NCBI RefSeq assembly: GCF_043641665.1
Contig: NC_092190.1
Location: 14,568,048 to 14,632,047, forward strand
Reading direction: 5' to 3'
DNA: 64,000 bases
Origin: Enoplosus armatus
Taxonomy: Eukaryota; Chordata; Actinopteri; Centrarchiformes; Enoplosidae
Numbering within the stretch: the stretch's first letter is position 1; each line of letters opens with the position of its first letter. The notes under the pieces are model-generated. The model was not told the DNA's origin. It was given only the letters and a program-made list of their open reading frames with translations, and searched no databases. The position numbers were made by a program, and so were the translations under genes. This document shows positions 1 to 64,000 of this stretch, piece after piece.

Positions 1-135
1 ATATAGCGCCAAATCACAACAAAGTCATCTCATGACACTTTACAAAATAGAGCAGGTCTAGACCGACTCTTTATAATGTTATTACAGAGACCCAACAGTT
101 CCCACCATGAGCAAGCACTTTGGCGATGATGACTA
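1..135. repeat. Teleost interspersed repeat, cut by window edge
   Basis: From the first base the sequence reads like a repeat I recognise from many teleost genomes: a 'tatagcgccaaatcacaac' start, then an 'acactttacaaa..agagcaggtctagacc' block and a 'gagcaagcactttggcga' block. The order of blocks fits one diverged copy whose left end lies outside the window. I cannot assign a repeat class without a library search. Confidence 0.6.
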
Positions 136-1381
136 AATGATGGTATTTTGTGGAGAAATATTTCTCAGTCAAACCACTTTCTTGCCAAAAATGAGCAAGA
201 ATTCAGTAATTTCCCCATCCTTGTAATGTGGAAACAAACAGCATCAGACCACTAGTTTCTAAAACCCAGTTTGACACCATGATAATGACATTTTTACGAA
301 GGTTAGTGAAACTCTGGGACTAATCACTTCCTGAATTGGAAATATCACTTTTATCAAACGTGAGTGAAAAATAGCAAATGCAACAGTGTTTTCCATAGCT
401 TCGGGAATCTCATGTCATGCTGAAGGATGAGTGACCTCAACTAGTCCAACATTATCAGCTATGCCTCACTCTTTGTACAGTTTCAATACCTGTTAGGCAA
501 AATATGTGCTCAACCAACTCAAAAACAACCTCACTCAATAACGATATGCAGAAGTTACAACTATCTACTGGAAAGAACATTGTAAGAGTAGATGGGAACA
601 GCATAATCCAGGAGTCACCTCCGAAACACTGCACCTAGACTGAGTCACAACCCAGCACATCACTGAGGACCATGAGAGGAGGAGACTCACACACTGTGTC
701 TCTCTCTGTGAGTGTGTGCGTGCCCTCCTCTGAGTCAGATGAGGATGACAAATAAGACCTATAGCCAGTCTCTACACAGCCTCTATGTGTGTATGTGTGT
801 GTGAGTGTGCTGGTGTCTGGGCTGATTTGCGGATGACACGTCCAACCTACATGGGCACACACTCAGCTTTTACAGACATTTAGTGCTGGACTCTCTGACA
901 TAAATACAACTACAAAAGAGGAAAAACAGATAATGGCAGAGAGGCTGTCACATGAGTGCTTGGAGCCCTGTTTGTCTTTGTATATCTGGGCAGAAATTGA
1001 GATGTTGAAAGTCATGCACACTGTGTCCTTCAATGTATCCGAGGCTTGTCGGGCTGTTAAAGTTACCAGTGTCCAGCTGCATCCTGTAGACCAGTGCAAG
1101 GCACACCACCGCTGGTCTGGGACATATCACTGGCTGAGAAAGCATCACAAAGACCACAAACACAGCAGACTAAACGTGGGAAAAACGTGTTGTTTGGTGA
1201 TGAGTTAACTAACTCTTTGCAGAGGATTAAATGCGAAGTGATCTAAGAGCACGAGAAACGCGCACAACATAAAACGAAACAAAGACCGATCGCGGTCCTA
1301 AAAATCATTTAGGAGTCACGTTGAAAGTAGAGATCCAAACACTTAAACGTCTTTCTGTACGGAGAAAGTAGTCTAACTTAC

Positions 1382-1402
1382 CTCTAAAAAGAATGCATCC
1401 AT
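1382..1402 (-). CDS. Possible first coding exon of an unidentified minus-strand gene
   Basis: On the minus strand an ATG at 1402 opens seven codons (MDAFFLE) that run straight into a strong GTAAGT donor at 1381. The DNA to the right (about 1403-1700) is richer in CpG than its surroundings and could hold a promoter and 5' UTR. If real, the gene continues left, mostly beyond the window. I found no convincing second exon. The best candidate is an acidic open stretch at about 638-790 on the minus strand (SSSSDSEE-type), but its acceptor has a poor pyrimidine tract. The encoded peptide is too short to identify. A non-coding explanation remains possible. Confidence 0.33.
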
Positions 1403-4400
1403 GTTAACGAGAGCCCGACCTCTCGTCCCTTTGTAGTCTGAGTTCAGGGTACCACAGCTGAGGAGGAGAGGAAGCTGTATTCCCAAATGATTTCCATCCG
1501 CTTCGTCAAGAGTCAGAACAAATGAATTCTTTTAGTCCCCTTCGCTCAAAAGACTCGACCGGTCATTTTGCAGCCCTATCGTCTTACACTTCAGAGTAGT
1601 TTTGTTTTCTCCACCGTTTGCTCGGTGTCCCGTGAAGCCTCTGCGGTGCTGTGCTGTGTTTCTGCTGTCTGCTCGTTTCAATGAAGCCGGCACATTATGC
1701 AGAAAGGCGGAGCCTGCAGGGCCGCGGACCTCCCCTCAGCATACGCCCTCTTTGTGTCCATGTCTACAAAGGGACTGGTGGTTTTAAAGGATGTGCACCC
1801 CTCCTCACCCGGTCAACTCTTTATTTGAGACAGAAATATTTAAGACAGTTGTTGCCTAATGAAAGATACCAGGTCAATTGCTTCATCACACTGAAGTAAC
1901 TCCCAGTTATCCAAAGATGTACATGTGCTAGACTGAGGATAATAATTATTTTGACTTCCTCCTCTCGGAAAAATAAACTGAGAAGGAAGAGAGGGGGAGA
2001 GAAAGTCAGATTTGTTGGTGTTATGTGGGTCTCAGGACATGTGCAGTTGGATTTTTTGTGCAGGACATTAGTAAATGCTATGTAATGCAGGTATTTTGTG
2101 ATAAAGGAAATGGATAAACCTTTGTGAGACTGGTCCAATAGATGAAACCCTGGCTGGGGTATTGCACTTAAATGTGTCTCCAGCACCGGAGTACATAAAA
2201 CAATTGAGAACTGACAGAAAAGAGTCAGAGGAAACTTTGGCTGGTGGAGAAAATTGAGCACCTAGCATGCAAACGACCAAAACACCTTCTCATGAGTTGG
2301 TAGGTAGAGTTAGGTAAAGATCAAAGATTGGACTTGAATTTATTTCCATGCGTTATTTGTGCAAATTAGACCACTGGACTGGTTGTGAAGTTTGTATTCG
2401 TGTAGTTCAGAATGTACACGTCACCTGTGTGACTGTGTGTGTTTTGTAAGAGCTCAGACTCTGATATGAAAACTCACATGGAAGTCCTGCTGTTTGACTG
2501 TGTCACAGTGTCTCTCCTGTGTATCCTCTTGTCTCTCTATACATGAAGTGGACTCATAAAGACTTGGGATAAGCACTAACCTTTCGCTCAAGTAACATTT
2601 TCACCAAGTGAGGACCCACCATTGCCTCAATTTGCATTGCCCAGGGTGAATTTGCATCAGTTTGTGACCACTCCTGTTTTTGCATTGATTTTCTTTTTTT
2701 CATTCAATCTGAACACACTTCAAGAAGGAGGATGTTTGCTAATACACAAGCCATTTGGAGTCTTTCCGGCCCCTAGTTTTCAAAAATCACTTCTCACAGC
2801 TTTAAAACCCACATAACTGACACTATTAGCTTTATAGGATATATTTCAGGTCAGCATTTTATTCTTGTAGCAAACTTAACTTAACTAACTACTTACATGT
2901 ATTTCTAAAATATATTTGTCTTTTTTTGCTTGTTTTCAGGGTAAGGAATATTTTGGGCTTTTCATTGTTACTTGCATTTTGTACCAGATGGAATCTTACT
3001 GGTTGTCTTTAAAGCTTATGCAATCAGTTCCTATGAACAAGAGGAAAAACACAAGCTTTTTAATCTGCGACCTTATGCCAGAAAGATCAGCCTCCCGGTC
3101 GTGACCTGTGGAGGACGTTAGATAAACAGACACAAGTTAATCTATACGCAATAGTCGTGTAAGAGATCCAGTCTGGCAAATTGTCAAGTACTCAGTGTTG
3201 ACTGTGTGGCAGCTAATAGAGTGACATGGCAGAATGTTTTTCTCTGAAATTCATTTGATGATGTTGTTTAAAGCTTTTTACTTTAAAGCCAATTCATTTT
3301 AAACTCTTCTACCTTTTTAAATTTTGTTGGACTGGTAAATGTGGTAGTTTTGTGGATGTATTAACAATATTAGTAGGTTAACACTACTCTTGTATAGTTC
3401 ACGCTACTTTGTTGTAATGTAACTTTTTTGGAAATATGGTATGTTTGTTTTTTATTAATACAACCCATATATCTCCACAGGAAACAAATGCTTAAACCCA
3501 AAAGAGCGCTGTTTTTATAACATCTCTCTCAGGCAAGTTAGTAAAAATAAGTAAAATGTTTACATAAGATTAGGGCACCACTTAATTTGATCCTTAATAG
3601 ACCAAAGGATATTGCAAATGCTCTTCAATTTATCCTTGAATTATTGATGTGAAGGTGAACTCAAGCCTTGCCTTTACAGTATACTAACATGTAATAGATT
3701 TAATGATTTAAGGTAGACTTCAATTATAAAAAAAAATGTTTCTAATCCATATAAAAATGTAGAGTTAGTGTTATTTGTCTGTATGAGATTGGACAAGTTT
3801 AATGTACTGAGTCAGTAATTCCTGATTATAAGGTTAGGAGCAGCTTTAATGAGAACAACCCAATCCTTGTTTTGTGTTCCTCTAAAGACTTTAAGAGAAT
3901 AATACTTGAACAATCAAATGTTTCATACAGTTTCTAAGTGTTCTTAGAAGTAAATGTATGATTAGTTGCAGTGCTAGCTATGTGTCGCAAGTATCTTCAG
4001 AAGAACAGTCATATTTTGTTATGAACCCCAACATAAACCGCAGCTTAGTATCGAAACATGCTTGGAGGACGTTTTAGGATTTGTGAGTGGTGTTGTACTG
4101 GGCAGTGTATATTGATGACATTCTTTCTGCAGGAACATCAAGTCTCAGGTGATCTGACCTTAATCATACAATCAGAGATGAATGCCAGCCCTGACTGAGA
4201 GGAGCCAACGTGGCATGCTGAGGATGGTCAGCATTGCACCGATTAAGAATTACCCATTACACATTTGCCAAAACCAAACAATAGTGAAAGAACTGCCATT
4301 TGAGTCAGTCACTAATTCGACCCCTCGATGTGAAACTGTGGCAAGTTGGCAGGCGAGAGAGTAGATCTAGAGCAAGGCCTTCTTTCACTCTACCTGAGAG

Positions 4401-5219
4401 GACAAAGAGGACAGGAACAAAACATCCATTTGGTCATCAAGATCCCCAGAGGGACCGGGGGAAGGGACGGGGATCATAAGACCTGCTGTTCTTGACTCCT
4501 CAATCAGGCCACAAGTCAACATACCGGTATGCTAGTTTGGTCCTTTGAGGAGAACAATCGTGCAGGTGAAGTGTGAGCAATGCTTTTGAAGTCTAATATT
4601 GTTTTAAAGAGAATTTAATATCCAAAAACAGTGGTGGACTATCACTCCCCATTAAAGAGGAAAACATCCTGATTTTGTTTAGAATAGCATTGAGAGCCAA
4701 TAGTACTTTGCTTTTGTGCTTTTAATTCATATATTTAATGCTTTAAAGGATAAAGTAAATAAAAACAATACCTTACACTACTTGCATTATCAAAATTACT
4801 GTTACTCTCCACTCATACCTTGAGAAATTGCTTAATTTATCTTCTTATCTTATCTTAACCTTTTAACATATGGCTGTCAGTGTCAGGGAGTTTTCAATTA
4901 CGGTTGAAAAAACAGACCAGTGACCCTACTGAAGGAGACGCCAGGCACACCACAAAATGATCAGCTGAGTGTCAGGTCTCCAAGGTTTTTTATGCAAAGC
5001 GTTTGTGTTCAGTGTGAAATTGAAAACCACGAGTAGATGTCTTCTCATAATGCAGGACGCTTATCAGTCCTTCACCCTGTGAGTCACCAGTGAAAATCAC
5101 CAGGAGAGGCTGAGGATAAAGAGAATGGAGCTGTAAGGGATATAAAACAGCAACAAAATGTTTTAAAATGCTCTCTAGTGTTTTGTATTTGACAAGCTGT
5201 AAAATGAAAAGTCTCGAGG

Positions 5220-5222
<3 letters not shown>

Positions 5223-5251
<29 letters not shown>
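5223..5251. repeat. (CA)n microsatellite
   Basis: A perfect dinucleotide run of about 14 CA units. The open frames crossing it owe their length to the repeat. Confidence 0.95.
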
Positions 5252-5253
<2 letters not shown>

Positions 5254-6030
5254 TACAATCTTTGCCCCCACTTCCTGCTCTTATAGTCACTGTCCATTTG
5301 TGGAAAGATCTGTGGCTCCAGAAATGGTGTCTACAGCCACATTTAGTGGCACCAGCAGACACAGCCAGAGCTCTAGATATACCTCATGCATGAAAGACAG
5401 TTTTTTAAGTTCCAAGCAAGGGTAATGTGACCATTTCAGATCAATGTTCTAGCTCTATTATATACATCTGATTAAGCGTGAAAACAGAGCATGACATGTG
5501 AGGAATTGTGTATTTAGGGCTAATGGAGACAGAGAGTCTATGATGACCCTCCCATCGGCTGACGAGACCTCAGGCAAAGTCATTCAGGTCGGCTGAAGAG
5601 CCGAGAGTGACCGTTTGATTAATCTCTCCACAGCCATGTGCTGTTGGTCACACCCAGACCATGATAATCACTTAACTGGAGGTGGTTTGATTATGTAAAA
5701 AGCACCCATCCATGTATTATTGCCTGAACTCTGAGTGCCAGCTGAACAACAAGCACAAACATTGATCCACGCTCAGTATCATTATGGCACCATCTGCTTT
5801 TTTAAATGATTTATGCCTCCAAATCCAAGTACTAGAAATCCAGACACAGTTTCCAGTTATTTATCTGGAAATATTACACAAGCGTGGCTGGTGTCAGACC
5901 TGCAAATACTGACGTGGTGTTAACTAAAAGGGTGTTTGACATCTGTGACACTATTGGAAATGTCATTATATCAATAAATAATCTATGAATAAATTAAAAA
6001 AGACACCCACTCGGATACCAGGGCATTATA

Positions 6031-6240
6031 GCCAAGTCAATTTTATTTATATAGCCCAAAATCACAAATTTGACACAGAGGGCTTTACAATTTTGTACAA
6101 CATGCAACACCCATAGACACTTGATTCAAATATAGAAAAAAAAAACTTTAACAGGAATACAAAGCAAGAAACCTCAGACAGAGCAACAGATAATCAGAGC
6201 ACTAGATATCACATAGATGTCAAGCAGCAGTAGCAGAATT
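6031..6240. repeat. Diverged teleost interspersed repeat
   Basis: The block begins with 'gccaagtcaattttattta' and 'tatagcccaaaatcacaaat', followed by 'gagggctttacaa', an A-rich tract and 'aagaaacctcagacagagca'. I recognise this arrangement as a common teleost dispersed repeat. Its right border is uncertain and may reach about 6330. Confidence 0.6.
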
Positions 6241-7261
6241 ACAATACGAAGAAACAGAATCACGATTTAAGTAAATAAAGTACAGACTACATTAAGTAAA
6301 TAATAAGTGTAATACATTTAATATGTATAGGTTATCTGTAATATGTGAAGTTATAGTGACGCATTACATGATTCGTCAAGCCATTCATGCAAATGAGAGT
6401 AATGATGTAGTTATTCTTCTTGTTGAATTTAACAAATGAAATTAATCATTGCTTATTCGTCTTCCAGGATGGGGACCGCTGTGTCAGGGGAGCTGTGGAT
6501 TATTGGACTCACCCAGGGAACAAAGCAAACACAGACAGAGGGAGGGAGGGAGGGATAAAATTGATTGAAACAAATGTAGTTTGGCTAAGATGGATGGCAA
6601 GAGTAGAGGAGACAACGTGAACATTGAGATAAATGTGTAACAATATCACTAAAAAAAGATCCAATCTTTATCGCATCACTCTCGCTGGCAGCATCGCATT
6701 AATGTGGTCAATGGCAAATCCTGGTGCCACATTTATTAGATTACGTGGCTGATCCTGGAACACCACAGAGCCAACAGGTCTCCAATTGAAAGCATTACTC
6801 ACACCTACATCAACAATCTATGCTGTTTTTATGATAGAGGGCACAAAAACATTCTGTAAGTGGTAACAATTCAGTGGATTCAATTATAGGTGGTTTTGTT
6901 CAATAAAATGTTACTGTTTTTGTCAGTGTTTTTTCCATAAACAGGTGCATATAAAGGAAAACTTATTAAGGCAATCAAAAAAGGTAAATTTAATCTAAAA
7001 AATCTTACAAACCTTTAATTTGAAAAAAACAACAAACTCAACTCAACTCAAAATGTCTCAAAAAGACTAAAAAGTAAAAGATTAAGTGCTTTATGTGGTA
7101 CAGAGGTGAAAGCTAAATGTCAAAGTTACAGGCCTGAAATACATGCAGGGCATTGCAAAAGCAAACACACATTAACAAAAAACAAATAAATACATTAACA
7201 CAACAGCCATGCTGTATGAGGCTGTGCTTATTAACAGCAGTTCTTTGAACTAAATATTAAC

Positions 7262-7380
7262 ATCAGCAAGCTAACAATGACAATGCTAACATGCTGATGT
7301 TTAGCACGTATAATGTTTACCATGTTCACCATCTTACCTTAGCTTACGACCCTGCAAACATTAGCTAATTGCCAATGTGG
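7262..7380. repeat. Teleost repeat with 'gctaacatgctgatgtttagc' type core
   Basis: The sequence 'catgctgatgtttagca' followed by 'gtataatgtttaccatgttc' and 'ttagctaattgcca' matches my recollection of a frequent teleost dispersed repeat. Short inverted GCTAAC/GTTAGC-type words inside it suggest a small DNA-transposon derivative. Confidence 0.5.
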
Positions 7381-8494
7381 CTAAAAATAAAGCTACAAAT
7401 TGAGAAAGCTTATGGTTTGACAGTCAACATATCTCTAGAAAAGAAGGCGGAAAGAGCGGAAGAAAGACGTTCATCATCGTGATTAATTTGGCATAATAAG
7501 CCCCTCCGTTAGCTATGATGGACCTCTGTGGGTTTAATGGAATTAAACCAGAGTCCAGGCAGCAGGATTTCACAATATATCTCACCACAAACATTCCTCC
7601 GCAGACATGCTTGCACTCCAAACGCATACCATACCTTCCTTGAGGCTGAGGAATGAGGCCTAGCTCACACACTTCCCATGCTCCCCCGCACTGTCAACTT
7701 CCTGTTTGTTTATAAAGCTTCATATTTCAATGCTCCCACAGTAAGATTGTATTCTACTCCCTATCTGTTCCTATCTCTGGCTTAATTGCTTTAAGAAACC
7801 GGGAAAATGACACAGAGGATGCAAACAATTGCTGAGTTAAATCACTTATATAATGCAAACATGCCACTGGACCTGTGTCACGTTACTGGGATGTTGTTCT
7901 TTATTGTTTAGTATCCCAGAGAAATTTTCTCTCAGAGTCCAGCGCATTAGCATCAGTGAGCCCTGCAGTGACTCACTGGCCATTCAGAGCCTGAGAAAAC
8001 AGACAGGGGACATTCCTCACAGTGTCCTGAGCTCAGGGATGATATAGAGACCTGTGGGGAATTCTGCAGCACTGCCTCATGTCTTATGATTCAACTGTGT
8101 GAATCACAGACAGCTCAGCATTTAGCTTTCCCATTAACTGTTGTATCAGTAATCATTGACCTTATATGTTCAGAATTGGCAAAGAAAGTCATCGCCGTTT
8201 AAAAAATAAGCAAAATAACCAAAGTCCTGCATTTATAATTTTACAAAAGTGCAATAGTATAAGCAGCAAAACAGCTCCTGTCAGAGATTTATATTACAGC
8301 AGTGCTGTATTACAGTGCAAGCAGCATTTTAATATTTTAGCTGATTGAGGTGGAGCTAAATTTCACTAGTTTATATGCTGTTGGGTGGTCAGTCTATAAC
8401 AATGCATTATATTTATTAAGCTGATCACATGTTATATTAAATATTGGTCTTCAAATTAACTAGTAATTGTATCTGTAAAATAAATGTAATGTGG

Positions 8495-8600
8495 TAAAAA
8501 GTACATTTATTTAAAGTAGACTCAAAAAGTACAAGTGCAAGTATCACAAAAATGTACTTGATTAAATGCACTTAAATGTAATTACTTTTCACTCCAGTGA
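8495..8600. repeat. 'Aagtacaagtgcaagta' type dispersed repeat
   Basis: The stretch alternates 'aaaaagtacattt', 'aaaaagtacaagtgcaagta' and 'tgtacttgattaaatgcac', typical of a teleost repeat built from AAGTAC/GTACTT words. Related segments occur at 22820-22990 and 62120-62190. Confidence 0.5.
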
Positions 8601-8913
8601 TTTAGGTTTTTAGAGACAGATTAAAAAAGGGAGGCCAAAGTCGATGCTTCAGGGCCCAATATATCCTGACTTTTTCATCCCTACACCCTACAGTCAAGCT
8701 TCACAAAACACTATCCATAATGCAACTCTATGTGTCTTTCATTAAACAACTCCCTGCCTGGTAGATGCCTACATTCTTCAAACTCCAAGTCCAGTTTGCA
8801 ATGGAAGCTTTCATAAATTTGTAGTTTCCAAGGATCTCATCAGGGTTACATTTTCAGACCACAGAAGACAAGCAGCAGTGGCTGGTCGGATTACCAGTTC
8901 TTCTTGTGCACAT

Positions 8914-9060
8914 GTTGAAGTGTCTTTGAGCAAGACACTGAACCCAATTGCTCCCACTGGCCAGATGAGCACCTTGGCATGGCATCTCTGCTACCATCAA
9001 TGTGTGAGTGTGTATGTATCAGGCATGAGTGAACTCCTCATGATGAGTAAAGTCATTTTT
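8914..9060. repeat. Teleost 'gagcaagacactgaaccc' repeat
   Basis: 'Tctttgagcaagacactga' and 'acccaattgctccc', followed by a 'tgtgtgagtgtgtatg' segment, is the order seen in a widespread teleost dispersed repeat. It is diverged, with no visible target-site duplication. Confidence 0.55.
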
Positions 9061-10550
9061 AATGTAAAGGAGTGTAAATTGGTGACGTGCCCCTTTAACA
9101 TCAGCTGTTCCAAATGAACTGAACTGTATTTCCAGGAGGTGGGGGTATGTGGGCTTGGGGTCTGAATACACCTGCTTCCACCAGAAACAACAAAGAGGCC
9201 TTATTTTGGGGGTGGTGGGGCTGAGAGGATGGTACAATCTAATTACAGACTCTGGGGAGATGACTTCATTGAGGTGACGCCCAACCCTAGGGTGAGGGTT
9301 TTTCTGTGTCTCCCACCACATTAGAGACAGACCTCTCCAATTACTTCAGGCAGGTCTGCTCTGTACCTTTACGTAGTAATTGGAGGGCAGACTATGGTGA
9401 TTTGAAAGTCAAATAGAGTTTTTAAACCATATGTAGTGTAGTAAATGCAACCTGGTCTCATCTGACAGTGTCTGTCACTGCAGTAATGAGAGTTAAGCAG
9501 TCTCTCTGGTGTTTGTATTAGTCTCAGTCACATCCGTTCCTTCCACTCTTGCTATAATATCTCAGTAAGTGGTGTTGTCCTCTGTGCATTAGTCACTGGG
9601 TTTCTTTGCGGTTTGAACATCCATTTTCCACAAGCTCAGGGGCTTCAAAGATGGGATACTGACAAGCTCTCCTCAGGCACTATCACGCTCATAACCAAAT
9701 TACAAGCCCATGTATGTCCTTCCTCCTCTCATTCCCAGGACAATTAACTGCGTCTGACAGTGGGCTAATGAGCCACAGAGCCCGTGCATTTGTTCTATCT
9801 GCAGTTAAGATCAGTTGCCATTAGCAATTGTGAGCACCCTTTCAATCTTCTTAAAATGATGAGTAAAGAGGCAGCGCAGGAAATGAGATTACTGTATAGA
9901 CCATCATTACCGCTGAGGGGGTGGGACTGAGAAAAAAAGAGTAAAAGCATCTGTAAAAGTGTGTATGTACATATGAACACAATGACAGGCCAACAGGCAG
10001 ATGCAGGCATTATTAACCCAAATTACCAGGATTAACGGCTTTGTGTTTACATGACAGACAGAGATAAAGTGTTCCCACTGCTCCCATTACACACTACAAC
10101 TTCAGCCACTTCCCTCCCACTCAAGAGCTTTCTGTAACCATGTGCAGACCAGCAGCACACTTCTGTGAGAGTGTCAGCAAACGCAAGTGACCGCCTCAGG
10201 TATATGACAAGACAGCTTTTGTCTTGCTGGATGAAATGCAATTAAACAGGCGCAAAACAGGCCTTCACGACTACTTCAGAATATGAGGAGTGAACATATT
10301 AGTCACAGATACAAATGCTTTTCTGAAACAGTTTGAGTACTTAGGGATCAGTGCTAATGAATTATAAATCATGGAGGAAATTCATACTTGTTTTTTTACC
10401 TCCTAACTTTCAAATATAATCATTGTTGTATCAATTTTCGTAGGTCCATGATTTGATTTGATGATTTAAGGTAATACATTTTCTCATGAAACTATGAAAT
10501 AGTCTCATCTCAGACTGTCAGCTCACTTTGGTTCTCATTAAGGTGTTGAA

Positions 10551-10564
10551 GCGCCATCTAGTGC
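10551..10564 (-). promoter_or_regulatory. CTCF-like motif
   Basis: On the minus strand the bases read GCACTAGATGGCGC, agreeing with the vertebrate CTCF core (CCASYAGRKGGCR) at all but the first position. It lies about 1 kb upstream of glb1l. Binding is inferred from the motif only. Confidence 0.4.
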
Positions 10565-10929
10565 TCTTCATAAGAACATGACCTTATCACACACATTCAG
10601 TTGCTATTAGAAGACTTAACTGCAAATGCATTTAATATTATCACACCAACCTCACCATCTCATCACAAAATGTGTCTGTCGCAGGGTCCTGGTATTAAAA
10701 GCCCCTTTAATAAATATGTGACTTTTACGATTAAAAGTTGACCATCATTCAAACAACATGAAAAGACAGACAGACACAGAGCCACACAGGTCCTGCATCT
10801 ATAATAAAGCAAACCATTCCTGAACTGGCTGCTTTGTTATCTTGCCATGTCAAACACAAAGGGAATTGTTCTCAGCCTACAGAATGCATAGCATGACAGC
10901 ATGTTGTGACAGCATTATATCACAGGGTG

Positions 10930-10948
10930 TCTCTCTCTCTCTCTCTCT
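10930..10948. repeat. (TC)n microsatellite
   Basis: An uninterrupted run of about nine TC units in the spacer upstream of glb1l. Confidence 0.9.
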
Positions 10949-11093
10949 GTTTTTACTCAGCCTACACCATTATATACTTTTAATTTAGTCTATTTTATCA
11001 TTGTTTATTTGGATGGATGTATTAATATGTTACTTATTTTGAGATATTTTAGTTTAATTCTATTTTTTCCTGATAAAGATGAACAATTTAGCA

Positions 11094-11106
11094 GTGACAT
11101 CTGGTG
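11094..11106 (-). promoter_or_regulatory. Second CTCF-like motif
   Basis: The minus strand reads CCACCAGATGTCA, one mismatch from the CTCF core. It points the same way as the motif about 540 bases to its left. Function is inferred. Confidence 0.3.
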
Positions 11107-11394
11107 GGAAAACTGTAAACACATTTTGAAGTTTAATTCTAATCATTTTCATTAATTCTCCAGCAAATATTTCTTTATTCTTTATTCCCTTAATAGTTTT
11201 TTTTCAGGCTTGTTATACCTAATCACGTTTACCGATCATCAATGAAATAAGTAACAACAGAACTGAATTTTCAATGGAAATGATGTCTTGAATGGGGTCA
11301 ACCGAGCAGAGCTACAGTAAGGGGAACATACACAGCCCCGGACGAGGCCGATGTAACGGGCGGAGTTTAGGACCCTGCGGAGGCTTAATGAGAA

Positions 11395-11403
11395 TCACGT
11401 GAC
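11395..11403 (+). promoter_or_regulatory. CLEAR-like E-box upstream of glb1l
   Basis: TCACGTGAC lies about 164 bases before the glb1l start codon, in a locally GC-rich segment (11330-11480). It matches nine of ten positions of the CLEAR element GTCACGTGAC, through which TFEB/TFE3 control lysosomal genes. Other bHLH factors such as USF bind the same core, so the regulator is an inference. Confidence 0.5.
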
Positions 11404-11566
11404 AGTGCTTCAGAAGCGGGCAGGACGTCGACTGTAATGCTGCTAGTAACAGTCACGCTGGATTGAAGGCAGCGTAGCTGTGATAACAGATGTGAAATCT
11501 TAACAACACAACACAAATCAGTGATGAATTCCTTGTAGGTTCAGTCCTCGCAGGAAGGCAGCGGAC

Positions 11567-14500
11567 ATGGCTGCTGGTGTCTTACTCTTCGCTGCAGTGA
11601 ACCTCCTCTGTTTGGCTGTCAGTGGAAACTTGGTAAGAAAGAAACTAAAAGTTGACTACTTTAGTAATAGAAAAGTCACCTGACAACTCACAGGGCTGTA
11701 GTTCCTGGAACGTTTTCTACCAGTTCAAATAGGAACAATTCTCCATTTTATCTTGGTTTTATAAATCCTCTTTAAACTCAAGGTTAATAGATATAAAGTC
11801 TACAATTTCATGCTTATATATTTCCCCCTGCAGACAGATGTTACCTCTGTCCAGGTAGGTGATAAATACCATACTGTGTGTAATGTAATGGCTCACTCAA
11901 GAATGACAAAATGCAAACTTCCACAGTTTTAACATACACTTTGCCTCTCATAGTTGTTACCAAGCCATCTCTTGCAGGTCTCTGGAGAAAGATCATTCTC
12001 TATAGACTACAAAAACAACTGTTTCCTCAAAGATGGGAAGACTTTTCAGTACATCTCAGGCAGCATTCACTACTCCAGAATCCCACGGTACTACTGGAAG
12101 GACCGGCTCTTAAAGATGTACATGACTGGACTCAATGCTATCCAAGTGTGAGTTCAACACATCACATTCTTCTATACTAAATATCTTGTCACCAGGCTTG
12201 TTCTGTCTTTACTGTAATGGGGCCGACTACATTTACTCTTCCTCCACACAGATATGTGCCCTGGAACTTCCATGAAGAAGTACAGGGGGTCCACAACTTC
12301 TCAGGGGACCAAGATCTGGAGCATTTTCTGGACCTGGCCAATCAGACAGGTCTTCTGGTCATTCTGCGTCCGGGACCGTACATCTGTGCAGAATGGGAAA
12401 TGGTGAGAAAATGAACTTTGCTTTGCTTATGTCAAGGCACAAAGTCTAATTAGTAATTATTAACAAAAACAACATCACAGCCTAAAGACGATGAAGAAAA
12501 GGAATTGATAAACACAAAAAGGGTTACATTATTAAGAATGTATATGGTATATTAAACCAGAAATTACAATGTAAATAGATTAAAACAAAAAGTACAGATC
12601 TTCCAGCTGTTCGAGTCCATTCAAACAAACAAATAAAAGATTTACCCATAAAAAAAGTGGAGATTTACAATCAAAGTAACCAGCTAATTATTCCTCCAAA
12701 AAACGCTTATGTCTTTGTTAAAAGTTTCTCAATAGTATTTCTCTTCTTATAACCCAGACCAGGGAACTATGTTACCATCAGATTAGTGAGATTTATATTT
12801 AGTGTTTTATTTCATATACTTTAAAATACAAAATTCACTCATTTTGCATTAGGGTTTACTATTTGTGCGTCCCATTTACTGTGAAAGAGACTGCGACTGA
12901 TCATATGATAACCTGGATGGGCTGTTAGTCACCTTACTAAGAAATCAGAGACAGGATCTCAAACTGCCTCCTGTTGGCTGTCTTTCAGTGATGTTGTGCA
13001 TTTGATAAAATGTGCCACTCATATATCTGTTTGTTGTTGACATTTTCTTTAAAAAAAACAACATAATTTGTTCTTCCTTCCCAGGGCGGATTGCCAGCGT
13101 GGCTTCTTCAGAAACCAAACATCATACTTCGCTCAGCTGACACAGGTATAACGCGCAACTCCTGTATATGTCTTTTATAATAATATGCCATTGATTTGTT
13201 TTCTTCTGCTCCAGATTATGTCGAGGCAGTCAGCAACTGGTTTGCTGTTCTTCTCCCCAAAATGAAGCCATGGCTGTATGTTAATGGAGGCAACATCATC
13301 ACTGTCCAGGTAGAGCATTAAGTGGGTAAGAATTAAGATTATTAATTAGTGTTCTAATATTGGTTTGAACTAATTGTCCTCTATAACTACAGGTGGAGAA
13401 TGAATATGGAAGTTATTACACTTGTGACTTCAACTACATGCGTCACCTGCGGACTCTGTTCCGCTTCTTTCTGGGTGAAGACACCGTCCTGTTCACCACT
13501 GATGGAAACACAGACAAGGAGATGGCATGCGGGACTCTGCAGGGATTATATGCCACAGTAGACTTTGGCACAGGTTGGTACTGAATGAAAGTAACAAGAT
13601 AGCATTGTCTACTTTCTGAAGTTATTTGTAGGAGAAGGTGCAATATCTATTATTTATCCCCTTTTACAGACACCAACATAACTGAAGCCTTCAGCAGGCA
13701 AAGACGGTTTGAACCTCGAGGGCCCCTGGTCAGTTACATGTTCATTCGCGGATCCTAACGTGCAGTAATGAATGACTCATCAAACCAAGCACATGATGCA
13801 AACATGTTTTTAATGATGTTACAGGTGAACTCTGAGTTCTACACTGGCTGGTTGGACCACTGGGGAGATCCGCATGCTGTGGTTGATGTTCAGAAGGTCA
13901 GCAGAGTGCTAGGAGAAATGCTAACCATGGGGGCCAACGTCAACATGTATGTCTCCCCTAACACTCATCACATCATCACAAATTTGGCTGGAATTGTTCT
14001 ATATTTTCTTATTATAATCAACAAATCCTATGAAAACACCAAAATCAACTATGTGTTAGTTTGTTTTTGACTTCCCTACCCTATTTTCTTGTGTCATTTT
14101 TTAAGACAGTTGGCCACGGCAGTTTTTAGGAAACATTACTCAAACGAGTAAAAAGTGCATTTGTTTGGGACTATTTCCAGTTGCAGATTAATACACATTT
14201 GATGCTTGAGTGAGTATTTATAGGAGCATGACAGAGGAATGAGATATATCAGGCTTAGACTACACAGACAGTACTCGTGTTTTCATGGGATTTGTGGACA
14301 ATAAGAAAAAATATAGAATACTGTTGCCTTTCCTTTAGGCTGCATCAATCACCAGTTTGAGATAAAACTGCTCCCAAGAGGTGAAAAGCACCTGTCTGTG
14401 TAATGAATACAAGTTTCCCCACTAAGTATTACAGTCTACCCCTCTCTCTTCTCAGGTACATGTTTGAAGGAGGCACTAACTTTGGCTACTGGAATGGTAA

Positions 14501-16961
14501 AGTCATAACCAGTATCTCACTTTTGGATCATCTCAGGGTGTTCACATTATTAGACGGAGATAAAAGCTCAGCTTATGGTGCATTCATCTCTTTGTAACTC
14601 CCCGAAGGTGCTGATCATGACACAAGGTTCCGCTCAGTAGTGACTAGTTATGATTACGATGCCCCGCTGACTGAGGCAGGAGACCCCACAGAGAAGCTGT
14701 TGGCCATCAGAGATGTCATTAAGCAGGTACCACTGATTGAACTGCCACCCACTAAGGTTGATGTCCTGATTACACTTGTACATATGTCTAAGATGTGATT
14801 ATAACATCTTTTTCTCTACAGTTTAGAAATATTCCCTCTGGCCCCATGCCGCCAGCAACTCCCAAGTTTGCCTATGGCTTTGTGACCCTGCAAAAGGTAA
14901 CATAACTTCAGGTTTTAAAGCACAGGAAGTGTCTGATAATGAGCCAGAAGTTGCTGCGATTGATGCTAATAATGGACACACCTTTTCAGGTTGGCAACAT
15001 CAGCGACCTGTTGAACACCCTCTCACCTGTCGGGCCAGTGAAATCCCAGTATCCTCTGACGTTCGAAGAGATGAAACAGGTATGGTGTCAGTCTGAAGGC
15101 AACAACAGGGGGCATGGGGGGGGTGCTAGTGTTGTAGTGACTGTAAACCTCTTGAAACATGGAGAACTTCTAGACTGTTGTGTCTGCAACCTGTCATGTC
15201 TATTGTGTTCAGTACTATGGATACATGCTTTATCGGACCACGCTGCCCAGGGACCTCTCAGAGCCCACGCCACTTATCTCTCCACTGAATGGGGTTCATG
15301 ACCGTGCATATGTGTCCGTCAATGGGGTAAGCCTTTACAATGAACTTTTGTTGTCCAGCTAATCAGATTTTCAGGTCAGGTGTAGGGAAAACATCACAGG
15401 TGAAGACCCAAGCATGCTTGTTTTTGAAATGTCAGATTGTGACATTTCAAATTCTTGTTTTTTTAATGTTCATGGTCAAAGAGTGTGCGTTCTGTGTGGA
15501 CAGGTTTTCCAGGGCCTGTTGGAAAGAGACACTGTGCTGGTGACGAATGTCACTGGACAGCAGGGGGACACAGTGGACATCCTCGTTGAGAACATGGGCA
15601 GAGTGAACTTTGGCAGCAAGATCAATGACTATAAGGCAAGAGTACAAAGTCCAATCCCACAGAAAGTAGTTTGCATTTTTCTTTCCCGCATACAAAATCA
15701 CTTTTTTAACGATTGTGTTTTACATTGTCTTTACTTCCTCATTGTTTGGCGCTCCACAAACCTCAATGCTGTATGTGTACAACTAATAACTACCAAATCA
15801 ACCTTGTTCTTTCTTTTTTTTAATTTTTTGACGTCATTAAAACCCAGCAAATAGAAAAGTATTGACGTTATAATCATCCCCTTTGTCCCAAACTAGGCTT
15901 GCACATTTGAGAAAGGTCACAGAATACATAAATGACCATAAAGTTATTAAACTTAGTAAGGACATTATTCAAGTTTTATGACACATGAGGTATACACAAA
16001 CAAAAATATTTCTTTCATTTGCCAAACGAATTAGTCCCAAATAAAATGTTACCCTGCACGAACAGTTAGACCTCTGTCATGGATAAATAGTTATAAAACT
16101 TCAATAATAGAAATCCACATAAGACTACTGATCTGTACAAGTACCTCTCTGATAGACATAATCTCAATCTATTTACATATTTGAAATAGTTTTGGGCTTT
16201 TAAAGGGGGCCTCAGGTCTCAAGGACACCAAACAGAATATAGAGACTGATATAGCAGAAGTACCAGGCACAATTCCTATTACCACAAACCCTGAAACTTT
16301 AAAATGATTATGAAAGATGGAGGCTATTCCCACTTATTTGATAGTTACTGTGAGTAAAACCTACTTACACTTACAACTATTAGCTGGTAAACAGTATGTG
16401 TACCGCAGGGCCTCCTGAGCAACCTGATCCTAGGTAAAGATGTACTGACTGACTGGAAGATCTACCCTTTGGACATTGATGGAGCCATCGCTCATGGATG
16501 GCCTCATTCAGACAGTCGAGAATCCTTCCCCGGCCCTCAGAAAGAACCTTCAGTTGGGCCAGTCTTCTACATGGGGACCTTACAGCCCAACGGCCTCGCT
16601 TGGGACACCTTTCTCAAGCTCAATGAATGGACAAAGGTATTTTTTTGGGGGACATTTTGGCGCCAACACGCTTAATTCCTATGTTGGTTTACCTCGTGAT
16701 TCCAGGAATACAATTATTGCATTCTTTCTGATGTTTGTGTTGTCTTTTTTATATCAGGGTCAGGTTTGGATTAATGGTATGAATCTGGGACGATACTGGC
16801 CAGCCAGGGGCCCTCAACAGACTCTTTACATCCCTGGACCGCTGCTCAGCACCACCCTGCCCAACAACATCACAGTGCTGGAGCTGGAGAGGGCCCCAGC
16901 TCACCTACGGGTTCTCTTCATGGACCGGCCTCATCTCAATGCCACTGCTGAGAAGTCTTAA
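11567..16961 (+). CDS. glb1l: Beta-galactosidase-1-like protein (GH35), complete, 17 exons
   Basis: Exons: 11567-11632, 11834-11854, 11978-12147, 12252-12402, 13085-13145, 13215-13309, 13393-13573, 13670-13728, 13825-13946, 14456-14496, 14608-14726, 14822-14896, 14990-15079, 15213-15326, 15504-15635, 16409-16636, 16758-16961. They join in phase to 642 aa, close to human GLB1L (654). A hydrophobic N-terminal signal peptide (about residues 1-20) is followed by the GH35 TIM barrel with [16 protein letters not shown]. The acid/base Glu is E192 in ENEYGSY and the nucleophile is E272 in NSEFYTGW, the same 80-residue spacing as E188/E268 of human GLB1. C-terminal beta domains carry [13 protein letters not shown]. 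By family it should remove terminal beta-galactose in the lysosome or secretory route; GLB1L activity is poorly characterised. I prefer glb1l over glb1 because ankzf1 is the convergent neighbour, as in human. The donor after exon 15 is GC, not GT. Confidence 0.95.
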
Positions 16962-17260
16962 CAACATTCAGTTGTAGGAACACTACATCCCAATATCTGT
17001 TTAACTCTGTACGGGAAATCATTAGAAAGTTAAAAGACTCTAAACAATTCACCTGACATGAGGAACAATGCTTTGTTCCGCATCATTTCTGTGGCACCAT
17101 TATTCACTTCAGGTTTCAGTGTTTCATTTGTAGCCAGTTCTTGATTAACAATCCTATGTCAACTGCTTTAACCTCTGACCCAGCAACTTGAGTCAAACAG
17201 TGCTCCAATGATGATTTTGTCTTTAAGGTTGAACATTCACTGAAAAAATGATATAAAAGT

Positions 17261-17337
17261 ATTAAAGTTTTTTATTGAATTTGTTTTTTTCACCTTTTCC
17301 ATAATTGCAGTTACTGTGAATAAATGATACATTTATT
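17261..17337. terminator. Interleaved poly(A) signals of glb1l (+) and ankzf1 (-)
   Basis: Plus-strand signals are ATTAAA at 17261-17266 and AATAAA at 17319-17324. Minus-strand signals (TTTATT on the plus strand) are at 17271-17276 and 17332-17337. The convergent genes therefore share a 3' zone of about 80 bases between stop codons at 16961 and 17546. Which signals are used cannot be told from sequence. Confidence 0.6.
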
Positions 17338-17545
17338 ACACCATTACTATAGTACAATATATGCATCCAGTTGTCGGAAATCATCTGCAATAATACAATT
17401 ATATTTGAAATGTATGTTTAGAGTTGAAAAAGAAACTAGCACATTGGCACAACACTGCCATATTAGACTCTTAACAAGGCTGCACAAATTCACTTTTAGT
17501 TTTAATGAGGTAGCTTCCTTCCAACTAAAACTGTCCACATGGGTG

Positions 17546-20500
17546 TTAGGTCTTGCCTGGAAGAGTATTGGCTTTTCGATGTGCTTGGACACAGCGAGGG
17601 GTACAGAACGAATACTCCAGGTACTGAAATGGGATCTTCCCAAGAAGAGACTCTCCACACAACCAGCACCTCCTGGTGACAAACACAAACCCAGACAAAA
17701 GGCACACTGAATTTCAGAAGACATTTTACATTTACAGTATTTCTTAATGTAAAGTCCCAATTTACATTATGACTGAGCTCAATGAGAGGATGGCTCTTGA
17801 GGGACTTACTTCACATTAGAGAGGCCGACTCCTGTTGCAGCTACTTGCTCTGCTAACCTCCTCTCTGCTGCCAGAGCTCTCTATAACCAAAAAGGAAACG
17901 GTTAACATTTTCAAGATGTTTGAGAAAACTGAATTTAAATATCAGAGATTTAATACTCTAACTCACCTTTTCACGTTCAGTCAGAGATGCAAACCTCTTC
18001 TTTTCCTCTGCCTCCAGCTCTTGTTTCCTCTTGTCCTCCTTCTGCTCTTTTTCTCGCTGTTTTCTTAATGCCTTTTGTGCTTTTTTCTTTTCCGTCTGTT
18101 TGGATTCAATCTCTGCCGTTAGTGGCCCGGGGACCTGAGTTGCGCAAGTGTAAAAAAGTAAGTGCTCTGCTTGTATTTAATGGGATACATAAAAGGTAGA
18201 CTCTACGCTCATACCTGTGCCTTTCTGTAGTCATATTTGTCAGGATTCTCACCCATGAATTTACGAAAGACATTCCTTGTGTCTTTGTCAGGAGCGACAA
18301 TATATGGGGTCTGCCCTCTGTTATCCCTGTAGAGGAATATTGCAGAATGTCTGGGCATAGGTTCACTGTGCTGCAAATTATCACAATGAAATTTTACTTT
18401 TACTACACTTGATTGTATTTTTTTTTTCATACCTGCAGGCTGGGTCTGCTCCTGCATCCAGGAACAGCCTGACCACTGCCTTTTGTGCAGCTGCTGAGGC
18501 AACATGCAGCAAGGTGAACTCTGACGAGTCTATGGGCTTATTAAGGAGACTTAGAGGACTTGGGACATCAGAAGGGTTGCTCTCCGATGGTTCTCCGGTT
18601 AGCTGGAGGAGTCTGCATAGAGTGTCCACATCCCCAACCTTACAGGCTGTAAACAGGGCGTCCCTCAGGCTGTACTCCCATGACTCGTCAACTATTTCTA
18701 TAGAGACACAGAAAGCTAAATAATAAGTATCTTGAACATTATTTATTACAGATGTTACAAGTTGCAAGATTAAGAAACAGGTGCAATAAAATGAACAATA
18801 GTAAGAAAGGAGCACTCACTCACCTTCCAGTTGTTTCTTACTCTGTGCTTTCCTCTTCCTTTTGTTCTTTGATTGCATCTCTTGAGGGGCGTCTCCTGCT
18901 CCTGTAGCCTCTGGCACCTCCTCTTCTTGATTGTCTGCTTCTGTGTTACTCAATTCTGTCACACATAGATATGGAATTTCATAAACTTTGCAGAACTTCT
19001 GTGCAATAAACAAGCATTCATGGGGTTTCTATAATGTAGCTATAGCCACCTATGTGATGACACAGACCAGGCCTACCATCATTTTGCACTTTGGTGTCCT
19101 CCTTTTTTCTCCTCCTCCTCCTCCTGTGCCTGGAGGGATAGATTTCAGACTCTCTGAGGTCCAAAGTTCCCATTGTCATCTCCACCATCTCTAGCTGGAT
19201 CTCTCCATCCTCTTCTTTATCAGAGCTATCGTCGTTTTCTTCTGCTGATGCCAAAAATAAAGGAAGTGTGCTGTAACACCACATTTCACATTTAATAAAC
19301 TTTGTGTTGAAACAACAATAAATTAATACCAAATTTAATAAGCTTAATTTTGCCATTATATTTTATCCACATGTAGCTCAATAGAGTGTAAGTCCGCAGG
19401 GTACATGTTAACCTTTTAAACGTACCTTTCTCTTGATCGGTTTTTATTTGTGGTGTAACATTTTTTTTCCAGGCCTTCTTAGATGGACTGAAGACTGCAG
19501 ACATGTCTGTGTCTTTCCCTGCATCAAAATATTTTGCACACAGTATTGATTATACCCTGGCTGTACAACAATCAGCAGATAACATGTCATTAGTCCAAGG
19601 ATATAATTCAGCTTACCATAAACATGGACAGTGGAAAGCACTTCATGTACCCGCTGTACCTCTCGAAAGGTCGCCCTGCGGGTGGCAAAGGGAAGTGTGT
19701 GGATCCTGGGATCTTTTTTGTCAAGCGGGGCTCCACGACCACCAAAAAAGATGGTTTTATTGTAGCTAGGGGCTCGTACAAATATTGCAGAGGCCTCCTT
19801 CAAGTGTTCAGCCCAGCTTAGCAGAAGATCCTGAATGTCCTTTACCAATAAAAGAATATGCACTATGTGTTTAACAAAAACATTTTTGCAGACCATTTTT
19901 GGAAGTCCTCTTCTGACAATATGCAATTGCTCATTTAAATTTGCCTTTTGGAATAAGCAACCCTTAAACAGACAACAAGCAGCCCCTAGGTTCTGTGGAT
20001 GCAGCAGAACTCTCTAACAACAGTAAAAGATGTGCCATTCTGAAAGGAGGATGGAGACCCTAACTGAAACTTTAACAGGTACTAAAGAAAAATGTATGGA
20101 ATTCAACAGAAAGCATCATCGGGTTACATGGATCATCATCATTAGCCATGTGACAGAACATCAGCCTTCAATAGTGGCTTAATTTGTTTTTCCTCCGTAA
20201 TTAAAATGGACAACTTCATGGCTATCAGTATAAAGGAAAAAATTACGGTGCTGTTAAATTAACTATAATCTTGCCTTGACTAGTGCTGCCTCATTGTGTC
20301 GCCTCAGAGCAGCTCCTGCAGACTTGGGCGTGTGACTGCGGTTCTGAGAGTCTCTGAGTCCTTGAGCAGTGCCTCGCTTTGCTCGCACTGTGTATCGGTG
20401 GAAGGTCTTGTGCTGAAGGATGTCTTTTCTGTAAAATAAATACATTGTGTTGAGCAGATGCTTACACACTACTGAGCTGGCTTACATTTTACACTTACAG

Positions 20501-21641
20501 TTCCAGCCAGCATGTATGATCTAAGGTACTGAAAACAAAACTGTCCACTTACCCCTGGAAGACAGCACCAGCAAAGTGGCCTCCACCTGTCATGAGAATG
20601 ACCCACACAGTCTTCCTGCTTATGGCCTTTAGGGAGGATTCTACATCTTGCTCGTCATTTGACTGAGATATTACAGGTGCAGAACATGAAATTAGAATTT
20701 AAAAAAAGGTCTGTAAACATACAGATGGCACAGTGTACTGTACTGTACCTGCTGAGCCTCACCTTTCCCTGCAGAATACAGCGGTGGACTGATAGATACT
20801 GTCCTTCTGAGTTCTGGAAAACCACCTTGCTGGAGACCCGGCCGGTAATTAAACTGGTTTCAACTGAACTCTCGTTATCTGTGCTGTGGACGTTGCTGCT
20901 TGTTCCCCCACCATCACCATCCGAGTCCTCTTCCTCTGAATCGGACTCTGAGCCTGAGATGCTTGACATGTCTCCTGTAAAGCAATAACTGAAAATCAAT
21001 CAACTGTTTGATTGAACAAACACTTCCAACAGCCCATTGCTGCTTTCCTTTAAAATCCCTGATAAATGTGTAGGACTCTTTCTCACCAGCTCCGGTCTTC
21101 CTCTCAAACTCCTCAGCTGTGACTGGTAGCATCCCTGACATCTTTTGTCTCAAGTTGAACCGATGCCAGTCGAGCTTGTAGTGCTCCATCTGAAACAAAT
21201 GACAACCCATGCTCATGTACAGTCGTCAACACATCAACAGAAACAGATCTTTCTTTTTTTTTAATAAATAGAGCAGTGTTTGAAGTTGTGTGGTCACCTG
21301 TTCCTCACGATTATTAAAAGGACATCTGCAGGCTGAGCAGACCATCTTCTCTGACACCTCTCTAACAAGGCTGGACTCCCACTGACTGTCATCCTCTTGG
21401 GATTTATCTTCCAACTCTATGTGAAAGGCAATACAAGGTTGTGTTTCAAACAGATAGAAAATGACTGGTATTGTCTTCATAACAGATACTACAGCTACAA
21501 TTCATACATACCGTCCGAGGCTGTGTGAGTGTTTCCAGCCTGCATCAGGACTCGGCTCACTTCTCTCAGTCCAACCAAAGCCTCATCATTTGGGCTCAAA
21601 TCAAAGATGGAGCGGTAGCCAGCACAAGTCATCATTGTCAT
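17546..21641 (-). CDS. ankzf1: ANKZF1 / Vms1-family ribosome quality-control factor, complete, 15 coding exons
   Basis: Coding exons, 5' to 3' on the minus strand: 21641-21512, 21416-21298, 21189-21087, 20974-20763, 20662-20553, 20428-20275, 19839-19617, 19494-19426, 19241-19077, 18955-18824, 18697-18433, 18326-18215, 18134-17967, 17880-17810, 17672-17546. They give 719 aa (human 726). In order: a C2H2-like finger ([18 protein letters not shown]), an acidic serine-rich linker, and the VLRF1 domain with the conserved Gln of GTAQGLRD expected to cleave peptidyl-tRNA on stalled 60S subunits. Then come a charged KR/DE region, ankyrin repeats ([14 protein letters not shown]), a coiled coil, a p97/VCP-interacting motif (R-x5-AA-x2-R in [11 protein letters not shown], split across exons 13 and 14), and a Cys-rich C-terminal zinc finger (CWLCG..FCTPRC). 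It acts in cytosolic and mitochondrial ribosome-associated quality control. The donor after 20275 is GC. Confidence 0.96.
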
Positions 21642-21654
21642 TGTTGGGTTTTTA

Positions 21655-21663
21655 TTACCTCAT
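21655..21663 (-). other. Minimal uORF in ankzf1 leader
   Basis: ATG-AGG-TAA ends 13 bases before the ankzf1 start codon, within the exon that begins after the acceptor at about 21667. If the upstream non-coding exon is joined to it, an ATG at 22061-22059 extends the frame to M-V-M-R-stop across the junction. Confidence 0.4.
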
Positions 21664-22058
21664 GACCTGCTAAGACATTAGAAACAGAGAAACCTACTGT
21701 ACGTTTTGTTCGGAGTTATCCAAAATAATACATTTCGTTCAGGCATACACACTATAATTAACCACACTAGTCTGTTGTTAACAACTTAGTTAAGCTCTTC
21801 TTTCTGTCGGACATGACAACATTACTGTCACGAGCTAGCAATAACACACGAACCAATATTAACTCTTTTGTAAAAGCTAACGTTATCTTAGCTGGTGTAA
21901 CCATTAATCGGCTCTTTGAACGACACGTGTAGTAGTGAGTAACAGTATCATTATCTTCATTAAAAGGCTGTGCTGTCTACCTTTTCTAATAGGTCTCTGA
22001 GTATATTACAATTAATTTAAGTTACAATTAACTAACTTAAAAATAGCGGAACACTTAC

Positions 22059-22130
22059 CATAAAGGGGTGTCTGAAAAAGCTGCTAACGCTGTTACCTTG
22101 CGTTTCTTCCTGACATCTACGGAAGCCCGA
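22059..22130 (-). other. ankzf1: Probable non-coding first exon and promoter side of ankzf1
   Basis: A strong minus-strand donor (GTAAGTG) at 22058 and a matching acceptor (TTAGCAG) before 21666 imply a non-coding 5' exon ending at 22059. Its upstream end, taken roughly as 22130, is a guess. The sequence there contains CpGs and a GGAA-type word. Confidence 0.5.
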
Positions 22131-22139
22131 GAGCGTCAA

Positions 22140-23177
22140 AAAAGCGTAATAGTGAAGACGTTCACATACCAAAGATTGCAAATCAGCCCATGTTTCTGAC
22201 AGCAATGAATGTACATGAAGCACACGTTTAACTGATTTTACTGCCACTTTGTGTAATTATACTTATAGTAATACCCTTTTCAAGTTTATACGTGTCAATT
22301 TTTATATATATGATAATGAATGGGAGTTTTCTGATACATACACAATTAAGACTGGGAACAGCATGCCAGTGGATGTCAGCACTGTAATAGTAGTAGAGTC
22401 CAAAGATTCAAACCAGGATGTTCATAGTCTTTCATATTTAAGCCCATTTCATCTGTTGAGCCAGAGCAATGAGCCGAAATGGACTGAAAGCTGCATCGAT
22501 CTGCAAAGTGGGGTGGTAATACAAATTTCCCTGCCCTTTTCCATTTCCAGGTTTGACTTTATTTAGTGGTAAATAATATGGCAAATTTGTACTGTTAGTT
22601 TGTATTATCTAACAGTGGAGTACAACTGCTCACTTTTTATTCTTAACTAACGTAATGTAGGTCTTCTTTATTTCTTACACATCCTACTGCTGAAGTCTGT
22701 ATTAATGGGGGATTATATATACACTCCCTAAACCAATATCTGTCCCAAACATACTCTGTGTGTAAATGTTATTCTTTTAATATATGTCTAAAATATCTAT
22801 GACAATAACTACAGAAAAAGTACAATATTTCCCTCTAAAATGTAGTGGAGTACAAATATAGTCTCATAAAAAAAAAACTGAAATACTCAAGTAAACTGCT
22901 ACTACACTATGTGAATTTGTGCATGGACTGACTACTGCTACGGAAATTGTGTGTATTCACATTACTTGAGTAAATGTACTTAGTGCCTCAGGTCCCATAA
23001 CAGGGCATGCCTCAAGAGCTATCCTGTTGGACGATAAAACACAAGTGCTTCTGGGAAGAGATCAAATCAAACACTTTATTAGGTGCAACAAAATTTCAAC
23101 ACAATTAATTATAAATATCAAATGCAATTCTAAATAAAAACAAATGTAATCTACAAAACAAGCTTTAAATTTGTGAT
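22140..23177. other. Spacer between ankzf1 and the coiled-coil gene
   Basis: No gene found. A plus-strand open frame at 22249-22566 has no recognisable domain or splice context. 22820-22990 resembles the 'gagtaaatgtacttagt' dispersed repeat. The right part is probably 3' UTR of the coiled-coil gene, with a minus-strand AATAAA-type signal (TTTATT) near 23075. Confidence 0.5.
22820..22990. repeat. 'Acttgagtaaatgtactta' type dispersed repeat
   Basis: Contains 'atgtagtggagtaca', 'actcaagtaaactgc' and 'attacttgagtaaatgtac', the words of the AAGTAC/GTACTT teleost repeat also seen at 8495 and 62120. Confidence 0.5.
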
Positions 23178-24549
23178 TCACTTCCTTTGATTTTTCTTTG
23201 ATTTGCTGGTTGGTACATCGATCAAAGCTTGTGCTGTTGGCAAAGAAAGATAGTAAATTACAAACTACTGTATTTCAAATTCAAGTTTGCCAGTGTGTAG
23301 ACACCCCCCATACCCCCCTTACCAGCCATATTACGAGTCTTGGCCTCTGCCAGACACTGTTTCACCTCCAGAATTTCAGCAGCGAGGCTTCTTGCCTTGT
23401 TCGTGACGCGCTCACTCCTTTCCTGCAAATCGTTCCTTTGATTTCTGAAAGATAATAAACATACAGTGAAGTTTGGTTTATGCAAGGTTATTCTCTCTCT
23501 CTATGTACGTAGCACAGCACATTACCTGTCCGCAGAGGCTTGACCATTCAGTTGTTCAGAAAGGTGCCTTTCTTGTTGCAGCAGATGACCCAGTTGCTGC
23601 AACACATCAACAACTCCACTTTTCTCCATCATCAAATCCACTTTCCGCTCAGTTTCTTTGGTACTGCAAGTGAGAACAGGACTCATAGACAAATCTGAAC
23701 TGAGCAAAGTCAACACTGTATGATATGATTGTATATAATGTATTGTTTGGTCAACAATTAACTTGGAACTCATCCTGACTTTTGATTTGTTGAGACTGAA
23801 CATTTCGGCCTAGGCAGAGTTACTGATACTTAGGAGTATGTATACAGAATAAATAAGTTGAAATAATTATAACAGCAGAGAGAAAAAAGAAAACAAAATC
23901 TAATCCACTTTGGCTTGCAATTACAGCTTTAAAATTGACATAGCACCTGAAAGTAAGCACCGCAGTCATTAGTAAAATGTATAATGTTAAACCTTAATTC
24001 ACACACGAGTGACAAGAAGCACCTATGGATAATCACTAAGTGACGTCACAGATGGAGACGAAACCCCCTAACCCTATTTTAAACCTGGGAGGCCAAATTC
24101 AACTCGACTAAACTTCACCGAAACAAACGCTAAGTACTTTGACCTTAATGACGGTACCATTGAATTGTCTCTTCCTCTGCACGCAGTCTTTTCTGCTGGA
24201 CCTCCTTCAGTTTACGTGTGTTTGCTTGGATGGCATGCTGCAGCTCTTTGATTTGCTCCTGCAATTCAACGAGACGCGGATTACACGTTAAAATCCTACC
24301 GTAACTTAGTTTTCAAACTAACACTCGCTCTATTGTTGGCGAGCAGACATAGCAGTTTATTTACGTTCATGTTTTTCGTTGATAATTTGTAACTTTAGTG
24401 TTTACGTACTTCTAGTTAGCTGTAGCCACCGACATCAAACTTTGTAAACTTAGCCAACTAGCTTAGGTAACAGCTAGCGCTACACGTTAACGTCAACCTA
24501 CCGTAGAATGTCCGTGTTGTACAAAGGTATGGCCTTTAAATGCGGTCAT
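23178..24549 (-). CDS. Small coiled-coil protein of unknown identity, 5 exons
   Basis: Minus-strand exons 24549-24502, 24258-24158, 23663-23526, 23444-23323 and 23233-23178 join in phase to 154 aa ending at TGA. After a short non-helical start (MTAFKGHTFVQHG) the product is Glu/Lys/Gln-rich with heptad-like leucines through residues about 17-135 (QIKELQHAI, VLQQLGHLLQQ, LAAEILEVKQCLAEA), then a Lys-rich tail (SKSKKNQRK). There is no signal peptide or membrane segment. This suggests a scaffold or complex subunit, but I do not recognise the family. Exons 2-4 have good acceptors; the donor of exon 2 (GTACCG) is weak. The start fits a CpG-containing promoter with an ETS site upstream. Confidence 0.72.
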
Positions 24550-24650
24550 GGTATCTCGTTTTACTTAAATTATCTCAGAGGAGTTTATGATCTGGCGTAT
24601 TGGTAGTAGAAGTCGTGTACGAGTGATGTTTGTGTCGCGTTATAAGCACT

Positions 24651-24660
24651 ACTTCCGGTC
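24651..24660 (-). promoter_or_regulatory. ETS/GABP-type site upstream of the coiled-coil gene
   Basis: The minus strand reads GACCGGAAGT, a good ETS-family consensus, about 100 bases upstream of the coiled-coil ATG and just outside the tRNA gene. Such sites are common in TATA-less housekeeping promoters. Confidence 0.45.
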
Positions 24661-24671
24661 ACCATGTCAGA

Positions 24672-24744
24672 GCCCGGATAGCTCAGTCGGTAGAGCATCA
24701 GACTTTTAATCTGAGGGTCCAGGGTTCAAGTCCCTGTTCGGGCG
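24672..24744 (+). tRNA. tRNA-Lys (anticodon TTT)
   Basis: A 73-base cloverleaf without intron. Acceptor arm GCCCGGA pairs with TTCGGGC (one G-U), with discriminator G. The A box (TAGCTCAGTCGG) and B box (GGTTCAAGTCC) are intact. The anticodon loop CTTTTAA presents TTT, so it reads AAA/AAG lysine codons. A T6 run starting near 24751 is a Pol III terminator. It lies about 120 bases from the start codon of the divergent coiled-coil gene. Confidence 0.98.
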
Positions 24745-25157
24745 TTAATATTTTTTCGTCTTTTAACAACATATTGAGAATGAGAATATGTTGTATGTGA
24801 GAATACACATGGGTTTGCCAGAATTACATTAGCAGCGCAACATAGCATATCAACTGTTGGTGAGCTTAGCTTCAGTAGAAAGAAAACAGCACTCCTGGTG
24901 AGACATAAGACATTTAAAGCCTAAAATTGCCTCAAACCTGTGCCAAACATTAAAGCATTTAATTTAAAGCTTGTCACTGCAGTGGGGCTGTTATTACACA
25001 CAGTGTAGACCTCACATTATTCTAATGTTGGAGTTGTTGTTTATGAAAGAATCAAACTAATTTGGGCATTAAACTCACTCACAAACAAATAATAGTAACC
25101 CTGTAATTTACCTGAGATAATCATGGGTGTTATCCCAGAACAGTGATTGGGAACACC

Positions 25158-25164
25158 TATAAAG
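25158..25164 (+). promoter_or_regulatory. TATA box of first astacin gene
   Basis: TATAAAG lies 61 bases upstream of the ATG at 25225, a suitable distance for a short leader. Confidence 0.6.
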
Positions 25165-25224
25165 CTAGGTGTTTGTGCAGGTAAAATGGCAACACTGAAG
25201 ACATACTGTATCTGACTGGCAAAG

Positions 25225-27127
25225 ATGGAGCGAATTATCCTCTTGTGTGTGGTTTCCACCTGTCTCTCGTCTGTACATGCACAGGTAAATATGCATGGGA
25301 TTGGAGTGGGACTGCGACTTTAAAGAAAGATTTTTAAAGTTCAACAGAATTGCAAACAATTTTGTCTGTCTTTTTTGCAGAAGTTTTTGTTCAGCCCAAA
25401 ATGGGGCCCCATTGGCTATAAAGGTAAATACAATTTGGATTTGATCTAAATGTTAATACAAGTGTGACAGCTGTAAAAACGCTCACGCTAACTAAAACTC
25501 TTCTTTTTAAGAGCGTGAAGAGCATGGTGACGGGACAGCAATGGATGAAATCATTAAAACTAATGAATTCCAAGGTAAGTTGCACACAATTTACTTGAGT
25601 TGTTTTGCAATTTATACAACATACTGTAACAAATTAGCTCCTGTTGCCCCATGTAGACTTATTTATTTTTCCCTCATTTCTGTCTCAGCTTCCCGAATCA
25701 TAGACGGCACTACCAGTCTCAGGGAGGGAGACATTGCTGTGTCCTCTGGAAGGCGCTCCAAAGTCTGCTTCGCTCGTAGCTGCCTCTGGTCTAAGTCAGT
25801 GGATGGACACGTCTACATTGCATATAGGCTCTCACCTGAATACTGTATGTTATTAGTTATTGTTATTTAGTTTTCTAAGTGTAAATAAATGCAATAAATT
25901 ACAGTTTGATACTTTAGATTCACCAACTTTGTATTTGAGGATTTATAAATTGTCTGTTCCCTGTCCACAGCTGAAATGGAGACAAAGATGATAAAGAAAG
26001 GGATGGAAAGCGTAGAGAAAGGTACCTGCGTGCGGTTTGTTCCTCGGACTCACCAGCGAGACTACATCGACATCCAGTCAAAGTCTGGGTGAGAGCCTTT
26101 GCTTGGAAAGTTTGTTCCCATAACGTGTTTTAAAAATGTTACTCTTTCTAAAAAATGTTTTTCTGTGTAGAAATATGAGTATAATTTAAATGGATAAAAC
26201 TTCAATTGCTTCCTCCTCCTTCCTCCTCTATAGTACAGCACTAAACTCACGCCTTGAAGTTGTTCTAATGATATGTCCTGTGTCTGGGTGTGTGTGTGTG
26301 TTAATCCAGGTGTTGGTCCTACCTTGGTGCACGTGGTGGAAGACAGACCGTGTCTCTCCAGAGCCCTGACTGCCTCCGGACTGGAGTGATTTCCCATGAA
26401 TTCATGCATTCCCTGGGCTTTGTGCACGAGCAGTCCCGCTTTGACCGGGACAAATATGTCACCATCATGTGGCCAAACATTTGGAGGGGTAAATTCAAAG
26501 GGGCGGGAAGGGGGGTGGCATTGGTTAATGAGATCTCCACAAATGGTACATTAAAGAATTTATAATGAACTATATTTCTATAATAAAGATAGAAAATGCA
26601 TAACATTGTAAATTAAAACAACAAAAATAAAATGAATGCTGACAAATATTAAGTATAAAATATATTTTCTAATTTCCAACAGATCGGTTGAGGAACTTTG
26701 AGAAATTCAAGACTGACAACTTGGACCTGCCATATGACTATGGCTCAATCATGCACTTTGGGATGTAAGTAACAATTTGATCACTCAATACATTACAGTG
26801 TGGTTGATGTATTATAATGTAACATGTAATATGTATATGTTTAGGTATGCCTACTCTCAGGATGGGGAGCCAACCATCATTCCTAAGACCGGCAACAGCA
26901 AGGACATAAAGCTGGGCCAGGCATCGACTCTCAGCCACATTGACAAGCTGAAAATCAACAAGCTTTATAAGTGTGGTGGGTGCCAAACATTCTTAACTAA
27001 CATGCAGTAATTATTTCAGAGCAAGTAACCGTATCGCAAAATGGTCAAATAATACTAGACATGTCAGTTGTTGTCAAATGTCTGATTCACTTCTGTCTCT
27101 CTCGCAGGTGGCAAGGATGACTACTAA
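25225..27127 (+). CDS. Astacin-family metalloprotease A (six-cysteine teleost type), 9 exons
   Basis: Exons 25225-25284, 25381-25423, 25512-25574, 25689-25844, 25971-26088, 26310-26488, 26683-26764, 26845-26975 and 27108-27127 give 283 aa. Signal peptide about 1-19; propeptide with a REGD aspartate-switch word; astacin domain from about residue 75. The extra N-terminal Cys pair (VCFARSCLW) is that of teleost C6AST / hatching-enzyme relatives. The zinc motif is complete: H176-E177-FM-H180-SLGFV-H186-E. The Met-turn reads S-I-M-H-F, with Phe where astacins normally have the zinc-coordinating Tyr, and the residue after the glycine is Met rather than the usual Arg. It should be secreted; substrate unknown. 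It is a tandem paralogue of the next gene. The Tyr loss may lower or alter activity. Confidence 0.9.
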
Positions 27128-27200
27128 ATAAACTGAATTGAGGTGAAACTGGACTGAAAGCTAATATAATAAACTGATGTTAAATCATGGAAACTATTTC

Positions 27201-27206
27201 AATAAA
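27201..27206 (+). terminator. Poly(A) signal of astacin A
   Basis: AATAAA 74 bases after the stop codon. Confidence 0.7.
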
Positions 27207-27219
27207 GAAGCTTTCTATC

Positions 27220-28155
27220 AGCATTTCTTCTGTGTGCATGCAATTGTGTTTGTTTTAATAAGACATGATGTTGATAAGGTTGAGAATGTAGTAAAGAGAA
27301 AAAGGAGTAGGAACACTAGATAGTGTCCTTATCCACCCAATATATACAGCACAAGTAATTTCATGAATCAGTAAGAGATGACTTGAATGTGAAGAAAATG
27401 CAATCCTACTTACATGCATGCGTGTATACATAATACTGCAGTGAAATAAAGATTTTGAAGAATTAAGTCATGGGTGACATGATCACATTAAACAGACATA
27501 AAGGAGAAATAGTTGTGAGTATGTTTTAATCAGAGGAAGACTGAAGAAAACGCTTCCCTCGATTAAAAAAGAGCCAGTTTGTGGTATGACGAGACCATGT
27601 TTAAAACCATGCACCCGTAATTCAGATACAGACATTTAATAGCACTAATGTTCTTGCAGTAACCATGGAGGCAAGATTTCATAAACTGCTAATACGTGGG
27701 ATTCTTTCCTCAGCCATTGCCTTTCAAATTGCCCCCTTGATAAAGATAGAAAGAATATTTGGAGAAGGATAAGGTTTTGTTTTTATATATTTACCCATGT
27801 GACAAAATGATTGTTGTCAGGACAGTTATCAACTGATACTTCATCACAAAATCACTGGTTGCCAGTACAGTCAGACACAAATTGCTGGTCTGTTGGACTG
27901 GGTGGACAGTTATTCTCCTGATAGCAACTGCTGAGTTGTAGCACCTCCAGCAGCAAAACACCTTTAAGTGTCTCATTTATGAAAGTGCTGAATCTAACAT
28001 GCGCTAAGTACGGGGCACAGGTGAAGGTCAGCATCAGGTCCACCTGTTACGGATCAGCAATGGACTTGAGTAAATTGCATACACTGGATGATGAGGGGTC
28101 TTAATCATGCTTCATCATAGAACATGTGCCCAATCAGTACAGAGCACTGGAGGAG
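27220..28155. other. Spacer between the two astacin genes
   Basis: About 0.9 kb with no supported gene. Open frames on the minus strand near 27790-28040 lack splice context or a known domain. I see no remnant of a third astacin copy. Confidence 0.6.
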
Positions 28156-28162
28156 AAGTGGG

Positions 28163-28169
28163 TATATAG
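28163..28169 (+). promoter_or_regulatory. TATA box of second astacin gene
   Basis: TATATAG lies 65 bases upstream of the ATG at 28234, at nearly the same distance as in astacin A. Confidence 0.6.
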
Positions 28170-28233
28170 GAGTTCATTTAGCTCTTGCAAGACTGCGGAC
28201 TGAAACTGGTATACCAGTCTGAAAAACACAGCA

Positions 28234-29885
28234 ATGCATTCTACCATGATCCTTCTGGGTATCTTGTTTGGCCTGCTGACCCAGGCGTACACTCTACCTG
28301 TTAAGGTCAGTACCAAGAGAAAATATTTTAGAGCAAATGTCCCTTTTGGTCTTGTCATGCTTTGCAAAATGTATTATAATGCACCTTTTGTATTAAAGAA
28401 TTCTACGGGAGTACATGAGGGAAAAGTGAGGTTGAAAAGAAAATATTCAGGTGGGCTCATGGAAAAGGTTTCTTTTACATGCACTTCATCATGCATGCAG
28501 ACAACACTTTGATGATTAAAATTCAGATTATGGAAAATAGAGGAAGACTATTAAATCTGTCTTTGTTTTTGTGTTCAGATGAAATTACAGAGCGTGATGA
28601 AATGAATGCAATGGACCAAATCCTGGAAGTCAATCGCAGTAAGTAAGCTGTAAATTATATAAAATTGTACTGATTTAAGTTAAATTCAGTATAGTAGTTT
28701 AGTATATTTTTTCTCATCAGGGTTGCGAGCCCCCCGAGGACTGTCATTCAGAGAGGGAGATATTGCCACCTCATATGTACGGAGCGCCATAACGTGCCCT
28801 GGCAATGCCTGTCTGTGGCCTAAATCAGTTGACGGATTTGTTTATGTCCCCTTCATGCTCTCTCCGCTTTATGGTATGAATCCACAAATTTAAAGAGGTG
28901 TTGCAAAGGCATTGGTAGTTCAAATCTTTCTGTGTAATTTGAATTTAAATTTTTTTCATGGTAGACGACATGGAGAGAATCACCATAGAAACTGGGATGC
29001 AAGACATTTCCTCTGGAACGTGTATCAAATTTGTTCCACGCACTCATGAAAGCAGTTTCCTTGATATTCAGCCTAGATATGGGTGAGTATGAGCTTTTAC
29101 ATGCAAAACCTGTCTTGAAATTCATAGTGATATGATTCTTGAGATTTACATTGGGATGATAACACGTCATTTCTGTTCTGTACCCCAAGCTGCTGGTCGT
29201 TTCTGGGGCAGACAGGAGGAAGCCAGACCCTGTCACTGCAGACTCCTGGGTGCATGTGGTCGGGAGTCGCTGCCCACGAGTTCATGCACGCCCTCGGCTT
29301 TGTACACGAGCAGTCTCGCTCGGACCGAGACCACTATGTCTCAATTGTATGGAAAAACATCATGCCAGGTTAGGATCACCTCCCAACATTATGTTACTGC
29401 ATTCAGAAAGCCTTTTCTTCACCTACTTAATTCTTTTCTCACCAAATAAGTTTCATTACCTTTATCTTTTATGTTTTGACAGACCAAATTCATAACTTCA
29501 GGAAACAGGTGACGAACAATCTCAATAGTCCATATGACTACAACTCTGTCATGCACTATGGAAGGTGAGCCGCTCTTTGAGGAAACATAATTGTAGGTTT
29601 TGAATGTTTTGCCAGGGCATCACCATACCATATACTTTATTTATCTTTCATCCAGATATGCCTTCTCTGAAGATGGTGGACCAACAATAATCCCCAGACC
29701 AGATCCTTACATTCCCATTGGGCAGCGAGACGGACCAAGTGCTCTAGATCTTCACAAAATAAATGTCCTGTATAACTGTGGTAGGTGAACTTAAACATAT
29801 ACTGACTGAAAAAAAAAAATCTTTCTTACATTCAAAATGATTAAGTCAATGCTCTCTCTGCTCCCTAACAGGCGTCAACGAGTAA
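28234..29885 (+). CDS. Astacin-family metalloprotease B (six-cysteine teleost type), 9 exons
   Basis: Exons 28234-28305, 28399-28450, 28579-28638, 28721-28873, 28965-29082, 29190-29368, 29483-29564, 29656-29780 and 29872-29885 give 284 aa. Exon 2 is the least certain (weak acceptor) but is needed to keep phase. A signal peptide (about 1-20) and a propeptide with FREGD precede the mature domain, which probably starts near SAITC in the R-SAITCPGNACLW segment. The zinc site is H181-E182-FM-H185-ALGFV-H191-E, and the Met-turn is canonical (S-V-M-H-Y-G-R-Y). Exons 5, 6 and 7 have exactly the lengths of those in astacin A (118, 179, 82), showing tandem duplication. Likely a secreted protease of the hatching-enzyme/nephrosin-like group; the exact subfamily needs a tree. 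Confidence 0.9.
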
Positions 29886-29889
29886 CTGG

Positions 29890-31380
29890 ATCCAGAGTGT
29901 TACATTCTGTAATTCTGTCATGTTCTGTTCAAATCTGCTCTCAGGTCATGTCAGATGTGGAAAATGGGTCATTATGACTTCTGGCCTTGAGTAGATTATA
30001 TGGGCAACATTACCTAATAGCAATTTCATTTTTCTATATTAATATTTTGAATTATCATCACAAATTCTAGTCTGTAGTTTTAGATTGTGTTCAGACAGTT
30101 CTTAGAGTACATTCTACTAATCTGCAATAAAGATGTCATAAGGTGAAATAAAATGGCAAGTAAGAATTGAAAGCTGCATTTCTTATAACTAAATTCAGCC
30201 CTGTGATATGTTTTTTTGTGCCTGCTGCTGCCAGTTAGATCACTGCATCCAATCTCTGAATCAGTTTGTTCCAATTCCTGCCTCCTTCTCAGCTTCTGCT
30301 CACTTTGAATAAAGTAAAATGCAACAGTAAGATTAATGTGTCTGGTTTACACATCTTTTGTCACATCTGTTTCTTGCAGAGGCCTTGCATTGTGGTGCAT
30401 GGGTTTTCTGGTATTGCTTTCAGGTGGAACATATACAGTACTGATGAATTTCAGGCTGACGAGATCCTTTTCTGCTCAAAAACAACAAATAATTCAATCA
30501 TGTTTGACCTTACCCTTCCACTGCACTAAACCCTGTAAGTTTCAGTTTTAAAACTGACAAATCAAACAAAAACAAAGTTTGTTTGCACCGCTGGTCTTTG
30601 TTGTGCTTTCCTGTACCCCTCCAGGGAGCAGCACTTATGAGTGCTCTTATACTGGAATAAACAGCCACATCTTACCTACTCCTTATCCACAGGATTCCAG
30701 GTATCATTTTCTGCTCTTTGCTGCCAAAATAAAGCTGCAATGAAAGAGGAAAAAGAATAAAGGCAAATAAACATTAAATAGGTGAGGAATAGATAGCAGG
30801 AACAGACTGTTAGCGCTGTGGTATGGTGTTAATGGCATGCATCCCTAGTGGTGATGATGTGTGAAAAATATTTATCTTCCAAAACTGGTCTTATTATAAA
30901 TCATCAAATGGTAACAGATAGAATATAAGAAATAATTATTTGTTATTATTATGATCATTATTTTTAATAATTTTATATAAATAAAAAAAACCTTCAATAC
31001 ATTCCTTAAGTAGAACACAAGCTAAATGCACTGACTTCTTATATGTTTTCATTTAGAGGACAATTTCGTTGTTTTGGTCATTTGGTCAGTTGCTTGATTG
31101 TTAATCCCTCAAAGTAAAACATTAAGTGAACTTGATTAATGTCCTGGTTGGAAATATGACTCTTAAACCCTGAAACTTAAACATTTCATCAACTTTTGAA
31201 AAAGTCTTATTTCCATTGGAGCTATGTTATGTTGCACCATCTTTCATTCACTTTGACAGTCCCTTGAATGGCAAACTATAACTAAGTGCTTAGTTTGTCG
31301 TGCTTTGAACAAACTTCATAACTATAAGAGTACATTAGGGAAGAATGTAATTGCTTATTATGGTCATGTGCCCCCCCAGA
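29890..31380. other. Astacin B 3' UTR and spacer before tra2b
   Basis: An AATAAA at 30126-30131 is the likely poly(A) signal of astacin B. The rest is AT-rich with no supported gene. Open frames at 30266-30551 overlap in two frames and show no domain. A more CpG-containing segment from about 31380 to 31588 is the probable tra2b promoter and leader. Confidence 0.55.
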
Positions 31381-31588
31381 ATGGCATCTATCACAGCAGC
31401 CATATCCAACGAAAGCCTGAAGGACGGGAGAGCTAACGTGTGACGTTAACGTTACAAGTTGCTGCTGCAGCGCACACAATACTCTAGTTAGCACACACAT
31501 AAACTGTAGATTGTAGCTAAGCTACCTGGTTAGCACCGGGGCATCAACATCTGTAATTTTAACAGCTATATCCGCTGTGTCTCTTAAA

Positions 31589-34500
31589 ATGAGCGATAAC
31601 GACAAAGGTTATGGCGAGCGGGTACGTATGAGCTTTTTGAAGGCTTTGATTGTAACATTAACGTTTTTATGGAACTAACGTACAAATTAATTGGTTATAC
31701 GGAACTCAAATGGTAGCATAGTCATATTGTGTTGGCTAATACTGGTTAGCTAACATTAGCTAGCTAGCGCAACTCTCCTGTTAAAATCTGTTTCTCAGTT
31801 ATTTTATAAAACATAAGCATGTCGTTTTAATTTTGATTTTGTAATATCAGGTGACTAAAGTGAGCCACAGGCAATGCCACGTCACAGTAAACAATAAGCA
31901 CCTGCTAATTTTCCTTAGCTAGCTGGCTAACCTTAGCTTATCAACAATAGCTAGGCCACAGGCCCTGTCTGTCAGTATGGGAATTGCTGTGCAAAGGCTG
32001 CGATGTTGATGCCAACTTTAGCCAACCAACCCAGTTATTAACCAAACCTGTGGATAATCACAAAGAGGGTTTGGATGTTTATCATTAACATTAATTATTT
32101 ATCAGCATAATGTTATCTGTGTTGGCAAATAGCGTTATTAAAGCTTCAACATCTTGAATATAGCTAACGTTAACTGTTAATTCAATAGACCGACATTAAT
32201 TGAACGAATTAAATAAAATAATAGTAATTGTAATATGGCAGTAATTTGCATTTGGAGACAGTAGATAAGATCTCGATTGAGTGATGTGAGTAAACGTTTG
32301 CTAACGTTAATCTTATAATGTCATTATGGTTTCTCAAATGTTGGGCGCGGCAACTTGTGTCAATCAAGCGACATAATGTGTTAAACATTTTAACCATTTG
32401 AAACGAAAACGAACGACCTCAAGATTTCTTCTTATTCGTGTGCATTTACTCGCACATTTAACCCCTACAATGCCAATGCAAAACTGGCATATCGTTGCAT
32501 CTTGGCTAGTAATATTAGTGAAAAACCTCTCTAGAGTAATAGCTATACCCCATATACTGTTCTTTGCAAGTTGCATCCGGCATGCACAGCACTATGAAGG
32601 CCACACTTCAATGACTTCTTACTTCCTTGACGTTTTTTAGTGCAAGTAAATGAACAGTACAAGGCCACGAGTATATGTTTGTGTGTGCCACTGTGTTTAA
32701 ACAGTTTCTCTTTCAAGAAAATGTCTATTTCTTTAATCTTGGTATATCTAACGCTTTGTGCTGAAGATTGGCTCCCATGGTGTCATGTCTGTCAAGTCAA
32801 TACAAATGAGTGGAAGCAGAATCTTGAGGTCGTTTGGGCTACTATAAGCCAAAATTTATTAAAAAAAAAAAAAGAAAAAAAAGAAATGAAGGCACTGTTG
32901 GTGGGGTGTAATCTTGAGTAGGTTTTATTCACATTCAGTGGTTTGATATACACTTTCATGCCTAAGAGGCCACTTGACAGAAATTATGTCAACAGGATCC
33001 ATTTAAGAAGAATCATAGCTCATATTGTTCTTTACCATCTTGTGAATGTGTACATGTATTGGACGATATTGTTTGTTCTGTTTTCCTGATGCAGACAGAC
33101 TCAGATGTCCGACACCACAGTGTCTAGATACAACCAGAATGGAAAAATTAGATGAACGTGTGTTCACATGCTTACCTTTCAGTTTTGGCAGCAGTTTTCA
33201 AGATTATCACACCTTCCTTTGTTAATGTTCTCATCTAAGATGCTTCATACGCTTCTAACTCAAAGTTGCCGATAGGACAGTGAACAGTGAATTTAGAACC
33301 ACTGAATGTGAAATATTTATAGAACTAACATTAAAGATTTGTATTATGTGGTCTTAAACATTCCCATGCATGTCATAAGATCGTAATAACACATTAAAAG
33401 TTGAATGAGGGTGCAGTTTTAATTGTAGTCATATATTCTTCATCCTTTTCTTTTTCATAAAGGTTAAGATTGGACGAAGAAAATGCGGAAGAAGTCTCAT
33501 GTCCACTTTATTTTCAATAATATGAAGCTCAGATGTGTGAAGCTGAATTGTTGAATGCATGCTAAATCATGAGGAGGGAAGAAGTGTGGGCAGTGTGTGA
33601 GATGGGGGAAGTAAGAAGAAGTAAGACAATTGAAGAAAGAAGAATAATGTGAAGTAATGAAGTTACAGAAATGAAGTTAAGGAAGTAATCTGGATATGGT
33701 CACTGTGCTAAGTAATCTTCTGCTCTGTTTGTCAAATGCGTGCATGTTTTTGTTATTGAATACACATATTAGTTTAAATCATTGCAATTTTTACACAACT
33801 GACACATTTCTGTTTTTTCATTATGTTGACAATTTAATTATATTGATTAATGTAATCATATTGATGTCATTTGATTCATGGATACAAAAATAGCATTAAC
33901 CTGCATTCCTAATCCACAATCCTAAATTCTGTTCTTTTCTGTATTTTTCACAGGATAGTCTTAATTCTTTACTACATAGCATTATTTGGGCAAAATTTCT
34001 CAGTTTGTCCTCTCATTGGTGCTGATAAGAGGTGTGTTGGTGTGTGTGTGGTTCGTTCAGGAGTCTCGCTCTGCATCCAGGAGCGTGAGTCCACGGGGCT
34101 CAGGGAAGTCAGCAAGCCGCTCCCCGGCTCGCTCACCTGCTCGTTCAAAAGAAGGCTCCCGCCACTCCCACTCTAAATCTCGGTCTCGGTCCAGGTCGAA
34201 ATCTGGGTGAGTGACAATTGTTTTGGAGTTACAGTGGCGTAAAACTCTTTCCTTGTGGACAGACTGGATATATAAATGCTTGTCTGTCTTTTGAATCAGT
34301 GGTAGAGAAATTGGATGTGAACAACCATAGAGCCAATATGGATGTTGAACTGTTTCTGTCCATACAGCTCCCATTCCCACCGTGGCTCACGTAGACACTA
34401 TAGCCGATCTCGCTCCCGCTCAAGGTCCTATCGCCGCCGATCTCACAGCAGGTCCTACAGTGGAGAGCGCCGGCGCAGGAGCCATAGCCGCTCACCCATG

Positions 34501-35798
34501 TCCAACCGCCGCAGGCACATCGGCAACCGCGTAAGTGCTCAATGGCCCTTGTGGGTGCAAGACGTTTGTCATAATTTAAAAGTCAATCGGCTTTGCCTGT
34601 GTTCTTCCTGCATAAGTATTTTTATCTTAGATCCTAAACACTGCTATATACTAATACAGAATTTAATAATAATACAGAAACTCAATTGTAAAGAAAACCC
34701 TACCTTTTTGTTTTGAGTATTAAGGACTCTTAATTGTTAATTACATTAAAGTGTATGATCATATCAGCGTCTTAATATCTTTGCAGGCTAATCCAGATCC
34801 AAACTGTTGCCTGGGTGTGTTTGGCCTGAGCTTGTACACAACAGAGCGGGATCTGAGGGAAGTCTTCTCTAAATACGGCCCCCTGGCGGATGTCTGTATT
34901 GTGTATGACCAGCAGTCGAGGCGCTCCAGGGGCTTTTCTTTTGTTTACTTTGAGAACAAAGATGACGCTAAAGAGGTATAAAATTTGTGATGACAGAGGC
35001 CCATGTCAAATCTGAATATTTTCTGGGCCTAAAGAGGTCATTTATATGTTTGTTCACTGTCAGGCAAAGGAGCGAGCCAATGGCATGGAGCTGGATGGTC
35101 GTAGGATCAGGGTCGACTTCTCCATCACAAAAAGACCTCATACCCCAACCCCTGGAATCTACATGGGCCGGCCTACATAGTAAGCCACCTGACACGTGCT
35201 GAGTGTTTGTGTGGATCAATTAGGTAAAATAAAACACAATTGCTCCATTTATTAGATGTGATCTGATGTGTTGAGCTTTTTTTCATTAAATGTTTCGATC
35301 TAATTTCTCAAAGGAAACTGAAAATAAAACAAAACAATGAAATTGTTAAGTAGGAAACCCAAACAAAATCTCAACCTTGTACTGTCTTCTGTGTAGTGGT
35401 GGAGGTGGTCCAAGCGGTCCTCGACGCTCTTCACGTGACTACGACCGTGGGTATGACCGTGGATACGACAGAGGTGGCTATGATCGCTATGATGACAGGG
35501 ACTACTACAGATCATATAGGTGACTATCTCCATTGTGATGCAGTAATCCTACAGATTATCAGTGGTTTCCTGTTCAGTTTCTACTAACATGGAAAAAAGA
35601 AAACTAATAATTTTGCCTTGTTTCAGAAGGCGATCTCCGTCACCATACTACAGAGGGGCTTACAGGTCTCGATCCAGATCGCGGTCTTATTCTCCCCGTG
35701 AGTCCTTTTCATAAAGCGTTTTATTGAGGCCTTCAACAGGTTGCAGTGTGTTGGGGGTTTGTCTGATGACTCTGCTTTGGTTCACAGGTCGCTATTGA
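31589..35798 (+). CDS. tra2b: Transformer-2 beta splicing activator, complete, 8 coding exons
   Basis: Exons 31589-31621, 34061-34206, 34368-34530, 34787-34975, 35064-35179, 35397-35519, 35627-35697 and 35788-35798 join to 283 aa (human TRA2B 288). An N-terminal Arg/Ser-rich domain (residues about 12-112) is followed by one RRM (about 115-195) with RNP2 LGVFGLS and RNP1 RGFSFVYF, the conserved linker [17 protein letters not shown], a Gly/Tyr/Asp-Arg repeat ([11 protein letters not shown]), and a C-terminal RS domain ending SPRRY. The [14 protein letters not shown] segment fits TRA2B better than TRA2A. The nuclear protein binds GAA-rich exonic enhancers and promotes exon inclusion. Intron 1 (2.4 kb) carries a candidate autoregulatory poison exon. 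igf2bp2 follows on the same strand, as in human. Confidence 0.97.
32412..32834. repeat. 15-base perfect inverted repeat in tra2b intron 1
   Basis: AACGACCTCAAGATT at 32412-32426 is the exact reverse complement of 32820-32834, about 390 bases apart. It may be the ends of a small mobile element or an RNA hairpin. No target-site duplication was recognised. Confidence 0.5.
32861..32883. repeat. A-rich tract
   Basis: A13 interrupted by single G residues. It may be a simple repeat or the tail of a retroposed element. Confidence 0.6.
32929..33311. repeat. Second 15-base perfect inverted repeat in tra2b intron 1
   Basis: TCACATTCAGTGGTT at 32929-32943 pairs exactly with AACCACTGAATGTGA at 33297-33311. 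It lies directly downstream of the first pair and just upstream of the candidate poison exon. Confidence 0.5.
33463..33684 (+). other. tra2b: Candidate tra2b poison (stop-containing) cassette exon
   Basis: A strong pyrimidine tract and AAG acceptor end at 33462, followed by a purine-rich segment packed with GAA/AGAA words (AAGAAG, GAAGAAAGAAGAA). Read in phase from exon 1 it gives 20 codons, then TGA at 33523-33525. Possible GT donors follow at 33611, 33621, 33654 and 33685; the 3' end given assumes the last. Vertebrate TRA2B genes are known to carry a conserved GAA-rich poison exon in this intron, bound by Tra2-beta itself to limit its own level. Confidence 0.75.
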
Positions 35799-36265
35799 AC
35801 GTTGCTGTCAAGCCCTTCCTCTTCCCAAGCACAGACAGGAAATGTTTCTGAGTGGTATGATTGATTTCAGAATAGATCTTCTTTCTTAAGGTGATCATCA
35901 CACTTCTGTTTGCTAATGTCTATGACCAGTAAATGTATACTGAGATCAGTTGTGAAGCAGTGTCACTGGACATGACCCAAGCTGTCCCCTCATGGTTTTA
36001 ATTTTAACTGTATAGGCAACATCTGCCGTAAATAATATATTAATGTTTTGATGTTTTTTTGTATACAATTGAGGGAATATTCATCTTTGAACAGATTAAA
36101 AGGAAGATGCACTTTTTCACTTTGACTCATGTCCTTCCTTGCAACACTTCTACATTGCCTTTAACCATTTACTGTTGCAAGGCTGTTTTGATACAGATGA
36201 GGATGTATTAAAGCCTTCATCTTATCGCATTGCTATGCGCTAATTTCTACAGAATCGCTCAACTA

Positions 36266-36271
36266 AATAAA
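36266..36271 (+). terminator. Likely distal poly(A) signal of tra2b
   Basis: AATAAA about 470 bases after the stop codon. An earlier ATTAAA near 36208 could also be used. Confidence 0.55.
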
Positions 36272-37092
36272 AACTGGTGAGCCACTATTAAACGACCAAA
36301 TCAACAACTGAATGATGTTGAGCTCACATATCTAGTCTAAAATGCCTTCCTCTTATAAACTATGTATCCAAGTTACTAGTTGAGCTCTTGTAAGTAAACT
36401 TGAAAATCATTACCTAGAATCATCATCCCGCTACTTGAAATAAACTAGTGTTTCAACACGATTTATACAACTGATATTGAGTTGGTGTGATGGTACGTGA
36501 ATGGGTATGGCTAAATGCATTAGTAAAGTTCCAGCTTATCTAATAACCCCTGGGAAAAATATTGAGAGAGCCACATATTTTTTTAGGGCCTGTGTCCACG
36601 TAGGGTTATTTTCTGTCAGAAAAGCCTGGCAGGGTCTCAGACCTTTAAATCTTTTCCCACATCTCAGATTCATCAGTTCAAATAATGATGTGAAACAAAT
36701 TGGCAATTCAGTCTGATCATGAGGCTTTTATTCCCTGACTAGAAACTATAAATCTGTCATTAAATGCCACTGCTTATCAGGCAGGCAGGCACAACTTTAA
36801 ACTATACATATCTATACATACACACTGTACTCGCCATGAGGTGATGCAAGACCTGCCGAGCAGCGTCTGGCTGTGAGGGTCTGAGGTCCGACATCTACCC
36901 CTACTGGTCACAGAGGAGACCAAACTTGTTCCAGCATCCATCACAGACGACACAGTTCAGAACATGATAAACTGCATGACTTGTTGGAGTCTGAGTTTAT
37001 TGTAGTTTTTCAATTTTTGCCAGTGGTGGAAAAAAAAAGCTCACAAATCTTCAAGTTAAAGAAGAGCAGTAAAAACAGGCTTCTTCTTTACG

Positions 37093-37312
37093 TAAAGGGT
37101 CAGTTCACTCAAATTGTATAAAAAAATATTTTCTCACTTATCTCTCGTGGGATCAAGACATTCTGAACATTTGTGTTTTGTTTGTTTTCATATGATTTTG
37201 AAATATCCATTCTGAGATTCTTCTCTCAAATACAAAGGAGGTGAATGGATTTCAGTTGTGGTGCTCGGCAAATGTTTTCCTTTTTTTGTCATTTCAGTGA
37301 ACTAACCCTTTA
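37093..37312. mobile_element. Miniature inverted-repeat element, 220 bp
   Basis: The ends TAAAGGGTCAGTTCAC and GTGAACTAACCCTTTA form terminal inverted repeats; the arms extend to 22 bases with two mismatches (37093-37114 and 37291-37312). No coding capacity. The ends and length fit a non-autonomous DNA transposon (MITE) that I recall from other teleosts. Flanking duplication was not resolved. Confidence 0.7.
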
Positions 37313-38036
37313 AATAAAATTATAATAGTATTAGCACTTAAAAAGTAAAGCAAAAGCTTCCTGTCGTAAAGATATTGATGCGCTAATATATAAGACATGG
37401 TTGATGTTGAAATTGTCTTAACTTTTGTTTATATTTAGTGTATTTTAGATGTTTTTAGCATGTTTTGCATGTAAATGTCCCTCTCAAATACAGGCAATAA
37501 TAGTAATGTAACAAAAAATTATTTAAACTGCCACTTCCTCAAAACTGTACTTGTGTGCAATAGTTAAGTAAATAGTTTCTTTACACTTTGGTTTGTTTGC
37601 ACAGCATAACAGAAGAATGGACCTTTGAGACAGTCTGGATGTTGATAGGAATGTGTAAACTCTTGTTGTACTATGTTTCATCCCACAGGGGATACGACAA
37701 TGCAACCAGAAACTTGTATTTTTTTTATTTTAGTTTCCTTTTAATCCTAATTTTGTTTTCCATGCTGTTTGTTTGAATGGTTCTTTTATCCAACACCCCT
37801 TTGTGTATGCAGTGAGAGATAAAGCAAGTAATTGAATTACTAGAAGGTAATAGGATGAATCAGGTACTAAACTATGTTTCTCAAACTGTTCAGAGGAAAG
37901 CGGGAAGACCATGAAAAGGCACCGGTCACACAGCTGACCACACCTTGGAAACAGCATAATCCTATTTATTTCCCTCTTCTACCACAAGTCTACATGTATG
38001 TGTGTGTTGTTTGTTTTTGGTCAGCAGGCAACTCTG

Positions 38037-38050
38037 CCCCCCCCCCCCCC
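38037..38050. repeat. C14 homopolymer
   Basis: Fourteen consecutive C. The run length may be affected by sequencing error. Confidence 0.9.
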
Positions 38051-39699
38051 AAATGTCACACCCCTTCCAGTTCCAGTTAATTTTCCTCTGAGTGGAAATC
38101 ATTTTGGGTGGTTGCCTGATTTGTCAGCATATGGACTTAATTGGTCCGGAAAACAAGGAACGTTAACAGGAAAGGATGTAAGCAAATCTTGTGGTCTAGT
38201 GTATGGTGACATTTGTATCTGCATTGTGTAGTAGATTTTACTGCTATTTAAATGTTAATGCAAAGGCAAGCAGGTTAAAGTCATTGGATATTGTTTAATT
38301 TATAAATCATGCATTCAATGTCAAGAGTTGAAAGATGAATATAGTAATGACGTAGTGTTGTAAATGAGCTGTGAAATGAATGGGTCATTTATTTGAACTG
38401 TGGATGAGGCCTCAGCAGAAAGGCCTGCAACAACTGTGTTAGCATGTCATCAGGAAAGTAACTAAAGAGCTGTTTTGTAAATAGGCCACAGCTTGGACAT
38501 TCCTCTGTTCACACACTGACGTAAACAAGGAGAGGAATGGTCACTCCTGCTGCTGGCACTCTCTCCACTACAGTAGGGTGGCAGTAATGTTCCAAGGCAC
38601 AGGCGAGTCACATGTAGAAACACTCAAGTGCTGTAGGCAAAGGCTCCTCCCCTTGGTAACTAGTGTAGGTACAAGGCCACACATCCATGCATGAGCACTG
38701 CAGCCTGCCCTTCCATCCCCCTTCTTCGCCATGCAGCTCTGTGTCCACAGGCCCTTCCCTTATATTTGAGCTTTTGTTTTGAAATCCACCTTACTTAACT
38801 TAGCTTTGCTTCCCTCTAAAACAACACCCACATGCACACACCTACATTACAAAAGAAAAAAAGATGCTATACCATGTCTGTATCCTGGAGTATGAGCTCA
38901 GACTGGCTGAGTGACACTGCATAGAGGGCGCCTCCCTCCTGCACAGACAGAAGCTGAGGGCCAGGAATCCCCTCACTGCTCCTTATCAGCATCTAAAAAT
39001 AAATATTTGCTCAGGTTTTACATGTTGCAGTTGGGTCCATTGGCACTACACACAGGTTGAGATGCAAAGTGAAAGTGTCATCGCCTTTAATAACATTAAA
39101 GTGAATGGGACACAGGCTGCGGGTCTTCAACAGTGGCCCCTGATGAGGATGCACAGTGAAAATGTAGAACAGTTTATTTCACTGTTATCTCTCTGCAAGG
39201 ACAGAGCGTACAAGAAGGGCTGTTCTAGGTTTCACTTTCTATATTGTTTAAACAATACCCCCCCCTCCCCCACAGTTTTATAATTGTAGTCAAATACAAG
39301 ATCATGAATGTTATCCCACATGTTTTTATTATAGGGTAATATCTCCAACAGGCGTCCACAGCGAGCTTTGGACCCCCTGCGTACACCGGCTCCATAAATC
39401 CATATTTCTGTGTCGCTCATAAATAAATAAAAGGCAAACTGTGCGGATCAGTGACACTGTTTGGGTCGACAAGTACAGTGACAACGACTTGATTTTCCAC
39501 ACAGTAGCCCTTTTTCACTCCCCCAGCCTGAAGGGACCCAAGGCACGGCCCTTATTATGATTTGATGAAATAACCCCTCTGCCTTCCTTTAAGCCCATCC
39601 CTTTGCTGAATGTACCCAGTGATCATCATGCCACTTTCATACCCTAATGCACTTTCTACGCTGGAGAACCAGGAGTGATCCCACATGCATCTCCAAACA

Positions 39700-40022
39700 T
39701 TTTTTTTCTTGTGATTTTAAGGGAGATTTTATTTAGAGGCGGTGCTTGTTGGCTCCAGAGTAGCGTCGTAACGACACTTTTTTTCCCCCAGTCCCTGTTA
39801 AAAGAGTTAGACCAGGGCCAGAGTTGGTGCTGGGGGGTCGCCTATAGCTTAGTAATTTCCTGGGGGGTAATTGCTGCGTTTTTTAAATCCCAGCAGATTT
39901 TTCTATTTTCTCTTTTCATTTTATTTTTTTATTTTATTTTTCTACTTATTTGAATATCGCCACTCTCTCTCTCACACACTCTTAAGACCTGATACCCCTT
40001 CGAGATTTGCTCCTTTCAGATC
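39700..40022 (+). promoter_or_regulatory. igf2bp2: Probable igf2bp2 promoter and 5' leader
   Basis: The 320 bases before the start codon contain CpG-bearing segments, long T-rich tracts and a CT/CA-rich stretch (39963-39983). The bases directly before the ATG (cctttcagATC) resemble a splice acceptor, so the ATG could lie just inside a second, spliced exon. No TATA box is evident. Confidence 0.4.
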
Positions 40023-41429
40023 ATGAACAAACTATATGTTGGGAATTTAAGTCCTTCGGTCACTGTCGAGGACTTGAAGCAGCTCTTTGGGGAGAGGAAG
40101 CTGCCAGTGGCCGACCAGGTCCTACTGAAATCCGGCTATGCTTTTGTGGACTTCCCCGACCAGAACTCGGCCATAAAGGCTATAGAGACTCTTTCTGGTA
40201 AGTGTGGATTTGATAAGTGATGCTGCTGGTGACAGGAGGGGGAAAAATTCACAGCGGGTCAAACTGCAAGATCAGGTTAAAAACACCAAAAGCTCGGCGT
40301 GTCCGAAGTGTGAAATATTAATCATTGCTTGTGTTATTTCTTTATTTGCTCGGGACGGTGTTTTGCGATCACATCCGTGTGCCATCAGAGTTTAGATGAA
40401 CGCTCAGCAATGCACGCTCCAGCCCAAAAATTGGATAAATTATCGATCACAGGACACACTCGGGGCTTTAGTGCCCGTTTGGCTAAAGAAAACACGAGCC
40501 GTCGTAACGCTATTAACGCGCACAATAACCTATATTTTGGAGATTCCGATAGTGTGGGGCGCTACTTTGCAATCACCCGCTGGAATGTATGGGATGGTCT
40601 GATGGTTCGGGTAGGCATAATTATTTTTCACTTATTTTTTATCTTGATTTTATTGAAGAGAGCAGAGCGAAGCGACCGCGGAAAACTTGTCAGATCCATG
40701 TTCCTCTGGTGTCTGGGTATGTTTTTACGAGGTGTCTTGGAGGTGGGTCACGGGGGTCCGGAGGAAAGAGCTAATAAACAGGTAGCTGAGGGGGGACGAG
40801 GTGAGACGCTAATTCCGTGCTGCGCCAGGCCACTCATAATAGTAACGAAAACCCGTGTTCAAGCTCCGCCGAGGAGCGCTTCAAATTCACCTCCGGTCGG
40901 CTCAACACGGAGAATTAAGAGACACCTACCTAGAATAGAAACAGTACAAGTCATTCTCCTTTCAAAACCATCTCTTCTTTGATGTTGCATTCTTTACTGA
41001 GAGCAGGAAAAAAAAAATACCCCTCATTGCACTGTGAGGGTTGTGGGAGTGGAAAGCATGGCTGCCCGTTTCCCCCCATACTATATAAGCTTATCATGCT
41101 ATATTTTGGCGCCGATTCCTCCGATTGTGACCCTCAAAATGTCCCACTGTGGTTGTTTTAATCTAAACATACCCAGTTTATCCGCCGCACAACGCGCCCG
41201 TGTAGTGTACTTTTTTTAGGGAGGGGGGGTGGGGGGGGGGGGATCTGTTTGAATGGGGACGCACCTACTTGGTGAAGTGATTCAAAGTGTTGCTGTGTAG
41301 GCCTACCAGCTTGCATTGTTCCTCTCATGCACACACAGCTAATGTTACACTATCAATTTTCCCTACAGGTAAAGTTGAATTACACGGAAAGGTGATAGAG
41401 GTAGACTACTCTGTTCCCAAAAAACTAAG
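40023..41429 (+). CDS. igf2bp2: IGF2 mRNA-binding protein 2, first two coding exons only (partial)
   Basis: Exon 1 (40023-40197, phase 1 donor) and exon 2 (41369-41429, ending AG at phase 2) encode about 78 residues, starting [11 protein letters not shown] and ending YSVPKKLR. This is the first RRM of the IMP/VICKZ family: RNP2 LYVGNL near residues 4-9, RNP1-like SGYAFVDF, then the conserved [15 protein letters not shown]. Identity to human IGF2BP2 is high along the whole segment, and tra2b lies upstream on the same strand as in human 3q27. The full protein has two RRMs and four KH domains and binds, stabilises and localises mRNAs, including IGF2, in cytoplasmic RNPs. Exon 3 (expected to start with SRKIQIRNIPP-like codons) is not found before the window ends. 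A fish-specific 'a' or 'b' copy cannot be told apart. Confidence 0.95.
41223..41242 (+). repeat. G-rich run (G7-T-G12) in igf2bp2 intron 1
   Basis: A near-continuous G tract about 130 bases upstream of exon 2, on the coding strand. It could form a G-quadruplex in DNA or pre-mRNA. Run length may be imprecise. Confidence 0.8.
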
Positions 41430-42021
41430 GTAGGCCTACAATCTGACACACACTCTCACTCTCACCCACACACGCACACATTGTGTCATACGCCTATACT
41501 GTGCCCCATGGCAGACTGTGACCTGTAGGCTTCCGCTGTGAAATATAGCACGCCCGTTTTACCCTCTTTTCTCGGCTTCTCTGTGGGTTTTTTTTCCAAA
41601 CTGGCTGTTGTTGTTTTATTTCCTGGCGCTGGAAATGTAACTGCATGGCGATTTAACAAAAGAAAGCGACAAAGAAGCAGTTTAGTCCCAACATCCGCAG
41701 AACACACGGTGGCTGCTGCCATATCGCGTGATCTGCAGTAAAAGGGCCTGTCCCACTGTAACACATGGACACTCACACGCGACGTGCGTACGTGTAATAA
41801 TTGCATCTTAATTGAATCTGTCATTTAGTAATCAGACTTTCATATAGGCTGCTGCGCATACTGTAATTGTTTCCCCACAAGGCTATTTTCCCTGTATGTA
41901 GGCGATAAAGTTGGGTTTCATTATTCACTGTAACACTGCAATGCACGGTGAGTTGCATACCAATCAGCTGAGCCTCTATATACTATATGCATGTGTGTGC
42001 ATGTATGTGAGAAACACAGAT

Positions 42022-42047
42022 TGTGTGTGTGTGTGTGTGTGTGTGCG
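42022..42047. repeat. (TG)n microsatellite
   Basis: About 12 TG units ending in a GCGCG word. Confidence 0.95.
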
Positions 42048-44561
42048 CGAGGAAAAGCGCGAGTCGAAGGTTTTGTGAGCAAATCTATAGATCAGACCCT
42101 AAACTCCACAAACCACTCCACCACTGTCACGTTTTGTGCTTCTGTGTCTGCTTGTCCACGCAGCATACAAACACAAGATACCCACGAGCTTTTGATTGCG
42201 TGGAAATAAAAAATAAGCATTTTCCCTGTGCGTTATGCGTAATAAACTCGTTCGTTTGTGGCAGATTTTGCAGCCTATAGACTCTCAACACGTATAGATC
42301 CACCCCTTCTTCACTACAATGCCTTTGGCTGTAGGGAAGGACTACCTTGCGTGACAAAAAGGTAAATATTCAAGCCCCTTGTGGAGGAACACGTGACCCA
42401 CACTTTATGCGCTTCCAGCATAGTCCTCCCCCTTCAGTGCAGGCTACACTTTCCTGCATTACTGCTCTCGGTTTTTTGTTTTTTTTTGCCCTGCCACACT
42501 GTAGAGAAATATATGTTTGTTTGGAATGTGTGCTGATCGAGCTGCTGTATTATTTCCACCGCTTTATGGCTCGATTTGAAGGCATTTTGTAAGCTGCAAC
42601 ATGGTGTACAAGCCTGCGCCACTCCCCACAGTTAGTGTGCACGTAGGCCATAGCAATGTTGGGAGAGCCTCATAATGGCTGCCATGATGGTCCTGCATAC
42701 TGCACGGCTATAGGCGGAATCAGATTGAGCTAAATGTCGACACACGTGTCCAATCGGCAGTGTGCGGAGCTGCTTCTGAGCAGGCCTTTAAAGCGAAATG
42801 TACGCCATATCAGTGAAGTCGACATGAGTGCAGCGTATGAGACGCACAGGTGTTCATTTTGAAACACGCAGAGAATCAGTGTGAACTGGGCGAAATCACA
42901 TGTGGAGGTGTAACTCCACATTGTTACCTCAACTCGTTTTAAAGTGGATAACGCTTTTCCACGGTGGTCATTTAATTTGTTGTTAAAACCTCCCACGAGT
43001 TTGTCAGAAATATTAACATAAATTTAGAATTTAAAGTTTAAAATGCGTGTTTTTGTGCTGCTGTGAAGAATGTATTTCTCCTAATTTATGAAGATCTAGC
43101 TGATGCACATTTTCAATCTTTTTAATATATATTTTTAATCCATTCTAGTTGTTTATATTTAATAATTCAGGTTTAGAATACTCAAATTATATTTCCTTTC
43201 TTTACTTCATTTCTAAATCCTGTATTTAGATAATGATATAATAATTATAGGTATTGTCATGGATTTGAATTTAAATTCAAATATATATATATGGTTACTA
43301 TAGTGAAGTAGTTGTTAAAGAAGGCTTGAGGAGTTTGTGTTTTATGATTTAAGAAGCTGTGTGTGAGCTCATCTTCAGGCCTGCTGGCATTTCTTGGTTT
43401 GTGAGGCTGCTGTAGTTTCAGCTGCTGTTTGCTCTGTGTACTGTTTGTTTATATAGTTTAGTTGTGTTTTGTTGAGTAATGTCTCCAGTGTGCTAATGGG
43501 CATTGTGGGATTAACAATTAGATTATGTCTATTTTTAAGGACAAAAAACAATTATGATGGCTTATTATTCTGTCTTAGTAATAGCATTTTGTTTGCTCAT
43601 AAGTTTATTATGTAAAAGGCCTTTTTAATAGCCATTTTGAATAACCTAGAAAAGACAAAGGTATGAATTGTAGTTTTGATGTCCTATTTATTATTTAAAT
43701 GTCATTTCACTGACATTCATTTTATATTTTGATATTTCAAATTGGTTCAAAAGCTTTCATACTTTGATATGAATATGAATAATTTTAGCGGCCGTAAACT
43801 ATCTTTTTGATTTTATTTGTGAAAGCTTTTGAAGCTTCTTATCATGGAAAATACAGAATAATTAGCTGCACTTTTTCCACATATTTCTAAAAGAGTTTTT
43901 AGAAATTATCAGTTACTTTTATTAAAATGATTGATTTAATCAGTGTTATAATAATGTAGGTTGCTTAATATTAATTTCAGTGCTGGGACAGCTGTTGTTT
44001 GAAATTAATCAACTATTTTTCTGTTAGTGAGTAAAGCATTTTTCTGATATATGTTATTTAATTATTATAATCACCTGAGCTTGTTATCTAATTGTAGGTT
44101 AAAAATATGAGCTGTTAAATCATTTGATGATGAAATAATCAATACAACAAAACTCATGAAACATCAGAGAAAATAAATGGATTCATGCAGAATGACTATT
44201 AATAATTCTTTAATAGATTTGATTGGAAGAATGAAATTTAGTTTGATTAGAGAATCAAGTTTGTTTGCTCAAACCTAAATATCTTTAATAATGGAGGCTT
44301 ATTTTGATGCCAGAAATCAGAAAACAATATTTTTCCCACATTGTGAAGTTTCTTTGTTAAGCAGAGCATGTGGCTGCGTCTCTGCTTGTGCAACACACGA
44401 GGAAACACAGTGTGACTTGGTGTTAATTGATATTGGTGCTACATGAATGATATGCATTGTTGTTTGACTATCAGATAGGCAGTGAAGGTGTGGGCAAAGC
44501 GACTAATGCCATCTCCCACGGTGAGCCTGATCAATAAGTAATATTAAACATTTGAAGACAG

Positions 44562-44587
44562 CGTTGTTGTTGTTGTTGTTGTTGTTG
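44562..44587. repeat. (GTT)n microsatellite
   Basis: About eight perfect GTT units. Confidence 0.95.
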
Positions 44588-46111
44588 TGGGATAAACACA
44601 TTTAAAGCTGTGATCCTGAAAAGTATACAGGTTTGTTTACTTTAGCTATTGATAGTGACAAAACCAGACTTTTCTCCTCCTAATTATCTCTCTGCACCTT
44701 TGACTTAACCCAGAGTGAGAATGTGCTCAAATAAACAGGCGATGAATTTGTGATTGAGTGCTAACTCTTGTGTTACACTCCATTAGGCTGTATCACAATA
44801 CACACAGGTTGAGCTGCTTTGTGCTCTTCGAATAAATCTTTGCAGCTTCATGTTGCTTTATAAAAAAATTAATTGGTTACGAGACCATTTCTTCTCTCAA
44901 AAGGACAAACCAAGACATGGGTGTAAACATCTGCATTGCACCACAGTGGTGCACATGCAGATGTGTGTGTTAGGTTGTCAGTGTGCACCGAGTCAAAACA
45001 GCGAAATACGATAGCCATCAGTTGATCCACTCCGAATCCATTAATACTCCCCAGTTGATCCTGGGTGTAGGGGAAGCTCTCCAAATCAGGCTCCAGTTTT
45101 GTCCGGAGTGATAGCAGGAGGCACTGCACTGCTGCCCTCTAAAGCCACATCCGCTGCACCCTCCTCCTGACTCCTCACATCTCCCCTCACCTGTCTGTGA
45201 GGGATCTCGCAAAGTGATCTGTTTTGGGGAGTGAGGGGAGAAGATGCCCGAGGTGTCTCTCAACTATGACCATTTTCTGCCCTAAAGAGCGTTGTTGGTG
45301 TCTTTTTAACTCACGGTCGGTCTGTCTCAGGCTCTTTACTCATGGAGGCGGAAGAAGAGAGTATACTTCATGTCGTAGAACAATTTTTCTTTCACTGAGC
45401 CCCTATGGTGTAAAATAATGCTCATGAGGTGTGAAAAAATAATGCCAAATGAGGGAGTTCTTCATTAGCACTTCCAGAAATAATGACTATTCACTTGTTA
45501 TGTATTAGCCAGAGGCTTTTATTTTGAGTGTGTTCAATCCGATGCATTTCAATTTCAGTCCTTCTCCCAACACTGCTAACTTTGTATTGCAATTATTAAC
45601 TTTTTCACAAAAGTGGAGTGGTGTATTTTTCTCCTGAAGTGATAACAGACTTGCTAGTGCAACAGAGTATATAGTTTAAGGGAGCGGCGAGATTAGATGT
45701 GAGAGCATTGTAAATTCATTGTGTGTCTATCAGACCTGTGGGATCGCTGTTTAAGCTCCTTGAGAGTTGGAATCTGCTTCTTTTTTTTTTTTGCAGACAC
45801 TTGCTTGTGCATCACAGCAGCAACTGTAGTGATTCACGTCTCTGTAAGCTGTCATTCACATTCCACTCCAACCTGTTGCATGACTAATGTGTTACTGTAG
45901 CATTACACTCATTACAACCAGGAGTTCAAGTCAGCTACATGGCTCTCAGGAGCAGCAGTGAGGAGGTGTGGAAGGTGTGGCCGGGATGAGGAGGATTTCT
46001 CAGACTGTCCCAATTCTTGCATTTTTTAATACTGAATCACCAAAATAGACTGGACCTTTCACTACTTGGAGATGGTTTCACCTGAGGGAAAGTGAGGAGC
46101 AACAATTGCTA

Positions 46112-46112
<1 letters not shown>

Positions 46113-46142
<30 letters not shown>
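46113..46142. repeat. (TG)n microsatellite
   Basis: About 15 perfect TG units followed by TTTG units. Confidence 0.95.
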
Positions 46143-46146
<4 letters not shown>

Positions 46147-47584
46147 TTTGTGTGTTTGGTCAGTGACACCATTCATCCAATAGGAAATGAAGGGGGCACT
46201 TCTTCTGCCTGTGTTATTATTTGTGACCTCACCATTACACATTACCTCCCACTTATTTTTACTATTGAATGATGAGAGTAATGGAGAGACAGCCCATGGT
46301 AGACGTAAAATAAACCCTCATTGATTAGAGATGAGAGGCATAAAGCCTCCTTGAACTGAGCCACTGAAGTCATTTTTCTTCTTGCTGTCTGCAAGAGCAT
46401 GTGTCACTGATTATATATTCTCATTGGCTTGTTTAAGTCAGCGTTGGTTGGTAGAAAAAGAAAGAAAAAATTGAATTTACGCACACTGTTAGCATCACAT
46501 TTATTACAAATAAAATGTTTTGATGACCAAAATGAATTTCTAATAAATTCAGTGCTGACAGACAGTGGGAATACAACTTTTTCTTTAGCTTGATTTCATG
46601 TTCTTACACATAGGTCTTCCAAGTGTGCAATAGCCAATTCTCAGTTTGCTGTTTGTACAAAGTAAAAGTGTGACCACCATCCCAATCCTCTACAGGATAG
46701 AACCTCATTGTTTTGAGCAGATGTTGATGTGGATGCTGGTTTGCTAAGCAGCGTTTGATGAATTGCTGGAATCTTAAATGTGCTGCATGTGAATATTTAA
46801 TGAATTATAAATCATGATTATGAGTAGCAGTTTGTACCCAAGTTCTTTTTTGGGGGAAGTAATTTGAATATGTAACAGCTGCTCTGTCTCTCCTTCCTTT
46901 TCTGCGTCCCTCTGTTGCTCAGTCTGTCTCTCTGATATGTGTGCAGCATGTGGATATGAGTGTTTTTTTTACACATGTATTCATGGGGATTTATACACAT
47001 GTATTCATGCTCACATGCAGCTTTAGGACAACACTGGAGAAACAGAAAAGCTGGGGTGAATCCCAGCTGAAAGGTACATGCTGGGTGTAAATTTAAGTGT
47101 GTGTCACCCTTCAATGTGCCAGTGGCCACCCAAGGGTGTGGTCTCTCTCCATTGAAGGTCTGGCAGCTGAGGCGCACAGCAGGTGGCATTTCTCACACAG
47201 GCAGACCCCATCCTTGTCTCATATCAACACCATATAACCCCACTACCCCTGCTGGAACTTTAGAGCTCTGATGGTTCATGAACAGGTGAAATGAAGAAGG
47301 AGAAAACTCCCAACAGCCAATCAGAGTGAGCCAGGGGCCATAATGCTTACATGCAGCCAATCCTATTCAAGCAGGTCAAGTGGTAGGAATCGAGGCATGG
47401 GCCCCCCCTTAAATCCGATTACCCCCCTTGTGGCCCCTTCTGCCAGAGCCAAGAGTGCTTACTAGTATCGGATGGATTACTGAACGGGACTTCCGGTTAC
47501 AGGTCCAGGACCCCTGGACCAGAACTGCTATATGAAGTGAGTGAATTTGTTGTTGGAAAGTCAACGAATCGACTGCAAACAAAT

Positions 47585-47820
47585 GCAAAGAGACACAAAA
47601 TGACCACAGAAGACGCAGAAAACTACACAGAGACAGAAAACGACATCAAATTACCACAAAGATGAAAAATGACGACAAAGAGACACAAAACAACTACAAA
47701 ATTCGACCCCATTTGCTAAGCAGTGAATCACGATCAACTGCAGAAAAGAACTGAAATGTGGCTAAAGAGAACCAAAATGACCTAATAGAGGCAAAATGAC
47801 TACAAAGACACGCAAAATGT
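47585..47820. repeat. Degenerate minisatellite of 'gacacaaaatgactacaaa' units
   Basis: About ten diverged units of roughly 20 bases with the pattern agaCACAAAAtGAc(t)ACaaAg, interrupted near 47700-47740. I recall similar arrays in other teleost genomes. Confidence 0.65.
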
Positions 47821-49397
47821 CTCATAATCTGTCTATGGCTGTAGGCTTTTTGGAGTTACAAATAGTACCTATTTATGGATATTATTTCATATCAGAAAAC
47901 TTAAAGTAGTTTATAATTTGGCATTCCTTTATTACCCTGAATAAACAGTATTATTACTAATAATGTACATTTTATTATACTCTCGCAGCATATTTAAAAA
48001 ATGCAACAAAAGAGTGAGAGAGCAACGACTATAGGAAGTGTAGTGTGTGATGAAGGGGGTCAGGGGACACGGGGGGAGACAGCATTGTAGAGGTGGTAGT
48101 CAGAGCTAACCAGCCATGAGCAGGTACTGTCAGACTCTCTGTGTGGGAACTGTGACAGTCACTAGAAGCACATTTATGTCCCTTTGAGAGAGTTTCTGTG
48201 TGGGTACCTGTGTTGTAGCTGGACTAGCAGCTCCTCTACGAGAAGCTCTCCTGGTGTGTGTGTGTGTGGGGGGGGGGTCAGTACATCGCAGTAGCCCTGC
48301 TGTTTGTTCCAGGAACATCCAGATATGGTGTGATAGAGAAATAATATGCAAGGATTGTTTTCTCCACACCATTTCTCCCATGGTGGGAATTTCTCTTGAT
48401 ATATGTTGTTTTTGATATTCGCTCTCTGAGGCAGAAAATGTCGAAAGATACAGTCTTCTGACATTTACAGCATCTTGATGTGGAAGCAAAACTGTGCCAT
48501 TGCGCTTGTGAATATGTGTGTCCATGTGTGTTTACAGGTCGCGCTGTATTCAGTTCCAACTGTTCCAGGTTAGGTTCTCCACGTTGCCACGGCAACCAGT
48601 TTTGAGTGTTTTGCTTAGTTATAGGAGGAGAGCTCGAACATTGAAGGCTTTCAGAAAAAAAACCCAAAAGTCCTCCAGTGTTCATAACACCACGCAAGCT
48701 GCAACAAAAACTAAATACAAAAGTTGAGTTTACTGCAAGCAACACCCTGATATTCACCCTACAAGTGATCATTATAATGTCTTTTGATATCACTGTTAGA
48801 ATCCTATGATTACAGCTCAAATTTGTTATGAACTGCTGTCAGTTTGGAGACCCTGTAATTTCCACCCATTGCCCAAGAGAGTGGAGATTGCCTACCGGTT
48901 ATAGCTGCAAGCCCCAGTCTGCAGTCCAGCCATGTGTTGGTGGCTCACGCTATGGGCGGTGCAGTGGTCAGAGTGCTGATTTTATATGACAGTGAATACA
49001 TAGCCTAGTAAGGTGCCTCAATAAAAATGCCTGTGTAAATCTATCGCTTCACTGAAGCCCTCAAGTGCTCATTTTCTTTGTGGCAGGGAAAACTGCTGAG
49101 TGGGCTGTCCGTCCATGTCACAGCCGCAACCCTTTTGTGACCTTTCTTATTCATAAACCCACTCTGAGCCACCATTTCCATCCTTTTCCATATGTATGCA
49201 ACAGAAGCTGGGAACCCCCCCCCCAACAGAACAAGTCATCTACAGTAAGGTCCGCACACAGCTGAGCCTCCGACACAACCTGGAGCACAGTCTGACCATT
49301 GTGTTTCCTCTGTTTCACACTCTCTCTGACGGAAGAAGGAAGACATGGAGAGGACTTCCGAGTCAAAGACATGTGCATGTCCCGCTTATCCTGCTCA

Positions 49398-49478
49398 GTG
49401 TGTGTGTGTGCGTGTGTGCGTCTGTGTGCGTGCGTGTGTATGTGTGTGTGTGTGTGTGTGTGCGTGTGTGTGTGTGTC
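49398..49478. repeat. Long compound (GT)n/(CGTG) microsatellite
   Basis: About 80 bases of GT units interrupted by CGTG, CTGTG and TATG. It creates overlapping Cys/Val/Thr/His-rich open frames on both strands that are not genes. Confidence 0.95.
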
Positions 49479-50174
49479 TGCTCCTGTGTGGGGAGAAATG
49501 AGCACTGCTGATAGAGGGCAGCATTTCCTCCCCCTGTCAGGGAGGCTCTCTGGCTGGCTGTGTGAGGCTGCTGGTGGCTTGAAGTGGCTTTACCCCTCTC
49601 TCTGCAGACTGCGATGGGTCTGCTCGCAAACAGGAGGATTTCTGGCTGTGGATTTGAGACTGACAGAACCCTCACATCAACGCTTAATCTTACCTATCAA
49701 CTGATTTTATTCCCTCAACGAGTTTGTATCCTGACTTTCATCCAACCTCCTGACTGGTAGTTTGATATTAAAATGAAACGTATTAAAGGAATATCCCAAC
49801 ATTGAGCAGGATTCATTTCTAGAGTCACAGATAATGGCTTTAATATGACAGTTCAAATCATCTAAAGCATGGTTCACACACTCAAATTACCTGGGGACCA
49901 ACCTGGCCAGGTTGCCCTCTCCTAGGGAGATAGATGTTTTGATGTCAGGTGCACTGCGGTAAATCAGAGGTCTGTTGGTCATAGCTAAAGTGTTGATGTG
50001 AGTGTGTTATGTTTTATGCTCAGTTTTTTGCAGACTTATTAGAAAAATGATTACACTAAAATAGAAGACCATGGGAAAAAAATACAAAATCTATTCGCAG
50101 GCTAGATGTAACTATAACTCATAAAACATGTGGGGGCCTTGTGAAATTATCTTCTGGGTGTGATCTGTCCAGTA

Positions 50175-50335
50175 AATATGAAGCTACAACCAGCAGCCGG
50201 TTAGCTTAGCCTTAAGCTAAAATGTCATCAGTGTTAAGAGACTTTGTGACCTTTGGATACAGACAGACTAGCTCTCTCTCCCTGTTTCTAGTCTTTACGC
50301 TAAGCTGAGCTAACCGGCTGTAGCCTCATATTTAG
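50175..50335. repeat. Foldback teleost repeat
   Basis: 'Aaatatgaagctacaacc' and 'agccggttagcttagc' (50175-50211) recur as a reverse complement at about 50298-50335, where the plus strand reads 'gctaagctgagctaaccgg' and then 'ctgtagcctcatattt'. The loop holds 'ccctgtttctagtctttac'. The words match a common teleost repeat; both orientations are present here. Confidence 0.55.
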
Positions 50336-53300
50336 CGCACGTATATGAGAGTGGTATCGATCTTCTCATCCAATTTCAAGAAAGCAAATAAGTGAATAAT
50401 TGTGACTGATTTTGGTTCTATTTGTCAGGTGGATTAATTTTTTAAAATTGTACTCTTGTCATTTCTTTAAATTCTTAGATTAAATGTCCATCTATTAGTC
50501 CACAAGATCATTTTATAACCATCACCGCGTGCAGCCCTTCTTATGTTTTGCAGAGTGGAGCTGTGGCAGCGGTTGCAGGCTGCCCCTTTAGTTTCACCAG
50601 AAGTAGCGTTTAGTATTTGGCAGTTGTGATGTGCCATGAAGCCTGTTGTTTTACACAGCTGTGCTTGGTCCTGACTATGATTTGCTGAGCTCAGAGATGA
50701 GTCGGGTAATGTGGGCCAGGCAGGTGCTGGAGAGTAGGACGGCTCCATCTGCCTCCCTGCCAAGTGACCCAGCACATGCCAATGCCCGGTCAGTTGCAGC
50801 GTGAGAGAGAAAGACAGAGCATGTATGGGAAAGAGAGTGATAATGAGAGAGCAACGATAGAAAGGTAGAAAGAGAAGAATGGAGTTGTGGGGGGAAAGGG
50901 AGGACCCTGTGGGAGTACTTTTTTGATTTTATCACACCAAACGCCAGCTTGCAGGGAGAGCTGCGGTGTATTTTCACACAGCCGCTGCAGAGAGCTGCAC
51001 ACACAGGGGGGCCGTGAGCAGAATGTGAAAAAAACAGTTTGTAAATAATTGTCGTCTTGCTGACCCTTGTCTAATATTTCCCTGGAGGAGCAGAATATTT
51101 TATCGTGAAGTGTTCAATCTGTGTGTGTCTCACTAAACAGTATATACTCAGGGTTTTCCATGGGTGCTGCGGTAGCACTGCTCTACTGTACATGAGGAGC
51201 ACTATCCCAGTCCTGAGGTTTTTAAAGCTATTATGTTCCCATTTTAACTGCAATGAGTAAAACACTTCATGCAAAACTGACAAAATGTGTGCGCAAGTTG
51301 CTAGGATACCAGTCGATTGACTGATTGATTGGGTGTCTGTGTTTAGCATTGAGCTCCTGATATTTCTTGTTGCCATCTGTCTTCGGCGGTTGCCAACACT
51401 CTGGTTGGGCGGCCAGCAATGCAGCACCTCTGTCTCGCGCATGCAAACAACATTATGACACTGATTGATGAATCGCCCGTCCCTGTCAGGTTAAATGAAG
51501 CACACACTGACACTGATCCAATTAAAATTGAAGAGCGCCCCCAAAGCAGAGCACGATCTTGTTAAAAAACCCTAAAGGCAAAAAACACGGGGCATCTTCA
51601 GCTCACCAGGATAGTAAATATTTGATGCCGAAGCAGCCATGCATGAGTTCCTGTTGGAGGGTTGCAAAAGTTAATGAGGTCTTTGCCTGTTACGCATAGT
51701 GAGAACAAAACTGCCCACGTTTGCCGAACATCAACACACTCATTCTGTGCGTGTTCAGGTGATTTTCACTTTCATTAATGGTGAATTCCACAAGATGCAG
51801 CTGTACTCTAGGTCCCCTCCTCGCTCCAGGGACAGTCACACTCTCTTTCCACTGCAGCATTTGGTGCTTGTCTTCCCTCCACCCTCCTCCTCCTCCTCCC
51901 CCCATGTGCATGCTTTGTGTCAGCGTACCATGTCATGCGTACCACCTAGATCGCGTGCATTGTCTCTCACCGCTTTCCTCCCGCCTCACAATGTCACTGC
52001 TCCCCCTGGCACAGCGTAGCTGTGCAGAATGAAGCCGGCTATGTGTTAGCATGAGCGGGCGTAAATAGTGTACAACTCTACGTTATGTACCGTATGCTGA
52101 ATGTGAGCCGCCCTATCAGATAGTGTAACAGAGACAGGCAGTTTATTCTTAGTAGAGTTGTGGTTACCACTAGTGGAATTCTTCGACAACAGTAGACGTC
52201 TGTGTGTGCATGTGTCCATGTCATTGCAATGCGTGTGTGTGTGTTTGTACAGTGCCTCTGTGTTCCTGCCATTCCCCAAGCGGGAGGCAACAGTTCATTT
52301 CAGAGATGGTTGCTAAGATGGTTTTGTTTTAAGTGGTGTGAGGGGTGACTCAAGGCAGCCCGGTTTCCGGTCGCTTGACGTTGAGGGAGAATAAATTACA
52401 GAGATATAGAATGACAGGCTTCAAAGGCGAGCTTAACGTCAAAGAGACAGTGGTCGAGATGTGGAGCCACTGAAGATGATACATCGAATATGCTGCGCTT
52501 AAAGAAAAGTCTGATTGAACAGGACTTGTGTTTGTTCTTCCCTTCTGTCAACTGTAATTGTTGCACCCTTTGATGGATGCACGGCCACCTCAGGCATTTG
52601 TAGAGCACTTACAGTATCGCTACTTCCTCCCCATCATCGCGCATCATCAGAGCTGGCGTATCCTGGCGCTTGCGGCACATGATTCACAACCTAGGTCCAC
52701 ACACACACACACAGATGGGCTCTGATTTGATCAAACGTCAGCGCAAATACAAGAAATGCCACCAGACAAAACACAGCTCTGATTTGCTTTTCATACCACA
52801 GGCTTTTATTATTTTTTTTGCAGGCTCTTAGCATCGTTTTATAAAATGCAGTAAACTGCAGATGCTAACCTTTTCTACAGCAATTATGACGATTATGACG
52901 AACGATCTTATTACGGTTTTGTGTTTGTGATGTGCTCAGATCTGCCAGGCCTCCGCATGTCACTTTTCAGAGCAGTTGTTGTGGCTGCCTTAAAGAATGA
53001 GCGGCCAGGTTTTCAGGTCAGCCCTCACTCCTAACAGCCCTTTCAACTTAGACGGGGTGTTTGTTAAAGAGGGGAACCAGCCTCGTCTGTTTTCTGCCAG
53101 GAATGATGAAAGCAGCCGGCCTGTAAATGCTTGCAGATTTGTTTTGGTGTTTCGGTGTGGTGGAGAGTCGTAAGCCAGAGTATGGTTGGAAATAGTTGTT
53201 AAATTAGTGGACTGCACCCTTGAATATCCTGTCTAGCAAATCAGAGGCCGTCTCTCATTGTTATTAATCCTTTAATATGGAGCCACAAGTAGTACAGAGC

Positions 53301-54649
53301 AATACATTCAAAGTTATTTCTGAACTTCTGTTTGTCCTTCAGCAGAACTACTAAAAGGATTTGGGTGATTTTGGAGGTGATAAGAACTTGAGATTTCCAC
53401 CCTGACATGCCTTTTTTTGTTGTTTTTTTAGCTAACTGCTGTGTTTGTATGCTGCCGCATTCACATACTGTAGAATTTTGTCAGAAAATCAAACCTGGAA
53501 GACAAACAGTAAACAAACATAAACCATTACGGAGGCTGCAGCTTGTGCGAGTTGAAGAATCGCTCCGGCTTGGCAGACGTTTGGGCTCTACTGAGTGCCT
53601 TATAGTCACATATATAAGAGGTACCAACAAAAAAAAACAACCTTTTCCCTCAGGCTTTTTCTCAATCACCAATAATTCTCTCTCGCCTTCTCTGTCTCAC
53701 TTTAAATGCTGCCCACACAACAGCCATTTCCACCCGCTCCCCTCTGCTGTGGAGCTCCTGCTCTCCTAACTTGAGATATCGATGTCAACTCAGGATATTT
53801 ACTCAAGTATTTATCGCATATTGATCAGGGCTGACACTCCCGTGAGCATCTCCGATAATTGAATTAGTCTACATATTACATTCCCACACAGCACACCGGC
53901 ATCCTCCAAATCCAGCTACCACCCTCCTTATCCAGATCAGCCGATTCCCATTCCCAGCGCCCTCTTCTTGTTGAAACACACACAAATACACACACACAGC
54001 TCTGAATTTAAACCATCCTCAGCCCACTTCCTCTCAAGCCCACTGCCTCATTTCAGAGACTAGGTCAGGATTTGGAGCCATTTTAGCCGCAGGATTAAAG
54101 TCTGACAGGGATAATGCCACTTCAGCCACTTGTGAGTCACGTGAGGAGCACAATGTAATTAATGTATTGGAGGCCCTTATCCATTTGACTCCACCCACTG
54201 TAGGGCTGGACACCCATAATGGTTAAAAACTGCTCTTTTACAGACGGCGGTGAGGAAAACAGTAATGGTGATGGGTTTGTTTTTCCACCCTCACTTTTTG
54301 CACCCCTCTACTCTCTGCAGACAGTAAATATAATCCTGTCTCTCTGCTGCTTAGAACTGCCTATTGATGTAATTTTAACCTTAAACCCGTTTGTACTGTC
54401 CCCCCAACCCGCACAAGTGCGTCCTATATAGATAATCCCACCGCTTTGTTAATCTCTTGATGGCTTATCAGGGTTACCGCACTTTATTTACTTTACTACA
54501 CTTTACTCACTTGTGTAAACTTGCTGTTAGTCTGCAACTCAACAACGTATCTGTCCCTGCTTCTTTTTTCCTTCACTTGCACGCTCATTTTTAAGTTTTA
54601 GTGATGTTTAAATTTGCTTATGTAAAGCATCCAAATGCAATCAAAACAA

Positions 54650-54679
54650 TATATATATATATATATGTATGTATGTATG

Positions 54680-54721
<42 letters not shown>
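54650..54721. repeat. Compound (TA)n-(TGTA)n-(TA)n microsatellite
   Basis: A central run of GTAT units is flanked by pure AT runs, in all about 72 bases. Confidence 0.95.
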
Positions 54722-54723
<2 letters not shown>

Positions 54724-54803
54724 ACTGTTAATTTGTGGAGGATTTCTATTGTTTTTCACATGAATTATTCTCAACCATCAGGACACATTTAAATAAGCAC
54801 TTC

Positions 54804-55134
54804 AGGGCTGCAACTCACAATTATTTTCATTATCAATCTATCTGCCAATTATTTGAACTATTAGGTAATTATTTGGTGTGTAAAATGTCAGAAAATACTC
54901 CAGATCCCAAGGTGACATCTTTAGATTGTTCGTTTTGTTTGACCAATAGCAGATAAACCCAAAATATTCAATTTACAATGACATAAGACAAAAAAGCAGC
55001 AAATCTTCACATTCAAGAAGCTGGAACCAGCTATTGTTTTTGCTTGAAAAATGATTTAAGCACTTAGTTGATTATCAAAATTGTTGGCTATTCATTTTCT
55101 GTCAATAGATTAATTTACTTGTTTCAGCTCTAAA
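54804..55134. mobile_element. 'Cagggctgcaac...gtttcagctcta' teleost element, copy 1
   Basis: The ends are imperfect inverted repeats (AGGGCTGCAAC and GTTTCAGCTCT). Internal words 'aaaatgtcagaaaata', 'cccaaggtgacatctt' and 'gcagcaaatcttcacatt' match a repeat I know from percomorph genomes. A second diverged copy is at about 62566-62909. No coding capacity. Confidence 0.65.
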
Positions 55135-56222
55135 ATACTTAATAATTACTTAATACTTGTTGCATTTAAATAAATACTTTATTTAATATGGTTTGAGTAG
55201 AATTCAGACATTGCTACCTTTATTTTAATTAAATGTGTCCTTTATTTAACCAAGTAAAAGTTAAAGTAAAAGTCTGATTGAGATTAAAATAAATATATAG
55301 ATAAATACAAAAACATCAACAGGTTAGGACAACTGTCACATACAAGAGTATCAACTATTTTCCAAAACTATCTAAAATAAAGTAAAAACAATACATTTCA
55401 AAGCATGCACATAAAACAATCGTTCAGATCCGTTAAAATGTACTGAAATTAAACAAACACACAGCTTTTGTTAAACTTATGCTCAGTCACATGCATGTGT
55501 CAGGCAGTCTCTTCCGGCCCAGCACCGGCTCTCCACCCTGTGTTTGAGAAACGCAGCGTGTGTTGCACTGTTTCCAAAAGCTTTGTTCTGCCGCTGTTTG
55601 GAGAGCGACGACTCCTCGGTGACAGTGACGGCAGCTGTGACTGGCAGGGGTGTTTTGAAATGTGCTGCTTATTGACCAGGCTTGTCAGCGTTTCTGTTTC
55701 TCAGAGGATGAATCTTCACTCACCTCCCGCTAGTTACCGTACGTGTTTTCACTCTCTGTGAGGAACTTCCCCTGCAGACAGGGGGAGGGGAGAGAGGAGA
55801 GGTAGTGCGTTCGTGTGTGTGTGTGTGAACAAGTAAAGCTTGCTCTCCAGGGGGAGCTGGAGGGAGTAGTGGGACGGGTAGAGAGAGGGACGAGGAAAGA
55901 CAGACTTTAGACGAGCAGGAGACAGACAGAAAAGGAAAGCAGACAGGGAAACGGTTTGAGGGCTTGCGTAATGTTGAGTGGTGTGCGTGCGGTATTGATC
56001 CAGGTTAACCCTGCCGGGACCTACACCTATGGCAGGCGGGCTCAGCCTTCCAGCTACAGTGTAATACCTTATGGTGGGCAGATTAAGGGATGAGATCTAA
56101 GGAACAGGCTGCACAACTCAACATAAAGCAACAGAAGCAGCCATGAGGAGCAGCTAACAGCGGACCCACACTGCACCACCGCAGTATGAGCTGGTATCCA
56201 CCTGTCAGTAGCTCGTAGCACT

Positions 56223-56240
56223 GAGGTGTGTGTGTGTGAG
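56223..56240. repeat. Short (GT)n tract
   Basis: Seven or eight GT units followed by GA units; more (GT) tracts occur at 56329-56348 and 56811-56827. Confidence 0.85.
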
Positions 56241-59030
56241 AGAGAGGAAGACACAATTAATCAGTGTGTGCATGTAGAGAAGTGTAGGTACACCAGCCTG
56301 CTATACATTAGTGTGCGCTTGTGTTAGATGTGTGTGTGTGTGTGTGTGATTGCGTGTCAGTAGTGTCCCTGTAGGCTCTGCAGGCTGCGTGCCTGTCAGT
56401 GACAGTGCTGACTACGTGCTTTGTGACGGGGACTCGGAGGAGTCCTCAGTTAGCGAAGCAGCAGTGTAGAGGAGCAGGCAACCGTTTGATGTGTGCAGGA
56501 CAGGACAGAACAGTGTGGCACATGACTCTGCAAGTCCTCTTGAATCATCTTTTTGTTTATTATTCTTTTTTTTTCTCAGGCTGACGCTTGTGGCTCAGTG
56601 GCAAGGGAAGTGGTTTTAGCACTAATAGACTAACATGTGTAAATGTCGTAATTGCAGCTGATTGACTGACTGTTTGCTGCATTTTTGCATTTTGGATTAG
56701 ACATGTTTCTTGTCCATCACACTGATTTGCATATGTAAGGTTATTTATTCAGTTGTAGTTGTAAATACTACGTCTGTCTGGGGGCTGTTGGAAGGTCTTA
56801 TTGGTGCATATGTGTGTGTGTGTGTGTGGTAACCATTTCCCAGTCCCTCTCCACTCAAAAATGTGCTTATTGTTACTTCACGGTGATGATTGAGCTTCAC
56901 TGTGCAGAATGATGCATGTGCAGAGTGGCTGTTTTCACATTCATCTGCTGAAGACGGAGAGTTTCTCGGTTCTCACCATAAACATGACTTTAACCTTTAA
57001 CGTTTGCATGAGAACGATTTTGTGATGTCACAGCTAGTTTGGAAACCAGTCATGATCCAAAATGCAACTTAAACAACTTTGATGCTGGAAACTTGAAACA
57101 TCCAGTGCACACTTTGAAATGAACAATATATGCATCTTCATAGATTCTGGATTTGTCACTGAGGGAGAAGGTGGAGATGTAATTTTAATATCATTTTAAC
57201 TAATGAATTTAAGTTTTGGTGGAAAAACCATGTCACACACAAATTACTATTCAAAGCAGAGTGTCTTTATATATCTTAAAACATGTCTGCAGGGGACTTT
57301 TTAACTAAATATTTTAACTTCACAAAGATAAATTAAGATGTTTCTCTGAGTTTCAGTGCCATTTATTCCTGAGAAGATTTGTTTCCTCTGGTAAACAGTA
57401 ATGCTATGTTGTCCAGGGAGTAGTATCAGACTATCGCACTTCCTTCTCCCTTGAGAAGATCCACTACAGTTCTTGTTATCACCATTTATGAGCTTCCTAC
57501 TGCAGAGTAATTGACTGTTTCCTGCCTTCCAGCAACATACTGGCTGGAAGGATGTTCAGCAAAAACGTGTATTAAGATAAACGTGGGACAAGGATGCGTT
57601 TTTGCACCAAAATGTAAATGTCCAGGTTTGATTTAAAATGTGTGACTGCATGTTCAGAGCTGCATTGAGTCGCCGTGTCAGAGCAGCACAGTTTTTCATT
57701 TAAATAGAAATGCATTATGCCACAGTGATAACAGCGGAACATTTCAAAATACTCATTTCATTGGCTTAGTAGCCATGACGGGAGAAAATTTGTTTTGTGT
57801 CAGCTGGGCACCCTGTGGCATTTTAGCACTGACTGAAAATTAATTTGTGGTGATTACTGTACACCTGGGAACCGAAAATCATTTTATATCTGCAACAGTA
57901 TGCAAATAGCTTTGGACATTGCAAGAGAATGTCTGGATGTGTCCTATCTTATTGCAAATAGTTATATATGATTTTCTTCCTCATTTTTTTATTATATAAT
58001 CTGCACGTTTGAGCTGACGTGCAGAGAAAAAACCCTCTTCAAATGCCTCTATTGATACAGCTGATAATGGTCGAGGACTGTGTGAATCAGTGTAAACATT
58101 ACACTGCTGGAAGCCGTCTCTCATGCTTCATAGATCTCAAACATGAATGACTTGCTTCGCCTGAGTCATTGAAAATCTATTGAGTCATTTGTAATTATCC
58201 CCATCATGTGACACTGAATCCTTCCCTGATACAAGATAATAATCTACTTCAAATTTTCCTGCGTGCCAATAGACCTTGCCAATGAACTTTGTACCGCATG
58301 CAATGGATGAAGACACAACATGCAGTCCTTCCTTATTTACATCCTTCTATTAACCAGTTGCGCAAGTGTTGACAGCGAGAAGCAGACAAACGTCAACAGG
58401 AAGGCTGTGGCTTCCATTAGAGCAGCGTGCGTCTACCTGCCTTCCCTTCCTGGCCTGTGCCTCCCTGCCTGGGTGCCACAGAGAAAACTAATGCGTGAAG
58501 AGAAACAGGCAGGCAGGTAAGCGTGCTGAATTCTGATGAGTTCTCACCCGCCGAGGGCTGGGAGGGAAAACAGGAGCAGGCACCTGAGCGCTGCACGCTG
58601 AGATGAGATGGTTAGCAGCACCATGTAGCGGCAGCTTTGTTCGCGCCGCAGTATCAGTGTGAAACATGTGTGGTTAGGGAACAATGAAGAAGAGCAGATA
58701 CAATGCATGTTTTCTTAAGGGGGAGAAGTTTTTGATGAATGCAAATGAAAGCCTGGAGGAATAAAAGGATTTAATGAAACTAAATATCACCAGTAACAAT
58801 TATTGTTATTTTGGACATTTTAGTACATTATATGTATTCTTTTAGATGAACCAAGGACTGCCTGTTTGTTGTCTCAGTTATCTCTAAAACTTAAGGAGAG
58901 CGAAGCAATTTTCCACCAAACTGTCCCTGAAGGGTTTCCTTTGACCTCAAAAACAGCCGATATGACACTGTTTCTAGATTGTGGCACCCTTTGACACAGT
59001 GGTTAGGGAGATTATTAATTCATTTAGTTC

Positions 59031-59488
59031 AAGCTACAGTAGGCAATATTGTTGAATTATTATTTTGGTTGAAATAACAAATTTTGACCATTGCATGCCA
59101 CTAACAATATCTGATTGAAGGGCCCCTTTAAAAACAATGTGTGTCTGTGAGCACCTGCCCCCTTATATTCTTTGTATTTAGTCTTTTAAAGAACTGGACC
59201 CGGTCTGAAACAAACAACCAATCATGGTTAGCCAGCACGTAACTGGCCAATCACATTGACTCTGTACAAACAAGGGCTACACCTTCCACCTCCTGGATTG
59301 GAGTGTGAGTCAGAACGGTTGGAAGAGACGAATCAAAACACAGAACCCCTGATTACCCTGATTGGCTGTTTGATTCAGACCGGGTCCAGTTTTTTAACCT
59401 TCTATTAAAAATTGTCAGTGACATGCAATGGTCAGAATTAGTTATTTCAACCAAATTAATAATTCAATAGTATTGCCTACTGTAGCTT
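59031..59488. mobile_element. Long foldback (palindromic) MITE, about 458 bp
   Basis: Outer arms 59031-59097 and 59422-59488 are reverse complements over 67 bases with a few mismatches (AAGCTACAGTAGGCAATA ... TATTGCCTACTGTAGCTT). A second pair nests inside: CTGGACCCGGTCTGAA at about 59194 and its complement ending near 59390, each with a CCAATCA/TGATTGG word. No open frame of note. It reads as a non-autonomous DNA element able to form a large hairpin. Confidence 0.75.
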
Positions 59489-62114
59489 TAAACGCTATAA
59501 TCAATATTTTGTACATTCAACAGTGGATCAAATGACTGCGTGTGTCGCCTGTAGTGACGAACCCACGGAGAATTATCGCCATGCAGTTCCCTTTAGCGTC
59601 TTTCTGTTCATTGTTTTGGTTTTACGGCTCATAACTCCGCTGTTTTGGATCACTGTCGCCGTTCTCATCAGTGTCGCTCCCATCTGAAGCCGCTGCATTC
59701 ATCTGAGAGATGTCCTTGAAAGAAAAGCTCAATTGAAACCCAAGTAAATGTTCATTCATTATTCATTTATTACTGGACATTTTGCTCTTCATTTATGTTG
59801 AAGTGTAGACAAATGTCACATTTTGCATGCAGGCCTGCTGTGACTGCACCGACTAAAAGAAACAATCTACGTCACGCTCGCAATTAATTCTAATGAATGA
59901 ATCAGAAGTGTACAAATTAAACCTCGTCTCTGTTTTCCTTCTATTAGAAAGACGCAGTTGTTTCCAGGAAATGTCTCGGAAATTGTTAGGAAATTACAAA
60001 CATATGAAAAATATGTTTTTTTAATGTTTTTTTTGTCCTCTTGTCCTGTCTAACAAGATGTTGGGGGTTGCAGTATAAACTATGTGTATGGACCTTTACA
60101 TACAGCCTGTGAGCTGAGTATGTGAGCTGAGGAGCTGCTTCAGGGTTTGTTTGTCCTTCTGGAGGACAAATAGCAACACATCTTTGTGGCTGAAGGACAA
60201 TAACAATGCATAGATGCTCCTCTTATACAAATCCTGTTATCTCTGCTCCGCAATAACTGGACGGGCCTTAGAAAAGTGCTTAGGAGCACTACACAGAAAT
60301 GGCCTGAGCTCTCACTTAATCCAGCAACAGAGAGGGGGATGCAGTGGGAGCGCCGCCACAGTTTGAAAAGAGGTGCAGAGGGACATCTTCCACATACTAG
60401 GGTCCCCTGAATATTGTTGACTTGTTGCTTCCTCTCTGAGATTTCAGGGCATTTAGGTGCTTAAGAGCTTAAGGGTCAAAGCTAGAAATTGGGTTAATTC
60501 AGATAAAACGAGTCTGTGGTTGGTGTATTAAGGACCACCAGACTATTCGACCAACCCACCCAAACTGACCCATATAATTTAATGTAGTGCTGCTTCCCTT
60601 TCAGACTGGGTATAAATAAAACCATCTATCAGCGCAGGTCGCAGTAAGTTGTAAAGGAATAAGAACAGCACTGACGTATTTGTCAGCTTAGAGCTTTGCC
60701 GTCTTTACAATACTGATGATGTTAGAGCAACGGGAGCTCACATACATGCCCATGTAGCTGATTGTCAGATGATCACATTATACTGCACTCAGCGCTCAAA
60801 CGCCGGACTGCTACATAAAAGAAGCAGAGACATTAGTGTTGCTTAGACAGTATATATCACTGGATTTGTAATATGATCATGTAATAGGTGCATAATCACA
60901 CGCCTCCAGTGTGATTTATGGCTGCAGAGGTTTTCATTTCCTATTTTATCTGCATGGTATGGCTGTGATGAAGGCCAGATCATCTTTCATTTCAAAAGTC
61001 ATCAATTATCTTCTGTGCAATATGAAGTCTTCTGGACTGATGTGGACTTCCTGTATCTATTGTGTCATTAAGAGTGGATTTCAGCAAGGGAACAAAGCGC
61101 TTTGTCAGGCAGATACGGAAAGGAGGGAGGGGTGAAAAATAAAGATTTCTGTTCTTCTGGTGTGAGACTGATCCAGTGATATTGCTCATCGCTTTATCAC
61201 AAGGTATGAATAATCTCTTTAAGCGTTAAGCAGCAAACGTGCCCATATTGGTGTGAAACAATGGCGAGGCGGTTTATAATGTGAGACTTTTGCTCGGGGA
61301 GAGTGTTGACAGCTCAATGGACACAGGAGAAAGGAACATGACAGTTAAAGGGAGAAAAAAAAACTTTATTAGGCAGGTGAATTTTCCTCGTAGAAACAAT
61401 TAGATGTGAGGTTTCTAGCGGAGGTGACTGTGTGTGCAGAGGTGTTTGTGGGAGTTTTGTGAGGCAGTGTGCTCTGGACAGGCCCGGTGGACTGAAAGGC
61501 TATTTGGGATGTCTTTTTATTCGTCCAGAGTGAGAGCCTCCCCGCTGGGCACAGAGCAGCTTGCCTTGTGAGCCGTCTCTGACAAGCACGGGCATCCGCA
61601 CAGAGCAGGGAGGGAAAGGTAAACAAGGCTTTTAAAGGCCTCATTAGACAGAATCCTTGAGCAGAGAAGGAAATGTTTAATCATTCACTCCTGTGAGTTT
61701 CTGTTAAAAAAAAGAAAAAAGAAAAAAATGTTTTGCACTCATTCAAGGAAGTCTAAAAGATGTCTGAAAAAAAACGCCCTGTGACGGTTTTGTGTTGCAG
61801 TCCCAAATGACATGAGTGACTTTTTGGGAGGTCTTTTCAAATAACAAAGTACACTTAAATTTATGACAAATTGAATTACCATTATGTCCTGTTTCATACT
61901 GATGTGCGTGTGTAGGAGATTTTTCGGTGTCATGTGTTTTAGGAACTCAGAGAGACAAATTAACTGAAGCACCTTGAACTTCTTCAACTTCAACTTCATT
62001 AACATCAAATCTCTTAAATGATATGAAATAGAAACCTTTAAAACCATTTGTGAACCGTATGTGTAACGAAATAGTCTAAGCTCCAACATTCATTTACTAG
62101 CTAAGATTTTGAAT

Positions 62115-62200
62115 GCAGGACTTTTAGTTGCACAGTATTTTTATACTATTTTTACTTTTACTCAAGTAAAAGATCTCGATACATCTTCCGCTGCTGGACG
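62115..62200. repeat. 'Cttttactcaagtaaaagat' dispersed repeat fragment
   Basis: 'Tacttttactcaagtaaaag' followed by 'atctcgatacatcttccgc' matches the end of the same AAGTA-type repeat family as at 8495 and 22820. Confidence 0.55.
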
Positions 62201-62565
62201 TTAGTGTAAGTCACGTGATAACTGGTCATATGTGGTAGTTTGTCGTCATATCTCTAGATTTTTTTTTGTCGTCATATCTTCCAAAACCTTTGACTCTATT
62301 TTGTAAATGCTTCCTATATTTTAGATTGCGTCATGTTTTATGTTCATTTCATGTCTATCATTTGTGGTGGAATTTTTCCCAGACTGTCTGAGCTGTTGAC
62401 ATCTTGTCCCACCACGTTTCTTTTCAAAGACTTTCCGCTTGTGCACTGACAGGCACGCTCTTTATGCAATCATCAGTGTCCACATGCAGCCCTGTGACTC
62501 ATGTACGCTGGACTCCAGTTGGAGCTGAAATTGTTCAAAGAAACAAAAATAAAATGTTGCCCCAG

Positions 62566-62909
62566 AAGTTGCTAATTCTAATTAATTATTTTAATGTTAT
62601 CGATTAATCTACTGTTCATTTTCATGTTCTCAATTAACTGATTAATTGTTTGATCTATAAAACATTAGAAAACAGTTTTAAAAAGTCCATCACAATGTCC
62701 TAGAGCCCAAAGCGACGTCACCAAATGTTTTGTTTGGTCCGACCAACAATTCAAACGCAAAGACTTTCATTTTGAGAACCTGAAACTGTCACATTTTTTA
62801 GCACTTCGGCCTGAAAAATGACTTTAACAATTAATAATTTATCACAATACTTGTAGATTCATTTTCTGTCGATCACCGTCCTCATAGAACTGATCGTTGC
62901 AACTATGCC
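62566..62909. mobile_element. Same teleost element as at 54.8 kb, copy 2 (diverged)
   Basis: In the same order as copy 1: 'atcgattaatct', 'tctataaaacattagaaaa', 'agagcccaaagcgacgtc', 'ggtccgaccaacaattc', 'tgaaaaatgacttt' and 'ttcattttctgtcgatc'. Both copies are in the same orientation, but their internal divergence suggests independent insertions rather than a recent duplication. Confidence 0.6.
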
Positions 62910-63600
62910 TTACAGTTCTTTAAACAAAGGTGTTAAATGTTGATGAAAATACTTCTGAAAACAAAATGTTAGAAAAGTAGGTTCTAAGTGTATAACTTGT
63001 ATAACTTTCGACGTTGCTGATCAGATGTTCATCTTTAGGAACACTGCAAACTCCTGGCGAGGGGTGAATACCCTCTTTCTCACCCCGCTGTCCGCCCGCC
63101 CTCTCAGAGGTTAAAATTCCTTCGACTGCTCGGCGTGCGCGTGTGTATTAGCATGCACGCGTGTGCGCAGACACTGTTTCTTACCTCGTGCAGGTGGGTG
63201 CAGTAAATATTAGCTTTTCAAATGAACATGGCCACCCTCAGATATTTAAAGGCCGAAAATTGAGAGGCTTTCTTTTTTCTCTTGGCAGGCGGCTCCAAAC
63301 CAACAGCAGACAGCTTGGTTACATTCAACAAACATTAAGTAACCGTTGACTTCAGTCTGTATCTTCTACTGCAGTTCATTTTAGACTTTGGGAAAGGGAG
63401 GAGCTGAGGAAGGGCGCTGGGTTCACCTTGAATGCAAACAAACAGATATTAGCAGATGCTTGCTGCTTCATATAATACCACTGGGTTATTCCCTGAATAT
63501 AAAGCAACACATATGACCTGAGGACATACAGCTGATGTCTGCAGCTATAAACACTACAGAGCGACAATAGTATGTGTTGCATGGCCTCTCCCTACCCTGG

Positions 63601-63622
63601 AGACAGACAGACAGACAGACAG
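63601..63622. repeat. (CAGA)n microsatellite
   Basis: About five and a half perfect CAGA units. Confidence 0.95.
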
Positions 63623-64000
63623 AGAGCAGTGATCTTATGGTTAGCCAGTGGCCACAGGCATGCTGAAAATGAGACCTTGAAGAACTGTCGGGAGGCGCTG
63701 TCACTTTTTCCGAGAGATGTCCATTCACGGAGCTTCCCCTGCATTTTTCAGCATGACAGGCAAGCAAGTGGCCTTTAAAACATGTGCAAGCTACAGAGAA
63801 GAAAATAAACAGAAAAAAAAGAAGTCTTGCTTGAATAGGAAGTGATCCACGTGTTGTGAAGTGAAGTTGTGAAGATAGTGGGATAATATTGATAATGAAA
63901 GCCTACAGTTTACACCAAACTCTGCTCTGTCCTCCACCTGACAGTGGATCCGCTAATGTGCTTATTAACTAAAGAGTGCAGAGGACAACATTACTGTGCT

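What the first reader, a model, noticed from the sequence alone, without database searches (positions are those of the whole stretch)
33463..33684. GAA-rich poison exon inside tra2b intron 1
Seen: strong acceptor, in-frame TGA after 20 codons, dense GAA/AGAA words, several GT donors. Known: mammalian TRA2B limits its own level through a GAA-rich stop-containing exon in the same intron. Inferred: this fish gene keeps the same feedback loop, with Tra2b binding its own pre-mRNA and routing it to nonsense-mediated decay.
Basis: partly seen in the sequence, partly recalled or inferred. Interest (0 to 1): 0.75.

Follow-up and report, generated by a model that had tools for sequence, protein, structure and literature searches.

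The report
Fish version of TRA2B poison exon
Inside the first intron of a fish splicing-factor gene lies a stop-containing exon recognisably related to the one mammals use to limit the same gene, so the finding is real but mostly expected; this copy appears to have lost the exon end that a sister gene in the same genome still has.

Summary
At 33463 there is a good acceptor, TGA follows 20 codons in frame with exon 1, and GAA density (22 per 222 nt) is the highest on either strand of the window. Conservation could be tested. The same 580-Mb genome has a second tra2b-like gene on C23 and a tra2a-like gene on C25. Intron 1 of the window gene aligns to the C23 intron over 33440-33711 (E 1e-9; score 32, maximum 23 in 1000 shuffles). 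Three oligos published for the mouse Tra2b poison exon, chained in order, score best in the 64 kb at this segment. I read it as the fish orthologue of TRA2B exon 2. The 3' end needs correcting: C23 offers a 276-nt exon, the mammalian length, with donor GG|GTATGA; the aligned window bases are GG|ATATGG, so this copy would need another donor (33611/33621 score best). Tra2b-driven inclusion is inferred. Decay by NMD is inferred and contested: in HCT116 cells the human exon-2 RNA was nuclear and not raised by blocking NMD (PMC4848834, passages). No RNA data were available. New member of a known kind.

The parts
31589..31621 (+). tra2b exon 1, coding part (MSDNDKGYGER), ends in phase 0, donor CGG|GTACGT
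33440..33711 (+). Block of intron 1 that aligns with intron 1 of the C23 tra2b-like gene (L014:6442-6759), 62.6% over 326 columns
   Evidence: E 1.1e-9; shuffle tests
33443..33462 (+). Polypyrimidine tract and acceptor AG of the poison exon
   Evidence: 9.9 bits, second of 139 in intron 1
33463..33684 (+).
33523..33525 (+). In-frame stop TGA after 20 codons; 85 nt or more before any of the four candidate exon ends
   Evidence: translation; distance counted from the sequence
33523..33546 (+). Match to the mouse Tra2b poison-exon ddPCR probe (22 matches, 2 mismatches, one 2-nt gap)
   Evidence: score 35, next best in the window 26
33476..33684 (+). Array of 22 GAA words (likely Tra2 sites): 11 before and 11 after 33611
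33604..33608 (+). G-run GGGGG at the end of the stretch matched by the mouse reverse oligo (TGTGTGAAGTGGGG); C23 also has ATGGGGGAAG, but neither alignment pairs the two runs
33611..33616 (+). Candidate donor GAA|GTAAGA, exon of 148 nt
   Evidence: 7.0 bits
33621..33626 (+). Candidate donor GAA|GTAAGA, exon of 158 nt
   Evidence: 7.0 bits
33654..33659 (+). Candidate donor GAA|GTAATG, exon of 191 nt, inside a 15-nt word GAAGTAATGAAGTTA shared with C23
   Evidence: 3.7 bits in both copies
33685..33690 (+). Candidate donor GAA|GTAATC, exon of 222 nt
   Evidence: 3.3 bits
33694..33699 (+). ATATGG, aligned with the C23 donor GTATGA that gives 276 nt; no GT here
34061..34206 (+). Next coding exon of tra2b (ESRSASRS...), acceptor 7.0 bits
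31589..35798 (+). tra2b coding gene: 8 coding exons, 283 residues plus stop

Best explanation
33463 onward is the fish orthologue of the poison exon (exon 2) of mammalian TRA2B, in the same intron, between MSD..GER and ESRS... As Tra2 proteins rise they bind the GAA array, strengthen recognition of the acceptor and pull the exon into the mRNA; translation then stops after 31 codons and no full-length Tra2b is made, so the protein limits itself. The RNA is then removed by NMD or kept in the nucleus. Shown here: homology, position, acceptor, stop, GAA array, conservation above flanking intron. Inferred: inclusion, Tra2 dependence, fate of the RNA, and which donor is used.
For: Position, phase and stop. 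Homology with intron 1 of the C23 gene, restricted to 33440-33711: BLAST E 1.1e-9; score 32 against a maximum of 23 in each of two sets of 1000 shuffles. Of 24 100-nt tiles of intron 1 (31622-34021) the three consecutive tiles 33422-33721 have z 8.9, 3.5, 8.5; the other 21 reach at most 3.2. Mouse Tra2b poison-exon probe best in the window here (35, next 26); three mouse oligos chained in order score 71 here, next 60, over 6396 positions of both strands. GAA 22 per 222 nt, shuffle maximum 14. The tra2a-like gene on C25 has a segment in its intron 1 matching both mouse Tra2a poison-exon primers (scores 36 and 47; best in the window and in the C23 10 kb 24-28), so the family pattern holds in this genome. 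Mammalian mechanism: PMC11791180, PMC3240583 (abstract and passages).
Against: No transcript evidence. The donor aligned with the C23 276-nt end is AT here. Taken singly, the mouse F and R oligos have better matches elsewhere in the window (26 against 16, and 24 against 20). One tile outside the block, 31722-31821, also exceeds its 100 shuffles (16 against 15). The window exon does not align significantly with the C25 intron (16; null 14.3, maximum 23 of 300). C23 itself has a higher-scoring donor at 152 nt (6.9) than at 276 nt (5.8). NMD of the human form was not seen in HCT116 (PMC4848834, passages).
Confidence: 0.85

Rival explanations
1. The window copy is a decaying poison exon: after gene duplication the C23 copy kept the working exon and this one lost its donor, so it is now rarely or never spliced in.
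For: AT at the aligned donor; exon to that point 231 nt against 276; a 27-column gap removes the CCCC arm of a hairpin that C23 can form.
Against: Acceptor is stronger here (9.9) than in C23 (7.7), GAAGAA words are more numerous (6 against 3), and the mouse probe fits this copy better (35 against 23); two 7.0-bit donors are present.
Confidence: 0.1
2. The exon is spliced in but acts by nuclear retention or as a non-coding RNA rather than by NMD.
For: In HCT116 cells human TRA2beta4 was not raised by cycloheximide or two UPF1 siRNAs, was enriched in the nucleus, and bound nucleolin through a GGGG element in exon 2 (PMC4848834 and PMC6003563, passages). A G-run lies in the segment here.
Against: The hairpin reported around the human GGGG is not predicted here (33560-33612: -3.0 kcal/mol, 150 of 200 shuffles fold as well); in C23 it is (-15.9, 16 of 200). 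The human TRA2A exon 2 responds to UPF1 loss (PMC6547761, passage).
Confidence: 0.25
3. The segment is conserved as an intronic regulatory element and the acceptor and stop are incidental.
For: Purine-rich conserved introns exist; a stop is expected by chance in such a frame.
Against: The homologous mouse segment is a demonstrated exon (PMC11791180, PMC3240583); the acceptor AAG|GTT is present at the start of all three tra2-family segments in this genome.
Confidence: 0.04
4. A chance purine-rich stretch with cryptic splice sites.
For: Splice-like sites are common in the intron: 139 AG and 171 GT.
Against: Bounded homology to C23 and to the mouse oligos; shuffle controls.
Confidence: 0.01

Closest known systems
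Mammalian TRA2B exon 2 / uc.138 poison exon (isoform TRA2beta4)
   Same: Same intron and phase, in-frame stop, GAA array, and matching short sequences (mouse probe and chained oligos).
   Different: Mammalian exon is 276 nt (PMC6003563 passage; 714 minus 438 in PMC3240583 passage); here the aligned end is at 231 nt and its donor reads AT. The 100% human-rodent identity that defines uc.138 does not extend here.
C23 tra2b-like gene of the same genome
   Same: Homologous segment in intron 1, acceptor AAG|GTT, in-frame stop (after 28 codons), GAA-rich.
   Different: 276-nt option with a GT donor, a predicted CCCC/GGGG hairpin, fewer GAAGAA words.
TRA2A poison exon (mouse, 306 nt; fish copy on C25)
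   Same: Same intron, GAA-rich, stop after 24 codons in the fish copy. Human TRA2A lists two exon-2 forms sharing one end, about 301 and 79 nt by the printed coordinates (PMC6547761 passage), a precedent for an inner donor.
   Different: No significant DNA alignment between the window exon and the C25 intron.

Membership tests
TRA2B poison exon (exon 2) | Lies in the intron between the MSD..GER exon and the ESRS exon of TRA2B | tested here: met
   gene identity
TRA2B poison exon (exon 2) | Sequence homology with a mammalian TRA2B poison exon | tested here: met
   on three published mouse oligos only; the full mammalian exon was not available
TRA2B poison exon (exon 2) | Stop codon in frame with exon 1 | tested here: met
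TRA2B poison exon (exon 2) | Array of GAA/AGAA Tra2 sites | tested here: met
TRA2B poison exon (exon 2) | Conservation above flanking intron | tested here: met
   against the C23 gene of the same genome; no other species was available
TRA2B poison exon (exon 2) | Working donor at the exon end | tested here: inconclusive
   aligned site is AT; other donors present
TRA2B poison exon (exon 2) | Inclusion raised by Tra2beta protein | not testable with these tools
   needs a minigene or RNA-seq
TRA2B poison exon (exon 2) | Included RNA makes no full-length protein and is degraded or retained | not testable with these tools
   stop lies 85 nt or more before any candidate exon end and further junctions follow, which satisfies the usual NMD rule; fate itself untested

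The most novel reading that the evidence does not exclude
The two tra2b genes of this fish carry differently built feedback exons. The window copy has lost the 276-nt donor and a hairpin arm and now ends at the tandem GTAAGA donors (33611/33621), so half of its GAA sites lie downstream of the donor, where bound SR-type proteins could weaken rather than help it. The pair would then respond to Tra2 dose with different thresholds: a split thermostat after gene duplication.
Probability: 0.25. Interest if true: 0.5.

Novelty: new member of a known kind. Interest (0 to 1): 0.3.

Why it matters
It places the TRA2B feedback exon in a ray-finned fish by direct sequence evidence. It also gives a pair of duplicated genes in which one copy keeps the mammalian exon length and the other has altered donor and hairpin sequence, a natural experiment on which parts of an ultraconserved poison exon are needed. 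Among the listings of my nine literature searches I saw no paper describing the exon in a teleost tra2b; PMC3240583 reports the Tra2a exon in zebrafish from ESTs (passage).

Tried and rejected
Structured RNA: Rfam at gathering thresholds gave 0 matches over 31500-36300. Stray vertebrate copies in public contigs: the pattern shared by mouse probe and window gave 4 viral contigs and 15 genome-contig loci; the 15 have bacterial record titles, 6 of them Algoriphagus; I did not read any of the 19. As a background this is 15 in 257 billion bases. The same pattern in the fish's own genome was asked eight times and never answered, so its genome-wide count is unknown. Direct homology between the window exon and the tra2a segment on C25 was not significant, nor was C23 against C25 (19; null 14.1, maximum 21 of 300). 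My first coding-exon coordinates were wrong and were replaced by the model; the candidate-site and intron figures of those calls do not depend on them. Fish papers seen as passages: PMC11505094 lists tra2b among genes differentially spliced in heated largemouth bass, event not stated; PMC4236441 measures zebrafish tra2b by qPCR and does not use the word poison. PMC4379411 does not mention TRA2 (passages). PMC11829967 was not held.

Considered and set aside: a bare chance stretch, and an intronic element (see rivals). No structure prediction or protein homologue search was used.

Full report
What was checked. The window lies in a 579,668,879-base genome, contig C17; that it is a fish is my inference from the gene content. 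The tra2b model has eight coding exons, 31589-35798, 283 residues. Over 62 RRM residues it shares 58 with human TRA2B. An igf2bp2-like exon follows at 40023 (best PDB match IGF2BP2). Exon 1 ends in phase 0, and joined to 33463 it reads 20 codons to TGA.

More than chance? The GAA count, 22 in 222 nt, is the maximum of the window on either strand; 500 dinucleotide shuffles of intron 1 reached 14. The acceptor is second of 139 in the intron. The stop is not informative by itself. The donors are not significant by themselves.

Conservation. The genome holds two further close relatives, C23 (87% over 62 residues of the RRM) and C25 (77%). C23 shares 54 of those 62 residues with human TRA2B. For C25 no PDB chain passed 1e-25. 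C25 is tra2a-like because its intron 1 matches both mouse Tra2a poison-exon primers and an igf2bp-like exon lies about 10 kb from its RRM exon on the same strand; no igf2bp match was found on C23. That the C17/C23 pair dates from the teleost genome duplication is inference; no tree or gene-order test was made. Intron 1 of C17 aligns with intron 1 of C23 at 33440-33711 (62.6% over 326 columns, E 1.1e-9). The shuffle control gave 32 against a mean of 13.9 and maximum of 23 in 1000; that best local alignment covers 33587-33711, and the 5' part is supported by its own tile (33422-33521, z 8.9). Of the 24 tiles, three adjoining ones stand out and 21 do not (largest z 3.2; 34022-34060 was not tiled). 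The window exon did not align significantly with C25.

Link to mammals. PMC11791180 (section 19) prints a ddPCR assay named Tra2b-CR-LOA; that its three oligos lie in the floxed poison-exon region is my reading of the assay name and method. The probe matches 33523-33546 with score 35, the next best place in the window having 26. The two flanking oligos match at 33485-33496 and 33594-33607 in the right order but each has a better single match elsewhere. Chained in order they score 71 here, next best 60, mean 36.8, over 6396 positions on both strands. In the C23 10 kb the best chain is also at its poison-exon segment (58, next 54), a weak margin.

The exon's 3' end. In C23 an exon from L014:6466 to 6741 with donor GG|GTATGA is 276 nt long, the length reported for human exon 2 (PMC6003563, passage) and implied for mouse (714 minus 438 nt, PMC3240583, passage). 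Both alignments put GG|ATATGG of the window against it. So the window copy lacks a GT there. A caution: in C23 a donor at 152 nt scores higher (6.9 against 5.8), so the 276-nt reading rests on the length match. In the window the best-scoring donors are 33611 and 33621 (7.0), which leave 11 of 22 GAA words in the exon and 11 beyond it. 33654 and 33685 (3.7, 3.3) are not excluded, since the real exon-4 donor scores 3.7. Inner donors have a precedent in human TRA2A (PMC6547761, passage).

A hairpin. C23 L014:6580-6632 folds at -15.9 kcal/mol with a CCCC/GGGG stem (16 of 200 shuffles fold as well, so modest support); 33560-33612 does not (-3.0; 150 of 200). The 27-column gap of the window copy removes the CCCC side. 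Human exon 2 is reported to have a stem-loop ending in GGGG that binds Sp1 and nucleolin (PMC4848834, PMC6003563, passages). Both fish copies contain ATGGGGGAAG, but the alignments do not pair the two runs.

Mechanism. In mammals Tra2beta binds this exon and promotes its inclusion; deleting it in mouse germ cells raises Tra2b and causes azoospermia (PMC11791180, abstract and passages). The same loop is the most likely role here, at 0.85. The fate of the RNA is less sure: the stop satisfies the usual NMD rule, but in HCT116 cells the human RNA was nuclear and did not rise after NMD was blocked (PMC4848834, passages).

Verdict. It is a new member of a known kind, with a possible copy-specific remodelling as the interesting remainder.

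Noticed in passing
window 33934-33954: The strongest acceptor-like site of intron 1 (CTTTTCTGTATTTTTCACAG|G, 13.5 bits) lies 107 nt before the coding exon; by eye, use with exon 1 would stop after 23 codons. The tile holding it is not conserved in C23 (z -0.4).
   Followed up: partly
window 33742; L014:6807; C25 reverse strand 5596: Each of the three tra2 genes has a GCATG (Rbfox-like, recalled) within about 130 nt downstream of its poison-exon segment; C17 and C23 also have one inside (33557; 6544). Not tested against chance; GCATG occurs 71 times on the + strand of the window.
   Followed up: partly
window 24672-24744: tRNA-Lys (TTT) on the + strand.
   Followed up: no
window 25200-29900: Two neighbouring astacin-like genes upstream of tra2b: Pfam Astacin for 26311-26487; the piece tried from the second gene (29195-29365) gave no Pfam hit, its likeness is by eye. 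Possibly hatching enzymes.
   Followed up: partly
L014 6588-6629 (C23): Predicted CCCC/GGGG hairpin inside the C23 poison exon, placing the 152-nt donor (6618) in or near the stem-loop.
   Followed up: partly
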